49,394 nt of DNA from contig JAOAFA010000053.1 in the NCBI GenBank assembly GCA_026416535.1, positions 1-49,394 on the forward strand, read 5' to 3'. The notes under the pieces were generated by a model. That model did no database searches. It was not told the origin of the DNA and was given only the letters and a program-made list of their open reading frames with translations. Positions 1 to 49,394 of this stretch are shown here, piece after piece; position 1 is the stretch's first letter, and each line of letters begins with the position of its first letter. The stretch comes from Deltaproteobacteria bacterium (GTDB taxonomy: Bacteria > Myxococcota > SpSt-1050). The position numbers were made by a program, and so were the translations under genes.

Positions 1-2172
1 ATTATAAATATACTGTCTAGCAACAGGATTAGAGTAATTAATATCAGGGATCTCTGCCCAGCCTGTCTCAAGGGTTAGTCTTGAACCTCCCATTTCTCTA
101 CCGTATCCATATTTATCATATAGATTCTGACTAGGATTATCAAACCATATGTAGAAATCTCTAAACATGGGATTCATATTAAGTGCCTCTATAAAGAACG
201 GGTGTCTACGTGAAGTATGATTTATCACCATATCCAAAACAACTTTCATCCCCTCTCTGTGTGCGGCGCTCACGAAAGATAACAAATCATCATTATCTCC
301 GTAATCGGGTTCTACAGTATAATAATCTATCGTGTGATATCCATGGTCTCTATCGTTTGAGCGAAAGACAGGCATAAGCCAAATTGTCTCAACACCTAGT
401 TCTTTCAAATAAGGAATCTTCTCCTTTAGACCCTTCAGATCTCCTATTCCATCTCCATTGCCATCCGCAAATCTTCTAACAAAAATCTCATAAACATCTG
501 AACTCTCAAACCATTTAGAGGAATGTGAAAAGTCTTGAGCGACAATATTATTCCCCTTCTTAAAAACAAAGAAGGTCTTGGGAATTGAATTAGCTATTTT
601 ATCATTTGCAATAAGATAAAAGAAATATGTCCCATCTTTAGTAATACTAATTCTCTGAGAAGGGGTATTAGAAAGGCTAAACCTTTCGGGATTTTTTATG
701 TCTTCATACCACAGGAAAGATAGAGCACTCGAATTTGCACCTAAAGAACTTGAGGCATCTATTATTACAGTTGTCCCATCCAATCTTATTTCAGACTTAA
801 TGACAGGTTTAGAATTAGATTGGGATTTGCTTATTACATATACATCTGTCTCGTCTAAATTACTCTCACCATCACCATTTGAAACCCTGAGTGAGAATCT
901 GTAATACCCCTCTTTACGCGGGATAAAACTAACAAGTGATCTAACTTTTTTGGGGACAGCATTTGGGTCGTTATTATATCCAGCTGGATCTGTAGCAAAT
1001 TCATCATTTAAGACTACCGGCTCCGGCGCAGAAACCACTTCCCATTTGAACTCGTCAACGCTTATCTGATATGGATCTAGTGAGAGTGTTCCATCAAGCA
1101 CAACCTTATTACCCACTTCAACGACCTGTGTATAACCAGCATTAGCCACCGGTGCCCTTTTTTCGGTCTTAACAATAAAAAATACGGATGGTGATACAAT
1201 TCTATTACATTCTCCATCCCTCAAAACAATTGAATACCAATGAGCCCCCTCGGCCAACTCCATCTCAGAAAAAACTACAGGTTTATCTTTAGAAAACTCA
1301 GCATTATATCTCTTCCCATCAATAATAAAGTAGGTCCCCGTCTTATCAATCTCCCTCCCATTTAAGAAATACCCAACTTCTATTCTCACTCTCTTGTTAC
1401 CAATAATCTCCCCATTTAAAGGAGTTTGATTGATGATCTCAGGCGTACACCCGTCCTTCACTTTGACAACTGAATTTTTAAATACTGGTTCAACTTCCTT
1501 GTTATCAGGGTCACTTATCCAATGATTCTTATTCAATATAAATTTGTATTCATATTCACCAGTTTTCAAAAATACCAAAGTGGTAAATATACCATCACCA
1601 GATATCTCATCCCCGTTCACACCTTCATCATTCATGATAATTCGACCATCACCCCAATTAGTAAACTGAGCTGCTAACTCCACTGTTGATACTGCAAATC
1701 CTGCCTTAGAGGAATCATACTTAAAAACAGTGGGCTTTGGCTCACACGATTTCGGAATACACCCCTTGATAGGCTCATCCCTTTTTTTATACTCAAATCC
1801 ACTCTCAAGTATTGAAAACCTGCCATCCGGATTTTGGACCTTTACATCCACCTTCCCCTCATCATTAGGAGGAGTAATCACTATTATAAGTGTATTACTC
1901 AAAAATGATTTTAACTCAGCCCTAACATCCCCGAAGAAAACATCTATTCCTTCCTTAAAATTCTTGCCACTAATCGTTACCTCCGTGCCACCCTCCGTAT
2001 AGCCACTCTTTGGATACAATGAAAATATTTCTGGGGTCTCACTCTCAACCTGCGTATCTAAAATAATTATATCGGGTATTTTTGTAGCATCATTGCCAAA
2101 GTCATCGACCCGTTGTGATGGAGAAAAACAGGAGAATAATATACCCAGTATACTTGCAATGAATATCCTCAT
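1..2172 (-). CDS. GH13 alpha-amylase-family lipoprotein (3' end outside window)
   Basis: An open frame of 724 codons runs from an ATG at 2172 (GAGGT seven bases upstream) off the left edge without a stop. Residues 1-15 form a lipoprotein signal (LFSC, lipidated Cys15). An IPT/TIG-like Ig domain follows (about 48-127), then a CBM48/E-set-like module with FTNWGDGR and a D-x-N/G-D loop (about 145-230), a further Ig-like region, and a PKD-like domain beginning APVANAG (about 338-425). The GH13 barrel starts near residue 555 (VYEIFVRRFADGNGDGIGDL) and shows conserved region I, DMVINHT, near 645. The window ends just before region II, so the catalytic nucleophile and acid cannot be seen. Likely role: a surface or periplasmic enzyme acting on alpha-glucans. 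Domain calls are by eye; the GH13 call is firm, the accessory domains less so. Confidence 0.9.
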   Translation of the reverse strand, partial: MRIFIASILGILFSCFSPSQRVDDFGNDATKIPDIIILDTQVESETPEIFSLYPKSGYTEGGTEVTISGKNFKEGIDVFFGDVRAELKSFLSNTLIIVITPPNDEGKVDVKVQNPDGRFSILESGFEYKKRDEPIKGCIPKSCEPKPTVFKYDSSKAGFAVSTVELAAQFTNWGDGRIIMNDEGVNGDEISGDGIFTTLVFLKTGEYEYKFILNKNHWISDPDNKEVEPVFKNSVVKVKDGCTPEIINQTPLNGEIIGNKRVRIEVGYFLNGREIDKTGTYFIIDGKRYNAEFSKDKPVVFSEMELAEGAHWYSIVLRDGECNRIVSPSVFFIVKTEKRAPVANAGYTQVVEVGNKVVLDGTLSLDPYQISVDEFKWEVVSAPEPVVLNDEFATDPAGYNNDPNAVPKKVRSLVSFIPRKEGYYRFSLRVSNGDGESNLDETDVYVISKSQSNSKPVIKSEIRLDGTTVIIDASSSLGANSSALSFLWYEDIKNPERFSLSNTPSQRISITKDGTYFFYLIANDKIANSIPKTFFVFKKGNNIVAQDFSHSSKWFESSDVYEIFVRRFADGNGDGIGDLKGLKEKIPYLKELGVETIWLMPVFRSNDRDHGYHTIDYYTVEPDYGDNDDLLSFVSAAHREGMKVVLDMVINHTSRRHPFFIEALNMNPMFRDFYIWFDNPSQNLYDKYGYGREMGGSRLTLETGWAEIPDINYSNPVARQYIYN

Positions 2173-2544
2173 GAATCTGACCTCAAACTACATTTTATTT
2201 ATATTCCAAAAAACGACAAAAATAAACATTTTTTATTGCTAATATATAGAGTTAAAACATATAGAGTTAAAACATTTTACCGACTCAACATCCATGCAAA
2301 ATAAGACACCCAGAGAAACCCAAACTTAGAAAAACTTCCACACATACCATAATTGAAATACTATTCTTGAATACCAAGTTCTCAAATTGTCACCTCAACT
2401 AACCTCAAATAACTATTCATATCTCTTATTCCTACCTTTCCTCAAAAACAAATTTGAACTTCTATGTGGAATATAAAAATATGCAACCAAAACTCAAAAA
2501 GAACAGAATAACTCCCATAAAAATATTAGATAATAAAAAGTGAT
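2173..2544. other. Intergenic region, no gene seen
   Basis: This AT-rich gap separates the amylase start from the 3' end of the PAP2 gene. It holds a perfect 15-bp tandem duplication at 2244-2273 and otherwise only short poly-A/T tracts. No RNA gene, convincing hairpin terminator or open frame with a ribosome-binding site was seen. It probably contains the amylase promoter, but no clear -35/-10 pair stands out. Confidence 0.5.
2244..2273. repeat. 15-bp perfect tandem duplication
   Basis: The unit ATATAGAGTTAAAAC occurs twice head-to-tail at 2244-2258 and 2259-2273, 70-100 bases upstream of the amylase start codon. It may be replication slippage or a tandem binding site; the sequence does not decide. 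Confidence 0.8.
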
Positions 2545-3558
2545 TCATTTCTGTGGGTCCTCTTTCTCCGATAAAACCTTCTCAATCTCTTCTCTTACAA
2601 TCCTTCTTATTAAGTCCTCAAACCTTGACTCAACCAATCTGTCTACAGCCAAAGACACCTTATCAGAAAATTCCTTTTGTTTTTTACCAAGAAGGAGAAT
2701 AAGCCTACTTTTGAAATACACATAATATACCAAGATCGATAATCCAAATCCTGCGATTACATCCAATATAAAATGCTGTTTAGTAAATAATGTAGATGCC
2801 CCTATGGATAAGGCTGTAATCATACCCCAAATTCCAAAAAACCAATTTATCTCAAGAAGAACAAGGGCTGCCATCATAGCCATTGCACAATGTGACGAAG
2901 GAAAACAATTCCATGGTCTATCATTTTTATAAACAAGGCTTAACGCCCAAGTAGAAAAATCATTTACTACAATATTTGGTCTTGGGTATTCAACCGGATA
3001 CAAATAGAAGAATATGTAGCATATCAACATCACTGTAATATACGAACTCATAACAATCTTCAGGAGTCTTCTATCTGTCAGCCCAAATAGGGGAATTAGA
3101 AAAATCATATAAACAGTTAAATATATCCATACCCACTCAGGTATAAAAGGAATCATTTTATCAAATTCGACCATCATAGAATACTTTTCTGCATTTATTC
3201 TTGATTCTGCAATCCAGAAATACAATCCTGACCAGACACCAAACATCACAAGCCCATATATGAGCCAATCATACCTCTCGTACCACTTCAAACTCTCCTG
3301 AGATTCTTGATATGGTATAAAGGACCTATTTTCTTTCTTAAACCTCTCATCCACATACATCCCAACTACAATACTTACTAACGGTATGAGGATTGTAATC
3401 GTTATACTTTTTGCGAAATCTGTTATTGGCAAAGGCAAAAAACTCTCTAAGAAGAAAAAGATCTGTGCAGCAGTGACTATCCCAATCAAATAAAACAATA
3501 TAAAAAGTCGAACTATACGAGTAATGCTATTTGCCTTTAAAAACTTCTTCACAAACAT
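2545..3558 (-). CDS. PAP2-superfamily membrane phosphatase / phosphotransferase
   Basis: A polytopic membrane protein of 337 aa. The PAP2 active-site signature is present: a degenerate first motif near YPRPN (191-195) and RPWN (214-217), the second motif PSSH (220-223) and the third motif TKQHFILD with His262 and Asp266. The spacing resembles the inositolphosphotransferase-like (Aur1/Ipt1-type) branch more than small PgpB enzymes. Such enzymes dephosphorylate or transfer lipid phosphates at the membrane; the substrate here is unknown. Hydrophobic segments lie around 15-38, 50-68, 98-118, 142-160, 167-188 and 224-282. The last 50 residues are charged and probably a cytoplasmic helix. The ribosome-binding site is weak. 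Confidence 0.8.
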   Translation of the reverse strand: MFVKKFLKANSITRIVRLFILFYLIGIVTAAQIFFFLESFLPLPITDFAKSITITILIPLVSIVVGMYVDERFKKENRSFIPYQESQESLKWYERYDWLIYGLVMFGVWSGLYFWIAESRINAEKYSMMVEFDKMIPFIPEWVWIYLTVYMIFLIPLFGLTDRRLLKIVMSSYITVMLICYIFFYLYPVEYPRPNIVVNDFSTWALSLVYKNDRPWNCFPSSHCAMAMMAALVLLEINWFFGIWGMITALSIGASTLFTKQHFILDVIAGFGLSILVYYVYFKSRLILLLGKKQKEFSDKVSLAVDRLVESRFEDLIRRIVREEIEKVLSEKEDPQK

Positions 3559-3752
3559 AATGAAACTCTAAAACATAAAATAGCGAAAATTGCAAAAACC
3601 TTCTAGAGACAAAGATTAGCTATCACATAAATACACCTCCTTCAACAACTAATAAGTAAATCAAAATATAAAATGTGGTACTCAAGTATGGAATTTATAA
3701 AATGACTAAGATTGTAATTGAAAATCTCGTTATTAATGATAATCTTCATTCT

Positions 3753-5420
3753 ATGAGGTTTTTATTAGCCTTTATTATTTTATTTACTGTTGCCTGTCAC
3801 TCGAGATTTACTTATGAGGAGGCACAAAGACGTGGCACAATAGATGCATACTACCGTTTTGTTTTAGAGAATCCAGATGCACCTGAGGTAGAAGAGGCAC
3901 TCTCTAAAATTAAAGATACACTATTTGCCGCCGCTATTGAGAAGAAAGATATTGTGCTGATAAAACGTTTCATCTCCGAGTTCCCGAATGACCCAAGGTC
4001 AAAAACACTATCTGAGCTTTTAGACGAAATAAGGTTTGAAGAGGCAAAAAGGAGGAATACAAGGATTGCATACGATATACTCCGCCGTATCGCCACAAAC
4101 AAAAAAGTGAGGGAAGAGGCATCAAAGCTGATATACACGATAGAACTTAATGAGGTGATTAATACCAATGATATAGAAAAATTAGAGGGATTCCTAAGTA
4201 AATATCCAGACAATCCTCACTTAAAAGAAATAAACCACCGGCTTATGAATATAATGTTTGAGAGGATAAAAGCCAAAGATGTATTCTTCGCTGAATCATT
4301 CATCACCCGTTTCCCCGACACAGTCAAGTATAATGAGGTAAAAAATATACTAATCACAGACCTAATTGAGAAACTTTCCAATCTATGTTTACTTGAGGGA
4401 ATAGACGAATACATAAACTCAAAATACGAGAACAATAATACAATGATTGATTATCTGTATAAACAAACAAAAATTTGCCAATCAAAATATGACATCTTTA
4501 TTAAAACTACCGCTGGCAGACTTTCCAAAAAGGAAGAAAGAGATATTTTTTCGCAAAATATTAACGATTACGAGAAGAAACAGATTAAAGAACTAATAAC
4601 AAGATATTCAAATAATATTCATAACATCCAGGAATCACTAAAAAAACTTAACTCGGAAAATCCAATAGACCGCAGAAATGCGTACCTCTCTATTGAAAAA
4701 TTCCCGTTGAACGTCTCTTTTGCCTCAGAGATACTCAAGGCATTTTTCAGTGCTACTCTATTTGAGAGATTTGAGATATCCGAAATCATAAAGACGCAAC
4801 TAGCAGAAGATATCAATAGAAGAATTTACAATTTCATATTCTTTGCCTCAAGAGATAAACATGTTTATTCTATAACTCGCAACCTATTTTTAGAAGCGAC
4901 ATCAGAATTCGAAAAAGAAAATGTATTCTTAAACAAGACCTTTGAAAATACAAAAGAAGATATATTATTGCAATACCTTTTAATTAAAAGGGCATATGAA
5001 AATGGCTACAACTCATTTATCAAATCAAATTTCAATGAATACATGAAAAATATTTTGTCACTTATATCAGAAAAACAATCAATGTGTCAGGAGACATGTC
5101 CACAAAAAATATTATTCGATTTAAAAGGGTCGCACTTGATTCTAACGAGCATAATGGATATGGCAAGAGTCATTTTTGGAGAAAAATCTGAGATTTACAA
5201 CATACTTGAAGCAAAAAACAGCGAGATATCAAATATACTAGCCAGAAATAGATTTTCAATAGAACAACCAACTATTAAGACTCAAGTTGACAAAAAAGAT
5301 ATCGAAATTTTAAAGAAAATAAAGGGAAAATCGATACTTATATTTATCTATAAATTAGAACCAGATAAAGAAATAAGGGATATTATTAGCAAATTTATTT
5401 ACTCAGAAAATCATCTATAA
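3753..5420 (+). CDS. Helical-repeat lipoprotein of unknown function
   Basis: The open frame reaches back to a GTG at 3675 and contains another ATG at 3702. The ATG at 3753 is preferred because it begins a lipoprotein-like signal, MRFLLAFIILFTVAC, with Cys15; no start has a strong ribosome-binding site. The mature part (about 540 aa) is charged and alpha-helical. Its N-terminal third repeats a unit of about 36-40 residues with the pattern F-x3-[FY]-P-[DN], for example FISEFPNDP, FLSKYPDNP and FITRFPDT, which resembles TPR-type scaffolds. The C-terminal part is not recognised. A surface or periplasmic protein-binding scaffold is plausible; no function is assigned. Confidence 0.75.
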   Translation: MRFLLAFIILFTVACHSRFTYEEAQRRGTIDAYYRFVLENPDAPEVEEALSKIKDTLFAAAIEKKDIVLIKRFISEFPNDPRSKTLSELLDEIRFEEAKRRNTRIAYDILRRIATNKKVREEASKLIYTIELNEVINTNDIEKLEGFLSKYPDNPHLKEINHRLMNIMFERIKAKDVFFAESFITRFPDTVKYNEVKNILITDLIEKLSNLCLLEGIDEYINSKYENNNTMIDYLYKQTKICQSKYDIFIKTTAGRLSKKEERDIFSQNINDYEKKQIKELITRYSNNIHNIQESLKKLNSENPIDRRNAYLSIEKFPLNVSFASEILKAFFSATLFERFEISEIIKTQLAEDINRRIYNFIFFASRDKHVYSITRNLFLEATSEFEKENVFLNKTFENTKEDILLQYLLIKRAYENGYNSFIKSNFNEYMKNILSLISEKQSMCQETCPQKILFDLKGSHLILTSIMDMARVIFGEKSEIYNILEAKNSEISNILARNRFSIEQPTIKTQVDKKDIEILKKIKGKSILIFIYKLEPDKEIRDIISKFIYSENHL

Positions 5421-5624
5421 AAAAACCCTATTTTTAGCACTCCACAATATGTTGTAGAACAATTACCCACAATATAAAATCTCTCTATAATAAGAAATAA
5501 AATCATTATTAAATAAAGGTTTTTCTTCCAAAAACAACAAATAAAAGACTGAAGATCAAAATTATAGAGCAAATTCTAACTCCCTCTTTTCATAAATCCA
5601 GCTTGCTGAACAACAAATAGCCTA

Positions 5625-5657
5625 AAATAAAAAAGCCCGGATTAACCCGGGCTTTTC
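5625..5657 (-). terminator. Rho-independent terminator of pilA
   Basis: A six-base-pair all-GC stem, GCCCGG (5636-5641) with CCGGGC (5648-5653) and a 6-nt loop, is followed on the minus strand by a run of Ts. It lies 25 bases after the pilA stop. On the plus strand only four Ts follow, so it may also end the convergent lipoprotein transcript weakly. Confidence 0.9.
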
Positions 5658-5677
5658 AAATAGAAAACCACCTAAAT

Positions 5678-6244
5678 TTAATCGTTGTCAACGTCGTTGC
5701 ACTGACTTTGGTCAGCAGGTAGAGTACCTGCAGCACCATTGGTACCAATTGTTATCTTTGCATTGATTAATTGGTTAGCTTGATCAATGTTCCACATATC
5801 CTCTTTGGGCTCACCATCAACATTCCCAAAGGCAGCATAGACAAAATTAAACTGAGAAGGAGCCTGTGCCGCATAAGTACAAGTACCACAGAGGTTAGTT
5901 CCAGTGCAAAGAGAACCAATAGTTAAATCACAGTTAATCTCATCGCCTGCAAGACCTGTGACATACTTGTATCTGTTCCTTGACTCAGGTCTGAATCCCA
6001 TCGGAACTTTTCCAGCACCAACAGATGCAAAAGTCAGTGTCGCATAAGTATTAGTCTCCGCAAACTTAGATTTGGCCGCAGTAAACGCCGCTTTTAAATT
6101 TGTCCTAGCTTCTGTCTGCTTAGATCTCGCCTGGAATCTGATAAAGTTTGGGATAGCTATAGCAGCAAGAATACCGATGATTGCCACCACAATCATCAGC
6201 TCAATCAGGGTGAAACCCTTTTTCGCCTTAATGAACCTAAGCAT
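5678..6244 (-). CDS. pilA: Type IV major pilin (PilA-like)
   Basis: A 188-aa prepilin with a short basic leader ending in KKG, then the type III signal FTLIELMIVVAIIGILAAIA. Cleavage is expected after Gly10, and Glu5 of the mature protein is present. The IPNFIRFQARSKQTEA stretch after the hydrophobic helix is typical of deltaproteobacterial pilins. The C-terminal globular half has four cysteines (motifs INCD, LCTG, LCGTC) plus one near the C-terminus, so disulfides are likely. The ribosome-binding site AAAGGAGGT is excellent. The gene has its own promoter and terminator, consistent with high expression. Assembled by the type IV pilus machinery (not in this window) for motility, adhesion or DNA uptake. 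Confidence 0.95.
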   Translation of the reverse strand: MLRFIKAKKGFTLIELMIVVAIIGILAAIAIPNFIRFQARSKQTEARTNLKAAFTAAKSKFAETNTYATLTFASVGAGKVPMGFRPESRNRYKYVTGLAGDEINCDLTIGSLCTGTNLCGTCTYAAQAPSQFNFVYAAFGNVDGEPKEDMWNIDQANQLINAKITIGTNGAAGTLPADQSQCNDVDND

Positions 6245-6273
6245 ACATACCTCCTTTGCAAAGGTTAACTAAC

Positions 6274-6296
6274 ATGGTTTATAGCTATAAAACCAT
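6274..6296 (-). promoter_or_regulatory. Inverted repeat over the predicted pilA transcription start
   Basis: ATGGTTTATAG (6274-6284) faces CTATAAAACCAT (6285-6296), an 11-bp inverted repeat with one bulged base. It overlaps the -10 element and the predicted start of transcription of pilA. It could be an operator or a 5'-end stem-loop in the mRNA. Confidence 0.6.
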
Positions 6297-6323
6297 TATA
6301 TAATCCTTCAATTTATATTCCAA
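6295..6323 (-). promoter_or_regulatory. Sigma70-type promoter of pilA
   Basis: Read on the minus strand: TTGGAA (6323-6318), a 17-bp spacer and a perfect TATAAT (6300-6295), about 50 bases before the pilA start. A sigma54 -24/-12 pair, common for pilA in other proteobacteria, was looked for and not found. Confidence 0.65.
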
Positions 6324-6369
6324 TCATGCAACATACTGATAATAGCCCAGAGTTTTTATCACTAGGCGC

Positions 6370-6407
6370 GAATTCTGTCAATTTTTAATAGAATTCTGCC
6401 AAATTTT
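6370..6407 (-). repeat. 21-bp-spaced direct repeat upstream of pilA promoter
   Basis: GAATTCTGTCAATTTTT (6370-6386) and GAATTCTGCCAAATTTT (6391-6407) are near-identical and start exactly 21 bp apart, two helical turns, about 80-120 bp upstream of the predicted pilA start. The arrangement suits an activator binding two sites on one DNA face. Confidence 0.6.
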
Positions 6408-6408
6408 G

Positions 6409-7251
6409 TCACTTGGGTACTACAACAATTTTTCCATCCATTATATCATATCTACCATTAAAAGGTTCAACTGGTATTATAGAGATAACACTTTTCTCTA
6501 CTAGCTCCTCCAACTTTGAAGGATATCTACCATACATTTTTTTGAATTCCTCTATCTTTTTTGTTAAAAACTTAAAATCCCTTCTTTGAAGAGCCATCCT
6601 GAATCTCGTAAAATACTTTTCTTTCAAGACAGGATCTTTTTCTTCCCTATACATCTTTTCAAGAACAGGTATCATCACATCAGTATCCTCAAGGTCAAGC
6701 AAGATCTTCTCTGCCAAATTCCTCAACCATATCATCTCTGGCTCACCCATTCTCACCGCCACTACACCAGCAAGGTCGTAAAATACTGATGCCATCTTTG
6801 GGTTGTTTAGCACATAGTACTCTATATATCCCAACAGATACGGTATTCTCCATGAATCAGGCGTATTCTGAACCCCTTTAATGAGAATTGTTTTTGCCAA
6901 ATCTCCATTCGTATCCAAAAGAGAGATTGTAACCCCTCCAAATCTATATGCATATTCAAAAAGTGGTGATATATCTGTAATTAAATTAACAAGAGGAAAT
7001 AGATGTTTTAGTCTATCAGTATGATAATTTCTTTCATCCCCAAAATACTGAATAGCCTTTAGCCAGTAAAAATCTGAAAGCAACTCATAATACCCTACGC
7101 TTGCTGCTTTTGTTAACTCCAACTTCGGAAGTATAAACCCCTCCGTTGGCACCTCAGTCTTTACCTTCGGTAATAGCATCTCTACCCTTATCCAAATCGT
7201 ACCCATCATGAAAATAATTATCAAGCCTATCAACAAGCCTGCTCTTTTCAT
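6409..7251 (-). CDS. Membrane-anchored helical (TPR-like) protein upstream of pilA
   Basis: A 280-aa protein with an N-terminal membrane anchor (about residues 4-23) and a soluble, helical domain outside the membrane. The motif SVGYYELLSDFYWLKAIQYF, followed by repeated helices (ISPLFEYAYRFGG, WRIPYLLGYIEYY), resembles a TPR-like family found in deltaproteobacterial genomes. The C-terminal segment (MYGRYPSKLEELVEKSVI) recalls the region that follows pilin helices in pseudopilin-like proteins. It sits between a PilZ-response regulator and pilA on the same strand, so a role in pilus biogenesis or pilin export is inferred. No catalytic motif seen. Confidence 0.7.
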   Translation of the reverse strand: MKRAGLLIGLIIIFMMGTIWIRVEMLLPKVKTEVPTEGFILPKLELTKAASVGYYELLSDFYWLKAIQYFGDERNYHTDRLKHLFPLVNLITDISPLFEYAYRFGGVTISLLDTNGDLAKTILIKGVQNTPDSWRIPYLLGYIEYYVLNNPKMASVFYDLAGVVAVRMGEPEMIWLRNLAEKILLDLEDTDVMIPVLEKMYREEKDPVLKEKYFTRFRMALQRRDFKFLTKKIEEFKKMYGRYPSKLEELVEKSVISIIPVEPFNGRYDIMDGKIVVVPK

Positions 7252-7303
7252 AAATCAACCATATTAATCTTGCATAGATAAACTTATGTGTCCAACAAAA
7301 AAT

Positions 7304-7480
7304 CTAATTGCCATTTGAATCCAAAACACCTCCCCGTATATCATTCAAAAAGGCATCTATTACACCCAGCATAGCATATAATGCTATCTTCTTATTGTTA
7401 TCTGTTTCTCTATTCAGTTCAGACACAACTAAGTTTCTCTTTTGCAACAGATAATTCTCTAATTTCTCCCTTTCAATCAT
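7304..7480 (-). CDS. Small 58-aa protein between PilZ regulator and pilus gene
   Basis: An open frame of 58 codons plus stop starts at the ATG at 7480-7478, preceded by AGGAGG nine bases upstream. This is one of the best ribosome-binding sites in the block. The protein begins MIEREKLENYLLQKRNL and ends LDSNGN. It is acidic and helical in the first half, with a short hydrophobic patch (KIALYAMLGVIDAFL). No family recognised. It lies 31 bases after the PilZ-REC gene and 52 bases before the anchored protein gene, so it is probably co-transcribed with both. Confidence 0.7.
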   Translation of the reverse strand: MIEREKLENYLLQKRNLVVSELNRETDNNKKIALYAMLGVIDAFLNDIRGGVLDSNGN

Positions 7481-7511
7481 CTGATTATTCCTCCTATGAA
7501 TCTATAAAAAC

Positions 7512-8267
7512 TTACCCATTATTTAAAAACTCGATAAACAATAAACGCTTTATATTTGCTATAAGATCATTTACAGTTATTGGTTTGTCAAGATACATAT
7601 CCGCACCAGCCGACAACGCCTTTTCTCTCCCTTCTTCTCCTCCACCAGAAATCACCAAAATAGGTTTATCGACTCCAGAACTTCTCAGCCTCTTTATTAC
7701 TTCATCCCCAGAGAACATAGGAATATAAAAATCCAAAATAAGAAGATCAAAGTCCTCTTTAAATATAATCTCATCTACATCCTTCGCCTCCGTAACTTCA
7801 GAGATTAGAATCATCTTGTCAGAAGGGAGCTCGTATTTTGCAAGTCTCTGAATTCCATATTTATACATCCCAAGAATATGCGGGTTATCCTCCGCTATAA
7901 TTATCTTAAAAGGTCTGTCGATCGGAGGAAGCCCGCCCCGGTCCTCCATAAGCGGAAGTAAAAACTGTTCGAGCCTCTTTCTTAATTGTGGTTGTATTTC
8001 AAATCTTACCCCCATACCACCTCTGATATTTTTCCTTGGAATAGGCGTCCTCTTCCACACCACTACTCCTTCAAGTCTTAGCACATCAACTATTGAAGGA
8101 AATGAGAGTTCAATTATGATCCTTTCAGACAAAGGGACATCAAGATTGGTCGTTATAAAGCACCCACCAATCGATATGTCTTCTATGTATTCTGTAATCC
8201 TTCTATCCTGATAAATTATATCAGCCTTTAAAATAAGATTGTATCTCTTGCTATACCTTCTTTCCAT
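7512..8267 (-). CDS. PilZ domain - response regulator receiver fusion
   Basis: A 251-aa two-domain protein. The N-terminal PilZ domain (about 1-105) has the c-di-GMP-binding features RRYSKR (3-8) and DISIGG (30-35). The C-terminal receiver domain (about 119-248) has the acidic pair Glu126-Asp127, the phospho-acceptor Asp179 in LILDFYIP, Ser207 and the conserved Lys228 in DKP. The protein can therefore in principle sense c-di-GMP and be phosphorylated. It has no DNA-binding domain, so it should act by protein contact. Its position upstream of pilA suggests control of pilus function. No kinase is adjacent. Confidence 0.92.
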   Translation of the reverse strand: MERRYSKRYNLILKADIIYQDRRITEYIEDISIGGCFITTNLDVPLSERIIIELSFPSIVDVLRLEGVVVWKRTPIPRKNIRGGMGVRFEIQPQLRKRLEQFLLPLMEDRGGLPPIDRPFKIIIAEDNPHILGMYKYGIQRLAKYELPSDKMILISEVTEAKDVDEIIFKEDFDLLILDFYIPMFSGDEVIKRLRSSGVDKPILVISGGGEEGREKALSAGADMYLDKPITVNDLIANIKRLLFIEFLNNG

Positions 8268-8757
8268 TAATAAGTAATCATATTACCAAAATAAACTCAT
8301 TTCAAGTAAAATATTCACTAATTGACCCCCAAGAATGCATAAGGATTATTCCCACTTTACTTCTTAATGCCCTTATGAAAAAAGAAAGAGAACCCCACTT
8401 GAGAAAGGCCATCAATAATAAAGCTAACGGATAATACAAGTCTGAAAACTACCAACAATATATTACCAACTATAGGCTAAGGCTGTCTTTATTTTGAGAT
8501 AACATCTGTGTATCGTAGATTATCATAAGAAAAGGATTTCTGTCATGGATATGGTAGAACAGATTAATTGCTCAAGGATAAAGGTCTTAAAGGAGCAATC
8601 AAGGCATAAGAAGAGTAAGATGATATTACTATAAGTCCTAAACTTAATAATGATACACATCCCTGAAGTTGTAGACAAACTAGTCATATAGTACAAAAAA
8701 CCTGGGCAATCAAAATCTCTTGTTAAAAAGGATTTTTAATGAGATATTAATTGCTGT
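8268..8757. other. Intergenic region, no convincing gene
   Basis: This gap lies between the divergent PilZ-REC and nitroreductase genes. It has no frame above 60 codons and no tRNA-like fold. A 29-codon frame from the ATG at 8544, preceded by AAAAGGAT, is the only candidate and is too short to call. Both flanking promoters should lie here, but no clear -35/-10 pair was identified. Confidence 0.5.
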
Positions 8758-9378
8758 ATGAATCTCTTCGACAGGAAATCACATCTATTTGAAGGCCTTA
8801 CAAACCTAAGCAGATTGTTTATAATGAGGAGATCTTTCAGAAAATATGCAAAAAGAGAGATCGAATTCGAAAAGATTATTGAAATCGAGAACACAATAAA
8901 GGATTTTCAGCTAACTATGGGGTTTAAACATTCAATGGTTAAGGTAACAAAAAACAAAGAGGAATTTGAATCCGTAATTAGGGCGGCAAAAAGAGGACTG
9001 GTCGGAAAAATAAATCCATGGCTAAACAAAACTAATGCAACAAATTTGCTTATCGCCATTGTCAACACTAATGATACCGATCAAAATTTATCCGAGAGGT
9101 TCAAAAGAATAGCAGAGACCTCAATACTGATGGAGGTGGCAATATTAAGAGCAACTGAATTAGGGCTCGCCAGCTGTTGGCTTGCAGGGGTAAACACATC
9201 TGAAATAGAAAAGGAATATAAACTCGGCGATGGGGAAGAGGTCATAGCTATTGCAACACTAGGGTATCCACCCATCAGCTCCAATATTACTGACTATGAC
9301 TTCTGGGCAAATAAACTTGTCTCTGCTAGAAGAAAACACCTGTCTGAGATAATGTTCTACGATGAGATTAAAGAATAA
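8758..9378 (+). CDS. Nitroreductase-family protein (first of pair)
   Basis: A 206-aa FMN-dependent nitroreductase-fold protein. The N-terminal flavin-binding signature RRSFRKY lies near residues 24-30. The C-terminal half has AETSILMEVAILRATELG and a typical LGYPP turn (IAIATLGYPP). The layout resembles the TM1586-type branch. The substrate is unknown; the family reduces nitro groups, quinones or enones with NAD(P)H. The last 17 bases overlap the next gene, so translation is probably coupled. The start has no strong ribosome-binding site. Confidence 0.78.
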   Translation: MNLFDRKSHLFEGLTNLSRLFIMRRSFRKYAKREIEFEKIIEIENTIKDFQLTMGFKHSMVKVTKNKEEFESVIRAAKRGLVGKINPWLNKTNATNLLIAIVNTNDTDQNLSERFKRIAETSILMEVAILRATELGLASCWLAGVNTSEIEKEYKLGDGEEVIAIATLGYPPISSNITDYDFWANKLVSARRKHLSEIMFYDEIKE

Positions 9379-9844
9379 TGAAAACAACTCGATTATTGAC
9401 CTCTTAACTAAAAAAATGATAGGCAACCACATTAATACTAGTAATGAAATAGAGGATAAAGAGCTACTTATTCTAATAGAAGCTGCTAGACTGGCACCAA
9501 GTGCAGATAACTCCCAGATCTGGAGATTCCTAATACTAAAACAAAAGGAAAGGATAAAGAAAATTAGTGATACATTTAAATTTTCAAGCAAAAACTATAA
9601 TAAAATAATTATCACGCTCGCAGCACCTTTTATCCTCAAGCACATCAGAAGAGAACATCCATTTTATGCAATTGATGTCCCAATTGCTATTTCGCACATC
9701 CTGCTTCAAGGTCTGGAACTTGGAATCATGACCGATATACACTTTATTTTTGAAAATGAGGAAATCTATAACATATTACCTATACCTCAAAAATACAAAC
9801 CTGTTGCTATACTAGGGCTCTACAAATATGAACTTATTAAATAA
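9362..9844 (+). CDS. Short, divergent nitroreductase-family protein (second of pair)
   Basis: A 160-aa protein carrying the nitroreductase hallmark LIEAARLAPSADNSQIWRF (about 37-55) and a C-terminal strand VAILGLYKY. The usual N-terminal Arg-Arg-Ser-x-Arg flavin/phosphate motif is replaced by TKKMIGN, and the protein is shorter than typical members (about 170-220 aa). It may have lost flavin binding, or may act as a partner subunit of the overlapping upstream nitroreductase. It overlaps both neighbours by 17 bases. Confidence 0.7.
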   Translation: MRLKNNENNSIIDLLTKKMIGNHINTSNEIEDKELLILIEAARLAPSADNSQIWRFLILKQKERIKKISDTFKFSSKNYNKIIITLAAPFILKHIRREHPFYAIDVPIAISHILLQGLELGIMTDIHFIFENEEIYNILPIPQKYKPVAILGLYKYELIK

Positions 9845-10451
9845 GAACAAAAAAATACTCATAGGTCTAACTGGCAACATAGCCTCTGGCAAGTCTCTGG
9901 CATTAACCTTTTTTGATAAAGAGCTATTTGAAAAGGTCGATTCTGACAAGCTCGCGAAGAAACACCTTCTAGCCCTAACAATTAAAAATATGCCCCATTA
10001 CTTAAAGAAGAAAGATATATTTAGGTTCGATGGTAAGATAGACAAAGAAAAATTATCTTCTATTGCATTTTCAGATAAGTTAGTAATGAAAAACCTTGAA
10101 GAGATCATTCACCCTCTAGTCATAAAAGATATTAAAAAGATATTAAAATATTCAAACAAAAAATTTTTAATTGTAGAATCCGCTATTATATTTGAAAGCA
10201 AGTTAAAAGAGGTTTTAGACAAAATAATAACCGTATTTGCACCATTTGAAATAAGAATAGAAAGGCTTATAAATAGGGCTCATATAAGCTATTTGGAGGC
10301 AAAGAAAAGGATAGAATTTCAAGCAGATGATTATCAAAAGATATTAAACTCCGATTTCGTTATAGACAACTCCAAAGACAAAAAGTGGATGATCCGACAG
10401 ATAAAAAATATTGAGAAGAGACTACTGCAGCTGAATAAAGCTATCAGCTAA
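9828..10451 (+). CDS. coaE: Dephospho-CoA kinase
   Basis: A 207-aa P-loop kinase. The Walker A motif GNIASGKS lies at residues 16-23, and FEKVDSDKLAKKHL matches the CoA-binding VDAD-type region of CoaE. The lid contains IRIERLINRAHISYLEAKKR and a DFVIDNS motif close to the C-terminus, all in family order. It catalyses ATP-dependent 3'-phosphorylation of dephospho-CoA, the last step of CoA synthesis, in the cytoplasm. The start overlaps the upstream nitroreductase-like gene by 17 bases and lacks its own strong ribosome-binding site. Confidence 0.93.
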   Translation: MNLLNKNKKILIGLTGNIASGKSLALTFFDKELFEKVDSDKLAKKHLLALTIKNMPHYLKKKDIFRFDGKIDKEKLSSIAFSDKLVMKNLEEIIHPLVIKDIKKILKYSNKKFLIVESAIIFESKLKEVLDKIITVFAPFEIRIERLINRAHISYLEAKKRIEFQADDYQKILNSDFVIDNSKDKKWMIRQIKNIEKRLLQLNKAIS

Positions 10452-10482
10452 ATAAAATATTGACTATGAAGAGAGATAAACA

Positions 10483-11064
10483 CTAATGTTTTTTATCTAT
10501 TGTTTCTTCCCTACTTTTTCTACTCACCCATTCCCTTAACTTTGCAACAAACTCTAAATACTCATACCTCGTTGGAATCTCTTCAGGTTTCATGTCCTCT
10601 AGTTTATTATCCGCATTTACCTTTTTAAAAACGATACCCTTAAAATCATTTTTTAGAAACTCTTTACCTGACTCATCCTTCTCAATTATATACTTTCCTT
10701 GGAGCATGCCTGTTACATGCCAAACATCTTCGTTCTTTTTTAAAAACAGAAACACGTCCTCACCTTTTTTAAATTCCGGCATGCCGGGAACTTTCATATT
10801 CACATCTCCAACCCTTCCTCCAAAGGTTCTCACATTTACAATTGGCGGCACTTTACCTTTTATTACCTCTTTTACCTCAATGGCAGCAAAGGTAAATATT
10901 TTTGTCTTCTCCTCATTATAACGAGACTCAACTTCCCTGACAAATCCCCTAATTATTGCATCGGAGCGGTCTGCAATAGCCTCTAATTCCATATAAACAA
11001 ATGTAGAGCTAAACAATATGTTTAGAGGGAACAATAGTATAGAAATTAGAAAAATTCTTGTCAT
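10483..11064 (-). CDS. Secreted protein of unknown function
   Basis: The ATG at 11064 is chosen because GGAGGAAGG precedes it and it forms an ATGA overlap with the stop of the aminotransferase gene; the frame itself extends four codons further. The 193-aa product has a signal peptide (MTRIFLISILLFPLNILFSS). The pattern that follows, MELEAIADRSDAIIRGFVRE and then IEVKEVIKGKVPP, matches a widespread secreted family with a beta-rich core in which a surveyed transport cost is 'SDxIIxGxV...VEVLKG'. The C-terminal 40 residues are charged and helical. Function unknown. Confidence 0.72.
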   Translation of the reverse strand: MTRIFLISILLFPLNILFSSTFVYMELEAIADRSDAIIRGFVREVESRYNEEKTKIFTFAAIEVKEVIKGKVPPIVNVRTFGGRVGDVNMKVPGMPEFKKGEDVFLFLKKNEDVWHVTGMLQGKYIIEKDESGKEFLKNDFKGIVFKKVNADNKLEDMKPEEIPTRYEYLEFVAKLREWVSRKSREETIDKKH

Positions 11065-12344
11065 CCCTTCCTCCACCTGCTTTTTATCTTTATATTTTTT
11101 GATTCCCTCAATTCATTAATATTTTCTCTAATCTTCTCAATGGCCCTAACTATATCATCTACATCAGATCTTGTCCCCATAAACAACCTTGCATGTAGCC
11201 ATACTGATTCATGATAGGCAACATATTCAGCAACAGGACACACAAATTTTTTTGAATTCAATATATTATCGCCATATACACTCTTAATCATTGGATAATC
11301 TCTTGAACTAACCCAGACTAACGGATTCTGATATAGAGGAATATAGAAATCCCCATCGCACGGAATTCCCTCTGCATTAAGAGCTGAAACAAAGGCATCC
11401 CTTGTTATACCCCCCCAGTCTTCTTCAATGAACCTAAATATGTATTCGTACATGGGTAGTTTGGTTATTTTTTTATCCCTTTTTAAAAGAACTATCCCTG
11501 GGATTCCGGAGAGTTTAGAAGACAAATATTCTCCCATCTCCTCTCTATAATCTGTCTCTTTTTTGAGTCTTGTCATCTGACCGAGTAGGACCGCAGCCTG
11601 AAGATCTGACAATCTATAATTCCACCCTGTCATATAACCCTTAAATGAGTTATAACCCTCTTCTTTTCTTCCACAATTTACAAGTGAATGACATCTCTCA
11701 GCAAACTCCTTATTTGATGTTAGAATAATCCCTCCTTCGCCGGCTGTCATCAGCTTTGATGTTTGAAAACTAAAAGAGCCGAAATGTCCAATAGAACCAA
11801 CGCCTTTACCTTTATAAAACCCTCCATGTGCATGTGCACAGTCTTCAATTACAATAAGCTTATATTTTTTTGCAATCTGCATTATCCTATCCATGTCAGC
11901 AATATTAGATCCCAAATGAACTGGGATAATAGCCTTTGTCCTTTTAGTAATCTTCCGTTCCACATCATCAGGATCAATACAATAGGTCTCTGGATCAATA
12001 TCAGCAAAGATCGGAATAGCATTAATATACACTGCGGATAAAGCCGTTGCCGTCCATGTAAGAGCAGGCACAATCACCTCATCACCTGCGGTTATCCCGG
12101 CTGCCCTCAAGGCAACTTCCAATGTAACAGTCCCATTAGCCGCACATATACCATATTTGGCCCCATGATAAGAAGCAAACTTCTCAGCGAATAATTTTGC
12201 ATACTTATTCGGTGCAGGAAATCCTCCCCAATTATGTGATCGTAATACATCAAGTAGATATCGTTCTTCATTTTTATCATAAGGTGGCCAAACTGGAAAT
12301 GGTTTTGTTCTAACTGGCTTTCCACCATTAATTGCAAGTTTCAT
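11061..12344 (-). CDS. DegT/DnrJ/EryC1/StrS-family PLP aminotransferase
   Basis: A 427-aa fold-type I aminotransferase. The PLP-binding Lys197 lies in SFQTSKLMTAGEGG, and Asp168 in IEDCAHAHGG pairs with the pyridine nitrogen. The N-terminus KLAINGGKPVRTKPFPVWP is typical of the branch that acts on keto-sugars or keto-inositols. Likely reaction: transfer of an amino group from glutamate or glutamine to a ketosugar. AGGAGGT precedes the ATG. It lies ten bases after the GH4 gene and shares an ATGA overlap with the next gene, so all four genes from 15125 form one operon. Substrate unknown. Confidence 0.93.
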   Translation of the reverse strand: MKLAINGGKPVRTKPFPVWPPYDKNEERYLLDVLRSHNWGGFPAPNKYAKLFAEKFASYHGAKYGICAANGTVTLEVALRAAGITAGDEVIVPALTWTATALSAVYINAIPIFADIDPETYCIDPDDVERKITKRTKAIIPVHLGSNIADMDRIMQIAKKYKLIVIEDCAHAHGGFYKGKGVGSIGHFGSFSFQTSKLMTAGEGGIILTSNKEFAERCHSLVNCGRKEEGYNSFKGYMTGWNYRLSDLQAAVLLGQMTRLKKETDYREEMGEYLSSKLSGIPGIVLLKRDKKITKLPMYEYIFRFIEEDWGGITRDAFVSALNAEGIPCDGDFYIPLYQNPLVWVSSRDYPMIKSVYGDNILNSKKFVCPVAEYVAYHESVWLHARLFMGTRSDVDDIVRAIEKIRENINELRESKNIKIKSRWRKG

Positions 12345-12354
12345 ATTCTACCTC

Positions 12355-13629
12355 CTATTTTAATCCTAAATTAAATCTCTTATTTATCATCTTTACTGCC
12401 TTTATAGCAACAGTAGCATCCATTACAAGTGGATTAGTCATAAGGGCAAGGATGGCCTTCTTATAACTCTTTTCTACCGCTGCCTCTATCGTAAGTCTCT
12501 CATATCCCTTAACCATACGCATTAATGAATACATATGATGATCCTCAATGCCGGTCTTAAGAGGGATTGCCCCTTTTTGTGAAACAACAGATGGTATTTC
12601 AAGCACCTCATCTTTTCCAAAACCGAAAACAACGCCACCAGAGGCAACATTCACAATATGAACATCTTTCTTATCATTTATTATCGAATCAATAATAGAT
12701 GTAGCAACCTTGGAATAATAGGCACCGCCCCTCTTAGAAAGTAAGGCAGGTTTGGTATTAATCTTTTTATTGGAATATATCTTCAACAATCTCTTCTCAA
12801 TCTTTAACACCTCCTCACCCCTAGTGAATCTCGACCTTCTCTGTTTTTTTACCATCTCTCTATTCAGATAAAAATACCTCAGATAATACCCCGGAAAGGC
12901 ATTCAGAGCAGAAAGCATATCAAAAGGGTAATCCATATCTGGAATATTTTTGGGTGAAAAATCAGAGGTAGTCTTTTTTATATTATCAAATTTCAGAACC
13001 TCTCCATTAATTTTAACTGATCTAACCCATCCTAAATGATTTAATCCAATATAATCGAGCTCTATTTTTTCGGGCGATACATTGAAATGATTTGCTATAT
13101 CCATCTTCAAATTCATAGGGATATTACACAAACCGATACACTTCATATCAGTATGTCTCAAGATAGCCTCAGTAATTAGTCCCGAGGGATTCGTAAAATT
13201 TATAACAAAGGCATTTTTTGCATACTTCTCATAAACCCTACATTGCTCCAATACAATTGGGATCGTCCGCATAGCCTTTGAAAAACCTCCTACACCCGTA
13301 GTTTCCTGCCCTATTATACCTAGGGACCTGCCTAATTTTTCATCAAAGATTCGCGCCCTTTGCTGACCCACCCTAATCTGATTTACAATAAAATCTGATT
13401 TATCAACTGCCCTTTTTAAATCTGAATGCTTTGTCAACCTAACAGGTTTATTAAAAGCAACACTCATTCTATTACAAAATTCAAACAATACATCTAATCT
13501 TTCTTCGTCAATATCATAAAAAGATATCTCACTAAGCCCCAAACTCCTGGATTTATACAATAAACCTTCCATTAACTCCGGAGTATAAGTAGAACCGGCA
13601 CCAATTATAGAAATCTTTACATCAGCCAT
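12355..13629 (-). CDS. Glycoside hydrolase family 4 (NAD/metal-dependent glycosidase)
   Basis: A GH4 enzyme of 424 aa. The ATG at 13629 is preferred because AAGGTGA lies just upstream; a GTG at 13635 that overlaps the previous stop (GTGA) is possible. The Rossmann motif GAGSTYTPEL starts at residue 10. The metal-binding Cys168 in CNIP and His198 in NHLGW are present, as is TNPSG (146-150). It resembles 6-phospho-beta-glucosidases (BglA/LicH type). GH4 enzymes oxidise C3 of the sugar with NAD, eliminate the aglycone and reduce again. The setting next to a sugar aminotransferase rather than a PTS is unusual. Confidence 0.92.
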   Translation of the reverse strand: MADVKISIIGAGSTYTPELMEGLLYKSRSLGLSEISFYDIDEERLDVLFEFCNRMSVAFNKPVRLTKHSDLKRAVDKSDFIVNQIRVGQQRARIFDEKLGRSLGIIGQETTGVGGFSKAMRTIPIVLEQCRVYEKYAKNAFVINFTNPSGLITEAILRHTDMKCIGLCNIPMNLKMDIANHFNVSPEKIELDYIGLNHLGWVRSVKINGEVLKFDNIKKTTSDFSPKNIPDMDYPFDMLSALNAFPGYYLRYFYLNREMVKKQRRSRFTRGEEVLKIEKRLLKIYSNKKINTKPALLSKRGGAYYSKVATSIIDSIINDKKDVHIVNVASGGVVFGFGKDEVLEIPSVVSQKGAIPLKTGIEDHHMYSLMRMVKGYERLTIEAAVEKSYKKAILALMTNPLVMDATVAIKAVKMINKRFNLGLK

Positions 13630-13631
13630 AC

Positions 13632-15125
13632 TCACCTTGGAACACTTGATAGAGTAGAAAATGCTGTCTGGGCAGCATTCAATGCCCCTCTCTTTTCATC
13701 AGAAAACATATACACAGAACCAAACATGTCGAGATTCAAAAATATAGAGTTTGTCTGCTCAATATTCTTCCCTGCAATAGACCTCTTAAATCCAACTGAC
13801 AACATCAATGGTATTGGGAACTTACCTTTCTCAAGCAGCGGCAGTGTTGAAAAAGTCAACATCGAAGTAGATACCACCTCCTCTCTATCTGTGAATTGTG
13901 ATAGTGCATGTGTCTGAACATTTACAAGCGAATAATCAGCACCCTTTTCATTACAATATGGAATCCCATACACATCATGCTCTATCTTTGAGACTAGCTC
14001 ACAAGCCATGGGTTGGTATGTAACCTCAAACTGATCACGCCACTTATAATAGTAATAAAACTCCTGATTAAACATAAGTGTCTCCGTAATATTAAATCTA
14101 AATCCTAAATAAAAATCTACATTATCTCCTATGTCTCGTCTCAATTCAAGTAGACTATGCGAGCGATTACCAATTGGCATAAAATTTTCACCCTTATTAT
14201 TTGGGTCATATTCCTCAGGGGTATTAGGAACATGTCTAGAGACACTCGGTACTCTGAACTTCTTGGTCTGAGGAAGTTGAGCAGTATAACCTGTAGAAAA
14301 ATTTAGCCAGAAGTTCATCTTTTTATAAAGCAAAAAATCATTATTAAACCAGAATCCAATGTCAAACTGACCATCTCCAGCAGCTGGTGAAAAAAGCCAA
14401 TCAGGTGGATCCTCCATACCTGTGGGTGTGATTAAAAAGAAGGTATACGCATTTTTCATCCAATTGTTTTGATGAAACAGATACCGAAGACCAAATATAA
14501 TATCACCTAAATACCAGCCATTATGTGGGGACAAAGGATCCTCATACTCAAATCCAAATGCAGGATCAGAGAGTATTACAGCTACATCATCCGCATTTAT
14601 AGGATGTGCACCCTGTGGGGCATTCTCAAACTCATAAGGCACAATCGGCATTGCCTTGTTGACCTTTCCTGTCGACTCATAATTAATCCGCATATTACTC
14701 TCCGTTATCTTCAACTTTGCACTACTCATACCGTAATGATAAGGTATTATAACCCCCGCAGAAACTAAGTCTGATATACCATACATAATACTAGTATTAA
14801 ATTTAAGTGCCGCCTGCCATAAATCAAAATGAGTTCTTCCCAATATACACTCCGACGGATTACCTTTCTCATCTCTACACTTAGTAAAATTCCATCTTTG
14901 TGCCAGATCAGGAGATATATCAGCAAGTTTTACCTTAATATTATACCAGTATGTCGTTGGATATGTTCCAGTTCCAAACACTGTCTTAAAATTATCCGTT
15001 GACCAGTCATAACCAATCTGCTGACCTATCTTAAAGACACCTTCGGGAAGGACCTCTGCATCATTCGCGTAAATAGCATTACACAACAAGACAATAAGAA
15101 TAAGTAAAACTACTCTTTTCGCCAT
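13632..15125 (-). CDS. Outer-membrane beta-barrel protein, transporter-like
   Basis: A 497-aa secreted protein with a clear signal peptide, MAKRVVLLILIVLLCNAIYA, and AGAGGAGGT upstream of the ATG. The mature chain shows alternating amphipathic strands rich in aromatic residues, for example ISDLVSAGVIIPYHYG, DIIFGLRYLFH and FWLNFSTGYTAQLP. These resemble barrels of the phenol-degradation MetA / FadL-like porin type. The PTGMEDPPDWLF turn is characteristic of that group by eye. It is the first gene of the GH4-aminotransferase operon, so uptake or export of the sugar compound is a reasonable inference. Assignment to a specific family is uncertain. Confidence 0.75.
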   Translation of the reverse strand: MAKRVVLLILIVLLCNAIYANDAEVLPEGVFKIGQQIGYDWSTDNFKTVFGTGTYPTTYWYNIKVKLADISPDLAQRWNFTKCRDEKGNPSECILGRTHFDLWQAALKFNTSIMYGISDLVSAGVIIPYHYGMSSAKLKITESNMRINYESTGKVNKAMPIVPYEFENAPQGAHPINADDVAVILSDPAFGFEYEDPLSPHNGWYLGDIIFGLRYLFHQNNWMKNAYTFFLITPTGMEDPPDWLFSPAAGDGQFDIGFWFNNDFLLYKKMNFWLNFSTGYTAQLPQTKKFRVPSVSRHVPNTPEEYDPNNKGENFMPIGNRSHSLLELRRDIGDNVDFYLGFRFNITETLMFNQEFYYYYKWRDQFEVTYQPMACELVSKIEHDVYGIPYCNEKGADYSLVNVQTHALSQFTDREEVVSTSMLTFSTLPLLEKGKFPIPLMLSVGFKRSIAGKNIEQTNSIFLNLDMFGSVYMFSDEKRGALNAAQTAFSTLSSVPR

Positions 15126-15339
15126 ACTACCTCCTCTGCGAGGTTGATTATAGATGAAATTTATTGTATTGCAAGCAAATGTATCGTTGGTTAGAAAAAA
15201 CAGAGCTCTTAAAATTAATTATTCCATAAAATCTATAGTCATAGTTTGGGCTTTAACACGGATACATAGTGGTTGGAGATCTTCGGAATTCTTATTCGAT
15301 GTATATTACAACCAATATACTAAAGTTTGGGTAAAATTC

Positions 15340-15367
15340 TTGACTTTATTATGTTTACGTTTAAATT
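15340..15367 (+). promoter_or_regulatory. Possible sigma70 promoter of grpE-dnaK operon
   Basis: TTGACT (15340-15345), a 16-bp spacer and TAAATT (15362-15367) lie 40 bases before the grpE start. No CIRCE element and no sigma32-type CTTGAA/CCCCAT pair was found in the 281-bp divergent region, so heat control is not visible here. Confidence 0.4.
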
Positions 15368-15406
15368 ATTATGTGGTTTGTTAACTAAAGGAGAAGGTGT
15401 ATTTTC

Positions 15407-16129
15407 ATGGCAGAAAATGACAATGAGAAGTTAAATATAGAAAATCCTGTTGAGTCAGAAGATGTAAAAAAGTCAGAAGAGTGCCTTAAAGACTCTATAC
15501 GATTTGAAGATTTCGCAGCAACGAGTGGCGAACAACCTCCTCAAGAGGTTAAGGGGGAGGTAGCCCCCAAGGCAGTTTCTATTGAAGAATATGAAAGATT
15601 AAAAAAGGAGCTTTTAGAGACCAAGGACTATCTCTTAAGGGTTGCGGCTGAATTTGAAAATTACAAAAAGAGGGTTGCAAAAGAAAAAGAAGACTTACTC
15701 AAATTCGCAAATGAATCAATTTTGAGGGATCTTCTTGAGACTGCTGACAATCTTGAGCTTACCCTTTTACACAGTAGACAAGCATCAAATAAGAATGAAG
15801 AGGTGATCAAGGGATTTGAGATCACCGTGAAGGGGTTTTTGGAGTTATTGAAGAGATATGGAGTTGTCCCATTGGAGATTGAGGATAAGGCATTCTTTGA
15901 CCCTAATTTTCATGAGGCTATTGGTGTACAGGAGAGCGAGACGATCCCATCTGGTCAGATAATAAAAGTGGAGAGAAAGGGATATATGATAAGAGATAGA
16001 CTACTAAGACCCGCCTTTGTTATTGTATCAAAAGGCAAGCCTGATAAGAGTGGAGAAGAGGATATTAAAGAAGGGGACACAAGTCATAAATGCATCGCCG
16101 AGCCAGAACCTAAGGGAAAAGATGAATAA
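15407..16129 (+). CDS. grpE: GrpE nucleotide exchange factor
   Basis: A 240-aa cytoplasmic co-chaperone that releases ADP from DnaK. The acidic N-terminus (1-60) is disordered. It is followed by the long dimerising helix (EEYERLKKELLETKDYLLR) and the diagnostic block AAEFENYKKRVAKEKEDLLK (about 83-103). The C-terminal beta domain carries DPNFHEAIGVQESETIPSGQ. A charged tail of about 30 residues after the family core is longer than usual. AAAGGAGAAGG precedes the ATG. First gene of the chaperone operon, nine bases before dnaK. Confidence 0.96.
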   Translation: MAENDNEKLNIENPVESEDVKKSEECLKDSIRFEDFAATSGEQPPQEVKGEVAPKAVSIEEYERLKKELLETKDYLLRVAAEFENYKKRVAKEKEDLLKFANESILRDLLETADNLELTLLHSRQASNKNEEVIKGFEITVKGFLELLKRYGVVPLEIEDKAFFDPNFHEAIGVQESETIPSGQIIKVERKGYMIRDRLLRPAFVIVSKGKPDKSGEEDIKEGDTSHKCIAEPEPKGKDE

Positions 16130-16138
16130 GGGGGACTC

Positions 16139-17956
16139 ATGGGAAAAATAATCGGAATTGATTTAGGAACCACTAATTCCTGTGTTGCTATCCTTGAGGG
16201 TGAAGAATTCGTAGTAATTCCCAACAATGAAGGAGGTCGAACAACCCCTTCGATTGTAGCATTTACGGATATGGGAGATAGACTTGTAGGTCAGATAGCT
16301 AAAAGGCAAGCTGTTACTAATCCCACTAACACTATTTATGCCATCAAAAGATTAATGGGGCGTAAATACGATGACCCAGAGGTTCAAGAGATAAGAAGAC
16401 TAGTCCCATATATGATCGTTCCAGCTGATAATGGTGACGCATGGGTAGAGGTAAGGGGGAAGAGATTCTCTCCCCCAGAAATCTCAGCGATGATACTCTC
16501 TACGATGAAGCAATATGCTGAAGAATACTTAGGTGAAGAGATAAAAGAGGCTATTATCACTTGTCCCGCATATTTTAATGACGCCCAAAGGCAGGCAACC
16601 AAGGTAGCAGGACAGATATCTGGATTGGACGTCCTGAGAGTAATTAATGAACCAACGGCAGCAGCACTGGCCTACGGTATAGAGAAAAAAGGAAAAGGCA
16701 CAGTAGCTATCTTTGACCTCGGAGGTGGGACATTCGATATAACTATTCTATCAATCGAAGAAGGGGTATATGAAGTTAAGTCTACAAATGGTAATACCTT
16801 TCTTGGTGGGGAAGACTTTGATAGAAGGATAATGAATTACATCCTTGAGTCTTTTAAAAAAGAGCAAAACATAGACTTATCCGAAGACAAGATAGCCCTC
16901 CAAAGGATAAAGGAGGCGGCGGAGAAGGCTAAACATGAGCTCTCTTCATTAATGGAGACTGAGATTACGCTCCCCTTTATATGTACTTCTGATACTGGTC
17001 CCCTTCACCTAAATATATCACTGACGAGAGAGCAATTTGAAGGTATGGTATCTGATCTTATCGAGAAATTAGAAGAACCCTGTAGAAAGGCAGTAAGTGA
17101 TGCTGGACTAACAATTGACCAAATCGATGAGATAATACTTGTAGGTGGAATGACTCGCATGCCGAGGGTCAAACAGAAGGTTCAAGAGATTTTTAGGAAG
17201 GCCCCCAGAGAGGATATAAATCCTGATGAGGTTGTCGCTGTTGGGGCGGCGATTCAAGGAGCGGTGATGAAGGGAAGTGTGAAGGACATCTTGCTTTTGG
17301 ATGTCACACCCCTCTCATTAGGTGTTGAGACTGCAGGAGGTGTATTTACCAAAATAATTGAAAGAAACACAACAATTCCAGCAAAGAAGTCTATGATATT
17401 CTCAACAGCTCAAGATAACCAAAACTTCGTTGAGATCCACATTCTTCAGGGGGAGAGAGAATTGGCAAAGGACAACAAGAGCCTAGGTAGATTCCAACTC
17501 ATAGGGATACCACCGGCGCCTAGAGGCGTTCCTCAGATCGAAGTCACATTTGATATAGATTCTAATGGGATCGTCAATGTTACTGCAAAGGATCTTGGGA
17601 CTAACAAAGAACAATCAATGAAGATTATGCCATCTACGGGTCTTACACAAGAAGAGATAAATCGTATGATCGCAGATGCTGAAAGATATAGAGAGGAAGA
17701 TAAAAAAAGGAAAGAATTAGTAGACCTCAAAAATAATGCCGAAGGTCTTATTTATTCTGTGAAAAAATCACTGGATGAATTTGCAAGTAAGATCGCTGAT
17801 GAGATTAGAATTGAGTTGTTGTCTAAGATTACCGAAATTGAATCTGCAATTGAATCAGGAGATCTTGAGAAACTAAAAACACTTTATCCAGAGTTTGAAA
17901 AAGCTGCCTATAAAATCGCTGAGGCCATATATTCTGCTCCAAAAGAAAAGAGTTAA
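16139..17956 (+). CDS. dnaK: Chaperone protein DnaK (Hsp70)
   Basis: A 605-aa Hsp70. The ATPase domain begins [15 protein letters not shown] and contains the phosphate-2 motif [12 protein letters not shown] and the adenosine motif [13 protein letters not shown]. The linker [13 protein letters not shown] and the beta-sandwich substrate domain follow. The C-terminal lid is present but the protein is about 30 residues shorter than E. coli DnaK and ends YSAPKEKS, without the disordered acidic tail. It folds proteins with GrpE and a J-protein in the cytoplasm. AAGGGGGA precedes the ATG. Confidence 0.98.
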
Positions 17957-17964
17957 AAGATAGC

Positions 17965-18786
17965 ATGGATCAAAGTCTCTACGATATCCTTGGTGTCCAC
18001 CCTCTGTCCACAAGCGTCGAAATAAAGAATGCCTATAGGAGACTTGCTAGGATCTATCACCCTGATATCAACAAAGAGGAGGGGGCAGAAGAGGTCTTCA
18101 AAAAGATTAGTCTTGCATACTCAGTGCTATCAGATCCTAAAAAGAGATTTAAGTATGATACTTCCATTGCTCAAAGAAGAATCCAATCTTTAATAAACAT
18201 ATTTACTCCTATCTTCCGATCGATTATCAAACTGAAAATCGGAGATGCTTTTAATAACTTAAGACATTTTATCAATAGTTTTGCCACATCGGCATCAGAA
18301 GTCAACTTGGAAGAGGGCGAGTTGTTTTCTGATACAGAGAAGAACGTATTCATACCAGTAAAGTCTGAGTGTACAGAGTGTTTTGGATGCAATAAATGGT
18401 GCAGAGTATGCTCAGGGAGTGGAGAGATTCTTATCTATAAACAAAAGACTGTTAAAATACCTGCCTGCGCATTCATAGACAATCAATCCATCTCTATAGG
18501 TAAAAGTAGAGGCAAAATTTTTAAAAGAAGGATCGTGCTAAACTTAAATCTCAAAAATACTAACCTTTCAGTATCTAAAAACGCTGTAATGCTAAGTCTT
18601 TCAATAAATAGATCAAGAGAGGACAGAAAATTTTATTTTGAGATAATGGGAAGACTATTTGAGATAAATGTACCAAATCATATTGGTAATGGAAGTGTAA
18701 TAAGACTTAAAAAGCTCATACACGGCTTAGACCTAAATCTAAATCTAACGGAGGATATTAGAGAGGATAAGAGATGTGTGGAATAA
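17965..18786 (+). CDS. J-domain protein with a reduced zinc-binding region
   Basis: A 273-aa co-chaperone. The N-terminal J domain (1-67) has the essential HPD at 32-34. A helical linker without the usual Gly/Phe-rich segment follows. A single compact cysteine cluster (Cys136, 139, 142, 146 and 149, reading CTECFGC...CRVCSGSG) replaces the four CxxCxGxG repeats of classical DnaJ. A beta-rich C-terminal domain resembles DnaJ substrate domains, including an IPxxIGxGSVIRL-like element. It is the only J-protein beside dnaK here and likely serves as its partner. Its last 13 bases overlap glmS. Confidence 0.88.
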
Positions 18787-20597
18787 TGGGATATATAGGA
18801 TATAGAGACGCAAGAAACATCTTGATTGATGGGTTGAAGCGATTGGAGTATAGAGGATATGATTCCTCGGGCATAGCAATATTTGATGGCAAAAAACTCA
18901 GAATAGCAAGGGCAGTCGGTAAGATAGCAGCTCTTGAATCTCTTCTTGAAAAAGAGAACATCAAAGGAAGCATGGGGATTGGGCATACACGTTGGGCAAC
19001 TCATGGAAGACCCACAGAGAATAATGCCCATCCACACCTAGTAAATGGAGTCGCCGTTGTTCACAATGGAATAATTGAAAACTACTCTGAATTAAAAAAT
19101 GAGCTTACTAAGAAAGGAAGTATTTTTAAATCTGAGACTGATACAGAGGTGATATCACATCTTATAGGAGCTAATTTACAAAATGATGTCAATCTCTTTG
19201 AATCAGTTCTTTTAGCTATAAAAAGGCTCGAAGGGGCTTTTGCTATAGCTGTGATTAGTGAGAAAGAGCGGGAATACTTTGTTGTTGCTAAGAACTTCTC
19301 CCCATTAATAATTGGTATAGGAGAAGGTGAAAATTTTGTTGCATCAGATATTCCAGCGTTACTCCCATATACTCGAAGGGTCATCATGCTCTCTGAAAAC
19401 GAGCTTGCGAAGATATATAAAGACAGGGTTGAGATATATAATATCAGCGGTGAAAAAAAGACTGAAATTGAGATAAAATTGATTGATATGAGTCCAGCCG
19501 TTGCCGAGAAAGAGGGACATAAGCATTTTATGCACAAAGAAATATTTGAGTCACCAAAGGTATTTGCCGATACAATGTTAGGTAGGATTGACAGAGAGAG
19601 AGGAGAATTCTTATCTGAAGAGATAAGTTTAGACCCAAATAAACTTAACAGAATTGTAATAGTTGCATGTGGTACATCCTATCACGCCGGTCTTTTAGGT
19701 AAGTACTACTTTGAACAGATATCAAAGATACCCGCTGAGGCGGAGTTTGCAAGTGAGTTTAGGTATAGAAACCCGGTACTTAAAGAAAATGATCTCGCCA
19801 TATTTATTTCACAATCAGGCGAGACAGCGGATACACTTGGGGCATTAAAAGATATAAAGGAGAAGGGTATTCGAACACTCGCGGTATGTAATGTAATGAA
19901 CTCATCTATTGCAAGGATGGCGGACGACGTAATTTACACCCGTGCTGGAATAGAGATAGGAGTTGCATCAACAAAGGCCTTTATAGCACAGGTAGAAGTT
20001 CTTCTAATGCTCGCGATTTCATTCGCATCAAAAAAAAGAATTTTGAGCAATGAACATCGCAAGATTTTCGTAAATGAATTTTACAGAATGCCCTTCCTCT
20101 TGAAAGAGACTCTCAGTACAGAGAGTTACATCAAGGACGTAGCCTCTAGGTTCGTTCGCTCCAAAGACTTTATCTATTTAGGTAGAGGGATTAATTTCCC
20201 TGTTGCACTTGAAGGAGCACTAAAACTCAAGGAGATCTCATACATTCACGCTGAGGGGTATGCCGCAGGGGAGATGAAACATGGACCAATCGCACTAATT
20301 GATGAAGATGTCCCTGTACTTGTAATAGCAAACAGGGGGAGTAATCTAAAGAAGATAATATCTAACATCCTTGAGGCAAAATCCAGAGGAGGAATACTAA
20401 TAGGTATTATAACAAAAGGAGATGAAGAGACCAGAAGACTACTCGATTTTGCAATAGAAGTTGAAGAGACAGATGAGTTCTTTCAACCCTTTGTAAATAG
20501 CCTTCCATTACAGTTATTGGCATATCATATAGCAGATATGAAAGGCACAGACGTAGACCAACCCAGAAACCTTGCAAAAAGCGTTACTGTAGAATAG
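18774..20597 (+). CDS. glmS: Glutamine--fructose-6-phosphate aminotransferase (isomerizing)
   Basis: A 607-aa enzyme that makes glucosamine-6-phosphate from fructose-6-phosphate and glutamine, feeding peptidoglycan and LPS synthesis. The N-terminal Ntn glutaminase has Cys2 exposed after Met1 (MCGIMGYIG), with [11 protein letters not shown] and [11 protein letters not shown]. Two SIS domains follow ([20 protein letters not shown] and [18 protein letters not shown]). The C-terminal [13 protein letters not shown] is canonical. Start overlaps the J-protein gene by 13 bases, so it is expressed from the chaperone operon. No glmS ribozyme sequence was apparent upstream. Confidence 0.97.
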
Positions 20598-20599
20598 GT

Positions 20600-21397
20600 A
20601 TGTCAAAGTTTGTACTCATTTTTTTATTTATTATCCTACCTATCAATTTACTCAGCGAGAATAGATGCAAAGAGTGGGATATCAAACTTCCGAACAACAT
20701 TAGGCCAGAAAAAGCGTTTTTCGATAGTTATATCTCAAATAACCTAATCATTGTTGGTGAAGGTGGGAATGGCATATTTTTATATGAGATATACCAGAAA
20801 AATATCAAACAAATTTATTACTCAAGAGTAATAACAGAGTCTGTAAAACAGACATCTATAAAGAGTCTCCAATTTGAACCTTTCTACAGACGAGGGGTTA
20901 TAAAAGAGATAGACATCTATTTTAATTCAAAGATGCCGAAGAGCTATGAAAAGATAGATATCTGTAAGGTTAAAAATGGCAAGGTATTTTGCTTAATTGA
21001 TGGAAGAGAAGAAGAGATTACACCCTTTTTAGGTGATGTTGAGAATGCCAGCCTTTCGGCAGATTCTAATCTTTTGCTCTTTTCAAACAAATACTCTGGT
21101 GGGTATGTGTTTGGAGTAAAAACGAAAGAGATAGCCAAACTCGGGTTCGGAAGCGACTTTAAGTTTGTAAATACGTATGATGTGATATTTGTGTATAATA
21201 GCAAAATTGGGGATAAATGTTCAAATTCATATATCTACTATTGGCACAATCAGGCAGTTGACTCTTTCCTTGTTTACAAGGATAGAGGTGCATGTATTAG
21301 ATATCCCGATGCCAATAAAGATGACCTGATCTTCATCAAGGACTTCAGAATTTACAAATGCCCTCTGAATCTAATAGATGCTGTATTAAGTAAGTAA
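20600..21397 (+). CDS. Secreted protein of unknown function (beta-rich)
   Basis: A 265-aa product with a signal peptide (MSKFVLIFLFIILPINLLSE). The mature part contains short beta-strand units such as NASLSADSNLLLFSNKYSGG and FKFVNTYDVIFVYNS, which look like TolB/PD40-type propeller blades, and four or more cysteines. It starts two bases after the glmS stop and is probably co-transcribed. No catalytic motif was seen and no function is assigned. Confidence 0.68.
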   Translation: MSKFVLIFLFIILPINLLSENRCKEWDIKLPNNIRPEKAFFDSYISNNLIIVGEGGNGIFLYEIYQKNIKQIYYSRVITESVKQTSIKSLQFEPFYRRGVIKEIDIYFNSKMPKSYEKIDICKVKNGKVFCLIDGREEEITPFLGDVENASLSADSNLLLFSNKYSGGYVFGVKTKEIAKLGFGSDFKFVNTYDVIFVYNSKIGDKCSNSYIYYWHNQAVDSFLVYKDRGACIRYPDANKDDLIFIKDFRIYKCPLNLIDAVLSK

Positions 21398-21406
21398 TGA
21401 TGATCT

Positions 21407-21967
21407 TCAATAATCGACTGATATATATTTTATTCCATCCCAACACACATTACTTACTGCCTTGAGACTAGTGTTCGTAACGATTACACAAGGATTACCA
21501 AATATTCCTATGGATGGATCAGATAGTTTTATTTGAGCATATGAGCTCAATCTCATTGAGAATTGTTCTTTCCACTCATCCTGCATGTTTTTCTTTATTA
21601 TTACTAGTTCTGGGGTTTTGTTACTTAAAATAACAAATGCATATTCGTCTTTCCCATCACTATCTAAGTCCCCTACAACATAAGGTGCATATCCATAGTT
21701 TTCAAACCTCTTTCTAATCTCCATATCCCCTATTAGTTCGTTAGCTAAAAGTGTGGCATTTGAATATTTAGGTGTGGATTTGACAAACTCCCTTATGGGC
21801 TCAGGTGTATGAAAGATTATCGCATCTTCAACTTTCAGCTTTTTTATATTTACTACAGGTATCTCACTCTTGTTCTCTTGTTGAGTTGTTGCACATGCCG
21901 AGGACAATAAAAGTAGTAGTAAGAATACGATTAAGAAATTTCGCCTCACAATTTTTATTATAATCAC
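21407..21967 (-). CDS. Lipoprotein with a Ca-binding-like DxDxDG motif
   Basis: A 186-aa lipoprotein starting with GTG, three bases after the MarC-family gene stop; no strong ribosome-binding site, so coupling is likely. The lipobox LSSAC places the lipid at Cys25. The mature region has a DLDSDGKDEYAFVI element typical of FG-GAP/VCBS-like repeats, which often bind calcium, followed by a short beta-rich C-terminus with two cysteines. Function unknown. Convergent with the preceding plus-strand gene, nine bases apart. Confidence 0.72.
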   Translation of the reverse strand: MIIIKIVRRNFLIVFLLLLLLSSACATTQQENKSEIPVVNIKKLKVEDAIIFHTPEPIREFVKSTPKYSNATLLANELIGDMEIRKRFENYGYAPYVVGDLDSDGKDEYAFVILSNKTPELVIIKKNMQDEWKEQFSMRLSSYAQIKLSDPSIGIFGNPCVIVTNTSLKAVSNVCWDGIKYISVDY

Positions 21968-21970
21968 TTT

Positions 21971-22630
21971 TTAGTAAATTACCAGACTATACATCTTTAC
22001 AGCATCATAGACACCATTAATTATGAATTGGACTGCTATAGCCGCCAAGATCATTCCCATTATTCTTATAATTATTCTAAGACCAGTCTGTCTCAAATAT
22101 TTTAGGACATACTGTGCCCCCCTTAACAAGAAATAAGTTATAAGACAGGTAAGAAATATTGAGACGAAAACTGGTAGGAAATAGATCCACCCCTTGGCCT
22201 GCCCCATAAGGACCATAACAGTAGAGATCGAGCCAGGACCGGAAAGCATGGGAAGGGCTAATGGAATTAATGCAATGTCTTCCTTTACAGTTCCTTCTTG
22301 TTCCTCCTCCGGTGTTGTCTTAACTCTAGTCTGTTTCGCCCGCACCATATCCATTGCAATGAACCACAGGAGAATACCACCCGCTATCTTAAAAGACGCG
22401 AGTGTTATTCCAAAGGCAGAAAAAATAAGTTTACCAAACACAGCAAAAACAACAAGAATAATACCTGCCGCAATAGTAGCTCTCTTAGCTATTGATATCC
22501 TCTTCTCGGTCGAATCAGACTGCGTCATAGAGATAAAGATGGGAACAATTCCTATTGGATCAACTACAAAAAATATCGTTGAAAAAGCCATAGATGAAAA
22601 TACAAGAAAATCCTTCAAATCGAAACTCAT
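21971..22630 (-). CDS. MarC-family integral membrane protein
   Basis: A 219-aa polytopic protein with six hydrophobic segments. MarC/NAAT signatures are present: FFVVDPIGIVPIFISMT (about 21-37), FKIAGGILLWFIAMDM (about 80-95) and IPLALPMLSGPGSISTVMVL (about 122-141). The family is annotated as inner-membrane transporters or NAAT proteins; substrates remain poorly defined and the early link to multiple antibiotic resistance is not supported. Likely co-transcribed with the downstream lipoprotein. Confidence 0.92.
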   Translation of the reverse strand: MSFDLKDFLVFSSMAFSTIFFVVDPIGIVPIFISMTQSDSTEKRISIAKRATIAAGIILVVFAVFGKLIFSAFGITLASFKIAGGILLWFIAMDMVRAKQTRVKTTPEEEQEGTVKEDIALIPLALPMLSGPGSISTVMVLMGQAKGWIYFLPVFVSIFLTCLITYFLLRGAQYVLKYLRQTGLRIIIRIMGMILAAIAVQFIINGVYDAVKMYSLVIY

Positions 22631-22767
22631 GGAATGAGTGTAATATCATATAAGTTTTGGAATTCAATATAAAAAACTTTACCTTCGATAGAAAATTGAA
22701 ATATCAAGCTTGTCTTCGACATATAAATTGTTGGCAATTCAGTCTCGGACTACCTTAATCAGTTCCC

Positions 22768-22859
22768 TCAAATTTTTTAAGTGAAACCCAATCTTTCCCA
22801 TTGGCTCAATCTTTAAGCCTTACCACAAATCTCAAGATAAACTCAATCTTTCTATGATA
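22768..22859. repeat. Five imperfect 18-19-bp iterations (CTCAATCTTT core)
   Basis: Units begin at about 22768 (CTCAAATTTTTT), 22787 (CCCAATCTTT), 22805 (CTCAATCTTT), 22824 (CACAAATCTC) and 22842 (CTCAATCTTT), a period of 18-19 bases. The octamer CAATCTTT is exact in three units. It is not near an origin or plasmid gene; a protein-binding array or decayed repeat is possible. Confidence 0.45.
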
Positions 22860-23230
22860 TCATTCCTTACTAGAGTAGTATTCTCTTCCTCTTAGCTTAT
22901 CTTAATAAAAGGTAAATTGACCTTCTTAATTAAAAGAAAATTTAGCTTTAATGCAATTATGTAGAACAATGCTAATTAGAAGGATAGATAAGCCAAAAGA
23001 GAAACTGTTTATCTTATGATACTTAAATACAAGACTCATCCTATAATTCATGTGACTCAACTTAAAGGCCGTACGGATTAAAAAGTATTAAGGAATTTAT
23101 ATATGGTAAAAATAACTTTCGAATCTTAAATAGATCAAATACACATATTACTCAGAAGAATAAAAAAGAGTTCATGAAGCACCAATCCGGGATTTATATA
23201 AATTTTTTCAGGTTAGGATCTGTCGAATTA

Positions 23231-23249
23231 AAAAACTCAGTGAGTTTTT
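23231..23249 (-). terminator. Rho-independent terminator of pyk
   Basis: AAAAACTC (23231-23238) pairs with GAGTTTTT (23242-23249) around a 3-base loop. On the minus strand the stem is followed by Ts; it begins 22 bases after the pyk stop. The stem has few GC pairs, so its strength is uncertain. Confidence 0.6.
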
Positions 23250-23270
23250 AACCCTGTCTAATATACAAAT

Positions 23271-24686
23271 TTAAACAGTCTGGATCTTGAGGAAGTTAGT
23301 CTCACCACGTTTAGGTATGGGCATCCCACCTGTTATTATACATTCATCCCCCCTCGATATCTTCTTAATATTTAAAAGAATTTCTAATGCCTTGTCTATT
23401 AAGTGGTCGGTATTCTTTTCATATCTTATATAGATAGGGAAAACCCCTCTTAATAATGAAATCTTATTCATTACATTCTCATCAGGTGTAAAGGCATATA
23501 TTGGCAAAGGTAGATGATATTTTGATATAATTTCAGCTGTCTTGCCAGACTGAGTAAAAGTAATAATACATCTTATCTTCTGTTCTCTTGTAATCTGTTT
23601 GATTGCAGCAGCAATAGAATGAACTTTCGAACTTGGTCTACGGATGCAGTTTAAATCCTCTCCTATGGAGGTATCTAAACCAATATGAGTCTCAGCCTCA
23701 ATAATAATCCTTTTCATCATTCTGACGCATTCAACAGGATAACTACCGGTAGCCGTCTCTCCAGATAACATTACCACATCAGCTCCATCATACACCGCAT
23801 TAGATATATCAGTAACTTCAGCCCTACTCGGTGTTAAAGCACTCATCATTGATTCAAGCATCTGCGTAGCAACTATAACGGGTTTCTTTATCTGATTAGC
23901 TTTAGCAATAAGCCTCTTTTGTATTACTGGCACCTGATATACAGGCATCTCAATCCCCAAATCACCCCTCGCAATCATAACCATGTCAGCTACCTCATAT
24001 ATCTCATCAATCACTCTTAGAGCCTCAGGCCTTTCAATCTTTGCTATAACTTTCATTGATGCCCCATGTCTTTTTATAATATTCTTAAGCATTATAATAT
24101 CCCTGGGGGATCTTACAAATGATAATGCTACGTAATCAAAACCTACCTTGACCCCGAAAAGCAGATCCATTCTATCCTTTTTAGTCAGGGCAGGAATCTT
24201 TAAGTCTGTATCCGGCAGGTTCAGCCCTTTGCCTGATCTTACCACTCCCCCAATAATAACCCTTGCCAAGAAAGAATCTTTCTTTGAGGATATAGACCTT
24301 AGGATAATCTTACCATCATCTATTAATATTCTCTCTTCTTTTTTTATCGATGAAATAATCCTTTTATTATTAAAAGGAATAAATTTTAAAGACTCATCTG
24401 TATGTTTTAATCCCACCTCTATTATATCTCCGGGTTTTAACTCAACAGGTTGGGTTAGACTGCCAACTCTAATTTTAGGTCCTTGTAAATCCATTACAGT
24501 AGCAATCGGTATCTTGAGTTTCCTTGAGATTTCTCTTATCATTCTATAATTTTTAAGGTGGGTATCATGATCGCCATGAGAGAAATTAAAACGAACCCCT
24601 CTTGCACCCTCCTTGATCAGTGCCTCAGCAACTTCATCTTTAGCGGTCTGTGGTCCAATCGTAAAAAGTATCTTTGTAAGATTCAT
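23271..24686 (-). CDS. pyk: Pyruvate kinase
   Basis: A 471-aa glycolytic enzyme converting phosphoenolpyruvate and ADP to pyruvate and ATP. The N-terminus TKILFTIGPQT replaces the usual TKIVATIGPAS. GVRFNFSHGDHD and DLQGPKIRVG are conserved, the signature IERPEALRVIDEI lies before MIARGDLGIEMP (about 236-247), and TQMLESMM and SGETATGSYP follow. The C-terminal allosteric domain is complete. GAGGAAG precedes the ATG, which overlaps the stop of the Cys-rich lipoprotein gene (ATGA). Confidence 0.97.
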   Translation of the reverse strand: MNLTKILFTIGPQTAKDEVAEALIKEGARGVRFNFSHGDHDTHLKNYRMIREISRKLKIPIATVMDLQGPKIRVGSLTQPVELKPGDIIEVGLKHTDESLKFIPFNNKRIISSIKKEERILIDDGKIILRSISSKKDSFLARVIIGGVVRSGKGLNLPDTDLKIPALTKKDRMDLLFGVKVGFDYVALSFVRSPRDIIMLKNIIKRHGASMKVIAKIERPEALRVIDEIYEVADMVMIARGDLGIEMPVYQVPVIQKRLIAKANQIKKPVIVATQMLESMMSALTPSRAEVTDISNAVYDGADVVMLSGETATGSYPVECVRMMKRIIIEAETHIGLDTSIGEDLNCIRRPSSKVHSIAAAIKQITREQKIRCIITFTQSGKTAEIISKYHLPLPIYAFTPDENVMNKISLLRGVFPIYIRYEKNTDHLIDKALEILLNIKKISRGDECIITGGMPIPKRGETNFLKIQTV

Positions 24687-25276
24687 TTTACTTCCTCATT
24701 TTTATTTATCAGACCTCTACAAATTTTATAATATTCATGCTCGTATTTACCACTCCACCCATCTGTACAAGTCTGTCCAGATGGACAATCAGCATTACTA
24801 GTGCAAACTTTATAACATGTCAGTTTCCTATCTGAAAGGGATAGGCATGCCATACCACATTTACAATCTGAGTGAATTTCACAACTAGAACCTGCTAATG
24901 AATTCCCACACTTACGACATACACCCCCACATTCCACAAACGGATAACAAGATTCATCTATATCACACTCAGGAGTTATACCTATTTGGGAACAAGGTTT
25001 CCCACTAATAACATCACTGACACCTCTATCTGTGTAAGCAACGTCCTTAGATACTCCATCATATGTATTCACATCGGTTAATGTATCATACACATTACTC
25101 CAAATAGAGGGTAGACGATCAATATCTGCGTAATAATAATCTGTCTGGACAATATTACCGGTAGAATCTGCCAATGTATTATTATCGGCATCATGTATCA
25201 AACAGTGGTATGGAATCTTTTCTGATTCACAAGAGAAGAAAAAAACTATAAAAAGAATTAATGCAACTTTTCTCAT
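24683..25276 (-). CDS. Cys-rich lipoprotein with Asp-rich linker
   Basis: Start chosen at the ATG at 25276, eight bases after AGAGG; an upstream GTG at 25285 lies inside that site. The 197-aa product has a lipoprotein signal, MRKVALILFIVFFFSC (Cys16). An Asp/Tyr-rich linker of about 75 residues follows, then a Cys-rich domain with about 18 cysteines. It contains CEIHSDCKCGMACLS, CYKVCTSNADCPSGQTC and a final Cys, a disulfide-knotted module related to those in the metalloprotease at 32760-34103. Likely surface-exposed; function unknown. It overlaps pyk by four bases. Confidence 0.75.
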   Translation of the reverse strand: MRKVALILFIVFFFSCESEKIPYHCLIHDADNNTLADSTGNIVQTDYYYADIDRLPSIWSNVYDTLTDVNTYDGVSKDVAYTDRGVSDVISGKPCSQIGITPECDIDESCYPFVECGGVCRKCGNSLAGSSCEIHSDCKCGMACLSLSDRKLTCYKVCTSNADCPSGQTCTDGWSGKYEHEYYKICRGLINKNEEVK

Positions 25277-25356
25277 ACCTAACACCTCTTTTATTTTCTA
25301 TATATTCTGTTTAGGGTATTGTCAAAGAAAGTTTGAACAACGTTTGATCATAAGTT

Positions 25357-26799
25357 TTACCAAATAATATCCCTTTCATCTAGTGGCCCAAGATACTTTA
25401 CAAGTTCTGGTTCAAAGTTGTAAACAGTAATAGTTATGATCTCATCGCCTTTTTCTGGCCGACCTATCCCAGACCTGATTATACCAGGAACCCATAGTAT
25501 TTCTTCACCCGAAGTAATTATTGGCAAGACTTTTCTTATACGAATAGGTATTTTACGATTTATAAATATTTTTTTTAATTTTATATTTTTTCTGTAGTAT
25601 TTACTATAAATTCTATCGCCGTCTTCAAATATTCTTATGTGAAATGGAAAACCAAACTTTTCAAGACTCAGAAAAAGCTGAGGATAGTTATTATTCTCTT
25701 TTCTGCCGCTCTCAAACGAAATCTCTACATCCACCCATGGAATCTTATAAGTTCCCTCTTTTTTGACCTTCACAGGTTCATAGTTCTCTAATTCTGAGAA
25801 AATATCTTGAATGTGAGGTATTCTACCAACACTTATCTGGTCATATTCACACCTGATTACGAAATCTGGCGATAATCTATAAAATCTGCTACCTTGGGCA
25901 GAAAGAATGAGATCAATAGCCGATCTAAGGTTGTCTGAATCAATTCTTTTTGACACGTCAATATTCGATAAAATCTCTAACAAAAAATACCTCCTTAATT
26001 CTTGCGGAACTAATAAGAAGTCACTCCTACTAAAGGTTGCTATGGAACTGTCTTCATCATATCTAACCTTTTCTAAGAAAGGGCTGAGTCTATCTGTTAG
26101 GATTGATCTAAGGTTAACAGCATCCTCTGCAATAGAGCATAGGGCATCTTCTATTGACGGATTGAACTCCTTCTTAATAAAAGGCATTAATTCAAGTCTT
26201 ATTCGATTTCTTAGATATCTCTTATCACGGTTAGTAGTATCTTCTACAAACTTAATATTGTTTTCCTTTGCATATTCCATAACCTCGGACCTTGATAATG
26301 AAAGAAGCGGCCTAATAATCATTTGGTCCCTTTTAACGAGTATTCCAGAAAGACTTCTAATACTCGTTCCAGATATAATCCTCATCAGGACAGTCTCTGC
26401 CTGATCCGTCTTGGTATGGCCCGTAGCGATAAGATTATAACCAAACTCTTGTGCTATACTGAACAAGGCATTGTACCTCTGTTCTCTAGCTATTTGTTCC
26501 AAAGATTTTCTTTGACTTTTTTTCGCACCAAAGATAAATATCTCTCTCCCATAAAATGGAATATTGAGTCTCTTGCATTCATCATCCACAAATTTTAGGT
26601 CTTTGTGTGAGTCAGGTCTAATTTGATGATTTATGTGGGCAACACCTATTTTAAATTTCATAATTTTGGATATATTCCTCATTATGTCAAGGAGAACCAT
26701 GGAGTCAGGGCCACCGGATACGGCTAAAAGAACATTGTCACCACTCTTTACCAATCTATTTGTCTCTAAAAACTGCTTAACTTTGAAAATAGTCTTCAT
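25357..26799 (-). CDS. tilS: tRNA(Ile)-lysidine synthetase
   Basis: A 480-aa enzyme that attaches lysine to C34 of the CAU anticodon of tRNA-Ile, changing its decoding to AUA. The PP-loop SGGPDSMVLL lies at residues 28-37. VAHINHQIRPDS, ATGHTKTDQAETVLMRI and LRNRIRLELMPF all match TilS in order. The C-terminal substrate-binding region is complete and ends VPGIIRSGIGRPEK. Minus-strand gene with no strong ribosome-binding site; the downstream lipoprotein and pyk may be co-transcribed. Confidence 0.96.
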   Translation of the reverse strand: MKTIFKVKQFLETNRLVKSGDNVLLAVSGGPDSMVLLDIMRNISKIMKFKIGVAHINHQIRPDSHKDLKFVDDECKRLNIPFYGREIFIFGAKKSQRKSLEQIAREQRYNALFSIAQEFGYNLIATGHTKTDQAETVLMRIISGTSIRSLSGILVKRDQMIIRPLLSLSRSEVMEYAKENNIKFVEDTTNRDKRYLRNRIRLELMPFIKKEFNPSIEDALCSIAEDAVNLRSILTDRLSPFLEKVRYDEDSSIATFSRSDFLLVPQELRRYFLLEILSNIDVSKRIDSDNLRSAIDLILSAQGSRFYRLSPDFVIRCEYDQISVGRIPHIQDIFSELENYEPVKVKKEGTYKIPWVDVEISFESGRKENNNYPQLFLSLEKFGFPFHIRIFEDGDRIYSKYYRKNIKLKKIFINRKIPIRIRKVLPIITSGEEILWVPGIIRSGIGRPEKGDEIITITVYNFEPELVKYLGPLDERDIIW

Positions 26800-26886
26800 A
26801 TCTAAAATAGTAAATACCTAAAAATTGTAGATTTCAATTGTTTTTATAATCTCCTAGGAGTTTTATGATCCTCAGATCGAAAATAG

Positions 26887-26915
26887 TTGCAACCAGAACC
26901 CATTTTTGGTATATG
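26887..26915 (+). promoter_or_regulatory. Possible sigma70 promoter of the acyl-CoA ligase gene
   Basis: TTGCAA (26887-26892), a 17-bp spacer and TATATG (26910-26915) lie 55 bases before the start codon. Each hexamer matches the consensus at four of six positions. Confidence 0.4.
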
Positions 26916-26969
26916 CACCTTTGTTACCAAATACTTATGGGGGGATAAACTTTTTGAAGGGAGTGTACA

Positions 26970-28733
26970 ATGGACATGAGATTTTATGTAGATGAAAACA
27001 AACCTTGGTTTAAAAAAGAGGCCGGATGGCCTGAGGAGGTCCCTAAAAATATAGAATTCCCTGATATGTCCCTCGGTGACATGTTGAGGGAAAGTGTAAA
27101 AAAATATCCAGATTATAGGGTGATATACTTTTTAGGGAAGAGCATAACCTATAAAGAATTAGATGACTATGTAGATAGGGTCGCATCTGCCTTTCATAAA
27201 CTTGGAATAAAAAAAGGGGATGTAGTCGCCCTCATGCTTCCCAATTCTATTCAGTATGTAATCTGCTACTATGCAACAGTTAGACTTGGGGCCATTGTAT
27301 CAGGTATAAACCCAACATATAAACCTGCAGAGGTCTTACATCAAATCAAAACTATAGGGGCTAAGGCACTTGTAGTGTTAGATAACCTATATGAACCGAC
27401 CGTTGCACCTATCATTGACAAAACTGATATAAAGATCCTAATCGGAACAAATATTGCCGACTTTTTAGATTTAGGGTTCATAAAAGAATTTTTGGGGAAG
27501 CTCTTAAATAAGATCCCTAGTGGCAAGTTACCTTCAGGAACCCTGATGCTACGCTCTTTGGCCAAGCATTCAATCAACTTGCCTGAAGTAAGAATAGACC
27601 CAGATGATACAGCTACATATATAATGACGGGTGGCACCACTGGTGTACCTAAAGCTGCTGTTCTTACCCATAGAAATTTAGTATCCAACGCTGTCCAGTC
27701 AAAGGCGTGGCTATACAAATCAAAACCCGGTGTAGGCGTAATCGGAGTAATACCGCTATTTCACTCATTCGCTATGACATGTGTTATGAACATCTCCATA
27801 CTTAATGGCGGATGGATGTTGCTCTATCCTAGACCTCCAAAGACAGACGAGTTACTAGCTGATATTGAAAGGCTCGCAACAGATGAGGGCCTAATGTATG
27901 TAGGTGCTGAGATATTATTCAAGCGCCTTGCTGAATACCCGGACATCGCCAAGTACAACCTGGGTGGGAAACTGTCTCTTTGCGTCTCAGGTGCAGGACC
28001 CTTACACAGACCTGTCCAGGAGGCTTTTGAGAGGAGTACAGGAGCCAGACTTGTCGAAGGGTATGGGCTTACAGAGGCATCACCAGTAGTAAGCGCGGGT
28101 CCATTCTGGGGTAATAGAAAGATAGGCTCCATAGGACTTCCGTTCCCAGGGACTGAATGGAAGATAGTTGATCCACTCGACCCACACAAAGAGATGCCCA
28201 TAGGAGAGATAGGAGAACTAGCAGTTGCCGGTCCACAGGTTATGAAAGAATACCTAAATAGACCAGAAGAGACAGCTGAGACCATTATTGAGATGAACGG
28301 TAAAAGATGGTTACTCACAGGCGATTTGGGCTTCATGGATGAGGGAGGTTCTGTTTATTTAAGGGATAGAAAGAAACAATTGATTAAACACAAAGGATAT
28401 TCTGTCTTTCCGAAAGAGGTAGAGGAGTTAATTGGGAATAACGAACATGTCTCAGAGGTTGCAGTAGCAGGTATCCCTGACGAGGCTGAAGGCGAAGTAA
28501 TTAAGGCATGGGTTGTATTGAAACCTGAGTCAGAAGGCAAGATTACAGAAGAGGAACTACTCAAATGGTGTAGAGAGAATATAACTCATTACAAAGTGCC
28601 AAAATATATAGAGTTTAGAAAAGATTTGCCAAAAACATTGGTAGGTAAGGTACTAAGGAGAGAATTGCAAGAGAATGATCCACTATATAAAAAGGCTATG
28701 GAGGCTCGAAAGGCAAGAGAAGAAAATAAATAA
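26970..28733 (+). CDS. AMP-forming acyl-CoA synthetase (long-chain fatty acid CoA ligase type)
   Basis: A 587-aa ANL-superfamily enzyme. The P-loop-like motif YIMTGGTTGVPKAAVLTH lies at about 216-233, GYGLTEASPVV near 365, and the adenylate motif LLTGDLGFMDEGG near 448 followed by DRKKQLIKHKGYSVFPKEVE. The catalytic Lys in PKTLVGKVLRREL is about 30 residues from the end. It activates a carboxylate, probably a medium or long-chain fatty acid, to acyl-CoA via acyl-AMP. GAAGGGAGTG precedes the ATG. Followed by an acylphosphatase gene. Chain length preference cannot be read from the sequence. Confidence 0.94.
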   Translation: MDMRFYVDENKPWFKKEAGWPEEVPKNIEFPDMSLGDMLRESVKKYPDYRVIYFLGKSITYKELDDYVDRVASAFHKLGIKKGDVVALMLPNSIQYVICYYATVRLGAIVSGINPTYKPAEVLHQIKTIGAKALVVLDNLYEPTVAPIIDKTDIKILIGTNIADFLDLGFIKEFLGKLLNKIPSGKLPSGTLMLRSLAKHSINLPEVRIDPDDTATYIMTGGTTGVPKAAVLTHRNLVSNAVQSKAWLYKSKPGVGVIGVIPLFHSFAMTCVMNISILNGGWMLLYPRPPKTDELLADIERLATDEGLMYVGAEILFKRLAEYPDIAKYNLGGKLSLCVSGAGPLHRPVQEAFERSTGARLVEGYGLTEASPVVSAGPFWGNRKIGSIGLPFPGTEWKIVDPLDPHKEMPIGEIGELAVAGPQVMKEYLNRPEETAETIIEMNGKRWLLTGDLGFMDEGGSVYLRDRKKQLIKHKGYSVFPKEVEELIGNNEHVSEVAVAGIPDEAEGEVIKAWVVLKPESEGKITEEELLKWCRENITHYKVPKYIEFRKDLPKTLVGKVLRRELQENDPLYKKAMEARKAREENK

Positions 28734-28769
28734 ATTTTACTTTCAAATAACAAAAAGAAAAATCCTTCT

Positions 28770-29048
28770 ATGACTAAGATAAAGGCATATAGCTTCAGGA
28801 TCTATGGACTTGTTCAGGGAGTTGCATTTAGGTACTCTGCAAGAAGAGAGGCCAATTCACTTAATCTCTCAGGATGGATAAGAAACCAGAGCGATGGTAG
28901 TGTAGAAGGATTCGTTGAAGGAGACGAAGATAAGGTAAAGGTTTTTATTGAGTGGTGTCACAAAGGTCCAGTAACCGCAAAGGTTGAGAAAGTAATTCTC
29001 AAGGAATCAACACCTCAAAATTTGAGAGGCTTTGAGATAAAATATTAA
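28770..29048 (+). CDS. acyP: Acylphosphatase
   Basis: A 92-aa enzyme that hydrolyses acyl phosphates. It has the signature GLVQGVAFRYSARREAN with catalytic Arg21, and GWIRNQSDGSVEGFVEG with Asn39, at the expected spacing. The length matches the family. It lies 36 bases after the acyl-CoA ligase gene; its stop codon directly abuts the stop of the converging gene at 29049. Confidence 0.95.
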   Translation: MTKIKAYSFRIYGLVQGVAFRYSARREANSLNLSGWIRNQSDGSVEGFVEGDEDKVKVFIEWCHKGPVTAKVEKVILKESTPQNLRGFEIKY

Positions 29049-29483
29049 TTATTTAATCCTATTTTGTTTTTTATTCTGTATTTTTTCTCTAATAATAGCC
29101 TTTTGCTCCGGGGACAATCTCTTATATTTTTCATATACCTTTTTCAATCTCTCCCTTTTTTCTTTAGGCATGGTTAGATAATTTTTATACTTTTCTTTCA
29201 ACTTTATTTTCTCATTTTCAGGCAGACTGTTGTAATAGTGGTAGGCTCTTCTTATTCTCTCCTTTTCTTCTTCACTGAGCTTTTTAAATTTTTCATAGTT
29301 TTCAAGTATCTGCCTCTGCTTCTCCTTACTTAAAGTTTTAAATTTTAAATACCTCATTTTAAGTTCATTCTTTTCGGGCTCTGATAGTTTGTTGTATTCC
29401 TCTCTGTTCTCTCGGGCATCTAACCCACTAATTGAAAATAGAAAAAAAAGAATAACTAATGAAAAAATTCTACTCTTCCTCAT
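29049..29483 (-). CDS. Secreted 18-residue-repeat protein (DUF3106-like)
   Basis: A 144-aa product with a signal peptide (MRKSRIFSLVILFFLFSISG). From residue 31 to 138 it consists of six exact 18-residue units with the pattern x-x-L-[SP]-x-E-x-[KR]-x-x-[IL]-x3-Y-x-x-[FY], for example KKLSEEEKERIRRAYHYY and NSLPENEKIKLKEKYKNY. DUF3106 proteins share the 'LSPEQRxxLRExYxxY' style of repeat. The chain should form short charged helices. It is the last gene of a sigma/anti-sigma operon and overlaps the preceding gene by 14 bases, so a role in sensing or executing the envelope response is inferred. Confidence 0.8.
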   Translation of the reverse strand: MRKSRIFSLVILFFLFSISGLDARENREEYNKLSEPEKNELKMRYLKFKTLSKEKQRQILENYEKFKKLSEEEKERIRRAYHYYNSLPENEKIKLKEKYKNYLTMPKEKRERLKKVYEKYKRLSPEQKAIIREKIQNKKQNRIK

Positions 29484-29700
29484 ACTCTATTATCTCCAAT
29501 AAATTCTGATATTCAGTTAAATTCTCGACAAGATAATAATCCTTTAACAAATCGAGATATTTTATAACCTCCTCTTCAATATTTATTTCAGTTACATTAT
29601 TTGGTTCCTCCTCAGAACCTACCTTTACCTCATCACCAAGAAGTATTAAGGGGAACATAAACATAATAATCAATAATATCAAAGGCTCAAATTTCATCAT
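29470..29700 (-). CDS. Small secreted acidic protein in the sigma-factor operon
   Basis: A 76-aa product with an N-terminal hydrophobic segment (residues 5-21) followed by GDEV, likely a signal peptide. The remaining 53 residues are strongly acidic (EEEPNNVTEINIEEEV, EIIEYEEE at the C-terminus). It overlaps the anti-sigma gene by 14 bases and the repeat-protein gene by 14 bases, so all are translationally coupled. The opposite charges of this protein (acidic) and the next (basic) suggest that they bind each other; this is inference. No family recognised. Confidence 0.68.
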   Translation of the reverse strand: MMKFEPLILLIIMFMFPLILLGDEVKVGSEEEPNNVTEINIEEEVIKYLDLLKDYYLVENLTEYQNLLEIIEYEEE

Positions 29701-30187
29701 CTATGACCTCATTGAGTTCCTCAAGAATTTCTAAATTCTCTATTATATCGATATTAGAAAAAAGTTCAAACTCCGACAACATATCAAACTCAACACCGTT
29801 ACCTCTATCTAATATGTGTAACAGGTGGGTCTCTTTCTCATTCACTAAATTAACAGTTTCTTTTTTAATAAAGAGAAAAGTCGATATCAGAATTATTAGC
29901 AACGACGCAGCAATAGCTACAATTTTGTATATACTTTTGCTTTTTCTACCATTTTTATCTAACTGATTAATCTTCCTGACAATGTTTTCAAAAATGGTTT
30001 CACACTCATCTTCATCAAGCAAATCTCTATTTGGAGAATGTAGCAATACATTGATAACATTGAAGTAGTGCTCGAGCAATTCTCTGCATCTCTGACAATG
30101 TTGAATATGATGTGATATATCAACATTCTTTATCGCTTCCTCCTTTTGGTTATATTCAAACAGTATCTCATCAATATGTCTATCCAT
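29687..30187 (-). CDS. Membrane-anchored anti-sigma factor (zinc-finger type)
   Basis: A 166-aa protein whose N-terminal domain has the zf-HC2/ZAS signature His27-x3-Cys31-x2-Cys34 (SHHIQHCQRC). A single membrane segment lies at about 84-107 (IVAIAASLLIILISTFLFI), followed by a 55-residue acidic periplasmic tail. ZAS-type anti-sigma factors hold their ECF sigma factor at the membrane until a signal releases it. The start overlaps the sigma-factor gene by eight bases, as expected for a cognate pair. Confidence 0.88.
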   Translation of the reverse strand: MDRHIDEILFEYNQKEEAIKNVDISHHIQHCQRCRELLEHYFNVINVLLHSPNRDLLDEDECETIFENIVRKINQLDKNGRKSKSIYKIVAIAASLLIILISTFLFIKKETVNLVNEKETHLLHILDRGNGVEFDMLSEFELFSNIDIIENLEILEELNEVIDDEI

Positions 30188-30815
30188 TCTTAGTCTCCAA
30201 AATGCACAAAGTTGCCCTATGGATCAGGGATTTAACAGTGTTTATGTTTATATCCATAACCTCAGCAATTTCCTCGTACTTTAGTCCTTCTATCTTATGA
30301 AGTATAAAAGCCATTTTCTGGTTTTCTGGGAGCTGATTAAGCTTCCTCTCGATGTTTGAGAGGAGCTCATTTGCCTCTGTCGCCTGATCAGGCGTTATAG
30401 GTGAGCATAATACCATCTGCGCAGGATCATCCTTCCACGACCTAATCTTGTGATCTCTTATGTAGTTTAGTATACAGTTATAGGTTAACCTGTAAAAAAA
30501 CGTATTAAAACTTATGTCCGGTTTGTATAAGTCTCTTTTTTGATAGAGTCTTAGGAACACCTCCTGGGTTATATCTTTACTCGTCTCATAATCTCTACAG
30601 AACCTATATGCCATCGAGAACACTCTCTTTACGAATCTATCATATATCTTCCTGAAGGCAGTTATCTCTCCCTTACAGAGAAGTAACATAAGGTCCTTAT
30701 CGGATACTTCTAAGGAACCCAAGCCTTTGCCCTTCAGGTCCACCACATATTTAAACACACCTTCACTCTTTTTAGTTTCAAAAATGGAAGAACTACCCCT
30801 TTTAGGTGGGGGCAT
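30180..30815 (-). CDS. ECF-type RNA polymerase sigma factor
   Basis: The ATG at 30815 is preferred because GAGAG lies eight bases upstream; the frame extends to a TTG at 30830. In the 211-aa product, region 2 is GEITAFRKIYDRFVKRVF...DITQEVFLRLYQ and region 4 is LPENQKMAFILHKIEGLKYE followed by the helix-turn-helix IAEVMDININTVKSLIHRA. The first 45 residues before region 2 are unusually long, basic and without a known domain. It directs RNA polymerase to its regulon, under control of the adjacent anti-sigma factor. Confidence 0.92.
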   Translation of the reverse strand: MPPPKRGSSSIFETKKSEGVFKYVVDLKGKGLGSLEVSDKDLMLLLCKGEITAFRKIYDRFVKRVFSMAYRFCRDYETSKDITQEVFLRLYQKRDLYKPDISFNTFFYRLTYNCILNYIRDHKIRSWKDDPAQMVLCSPITPDQATEANELLSNIERKLNQLPENQKMAFILHKIEGLKYEEIAEVMDININTVKSLIHRATLCILETKNG

Positions 30816-30845
30816 ATATTTAACTCTCAATTTTTATTAGTTTTA

Positions 30846-31121
30846 TTAAATAAATTCTTTGAACTCTTTGGAAGGTCTAAACTTTACAGTCTTGCTCGCT
30901 TTGATTTTTATCTTCTCCCCCGTTTTTGGATTCTTCCCCTCCCTCGCCTTTCTTTGTTTTAAGACAAACGAGCCAAAACGTGGATACAAAAATCTACTCT
31001 CCTTTTTGATGGCCTTCTTAATGTTTTCAAAAATAGAATCCATAATAAGATTTAAGGTTTTTTTCGAGATAGTAGTCTTGGTCTGTTTCTTGACTGCTTC
31101 AATTAATTCTTGCTTTGTCAT
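30846..31121 (-). CDS. HU/IHF-family DNA-binding protein
   Basis: A 91-aa protein of the HU/IHF fold: MTKQELIEAVKKQTK, the dimer-forming helices, FGSFVLKQRKAREGKNPKTG (the family signature around 49-68) and a conserved arm ending KASKTVKFRPSKEFKEF. It bends and compacts DNA as a dimer. The second half of the signature is typical HU; assignment to HU versus IHF subunits is not possible. The ribosome-binding site lies in the loop of a perfect hairpin directly before the start codon. Confidence 0.95.
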   Translation of the reverse strand: MTKQELIEAVKKQTKTTISKKTLNLIMDSIFENIKKAIKKESRFLYPRFGSFVLKQRKAREGKNPKTGEKIKIKASKTVKFRPSKEFKEFI

Positions 31122-31141
31122 TTATGCCCTCCTTGGCATAA
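31122..31141 (-). promoter_or_regulatory. Hairpin displaying the HU gene ribosome-binding site
   Basis: A perfect seven-base-pair stem (arms 31122-31128 and 31135-31141) encloses a six-base loop that on the minus strand reads AAGGAG, the Shine-Dalgarno. The stem ends at the base before the ATG. The structure could modulate translation or stabilise the message. Confidence 0.7.
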
Positions 31142-31172
31142 CAGGTTAACAAAATGTGAAAAATAGGGAACT

Positions 31173-31200
31173 TTGATAACATATAAATAATCTTTGTCAA
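31173..31200 (-). promoter_or_regulatory. Probable sigma70 promoter of the HU gene
   Basis: On the minus strand: a perfect TTGACA (31200-31195), a 16-bp spacer and TATCAA (31178-31173), about 50 bases upstream of the start codon. Confidence 0.5.
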
Positions 31201-31342
31201 CTGTAAAGTTTCAAAACATTTGAGATTTTGAAAATCCCTGGCTCTCCAAATCCTTAAGTTGTTCACATTGTATCTTGCAAAATTTAATAGACTTTAAAAT
31301 CCCTTGTTGATTTTTCGAAAATATGAGGCTAATTAGTCTCTT

Positions 31343-32743
31343 ATGAGTATTAAAAATAAATTCACTTTGTTTTTAATATTGTTAGTCTTCCTTTTTGTGA
31401 CGCTCAATCTAGCTGCATATTTGTATATATCATCACGCCTATTTATGACCGGTAGAGTTGATTCTTATATGATATCTGCCTCCATCATCTCAAGGTTGGT
31501 AATAGAGAAAGGTGACAAAGAATGTTATCAAGTAATTGGGGATAGAAGGTTATTTGAATATATGCCGGTTGCAATTGCTCGAGTCTATAAAGATGATACC
31601 TTCGACTATTTATGTGGACTTGTAAACGATGTAGGCATAATTAAACAGGCTTTGAAATTTGTAAAAAAAGACTATGGTTTTTTTGACTACAACGGTGACT
31701 ACATTGCTATCTATAAAAATACAGACATGGCAGAAGGTCAGAAACATTTAATAATCTTTGAATACACAAAGGATATAACCAATTATAACAAACTCCGAAA
31801 TTCCATTATAATATTTGACATAATTCTCTTTTTCATATTTGGAGTCGTATTATATCTAGTAGTGAGGCGCTTATACTTCAAACCCTTTGAAAACCTAATG
31901 CAGAAGATAAAATCCTTGCCCGTTGAGGACGATTTTGTAATAGAGAGTAATAAAAGGGATGAAACAGCATTGATCATATCCTCAGTGGCAACACTTATTA
32001 GAAATCTCAAAAATGAGAAGTCGGAATTAATAAGAATCAACGAAGAGCTAAAGAAGACTCAGAATGATCTCATCAGATCTGAAAGACTTTCAACAGTTGG
32101 GAAGATAGCTGCCTCAATTGCACATGAGGTTGGGACACCACTGGGTACAATTAGAGGTTATATAGACATCATAAATAAGGGAATAAGAGAGAATAAGACT
32201 GAAAACATTAACGAGTACCTAAAGAAAATGGACAACGAGATAGTTCGAATAAGCAACATATTAAGGGAGCTTCTCGATTATGCCAAACCCCCAAAGTTTA
32301 ATATGAAGAGAGACGAAATAGTCTCGGCTATCAGTGATGCCATAAATTTTGTAAAATTGCAGAGGTCTTTTTCAAATATTGAAATAAGATTTGAACCAAC
32401 TGAAAAGATTGAAGCCGAATTTGACAGGGACAGACTAAAGCAGATTTTGGTAAATCTCCTGATGAATGCAAAGGACGCAATGAATGGAAATGGTAAAATT
32501 GATGTACTTCTAGGTAGTGATGAAAAATATATTGTAGTGTCAATTAGGGATTATGGATGTGGTATAAGTGAATCGGAGAGAGATAAAATATTTGAGCCAT
32601 TCTATACTACAAAACCCTCCGGACAGGGCTCTGGACTTGGACTAGCCATAGTCAAAAGACTTATTGAGAGCATGAACGGCAAAATTGAATTTGAATCAAA
32701 AAGAAATGAAGGGACCGTTTTTAAGATTTTCCTGAAAAAATAG
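31343..32743 (+). CDS. Membrane sensor histidine kinase (orphan)
   Basis: A 466-aa two-component sensor. Two membrane segments (about 7-29 and 155-175) flank an extracytoplasmic sensor domain of about 125 residues with two cysteines. A HAMP-like linker leads to the dimerisation helix with His261 in IAHEVGTPLGTIRGY. The ATPase domain has the N box NLLMNAKDAM, G1 DYGCGIS, F box FEPFYTTK and G2 GSGLGLAIVKRL. It should autophosphorylate and pass phosphate to a response regulator, but none is adjacent; the PilZ-REC protein at 7512-8267 is the only receiver in the window. Transcribed divergently from the HU gene. Confidence 0.93.
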   Translation: MSIKNKFTLFLILLVFLFVTLNLAAYLYISSRLFMTGRVDSYMISASIISRLVIEKGDKECYQVIGDRRLFEYMPVAIARVYKDDTFDYLCGLVNDVGIIKQALKFVKKDYGFFDYNGDYIAIYKNTDMAEGQKHLIIFEYTKDITNYNKLRNSIIIFDIILFFIFGVVLYLVVRRLYFKPFENLMQKIKSLPVEDDFVIESNKRDETALIISSVATLIRNLKNEKSELIRINEELKKTQNDLIRSERLSTVGKIAASIAHEVGTPLGTIRGYIDIINKGIRENKTENINEYLKKMDNEIVRISNILRELLDYAKPPKFNMKRDEIVSAISDAINFVKLQRSFSNIEIRFEPTEKIEAEFDRDRLKQILVNLLMNAKDAMNGNGKIDVLLGSDEKYIVVSIRDYGCGISESERDKIFEPFYTTKPSGQGSGLGLAIVKRLIESMNGKIEFESKRNEGTVFKIFLKK

Positions 32744-32759
32744 TTGACTTATATTTCTA

Positions 32760-34103
32760 CTAAAATATGAGACTACATTCACAACCTGTAAGCTCGTTTA
32801 ATTCGTCTAATATATTTATATCAGTGAGAGTGCCTGTATCTGGAAAATTAGAGGAACCTTCATCTCTCCCTACGATTGTGTCCGAGGATACTCCTGCATC
32901 TGAGTGGGCATAATCTGCCATACACGCACCACTCTCATTCGTTAATATAATGCACCTGTGTGCCTCTGGACATATTGGCTCCTTTGGGTTACACTCATAA
33001 TAACACTGTCCATACTCATCTTTTGAGTTTTTAGCTACACATATCAATCCAGATCTACATTCATTTAATGTATAACAGATCTCTCCCAGATCTTTTGAGG
33101 GATTAACACTATCACATTTATCATTTTCTGGCCAGCATCCACCTCCACCATTCTCAAGCTCAGCACAATAATATCCTTTCGGGCAATTGCTACTTGATAC
33201 CACACAATACCTTGAACAAATTGACAAGTTTCCATCTGTAAGACACAACTCTGATAAACAGTCTCTTGAGCTATCACAAGGCTTGCACAGATCTGACAAA
33301 TTATCTCCTGGAAAGCAGTAAAAATTATTGTCAGTCGCCTCAATGCACTTAAATCCATTGGGACAACTGCCCGCTTGCGAGGCAACACATTCCAGTGAGC
33401 ACACACCTGAATCACCATTCGATACACAGACGTTACTTTTGCAATCACTTGAATATTCACAAGGAGAACCAAATGAACCCTTAGTGTCAGATGTATGATC
33501 AGGATATAAGAAGCAGATCCCTCTGATATCATCCTCCTCAATACTACGCTCTTTTGTTTCCCCAGGACCGGTATATGGATACATAGTAGATCCATAAACC
33601 ATTGTGTGATCTAACCCAAAAAAGTGTCCTATTTCATGGGTAGCGATGTTCTGTAGATCCATCTTCCCCTTCTCTCCAGTTGTAGACCACTTAAAATCAG
33701 CGGCATTAAATCTAATATCTGCATCTTTGATATAGCCATCAGAATAGACTGCGGGTGTACATACAGCTATCGTGCCATAACCTCCTAGTTCATCAGGCCA
33801 CTTATCCTTTATGAAGAAAAGTATATTTTTAAAATCAGACGGAGATGCTGTTGTAGAAAGAGTCTTGCCAGCATATTCTGCTCTAATATACGTACAATCC
33901 GGCCTTGACCACTCATCAAAAGACGACTTTATGGCATTTATTACAGCTACTTCACTAAGACCTGAATTAGATGGATTTACATAATATTCAACAGGAATAT
34001 TAGAATCGTGCCATTTAGCGGAACTCCCATCAGGATTTTTTATGGTATTAAATCCAACACTAATTATTTGAACAAATATGATAAGTATGAGCATTCTTTT
34101 CAT
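32760..34103 (-). CDS. Secreted matrixin-like zinc metalloprotease with Cys-rich repeats
   Basis: A 447-aa protein with a signal peptide (MKRMLILIIFVQIISVGFN) and AGGAG upstream of the ATG. The catalytic domain (about 25-200) has the zinc motif HEIGHFFGLDH at 156-166 and a downstream Met-turn candidate STMYPYTG, placing it near M10/matrixin peptidases. Three repeats of a disulfide-rich module (about 205-395) follow, each with a C-x5-DC-x3-VC...CP-x-G-x-x-C pattern. An Asp/Ser/Thr-rich linker then leads to the final TGCECSLIF. The last motif is shared with the Asp-box protein at 40706-42670. Presumably active outside the cell or on its surface. Confidence 0.88.
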   Translation of the reverse strand: MKRMLILIIFVQIISVGFNTIKNPDGSSAKWHDSNIPVEYYVNPSNSGLSEVAVINAIKSSFDEWSRPDCTYIRAEYAGKTLSTTASPSDFKNILFFIKDKWPDELGGYGTIAVCTPAVYSDGYIKDADIRFNAADFKWSTTGEKGKMDLQNIATHEIGHFFGLDHTMVYGSTMYPYTGPGETKERSIEEDDIRGICFLYPDHTSDTKGSFGSPCEYSSDCKSNVCVSNGDSGVCSLECVASQAGSCPNGFKCIEATDNNFYCFPGDNLSDLCKPCDSSRDCLSELCLTDGNLSICSRYCVVSSSNCPKGYYCAELENGGGGCWPENDKCDSVNPSKDLGEICYTLNECRSGLICVAKNSKDEYGQCYYECNPKEPICPEAHRCIILTNESGACMADYAHSDAGVSSDTIVGRDEGSSNFPDTGTLTDINILDELNELTGCECSLIF

Positions 34104-34335
34104 GATCGTCTCCTAAAGTTTTCAAGGCATCTCATATTTAACAACATTTTTCCTTATTGAGCAACATAAAATAATACAAGGTTCACAAATCGAAAAACTC
34201 CGCGGCGAGTTAGAACAAGTTGATGAAAGACAGCTATTCTCAATGGATTATCGAATCCCATTTCGCAACACTTTTAAGATTCAGTCTAACTCAAAAGAAG
34301 AATAGCTACAAACAATTGGAGTTTTTTACATACAA

Positions 34336-34722
34336 TTAGAATTTTGTATTGATTATCTCTTCCTGAAGATCTTTTAATCTTTGAAAAAACATCTCTCTTT
34401 TTAAATCCTGATCCTTGTTAAGTCTATTTATGAGCTCTATTGAACGATCCCTCCAATCCTTATTTGACAACTTATTTGCTAGCATCTCGATCTTCTTAAT
34501 ATTCCATGGAAATTCATAGTATGAGGTATAGTTATAACAATCTCCTTCCTTTGTATTAAATCTGAGGGAAGCAGCAGCGCAGATTTTTGAGGTAACTACA
34601 ATAGCTTCAACCCTATCATACCCTTTTCTAGTCAAGACATTTATGGCCACCCCTATTGTAGGACATGCTATTATCCAGATAAGGATTATGATATAAATTC
34701 CTAAAATGACATTCTTAGTCAT
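34336..34722 (-). CDS. Small membrane-anchored protein linked to Ser/Thr kinase
   Basis: A 128-aa product with an N-terminal hydrophobic segment (residues 5-27) that may be a signal peptide or anchor; a lipobox-like IIAC is present at 17-20. The remainder has three cysteines and then a charged helical C-terminus (LNKDQDLKREMFFQRLKDLQ). Its start overlaps the kinase stop (ATGA), so the two are translationally coupled and may act together. No family recognised. Confidence 0.68.
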   Translation of the reverse strand: MTKNVILGIYIIILIWIIACPTIGVAINVLTRKGYDRVEAIVVTSKICAAASLRFNTKEGDCYNYTSYYEFPWNIKKIEMLANKLSNKDWRDRSIELINRLNKDQDLKREMFFQRLKDLQEEIINTKF

Positions 34723-36548
34723 TGGTCTTCGTCCTTGAAGAGTGGAACTATTGTCTCCTCGCCTGGCCTTACTATTACCGTCCTTGACTCACTAAATCTG
34801 TTGGATCCCGTAAAAAAGACTTTTATGGTGTATTTACCAGGACTTATCTCAAACCTTTTAAGAGGTGTAGTTTGATTAATAGGTTTTCCATTTATATATA
34901 CCTCTCCCCATGGTTTTGAATTGACAGATAATAATCCAAAAGCCTTTGGTGTCATTGAAGTACCTTTCGACTGAGATGTCTTTTTTGTTTTCTTATGCCT
35001 ATTTGTTATTCTTTTTTCAGTTAAAGATTCATTTTTTGACATAGGTTTATTAATAATTGTGTTAGATATCTTCTTTTGAGCATTTTCCCCTGTTAGCCTA
35101 CTATAGTAGTAATCATTAAGGTAACGTGAATTTATAAATTGGTTGTTCTCAGTTATCTTGTACATATAGGACGTATCATGAATAACCATTGGTCTTGTAT
35201 AGATATTAAACAGCATCATAAATATTATGATAACAAGTATGATTGCTATAGAACTCAATATCGTTAGTGTAAGTTTTGCGGGATTTGTGTGTATATCTGA
35301 AAAGAAATCAAACATCTTGAGTGTTAATACCCTTCCTGTCTCCCTAGCGCTCACAGCGTAATTGTTTAAAAAGTTTAATATTCTAAAAAAGATATCCTTC
35401 GAGGTAAAATCCACCCTCTCTTTAACAGTTGGTTTTGTTACCGTGAGGGTAGGTTGAACATCTGATGACTTTTCAACTTCAATCTTATAAGGGGTAGGGG
35501 TCTTCTGCGTAATCTCTGCCTTTTCTCCAGTTTGAATTAGAGACTCCCTTGAATCAACTACAAAATCTACTCTTGTCATCTTTTCAGAGATACCATCACT
35601 CTTAATTACTTTTGTCGTCTCCTCAGATTTCCCAAAAAATCGCTTTGTAAATTCTTGTAGTTTTGAGGGAACAAATCCAGGATAAGTTTTAAATAGGTAT
35701 CTTTGAAGGTCAGACTGCAGTTCAGATGCTGATTGGTATCTAGCATCTCTATCCTTTGTCAGGCACTTCATCACTATGTCAACAAGCTCATCAGGTAAAT
35801 CCTCTCTATATATTATTGGTGATTTAACAATACCTTTCTTAATCATCTCTATTTGTTTATAATCGCTCTCCGCATAAAAAGGTCTCTGATTGGTAAACAT
35901 CTCATATATAACAATACCGAGCGCATATATATCTGACCTATGATCTATTTCTATCCCTGCCGCCTGTTCTGGTGACATGTAATTAATCTTTCCTTTTAAT
36001 AATCCCTTTGTAGTCTCTTTACTTTTGATATTTGCCTTTGCAATACCAAAATCCGTTATTTTAACCTCTCCTATGTCACTAATAAGTATGTTCTGAGGAC
36101 TTACATCTCTATGTATAATATTAAGTGGTTTTCCTTCAGGATCTCTTTTTCGATGAGCATAATCTAAGCCTTTGGCAACCTCGCTCGCAATATAGATACA
36201 AATATCAATAGGTAAATAAACCTTCTTTTGTTTACACTTCTTCAAATACTTGTGTAGATCAATCCCGTTTACATATTCCATTGCTATGAAATAGTGCTCA
36301 CCTATTCTACCGAGATCGAATACCTGAACTATATTGGAGTGATTTAAAAACACGGATATCTTCGCCTCATCAATAAGCATGGTAATAAACTCTTGGTTTT
36401 GAGCAAATTGTGGGTGGATTCTCTTTATTGCCAAGATCTTCTCAAAACCAGACACCCCCACGGTTTTAGCCTTGAATATCTCTGCCATTCCACCTGAGGC
36501 AATTTTATCTAACAGTATATACTTTCCAAAAGCACATGGGAACTTCAT
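34719..36548 (-). CDS. Ser/Thr protein kinase with transmembrane segment and PEGA domain
   Basis: A 609-aa eukaryotic-type kinase. The glycine loop is IASGGMAEIF (17-26), Lys42 binds ATP, the catalytic loop is HRDVSPQN (Asp148) and the metal site DFG is at 166-168. APE is replaced by MSPEQ (191-195), as usual in bacteria. A juxtamembrane region rich in Ser/Thr precedes one membrane segment (about 424-449). A basic extracytoplasmic linker leads to a C-terminal PEGA domain (GLLSVNSKPWGEVYINGKPI, about 535-605). Such kinases phosphorylate cytoplasmic partners in response to envelope cues. No strong ribosome-binding site; the small 128-aa partner follows. Confidence 0.94.
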   Translation of the reverse strand: MKFPCAFGKYILLDKIASGGMAEIFKAKTVGVSGFEKILAIKRIHPQFAQNQEFITMLIDEAKISVFLNHSNIVQVFDLGRIGEHYFIAMEYVNGIDLHKYLKKCKQKKVYLPIDICIYIASEVAKGLDYAHRKRDPEGKPLNIIHRDVSPQNILISDIGEVKITDFGIAKANIKSKETTKGLLKGKINYMSPEQAAGIEIDHRSDIYALGIVIYEMFTNQRPFYAESDYKQIEMIKKGIVKSPIIYREDLPDELVDIVMKCLTKDRDARYQSASELQSDLQRYLFKTYPGFVPSKLQEFTKRFFGKSEETTKVIKSDGISEKMTRVDFVVDSRESLIQTGEKAEITQKTPTPYKIEVEKSSDVQPTLTVTKPTVKERVDFTSKDIFFRILNFLNNYAVSARETGRVLTLKMFDFFSDIHTNPAKLTLTILSSIAIILVIIIFMMLFNIYTRPMVIHDTSYMYKITENNQFINSRYLNDYYYSRLTGENAQKKISNTIINKPMSKNESLTEKRITNRHKKTKKTSQSKGTSMTPKAFGLLSVNSKPWGEVYINGKPINQTTPLKRFEISPGKYTIKVFFTGSNRFSESRTVIVRPGEETIVPLFKDEDQ

Positions 36549-37110
36549 TAAAAATATAATACAATATCATTTTGAGATTAGCAACTTTTTAACCTCTTAT
36601 TCTTACTTTTGGACTCAGGAGGCGCTTATAAAAATTCAAGAGACATAAGGACCACACCCCTTAAAAAACATCTGCCATTTATACACCTTTTTATACTTTT
36701 ACAGACCACCTAATAAACACCTTTTAGATAAAAAACGAATTTAGCAAAATCACTAGAAAGCCTTACAATTGCAGGCACTGCTGGGATGACTATCTAAAAA
36801 AACTAACTGAACGCTCATGGATGTACAAACATATGCATTAATGTAAATCCCTGGGCTACCAGTCCATAAGGGTCAATTTATTATTGTAAGTATTTTGATA
36901 CAAGCCTAGCTTTGTTTACCAAAACGCAATTCTGCCTAATCTAATACCCTACCATAAAGATTAAAATCTTCAAAGTATCATCGTGTAAGTAAAAAGCTCA
37001 AATACCTAAACCCAAAAACAAAAATATCCACATAATTCTAGCCAATAAATTTTGTATTGATTTATATTAAATAAAAATTTAAAATAATTCATCTCAGGAG
37101 GTAGGGAAAG
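36549..37110. other. Divergent intergenic region
   Basis: These 562 bases separate the Ser/Thr kinase from the nine-gene plus-strand operon. Apart from the promoter at 37057-37085, no gene, RNA or repeat was recognised. No open frame has a convincing ribosome-binding site. The kinase promoter should lie at its left side but was not identified. Confidence 0.5.
37057..37085 (+). promoter_or_regulatory. Sigma70-type promoter of the 37111-48337 operon
   Basis: TTGATT (37057-37062), a 17-bp AT-rich spacer and TAAAAT (37080-37085), five of six consensus. CAGGAGGTAGGG lies about ten bases downstream and the ATG follows, so the 5' leader would be only about 20 bases. Confidence 0.6.
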
Positions 37111-38448
37111 ATGGCAGAAAGAAGTTTACATTATCTTGGACTATTAGTTGTTTTCGGGATTTTTTTCTATCATTGTGGCACAACTACAGTAGTTGATGAC
37201 CAGGTAGAAGACACCCATCATGGTGATACAGTAATAAGAGATACCGGCAGGGATTACGGAGTAGATACTGTAGATGATTTAGCAACTTCGGATTCCACAG
37301 GTGGTTTAGATGTTCAGGATGTTTTATTTGAGGATAGTGGAGAAGATATAGCCTCCGATGTTGTGTCTGATATTGTTGGAGAGGATATCAATCTTAAGGA
37401 CGTATTCGAAGATGCTTCTGTAGATATTGGCTCTGACAGTGGTTTGGACATTGGAAGAGATGGTGAGAGCAGAGATCAAGGTATTACAGATACATTAATT
37501 CAAACTTACAGTATTGAAGGTAAGGTGACAATAAATGGAGGGAAACCTGAAAGTGGGAAGAATGTTTATATAATGTTGTTTGATCAGATTCCAAATGAAG
37601 GAGTAGACCCAATAGCATCTACAATTACTGATGATGATGGATATTACTTTATTGATGAGCTATTCTCAGGAAAATATTATGTGTTGGCTATTTATGACAT
37701 CAATGGCAACGGATATCCAGACCCAGGTGGTGGTGATCCTCTTGGATACTATCTAAATAATCCAGTAGAGATTAAATCGAGTTCTCTGAAAGGGATAGAC
37801 ATTGATATCAAAACTATTCAACTTACTGTGACTTCCATTTTTATGCAGAGACAACAATCGAGGAATCCATATTTAATATCACTCACAGCAAAGGTAGTAG
37901 ATCCTAAGACAGGGGAACCTCTGACAAATGCAACAGTAACAGCAAATGATCCAGTCAGTCCTCAAACCTATAACCTTACTTATAACCCCCAGAATAAACA
38001 ATATGAGAGACAGTTTAATCCTTACTCTCAGAATGCAGTTATCGCCAGGGAAGGAGAATATCAATTTACAATTCAACACTCTGCCTATGGTTCTCAACCA
38101 ATAAAGCTTAAGATTGCACACAAACCACAAAACCAGCTAATTAGCATAATCAGGCCACAAAACAATTCTACTGTTGAAACAGAAGAGGATCTGATAGTTG
38201 AGTGGAAGAATCCCTCTGAATCAGATATAAATATGATGCTTTTGGTATTACGGAGAGTCGGAAGTCAATTACAAGAGGTTTTTAGAGACGAAGATGCCCC
38301 AATAGAGAACCCATATACTATTGATGGCTCAGTTATAAGCAACGCAGGACTTTATATCATAAATGTTATTAGTGGCCGATTCGCTATGGTGCAAAATGGA
38401 ATCAGCATTGAGGCAACTAGCGGTTCAGTAATGGTAAATGCCCAATAA
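37111..38448 (+). CDS. Asp-rich lipoprotein with carboxypeptidase-regulatory-like domains
   Basis: A 445-aa lipoprotein with AGGAGGT upstream. The signal ends FFYHCG, an unusual lipobox with Cys22; lipidation is likely but not certain. Residues 23-130 are a low-complexity acidic linker built of D-x-G/V-x-D units (VDTVDDLATSDST, DIGSDSGLDIGRDG). A beta-sandwich of CarboxypepD_reg/SdrD_B type follows (about 132-225; YSIEGKVTINGGKPESG, ITDDDGYYFIDELFSGKYYV). Two further Ig-like regions end the protein. It should be tethered outside, held away from the membrane by the linker. First gene of the operon. Confidence 0.8.
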   Translation: MAERSLHYLGLLVVFGIFFYHCGTTTVVDDQVEDTHHGDTVIRDTGRDYGVDTVDDLATSDSTGGLDVQDVLFEDSGEDIASDVVSDIVGEDINLKDVFEDASVDIGSDSGLDIGRDGESRDQGITDTLIQTYSIEGKVTINGGKPESGKNVYIMLFDQIPNEGVDPIASTITDDDGYYFIDELFSGKYYVLAIYDINGNGYPDPGGGDPLGYYLNNPVEIKSSSLKGIDIDIKTIQLTVTSIFMQRQQSRNPYLISLTAKVVDPKTGEPLTNATVTANDPVSPQTYNLTYNPQNKQYERQFNPYSQNAVIAREGEYQFTIQHSAYGSQPIKLKIAHKPQNQLISIIRPQNNSTVETEEDLIVEWKNPSESDINMMLLVLRRVGSQLQEVFRDEDAPIENPYTIDGSVISNAGLYIINVISGRFAMVQNGISIEATSGSVMVNAQ

Positions 38449-38456
38449 AGATTTTC

Positions 38457-39068
38457 ATGGATATTGGGCCGATCACTCTTTTGCTAACTTCTTATATAAT
38501 TGGTTCTATTCCATTTGGTCTATTATTTTCCAAAGCTTTTAAGGGGAGAGATATCAGAAACATAGGTTCAGGAAACATAGGTACCGCAAATGTAATAAGA
38601 ACAGTGGGTATAATACCTGGATTATTGACTTTCTTGTGTGATTTTTCAAAAGGTCTGCTACCGGTTATCTTGGGGACTAAATTCTTTGATAACAACATCG
38701 GGTTAGCAAGTGGATTTCTTGCCGTATTAGGGCATATATTTTCTTTGTTTTTGAAATTCAAGGGAGGGAAAGGGGTAGCTACAGCATTCGGTGTTATGTC
38801 CGGACTAAACCCTCTAACCGCTGCTCTATCTTTCGGTGTCTTTATAATAGTGCTTTTCTTATCCAGAATATCTTCCATCTCATCTCTTGTTGCCACTGTC
38901 TCAAATCTCATATTCAATGTCCTTATCCAATTCGATAAAGGTATTTTAATCCTGAACATATTATTACTATTACTAATATTTTACAGACATTTGGGAAACA
39001 TAGATCGCCTTCTAAGAGGTGAAGAGCCTATCATGTGGGGGAAAAATAGAGGTCACAAAATGTTATGA
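38457..39068 (+). CDS. plsY: Glycerol-3-phosphate acyltransferase (PlsY)
   Basis: A 203-aa polytopic membrane enzyme that transfers an acyl group from acyl-phosphate to glycerol-3-phosphate, the first step of phospholipid synthesis. Motifs are in order: SYIIGSIPFGLLFSK, IRNIGSGNIGTANVIRTVG, GHIFSLFLKFKGGKGVAT and RHLGNIDRLLRGEEPIM. Length is typical. It begins eight bases after the lipoprotein stop and its stop overlaps the next ATG, so it sits inside a surface-protein operon. Confidence 0.95.
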   Translation: MDIGPITLLLTSYIIGSIPFGLLFSKAFKGRDIRNIGSGNIGTANVIRTVGIIPGLLTFLCDFSKGLLPVILGTKFFDNNIGLASGFLAVLGHIFSLFLKFKGGKGVATAFGVMSGLNPLTAALSFGVFIIVLFLSRISSISSLVATVSNLIFNVLIQFDKGILILNILLLLLIFYRHLGNIDRLLRGEEPIMWGKNRGHKML

Positions 39069-40636
39069 GGTCACTTTATTACGCTGGATGTATAACTTTA
39101 ATTCTTATATCCACGGTCAAGAATGGCAAGGCAGAAGAAAATGAATCTTCTTTATTCTATATTTTCAGCCTAAATAACCGTTTTGAGGTCAAAAGGAATT
39201 TTTTGAATTCAGATCAGTTAGATAACCTAACATTTTCAGAGAATAGCACAGGTTACTATTTCTATGCTGGGGGAAGTCTTATATGGTTTGCCAGCGATAA
39301 TTTAAACTTTAATCTAAGTGCTAACACAGGCATTGTAAAAATTAAAGGCTTATATTTTGAAAATGGAGAGACAGAAACTACTATAAACTATAAACCCGTC
39401 TCCGACTATGCGAGAGATAGCCTTTTCATAGACGAACTCTATATGGAATATGAGAATTCGCTTCAGCTCTCTGTTGGTAAAAAAAATCTCTCTGCCTCAA
39501 CTGACTATGTATTCAATGATTATGTTTTCTTCATAAAAAGTGATTTTCACCTATACAAAAGACAGAAAAAAAGGCTAACACTTGAGCTGCAGTACAATTC
39601 TATAGATGGTTACTTCAACACTGATTATAAAGGCTCTCCTATGCTTACACTTAACCTGTCTTATAGGAATGGTAAGCTATTTGGACTATCAATATTTTCA
39701 AGCCTCTTTTATGACAATGACAATGCCTTTGGGAAGATCTACGAATCCTTCGTTGACTCCTTTCTTATAAACAAGGTGACAGTATCAAATATGGACACCT
39801 TGAAGATGTGTAGTGACAAGCTCTCAGAATGTATTCTTGTTGATAGTAGAGGTTACATTATATGGACAGGTCTAGACCTCTTTGGGAAGGCAAAAGGACT
39901 CTATTACAAGTTAGTACTCATTGGCAACTACGGAGATATTGATATCTCTCCATATCTGAATGTGGAAGGGAAGAAGGTAAATATATATGCCAAAAAAAAG
40001 AAAGCAGAAAAATTGATCCAATATGTAAGGGATAAAAATGGTGATTCTTCGAGCAGTGAGGCTTATACAAATAACGAGGAGAGTATATTGAACAGGTACT
40101 TACCAAGTAGGAAGTTATTAGGGTATATGTTCTTTATCAACGGTGGCTATAAGTTGTTCGAATCACTAGATATATCACCATATTTCTTATTTATGAGCGG
40201 TGAAAATGACCTTGAAAAGAGCGGCTTCCTAAATTCATTCATATCCGTGAAATCTTATATTACATTATCAAATATATTTTTCAGTGGCGGACTTAATGAG
40301 ACGGCCTCTACTCGTAACTTCTCCATGGCCGGTGTAAACGGCAAAGGAGTAATAAATCCTGGCATATGGCTAAAATTCAATAAAGATGAGCTACCTCTTA
40401 AAGTAAATTTCGGCATTATGAAATTCCTAGCCGATGCTAAAAACGTAAATGGCAAGATCGATTACGGAACTGAACTCGACTTTATTTCAACTTATTCGAT
40501 ACTAGATTGTATGGATTTGAGTCTTGAAATTGATTATTTCATTGTAGGTAATTTTTTCAGGGATGAGGATCGAGGTATAAAGAACCCATTTAAGATTCTC
40601 TTAGGGGTAAACATCTTCTTGGACAATCTGGATTAA
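39065..40636 (+). CDS. Predicted outer-membrane beta-barrel protein
   Basis: A 523-aa product with a signal peptide (MRSLYYAGCITLILISTVKNGKA). Repeated amphipathic strands ending in aromatic residues are visible, for example GYYFYAGGSLIWFASDNLNF, LQLSVGKKNLSASTDYVF and YMFFINGGYKLFESLDISPY. The C-terminal strand IKNPFKILLGVNIFLDNLD ends in a hydrophobic pattern, though without a terminal Phe. It resembles the alginate-export/porin-like barrels of other Gram-negatives only in general. Overlaps plsY by four bases (ATGA). Function unknown. Confidence 0.7.
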   Translation: MRSLYYAGCITLILISTVKNGKAEENESSLFYIFSLNNRFEVKRNFLNSDQLDNLTFSENSTGYYFYAGGSLIWFASDNLNFNLSANTGIVKIKGLYFENGETETTINYKPVSDYARDSLFIDELYMEYENSLQLSVGKKNLSASTDYVFNDYVFFIKSDFHLYKRQKKRLTLELQYNSIDGYFNTDYKGSPMLTLNLSYRNGKLFGLSIFSSLFYDNDNAFGKIYESFVDSFLINKVTVSNMDTLKMCSDKLSECILVDSRGYIIWTGLDLFGKAKGLYYKLVLIGNYGDIDISPYLNVEGKKVNIYAKKKKAEKLIQYVRDKNGDSSSSEAYTNNEESILNRYLPSRKLLGYMFFINGGYKLFESLDISPYFLFMSGENDLEKSGFLNSFISVKSYITLSNIFFSGGLNETASTRNFSMAGVNGKGVINPGIWLKFNKDELPLKVNFGIMKFLADAKNVNGKIDYGTELDFISTYSILDCMDLSLEIDYFIVGNFFRDEDRGIKNPFKILLGVNIFLDNLD

Positions 40637-40705
40637 GAGATTTTTCCCTTTGCAATTGAGTTAAAACATTGTTAATATCTTTGTTCGGATTTAGGAGGAA
40701 TGCGA

Positions 40706-42670
40706 ATGAAAAAATCTACAATCATCGCCTTATTTGGTGGAATACTAATATCATCTATCTGCAATGCCGAGTGGAAACAATTGTTTACACAGATGGGTAA
40801 CAAAAACGTCTGGGCTGGGGTAGAGGTCTTTGACGAAAACAATATATCTATGCCAGGTATAATGGAGAGCTCTGGCAATTCACAACCCGTACTTGGCTAT
40901 TCATCAGATGGACAAAACATCATAATGGGACAACCTCCAACAAATACAGATGCCCAGATGAGTATATTTCTATTTGTATCCGGCGCCGGAACAAACGGAT
41001 TTCTCGCTGGTATATCCCTTCTAAAGGGATTCCCACCACCTGTTATAATTGATGTAGCAAAATCTAATAATAAAGGCAAGAGTTACACAATCAGTAAAAA
41101 TGCACTTCCTGGCTCAAAGAATTTCAGTGCTTCAGCAATCTATTTTTCTGATCCTCTAACTGGGTGGATAGTGGGTAGAAGCGATAAGTCTTACTACCTC
41201 GCATATACTAAAGATGGAGGCACTAGTTGGACAGAAAATACGAGTTTTTATACATATAAGCAAGACATCTCTATCAACAATATATTCTTCATAAACGATA
41301 GAATCGGTTGGATTGTCGGTGGGGATAACGGAGAGATAAATGAGCAAACAGGTGAATATACAAGAAATCCTTCATCAGGATTTGTAGCTGTATCCACAGA
41401 CGGCGGAAAGACATTTAAAAATATTTACGAAAATACTAATTTTACTATAAATTCAATTCACTTTTTAGACTGTCAAAATGGGATTATTGCTGGCTACGAT
41501 GCTACAAAGGCCTACGTATTGTATACACGAGACGGAGGGAAGACCTTTACTTCAGGTGGTGAATTAAAAATACCTTTTGGGAATAAAACCTCAGATGCAA
41601 CTTTTGTATCCACCTTGCAGCTTCTCAACACCAATGAAGGATTCTTAGCAGCAAACTATCTCTCAGATACAAAGACAGATTCTTGTGTCCCGGGTGTCTT
41701 CAAGACCTTAGATGGTGGTAAGAGCTGGCAAATAGATGATACCTACTACTCTTCACTCTCTGGTTTTGCAAAGTACGCGTGTATTCATGGTATGCGATTT
41801 TTCTCAGAAAGAGTTGGATATGTCGTAGGACAACACATGCTTGTTGCAAAATATACAAATAACAGTGGCTCATCAGATAACAATAGATGTGTTGAGTGTA
41901 TGCTTGGGAAATGTCATAAACAGGAGATCTTAGATGCCGGTTTTGATACCACCTTACCGGATATCTCTTATCCAGATGGTCAAACGGTAGATATAACTGA
42001 GGATATTGGACCTATCATCACCTGTCCATCAGACAAGGTTCTTCCAATAACAGAGTCTAAAATCTGTTTTAAGGACAGTACTATGTCATCCCTAAAATCT
42101 TTCAAAGAAAATACGGGGTTTGCTGAGATCATCAATGGTACTTCATTTGTAGCCTATGTCATAGGCGAAAAGGAAGGGACTACACTTGGCCAGGCAAGAG
42201 ACGCAGCAAATAACAAGACAAAAGAAATAGATTATATAAAGCTCTCGATCTCTCCTTCTATGAAGGTTTCAGAGATGTATGGGTACGCGGGGCTAAGTTT
42301 TACTGGTTCAAACATATCTGCTCAAATTGTATATGACGATACAAACCACATCCTAATGATTAAGGGGCTCGAGGGTGATATTATTGGAGAGGACGGACAA
42401 AAGAAGGCGGTAATAACAATTGATATCGAAATTCCTGTCCTTAATGCCAAACAACTTAGCAATGTATCCAAAAATCAAGTAAACGAGATATGCAATCTAA
42501 ATAGGCTACCATGTTCTCCTCCCACTGAGGATGTTGGCATTGTAATTGTCGATGATGGTAAAACTCCCACTCCATCTGATACCTATACTACTGTTGATAT
42601 AGCCCACAGTTCAGACACCTTAAGAGACAGTGCTACCTCAGATGGGTGTAGTTGCACAACTCTCTTCTAA
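40706..42670 (+). CDS. Secreted Asp-box (BNR/Ycf48-like) protein with C-terminal GCxC tail
   Basis: The ATG at 40706 lies seven bases after AGGAGG; the ATG at 40700 is too close to it. The 654-aa product has a signal peptide (MKKSTIIALFGGILISSICNA). At least four Asp-box repeats (TKDGGTSW, STDGGKTF, TRDGGKTF, TLDGGKSW) between about 165 and 340 indicate a sialidase-like beta-propeller, as in Ycf48/HCF136-type proteins; an additional SSDGQNI lies near 66. A Cys-rich stretch, a beta-rich domain and a Ser/Thr/Asp-rich linker follow, ending SDGCSCTTLF. No sialidase catalytic set was seen. Stop overlaps the GT2 start (TAATG). Confidence 0.82.
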   Translation: MKKSTIIALFGGILISSICNAEWKQLFTQMGNKNVWAGVEVFDENNISMPGIMESSGNSQPVLGYSSDGQNIIMGQPPTNTDAQMSIFLFVSGAGTNGFLAGISLLKGFPPPVIIDVAKSNNKGKSYTISKNALPGSKNFSASAIYFSDPLTGWIVGRSDKSYYLAYTKDGGTSWTENTSFYTYKQDISINNIFFINDRIGWIVGGDNGEINEQTGEYTRNPSSGFVAVSTDGGKTFKNIYENTNFTINSIHFLDCQNGIIAGYDATKAYVLYTRDGGKTFTSGGELKIPFGNKTSDATFVSTLQLLNTNEGFLAANYLSDTKTDSCVPGVFKTLDGGKSWQIDDTYYSSLSGFAKYACIHGMRFFSERVGYVVGQHMLVAKYTNNSGSSDNNRCVECMLGKCHKQEILDAGFDTTLPDISYPDGQTVDITEDIGPIITCPSDKVLPITESKICFKDSTMSSLKSFKENTGFAEIINGTSFVAYVIGEKEGTTLGQARDAANNKTKEIDYIKLSISPSMKVSEMYGYAGLSFTGSNISAQIVYDDTNHILMIKGLEGDIIGEDGQKKAVITIDIEIPVLNAKQLSNVSKNQVNEICNLNRLPCSPPTEDVGIVIVDDGKTPTPSDTYTTVDIAHSSDTLRDSATSDGCSCTTLF

Positions 42671-43704
42671 TGAAGGTCTCAATAGCAATCGTCACATTCA
42701 ATAGTGCAGCAGTAATAAAAGACTGCTTGACATCCGTGGAGAAGATTGATTATGATAATTTCGAGATATTGATCTACGACAATGCATCCATTGATAATAC
42801 GATTGAAATTATCGAGAGTTTTGGAAATAAACGAATTAAAATAGTAAGAAGCTATTACAACAGAGGTTTTGGCTTTGGGCTCAATAGGCTTGCTGAGATC
42901 TCAACCGGTGAGATTTTAGCATCTCTTAATCCAGATACAGTTGTGGATAAAGAGTGGATAAAAAATGCTGTCAAACACTTTGTCTCTGAAGATGTAGGGA
43001 TGGTATCATCAAGAATCCTCTTCAAAGACAATCCAGATCTGATTGACTCAGCAGGTCATCTACTATATCCTGATGGCATTAACAGAGGAAGAGGGCACAA
43101 ACAGAGAGTCTGCGATGCCTTTTTGAAGACAACAGATGTAGCATTTCCAAGTGGTTCAGCCGGATTTTATAGAAGAGAGCTATTTTTAAAATTTGGTGGA
43201 ATAGACGAATCCTTTTTTCTATTTGGAGATGATACTGATATCGGAATAAAATTTCAACTCAATGGTTATAGATGTATTTATGAACCAGATTCAATAGTCT
43301 ATCATATATACTCTCACTCAACTGGGAAATACTCGGACATAAAGGCATATTTTGTAGAGAGAAATAGGGTCCGAATACTGCTTAAGTATTTTCCTACGAG
43401 GCTTATAGGCTGGAGTGCCCTTTATACATTAAAACGTGCCTTTTATCATAATTTATCCGCCATAATTGGCAAAGGGGATACAGCAAACTACCTAAAAAAC
43501 GGCTCCATATTTCGCCTCTACACTCTCATGCTGATGGCATATCTGGACACAATATTAAACCTACAAAATATATTAAGAACAAGGAAAGAGATCTCAAAGA
43601 AAATCAGAAATCGAAAAATAGGACAACTCTTACAGAGATTTCCAATTTCAGCCAGAGAAATCGCCCTTAATGATTATTCAAAAGGAGTAGATCATGATAT
43701 TTAA
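42670..43704 (+). CDS. Family 2 glycosyltransferase
   Basis: A 344-aa GT-A enzyme. The ATG at 42670 overlaps the previous stop (TAATG); an in-frame upstream TTG is less likely. The start KVSIAIVTFNSAAVIKDCL is typical, and YDNASIDNTIEI, ASLNPDTVVDKEWI and FGGIDESFFLFGDDTDIGI place it with rhamnosyltransferase-like GT2 proteins. The last 100 residues are basic and amphipathic and may attach to the membrane. It probably glycosylates a lipid-linked or surface glycan. Overlaps the M64 gene by 11 bases. Confidence 0.9.
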   Translation: MKVSIAIVTFNSAAVIKDCLTSVEKIDYDNFEILIYDNASIDNTIEIIESFGNKRIKIVRSYYNRGFGFGLNRLAEISTGEILASLNPDTVVDKEWIKNAVKHFVSEDVGMVSSRILFKDNPDLIDSAGHLLYPDGINRGRGHKQRVCDAFLKTTDVAFPSGSAGFYRRELFLKFGGIDESFFLFGDDTDIGIKFQLNGYRCIYEPDSIVYHIYSHSTGKYSDIKAYFVERNRVRILLKYFPTRLIGWSALYTLKRAFYHNLSAIIGKGDTANYLKNGSIFRLYTLMLMAYLDTILNLQNILRTRKEISKKIRNRKIGQLLQRFPISAREIALNDYSKGVDHDI

Positions 43705-44944
43705 TTTACTCGCACTACTAATTACTCAAATTCAGGATATAAAATTTGATGACTATTTTGTAGATAAAACCATGCGCGTTGACATGTATATAACAGGTAA
43801 CCATATTGAGGAAGTTATCACACTTGATGAAATTATAGTAGAGGACATATGGGCTGGTTCCAAGACAAATCTGATAGACTACACAGGATACGGTTGCGAA
43901 CAGGTCAGAATCTATCACACAAAAAGTTCAAGGATGATATATTCACGAGGTTTTTGCACACTCTTTGGAGAATGGCAGACAACAGATGAGGCAAAAGTAA
44001 TGAAGAGAACATTTCACAATACCGTGAGATTTCCATATCCGAAAGATGAGGTTGAGTTGGTAATTGGAGTTGGACAGAAAAAGCTCTTTTCAATGAAAAT
44101 TGATCCCCTCAAGGTAAGGGCAAAGAAGTTAAATCCGAGTAGGCATGAGAATATAAAGCTACACTATTCTGGGGAATGCAGTAAAAATCTTGACATTATC
44201 ATCCTCCCAGAAGGTTACACAAAAACTGAGGAGAAGAAGATGATTAAAGATGCAGAGAGATATACTGGAATTCTACTCTCGTCCGAGCCTTATAGTTATT
44301 TTAAGAATAAAATTAACATCTGGCTTGTAAAGTTATTCAGCAATGAATCAGGTGTAAGTGAACCAAGAAAGGGGATTTACAAAGATACCGCACTCAACCT
44401 TACGTTCAATACATTTGAGATTGAGAGGTATCTAACAGCACCTGACAACAAGAGAGTCAGAAATGCCGCAGCTCATACATGCTATGACACTATACTTATC
44501 ATGGTCAACACCAATCGCTATGGCGGGGCCGGGATATTTAATCAATGGGCGATCTTCCCCTCCGATAATGAATATGATGACTATGTATTTCTGCATGAGT
44601 TAGGACACTCATTTGCAGGACTTGCAGATGAGTATTACACCTCAAAAGTAGCATATTCTGATTTTTATCCAAAGGGTCTTGAACCATGGGAGCCAAACAT
44701 TACAGCATATCTTAAAAGAGATGAAATTAAATGGGGTAATTTAATAAAAAAAGGTATTCCGATCCCAACTCCCGAAAAAGAGGAATACAAAAACCAAGTC
44801 GGGCTTTTTGAAGGGGCAGGTTATGCGGCAAAAGATCTTTATAGGCCCATGATGGACTGTAAAATGTTTTCAAAAGGTTCATCACCGTTTTGCGTAGTCT
44901 GCAAAGCATCTATCGAAAAAATGATAAAGTTTTATTCTGAATAA
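43694..44944 (+). CDS. IgA-peptidase-M64-family metalloprotease
   Basis: A 416-aa protein. A short hydrophobic N-terminus (MIFNLLALLITQ) may be a signal peptide. The N-terminal beta domain (about 20-150) precedes LDIIILPEGYTKTEEKKM, the typical start of the M64 catalytic domain. The zinc motif is HELGHSFAGLADEY with His301, His305 and Asp312/Glu313. AAGGAG precedes the ATG, which overlaps the GT2 gene. Known members cleave IgA heavy chain, but most bacteria carrying it are not mucosal, so the substrate here is unknown. Confidence 0.9.
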   Translation: MIFNLLALLITQIQDIKFDDYFVDKTMRVDMYITGNHIEEVITLDEIIVEDIWAGSKTNLIDYTGYGCEQVRIYHTKSSRMIYSRGFCTLFGEWQTTDEAKVMKRTFHNTVRFPYPKDEVELVIGVGQKKLFSMKIDPLKVRAKKLNPSRHENIKLHYSGECSKNLDIIILPEGYTKTEEKKMIKDAERYTGILLSSEPYSYFKNKINIWLVKLFSNESGVSEPRKGIYKDTALNLTFNTFEIERYLTAPDNKRVRNAAAHTCYDTILIMVNTNRYGGAGIFNQWAIFPSDNEYDDYVFLHELGHSFAGLADEYYTSKVAYSDFYPKGLEPWEPNITAYLKRDEIKWGNLIKKGIPIPTPEKEEYKNQVGLFEGAGYAAKDLYRPMMDCKMFSKGSSPFCVVCKASIEKMIKFYSE

Positions 44945-44980
44945 AAGTTTAGTACCAACTCATAAAGTGAGAGGTTAAAA

Positions 44981-46678
44981 ATGCCAAACATAAGCTTAGT
45001 AAATATATTGTGGAAGAAGATCCTACCTAAGATACCTATTGAGGCAGTTCCGCTACTCGCTCAATTGTTATTTATTCGTTCATGGGGCAGGTTTAGTGAT
45101 GCAGTCAAGGATCCAGAGAGATACCAACGGGAAAAGATAAAGGAGATAATCAACAAAAACAAGGATACAGAATTTGGTAAGATCCATGGTTTCAATAGCA
45201 TAAAAAGTGCTGAGGAGTATAGAGAAAGGGTTCCCTTACAGACATATGACACCCTGGAACCATATATTGAAAGGATAAAAAATGGTGAAAAGAATATCCT
45301 AACATCTGAGGAGGTCATCTTCTTTGGTAGAACGAGTGGGACAACAGGAGCAGCAAAGTTTATCCCAGTCACAAAATCTTTTCTTCAAGAGTACAAACTC
45401 CCAAGAAGGGCATGGATGAGACAGGTCGTAACTGAGATGCCAGGACTCGTATATGGAAGACTTCTGACAATTCACTCTCCAAAGATAGAGGGGAGGACCA
45501 AAGGTGGAATACCTTATGGCTCAATAACAGTAGCAATGGGTGCAGATAATCTGGGACTATCTATTGCCAGAGGTTTTCATGAAATACCTATGGAAGTTTT
45601 CTTTATAGAAGACTTTGACGCAAAATATTACTACATCCTGAGATTTGCTCTCGAGATGGAGATATCCATTATTGCAGCAATTAATCCATCAACAATATTA
45701 CTCTTCGCAAAAAAACTCACAGAGTATGCCGACTCTCTAATCAAGGATTTAAAACACGGAGATATAAACCCTGACTTTAAGGTAGATAGGATTATTAGGA
45801 AGAGATTACTCAAAGATCTAAAGCCAAATTTGCATATGGCAGAGAGAATGGCTTATAGTCTTGATAAAAACGGGTTCGTAAAGCCCGTTGAAATATGGAG
45901 CAAACTATGTGGGCTTATGTGTTGGAAAGGCGGTTTTGGTCCATATTATATCTCCCAGTTCGAAAAATATTTTGGCAATTTACCAATTATGGATTATGGT
46001 TATGCAGCCACAGAGGGAAATTTTGCCATACCTGTCTCAACTAAAAGAAATGACAATGTCCTCATTCCTTATGGACACTTCCTTGAATTTATCTCTGAAG
46101 GAGACAATAAGCCATATTTCATGTGGGAACTCAAAGAGAGAGAAAAATATAGGGTTATTATAAGTGCCTCAAATGGTCTCTATAGATATGACATCAACGA
46201 TATTGTTGAAGTAACCGATTTTTACGATAAGACACCATGTATAAGATTTCTTCACAAAGGGGGTAATATTATATCAATTACGGGTGAAAAGATAACGGAG
46301 AGTCATGTGATCAAGGCACTATCAGAACTCATCAATATTACAGGGTTGGGTATAAATGGTTTTACAGTAACAGTCTCGCTCGAGGATACCCCCTCCTATG
46401 TCCTTGCAATAGAACCACAACAAAGGCTTAATGAAATGCAGAGAGAAGCAATCGCTATGGAATTCGACAACCTCCTTAGAAAAGCAAACATTGAGTATGA
46501 CTCAAAGCGAAGGAGCCAAAGACTAAGTGAACCAAAACTAATTATCCTTAAAAGGGGATTTTTTGAAAGATACCGCTCTATGCAGATCGAGAGAGGAGCA
46601 CCCGATGCTCATCTAAAGCCACCACACTTAACAATGAAACAAGAGATCGTAGATTTGTTATACGCAGAAAGGGAATAG
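44981..46678 (+). CDS. GH3-family (auxin-responsive-promoter type) acyl-adenylase
   Basis: A 565-aa protein of the GH3 branch of the ANL superfamily. The ATP motif FGRTSGTTGAAKFIPVT lies at about 114-130, YAATEGNFAIP near 342 and the hinge region YRYDINDIVEV near 410. In plants GH3 enzymes conjugate amino acids to jasmonate or auxin via acyl-AMP; bacterial members are mostly uncharacterised. GAGAGG precedes the ATG. It is followed three bases later by a HAD phosphatase and then by the nitroreductase-hotdog fusion. Substrate unknown. Confidence 0.92.
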   Translation: MPNISLVNILWKKILPKIPIEAVPLLAQLLFIRSWGRFSDAVKDPERYQREKIKEIINKNKDTEFGKIHGFNSIKSAEEYRERVPLQTYDTLEPYIERIKNGEKNILTSEEVIFFGRTSGTTGAAKFIPVTKSFLQEYKLPRRAWMRQVVTEMPGLVYGRLLTIHSPKIEGRTKGGIPYGSITVAMGADNLGLSIARGFHEIPMEVFFIEDFDAKYYYILRFALEMEISIIAAINPSTILLFAKKLTEYADSLIKDLKHGDINPDFKVDRIIRKRLLKDLKPNLHMAERMAYSLDKNGFVKPVEIWSKLCGLMCWKGGFGPYYISQFEKYFGNLPIMDYGYAATEGNFAIPVSTKRNDNVLIPYGHFLEFISEGDNKPYFMWELKEREKYRVIISASNGLYRYDINDIVEVTDFYDKTPCIRFLHKGGNIISITGEKITESHVIKALSELINITGLGINGFTVTVSLEDTPSYVLAIEPQQRLNEMQREAIAMEFDNLLRKANIEYDSKRRSQRLSEPKLIILKRGFFERYRSMQIERGAPDAHLKPPHLTMKQEIVDLLYAERE

Positions 46679-46681
46679 GAT

Positions 46682-47338
46682 ATGAGACTTTTTGGGAGAG
46701 AAATAAAGGCTGTTACCTTCGACATGGATGGGACGTTGTACAATTCTGGAAGGCTATTTTTAAGACTTCTACCAGACATCCTAAAACATCGAAAATTTAT
46801 AGTAGCCTACTATAGAATTAGAGAGGAGTTACGGAGCGAAGGCTTTAAGGGAGACATAAGAGGTGAAGTATTGATTAGATTATCCAAAAAACTAATGATT
46901 GATGAGTCTGAATGTGAGTATATGATTGATGAAACTATATACAGACTCTTTGCATCAAAAATAAATAGAGGGCTCCTTTATAAAGGTTTGAGGGAGTTTA
47001 TTGATATGTTAAAGAAAAACGATGTTAGACTTGGGATAATTTCAGATTTTCCAATCGATGAAAAATTAATGAGACTCGGACTCTATTTTGAGCCATGGCG
47101 AGCCTTAATTAATACTGAAGATATTGGGACATTGAAACCGGCAAAAGAACCGTTTTTAAAAGCAGCAGAACTTTTGGAAGTCGACCCGGGATTAATCCTT
47201 CACATTGGAGACAGAGAAAACTTAGACGTATTAGGCGCAAAGAGGTCTGGTTTTCTCTCAGCAAGACTAAAAAGGTTTGGTAATCTCAAGTCCCAGGCAG
47301 ATATCGTCTTTAGGTCCTATACAGAATTTCTTTACTAA
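46682..47338 (+). CDS. HAD-superfamily hydrolase
   Basis: A 218-aa HAD phosphatase. Motif I is FDMDGTLYNSG with Asp14 and Asp16, motif II is GIISDFP, Lys in TLKPAKEPF and motif IV HIGDRENLDVLGAKRSG. The helical cap (about 20-95) is of the C1 type. It should hydrolyse a phosphate ester, but the substrate cannot be predicted. It starts three bases after the GH3 gene and is part of the same operon. Confidence 0.9.
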   Translation: MRLFGREIKAVTFDMDGTLYNSGRLFLRLLPDILKHRKFIVAYYRIREELRSEGFKGDIRGEVLIRLSKKLMIDESECEYMIDETIYRLFASKINRGLLYKGLREFIDMLKKNDVRLGIISDFPIDEKLMRLGLYFEPWRALINTEDIGTLKPAKEPFLKAAELLEVDPGLILHIGDRENLDVLGAKRSGFLSARLKRFGNLKSQADIVFRSYTEFLY

Positions 47339-47350
47339 GAGGAGGTCGTC

Positions 47351-48337
47351 ATGGAATTCACAAAAATAAAGGAAATGAGAGAAAGTAAAAGGGCATTTAA
47401 GCCAGACAAGGTCTCAAAAGAAAAGATATATAAAATACTAGATACAGCTAGATGGTCTCCCTCTGCCGCAAATATGCAGCCTGCAAGATTTTTAGTGCTT
47501 GATAGTGAGGAATCTATTCGAAGAATAAAACCGGGACTCGCTGAAGGTAATTACTGGGCACTTAAAGCCCCTGTGATAATTGTTGTATTTTCAAAACCCG
47601 AACTTGATTATCAAGGTAATAACCTCAAATACTACACCTTTGACTCCGGCCAGGCAGTAATGAGCCTAATCTACGCAGCAGTCGACAATGGACTAATGGC
47701 TCACCCCATGGCAGGGTTTGACGGAAATAAGATTAAGGAGATTTTCAACATACCATCTGATATGGATATAATAGTCGTAATAGCGCTTGGCTACAAGGGA
47801 GATATCAACACACTTGACGATGAAACACGTAAAAAAGATATGAAGGAAAGGGTTAGAAAGCCCCTGTACGAGATAGCATTCTTAAATGACCTGAATACAC
47901 CGTTTAAAATTACAAAAAGGGAACCTGAGAGGTATTTTGAGACAAGAGTCGAGATAAGATTTAATGATATAGACTTAATAGGTCATGTAAATAATGCGAC
48001 TTTCCTTACCTATTTTGAAGAGGCAAGATGGAAGTTTTTTGCCGAGATATTTGGTAGAGAAAACATTACAAAATTAAACTTCATAATTGCCTCAATCACC
48101 ATCGACTACGAAACTCCCATATTCCCACTTGATGAACCCATAGTCAGGATGTGGGTGAGTGATATAGGAAGGACGAGTTTTAAGTTCAACTATCAGATTG
48201 TCTCAAAGGACGGCAAAAAGGTATTTGCCAAAGGTGGCTCAGTTCAAGTATTTTACGATTACGCAGAAAATAAACCTATAAAAGTTCCCCCTGAATTTAT
48301 TGAAAAGGCTGCCCCATATACAGAAAAATATATCTAA
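47351..48337 (+). CDS. Nitroreductase - hotdog thioesterase fusion protein
   Basis: A 328-aa two-domain protein. The N-terminal nitroreductase domain (about 1-185) has RESKRAF, ARWSPSAANMQPARFLVL (33-50), LMAHPMAGF and VVIALGYKG. The C-terminal 4HBT hotdog thioesterase domain (about 195-325) has the catalytic-type motif RFNDIDLIGHVNNATFLTYFEEAR. No linker frameshift is visible, and GAGGAGGT precedes the single ATG. The pairing suggests reduction of an enoyl- or aryl-type group on a CoA thioester followed by its release; this is inference. Last gene of the operon. Confidence 0.9.
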   Translation: MEFTKIKEMRESKRAFKPDKVSKEKIYKILDTARWSPSAANMQPARFLVLDSEESIRRIKPGLAEGNYWALKAPVIIVVFSKPELDYQGNNLKYYTFDSGQAVMSLIYAAVDNGLMAHPMAGFDGNKIKEIFNIPSDMDIIVVIALGYKGDINTLDDETRKKDMKERVRKPLYEIAFLNDLNTPFKITKREPERYFETRVEIRFNDIDLIGHVNNATFLTYFEEARWKFFAEIFGRENITKLNFIIASITIDYETPIFPLDEPIVRMWVSDIGRTSFKFNYQIVSKDGKKVFAKGGSVQVFYDYAENKPIKVPPEFIEKAAPYTEKYI

Positions 48338-48461
48338 AACAAAAAGGCGATTGGTTATCATCAAAAACTTTGTTCGTTTAAGGCTCAATCCAATATGTTC
48401 GACACAGGGCATCCGTTGAGATTTATATACCATGTTCTGATTGGAATCTTGCGTTGCAAAA

Positions 48462-49124
48462 TTATATAAGGGATAGAATTAGCCTCTTCAAATCTGATGT
48501 TGTCTTTGATTTATAATCAGCTGATGCAGAGATAAACTCTTCTTCTGAAATAACCCCGCCATATCCCACCATAATAGACCTAATTCCCCCCGATCTCGCG
48601 AAATCCATATCGACCTTTGAATCGCCTATCATATAAAAATCTTGAGGTTTTACCGGATATAATTTTAGTATCTCATATATCGTAACAGGATCTGGTTTAA
48701 GTGCCTTCATAGTATCTTGACAATATAACCCATCTAATCTACTAAATAATCCGAAATGTTTCAGTATCTTTTCTGAATGTGGCGATGGCTTATTTGTTAT
48801 CACAAACAGATAGTGCCCCCTTTTCTTAATCTCTTCAAAACACTCCGTTATATCATCAAATATAGAGGATTCATCGACACAGTGTTCAAGGTATATCTCT
48901 CTAAACTTTTTTACTGCCTCATCAAGGTTAATCTGTGAGAGGTTATCCCCAAGTACCCTCTCCATCAAAACTCTTGCACCGTTCCCTACATATGATACAA
49001 TTTTGTCAAATGGTAATTCACTTAGATTATAGTACCTCAGGGTTCGATTCACACAACTTACAATATCAGATCTCGAATCTACAACCGTTCCATCAAGGTC
49101 AAATGCAAAGGCCTTCTTCTCCAT
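48462..49124 (-). CDS. gph: Phosphoglycolate phosphatase-like HAD hydrolase
   Basis: A 220-aa HAD phosphatase. Motif I AFDLDGTVVDSRSDI with Asp9 and Asp11, a helical cap, motif II FVITNKPSP, Lys in ALKPDPVTI and motif IV MIGDSKVDMDFARSGG match Gph/PGPase. It likely removes phosphate from 2-phosphoglycolate produced by DNA repair or oxygenase side reactions; related HAD phosphatases such as pyrophosphatase PpaX are hard to exclude. Faces the nine-gene operon, 124 bases apart. Confidence 0.82.
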   Translation of the reverse strand: MEKKAFAFDLDGTVVDSRSDIVSCVNRTLRYYNLSELPFDKIVSYVGNGARVLMERVLGDNLSQINLDEAVKKFREIYLEHCVDESSIFDDITECFEEIKKRGHYLFVITNKPSPHSEKILKHFGLFSRLDGLYCQDTMKALKPDPVTIYEILKLYPVKPQDFYMIGDSKVDMDFARSGGIRSIMVGYGGVISEEEFISASADYKSKTTSDLKRLILSLI

Positions 49125-49288
49125 AATTACAAGAATTATTACTAACCCTTAGCTGAAATAAACCTTTTCAAAGATCGTGTCCTTTCTCTATTCGGTTTTA
49201 TCCATAAAATCTAAAATACCTTATAGAGTTTGATGGATTTGTCAATTTTGTCAATAAAAATATCAGTTATTGTGATTACTATTTTAAA

Positions 49289-49394
49289 ATGTCACAGGAT
49301 ATTACTAATTTGAAATGTCACATATATGATAGCCTTCTTCTTAAAGAGGTAGAAAGCCTTTATGGGGCTATACAAGGGAATAAAGACCTTGACC
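49289..49394 (+). CDS. Possible ORF truncated by the right window edge
   Basis: An ATG at 49289 opens a frame of 35 codons (MSQDITNLKCHIYDSLLLKE...) that is still open at the edge. No ribosome-binding site precedes it and no family is recognised. Two AAATGTCAC copies (49287-49295 and 49313-49321) overlap its start. It may be the beginning of a gene or the end of a mobile element. Confidence 0.3.
   Translation, partial: MSQDITNLKCHIYDSLLLKEVESLYGAIQGNKDLD

Follow-up and report, generated by a model that had tools for sequence, protein, structure and literature searches.

A shared C-terminal tail on two exported proteins

The locus analyzed here, a window comprising the whole stretch of 49,394 nucleotides, raises the question of why two exported proteins with no other recognized domain in common should end in closely similar, Cys-containing tails. 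The first, P0001 (32760..34103, reverse strand), is a matrixin-type (M10) metalloprotease of 447 residues with a Cys-rich region, which matches PF00413 at 61.5 bits (cut-off 24) and which among NCBIfam models comes closest to NF041905, 'myxosortase-dependent metalloprotease', at 85.5 bits and under its cut-off of 250. The second, P0002 (40700..42670, forward strand), is a BNR/Asp-box protein of 656 residues with BNR/Ycf48-type repeats, identified by PF14870 (41.8 bits, cut-off 27) and by the BNR repeat model PF02012. Both present N-terminal export signals and, as the initial annotation had stated, both finish in a GCxC motif at the extreme C-terminus. The metalloprotease ends LTGCECSLIF (tail G-C-E-C-S-L-I-F-stop, 32760..32786, reverse strand) and the BNR/Asp-box protein ends SDGCSCTTLF (tail G-C-S-C-T-T-L-F-stop, 42644..42670, forward strand), with no helix or Arg run after the Cys motif in either case. 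The Ser/Thr/Asp-rich linkers described ahead of the tails are likewise present, each spanning 40 residues and containing nine acidic residues (D/E), together with 10 S/T in the metalloprotease (32787..32906, reverse strand) and 13 S/T in the BNR/Asp-box protein (42524..42643, forward strand).

Near the Asp-box gene, the window encodes an IgA-peptidase-like M64 protein devoid of a Cys tail (43694-44944, forward strand; PF09471 and PF16217 over cut-off) and a protein similar, on inspection by eye, to the GH3 acyl-acid-amido synthetases described in plants (44981-46678, forward strand). Elsewhere (29049-30830, reverse strand) genes in a row encode a sigma factor, a putative anti-sigma factor and a small Lys/Glu-rich exported protein that contains repeated motifs.

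Distribution and constraint of the tail in the genus

The terminal Phe had been taken as a defining feature of the tail, but a search of the 2.96-Mb window genome (G000) with this residue fixed returned no match beyond the two window proteins. The relaxed pattern G-C-x-C-[ST]-x-Φ-x-stop, on the other hand, identifies 15 exported proteins of unrelated families on many contigs, so that the search for further tails proposed by the initial annotation fails in its Phe-specific form and succeeds in the relaxed one. The remaining tails of this genome are GCSCSVLE, GCSCSILSY, GCSCSYVD, GCSCSLID, GCSCSVIN, GCSCTLIE, GCSCSFID (twice), GCSCTTLSID, GCSCSLIE, GCSCSFIE, GCGCSFLR and GCSCNVVE, each directly followed by a stop codon. 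Among their carriers are proteases that by eye are M36-like, M4-like, papain-like or of matrixin type, along with a kelch protein, an agmatine-deiminase-like protein and InlB-type repeats, and nearly all carriers combine an Asp/Ser-rich linker with an N-terminal export signal. A further 32 tails, all of them at the ends of open frames, are present in G167, a genome of the same genus. The proposal of a C-terminal signal shared by unrelated exported proteins is thus borne out in both species.

The tail matches cannot be attributed to chance, since the eight-residue form has 12 matches in G000 and 32 in G167, against a single one in each for a reversed-pattern control. When 195 genomes of the phylum were scanned for this form, only these two stood clearly over the control. 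In G008, 12 matches against none for the reversed pattern were judged to be due to chance, as they correspond mostly to near-identical GC-rich repeats without stop codons. Loose-pattern candidates C7, C17, C32, C9, C45, C2:29399, C5 and C76 were likewise discarded, no ORF of more than 60 residues ending in the tail. A collection-wide scan of 84,980 species, limited to one codon form (GCSCx-Φ-I-E, with TCN serine) and hence not covering the longer form of G166 described below, yielded eight matches, four of which are G167 itself; of the other four, two belong to frames that are 37 and nine residues long and two have no matching frame. The M36 protein L038, used as a query against named genomes, found no relative in them.

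Within the genus the tail follows the consensus G-C-[S/G]-C-[S/T]-hydrophobic-[I/L/V]-[E/D/N/F/R/Y]-stop, and the exact form G-C-[S,G,E,A]-C-[S,T]-x-[I,L,V,M]-x-stop applies to 44 of 46 tails. Exactly four residues follow the second Cys in 45 of the 47 genus tails (15 in G000 and 32 in G167), and the third of these (position +3) is I, L or V in every G000 tail, even though the search in this genome did not fix it. The last residue, which leaves a free carboxylate at the tail end, is often acidic and is Phe in only six of the 44 eight-residue tails. Variable as it is between families, this residue is the same in nine of 12 pairs of orthologs that are 56-77% identical between G000 and G167. Phe is accordingly kept within each of the window families, the G167 orthologs of P0001 (75% identity) and P0002 (72%) ending, respectively, in GCECSVLF and in the unchanged GCSCTTLF. 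An export signal is detected by a simple hydrophobicity rule in 26 of 29 complete genus ORFs and can be recognized by eye, from an alternative start, in the other three.

Two cases in this set deserve separate mention. In the C120:5103 region of G000, a PHP-like exported protein with the tail (L044) is encoded in a frame of 81 residues, compared with 395 in its G167 copy (L083), which possibly reflects a frameshift or an assembly error. The M4-like proteases L039 (G000, C66) and L162 (G167, C94) combine an N-terminal lipobox (LFSC and LSAC) with the C-terminal Cys tail and could be lipidated at both ends.

Derivation of the tail from MYXO-CTERM

The initial annotation had regarded the tail as separate from MYXO-CTERM, and its observation that the helix and Arg cluster of the latter are absent is correct. 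The separation itself does not hold. The G166 ortholog of the window metalloprotease (50% identity), from another family of the same order, ends SCECSAVGVDARGHATFLAFFASIAALVVFVVRRRQ, that is, SCECSAV followed by a transmembrane helix and then by RRRQ, and the GC[SGEA]C motif of the G000 and G167 tails, with its invariant, GCGC-like Cys residues, aligns with this SCECSAV. In homologs of the metalloprotease from other families of the phylum, the same succession of Cys motif, helix and Arg end was observed in nearly every case read, the exceptions being L146, which has no tail, and L139, which runs off its contig. Similarly, the M36 family has the short tail in G000, G167 and G166 and full MYXO-CTERM in G171, G164, G018 and G017. 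Because the G166 ortholog and nearly all of the homologs read carry the full form, the tail can be equated with MYXO-CTERM minus helix and Arg cluster, and at the level of sequence homology these comparisons establish that it derives from MYXO-CTERM by truncation just after the Cys motif. Further tails missing from the genome, or orthologs ending differently, had been named as grounds for abandoning a shared signal. The former was the case only for the over-specific Phe pattern; as for the latter, G167 orthologs have the same tail type, and the differing end in G166 identifies the tail as MYXO-CTERM-derived.

The tail proteins themselves end 3-11 residues past the second Cys, with neither a transmembrane helix after the motif nor an Arg-rich cytoplasmic end. 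The MYXO-CTERM model TIGR03901 matches neither P0001 nor P0002, and detects no MYXO-CTERM in G000 and G167, compared with 13-20 in G101, G116 and G171. As this model misses at least one full tail (L133), its zero matches do not prove that helix-bearing substrates are gone from the genus.

A truncated end might also be produced by assembly-error stops, or by recoded stops that are read through into the helix. The sequences are metagenome assemblies and L044 is indeed a fragment of a longer G167 protein, but TAA, TAG and TGA are all in use as stop codons of tail genes, no helix followed by RRR is encoded downstream in any of the three frames within 180 bases in 72 genes, and the tails occur in three independent genomes. 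The use of three stops and the lack of a downstream remnant exclude recoding and simple assembly error, and the data refute an artefactual origin to the point that we assign it practically no weight.

The same orthology bears on the possibility that the Cys pair serves in protein structure or metal binding, or forms a disulfide, and plays no part in sorting. Metal binding and disulfide formation are both within the reach of vicinal C-x-C motifs, and many of the tail proteins are Cys-rich. However, the carriers have no structural relationship to one another (M10, M36, papain-like, kelch, agmatine-deiminase-like and BNR), the motif is invariably placed at the very C-terminus behind a linker that looks disordered, and in orthologs this place is occupied by a bona fide sorting signal, all of which makes a purely structural function very improbable. 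A role of the tail in sorting or lipidation, as first suggested, remains plausible.

Short tails in the sister family

The order is sampled here by three genomes (G000, G167 and G166). In G166, a looser search with ORF checks reveals about 60 short tails that are slightly longer than those of the genus, usually with 5-7 residues after the second Cys and with the consensus GC[SG]C[AS]xΦ, to which GΦ is often added. They coexist with a few MYXO-CTERM tails in full form (L133, L094 and two in L101). A first, broad pattern without the Gly had been swamped by chance matches in this genome. All patterns used required both Cys residues, so single-Cys tails would be missed, and those applied to the phylum and to G166 also required a hydrophobic residue at +3, conservation of which in G166 is therefore partly built in. 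Independent support for this position comes from the G000 search and from homologs found without any pattern (L177, L182 and L198).

As short-tailed relatives of several G000 families occur in G166, the shortening of the tail, as read from these homologies, probably began before the two families split. Two G166 proteins at contig ends, L277 (C272) and L278 (C279), have near-identical Asp-rich linkers and end in GCGCAQVGE and GCGCAQVGM, respectively, which suggests a recent duplication of tail-bearing segments.

A retained myxosortase

Both G000 and G167 encode a single PF02517 (CPBP-family) protein, which NF040914 (Mrt_core, cut-off 100) identifies as a myxosortase with 108.9 bits in G000 and 117.7 in G167, compared with 136.6 in G166. 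The catalytic CPBP motifs EExxxR, FxxxH and HxxxN are intact, with E152, E153, R157, H192, H228 and N232 invariant with respect to MrtX. The named subtypes are not reached in G000 and G167 (MrtP, 153 and 159 bits against 250; MrtC, 132 and 136 against 195; MrtX, 74 and 83 against 180); elsewhere in the phylum, genomes of 9-14 Mb have MrtX (460 bits), which points to Myxococcota. The genus also has the secretin of the type II secretion system (T2SS), with GspD over cut-off. The myxosortase gene adjoins an apparent ispD-ispF fusion gene both in G000 (L125, 6030-6761, C109) and in G167 (L105/L126, C2).

Taken together, these sequence data reveal a little-known order of myxobacteria-like bacteria in which dozens of secreted proteins carry a MYXO-CTERM motif without helix or Arg cluster while the enzyme has been kept. 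The helix and Arg cluster are the defining parts of MYXO-CTERM, and their loss might mean that GCxC is just a vestige and that the proteins are simply released, much as TraA of M. xanthus is released through the T2SS when it lacks MYXO-CTERM (PMC11980579). A vestige would be expected to decay and to vary in length, whereas G-C-x-C-[S/T]-Φ-[I/L/V]-x is maintained at near-fixed length in 47 proteins of two species, the final residue included in most of the diverged ortholog pairs, and the myxosortase is retained. We therefore regard simple release as rather improbable. The strict conservation of Ser/Thr, of the hydrophobic pair and of the near-fixed end argues instead for recognition of the last residues, since a leftover would drift.

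Recognition could be exerted by some other enzyme or receptor, such as an acyl- or glycosyl-transferase or the T2SS itself, with no cleavage by myxosortase. The regular spacing of four residues after the second Cys, the free carboxylate and the often acidic end are reminiscent of a ligand for a C-terminus-binding protein, and the helix-bearing tails that persist in G166 are possibly the real substrates of the enzyme. Nevertheless, the genus maintains a catalytically intact myxosortase in spite of having no detectable helix-bearing tails, and no other candidate enzyme was seen beside the myxosortase gene in G000. We deem this alternative unlikely, though it carries more weight than the others considered here.

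A candidate minimal myxosortase substrate

The reading that we favor, with some confidence, is that the tail serves surface anchoring as a minimal substrate of myxosortase, similar to a CaaX box. Sec would export the tail proteins, one Cys within GCxC would be lipidated in the periplasm or at the inner membrane, myxosortase would remove the last few residues, as Rce1 trims the CaaX box, and the T2SS would place the protein on the cell surface, where the lipid would hold it. The helix, needed elsewhere to keep the substrate at the membrane, would be dispensable here, and the conserved hydrophobic position just ahead of the C-terminus would form part of the recognition site of the enzyme. There is precedent for several of these steps in M. 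xanthus, in which MrtX cleaves TraA near the Cys motif, cleavage and surface anchoring both need the Cys residues, and lipidation followed by T2SS export has been proposed (PMC11980579). Against anchoring, it is hard to see how a soluble tail would be kept at the inner membrane, and every substrate of prokaryotic CPBP sorting enzymes described in that work is tripartite and bears a helix (PMC11980579). Moreover, the N-terminal lipobox of L039 and L162 implies that these proteins would not need the tail for membrane binding, which fits poorly with a pure anchoring role.

A broader and more tentative version, to which we give somewhat less than even weight, is that throughout the order a helix-anchored signal has turned into a soluble, CaaX-like tail, in which a periplasmic enzyme would lipidate the Cys and the diverged myxosortase would trim the end, amounting to an extracytoplasmic counterpart of CaaX processing without a membrane-spanning substrate.

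To our knowledge, the known prokaryotic C-terminal sorting systems (sortase, exosortase/archaeosortase, rhombosortase and myxosortase) all have as substrates tripartite tails that include a helix and a basic end. We found no description of a helix-less MYXO-CTERM in the literature searched, which deals only with the tripartite form; a 2024 in-silico study of myxosortases may mention short forms. Processing of the tails would mean that the helix can be dispensed with and that the recognition site shrinks to some eight residues, and both the identity of the enzyme that lipidates the Cys and the order of lipidation and cleavage would become approachable with soluble peptides of small size. Without processing, the lineage would instead reveal other grounds on which selection maintains a myxosortase. 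The requirements of sorting tails of this kind can be addressed in this system. As models such as TIGR03901 miss the tail proteins, annotation of the surface proteomes in such lineages would fall short.

Comparison with known sorting systems

The GlyGly-CTERM/rhombosortase, PEP-CTERM/exosortase and LPXTG/sortase systems resemble the one described here in that many exported proteins of unrelated kinds are tagged for sorting at their C-terminus, but their tails are all tripartite, with helix and basic end (PMC11980579). Their signatures and enzyme families are also unlike those of the tail. A closer likeness, in resemblance only, is to the eukaryotic and archaeal CaaX box, a tail likewise short and soluble, in which a Cys is combined with aliphatic residues and a final residue that varies, and the CaaX protease Rce1 belongs to the same CPBP superfamily as myxosortase. 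The CaaX box differs in that the present carriers are exported, that four residues rather than three follow the second Cys, the Cys residues lying at -5 and -7 in 45 of the 47 genus tails and not at the -4 of CaaX, and that prenylation is not expected from the data. With MYXO-CTERM (TIGR03901) the tail shares its location at the extreme C-terminus of exported proteins, the Gly-Cys-x-Cys motif, the low-complexity linker and the orthology of the P0001 family; the missing helix and Arg cluster, the early end and the lack of a model match set it apart from MYXO-CTERM. Finally, when compared with the CPBP glutamic intramembrane proteases MrtX, MrtC and MrtP, the genus enzyme falls under all subtype cut-offs and the only candidate substrates seen here are helix-less, yet this sole PF02517 protein of the genus fits the myxosortase core model and keeps its catalytic residues.
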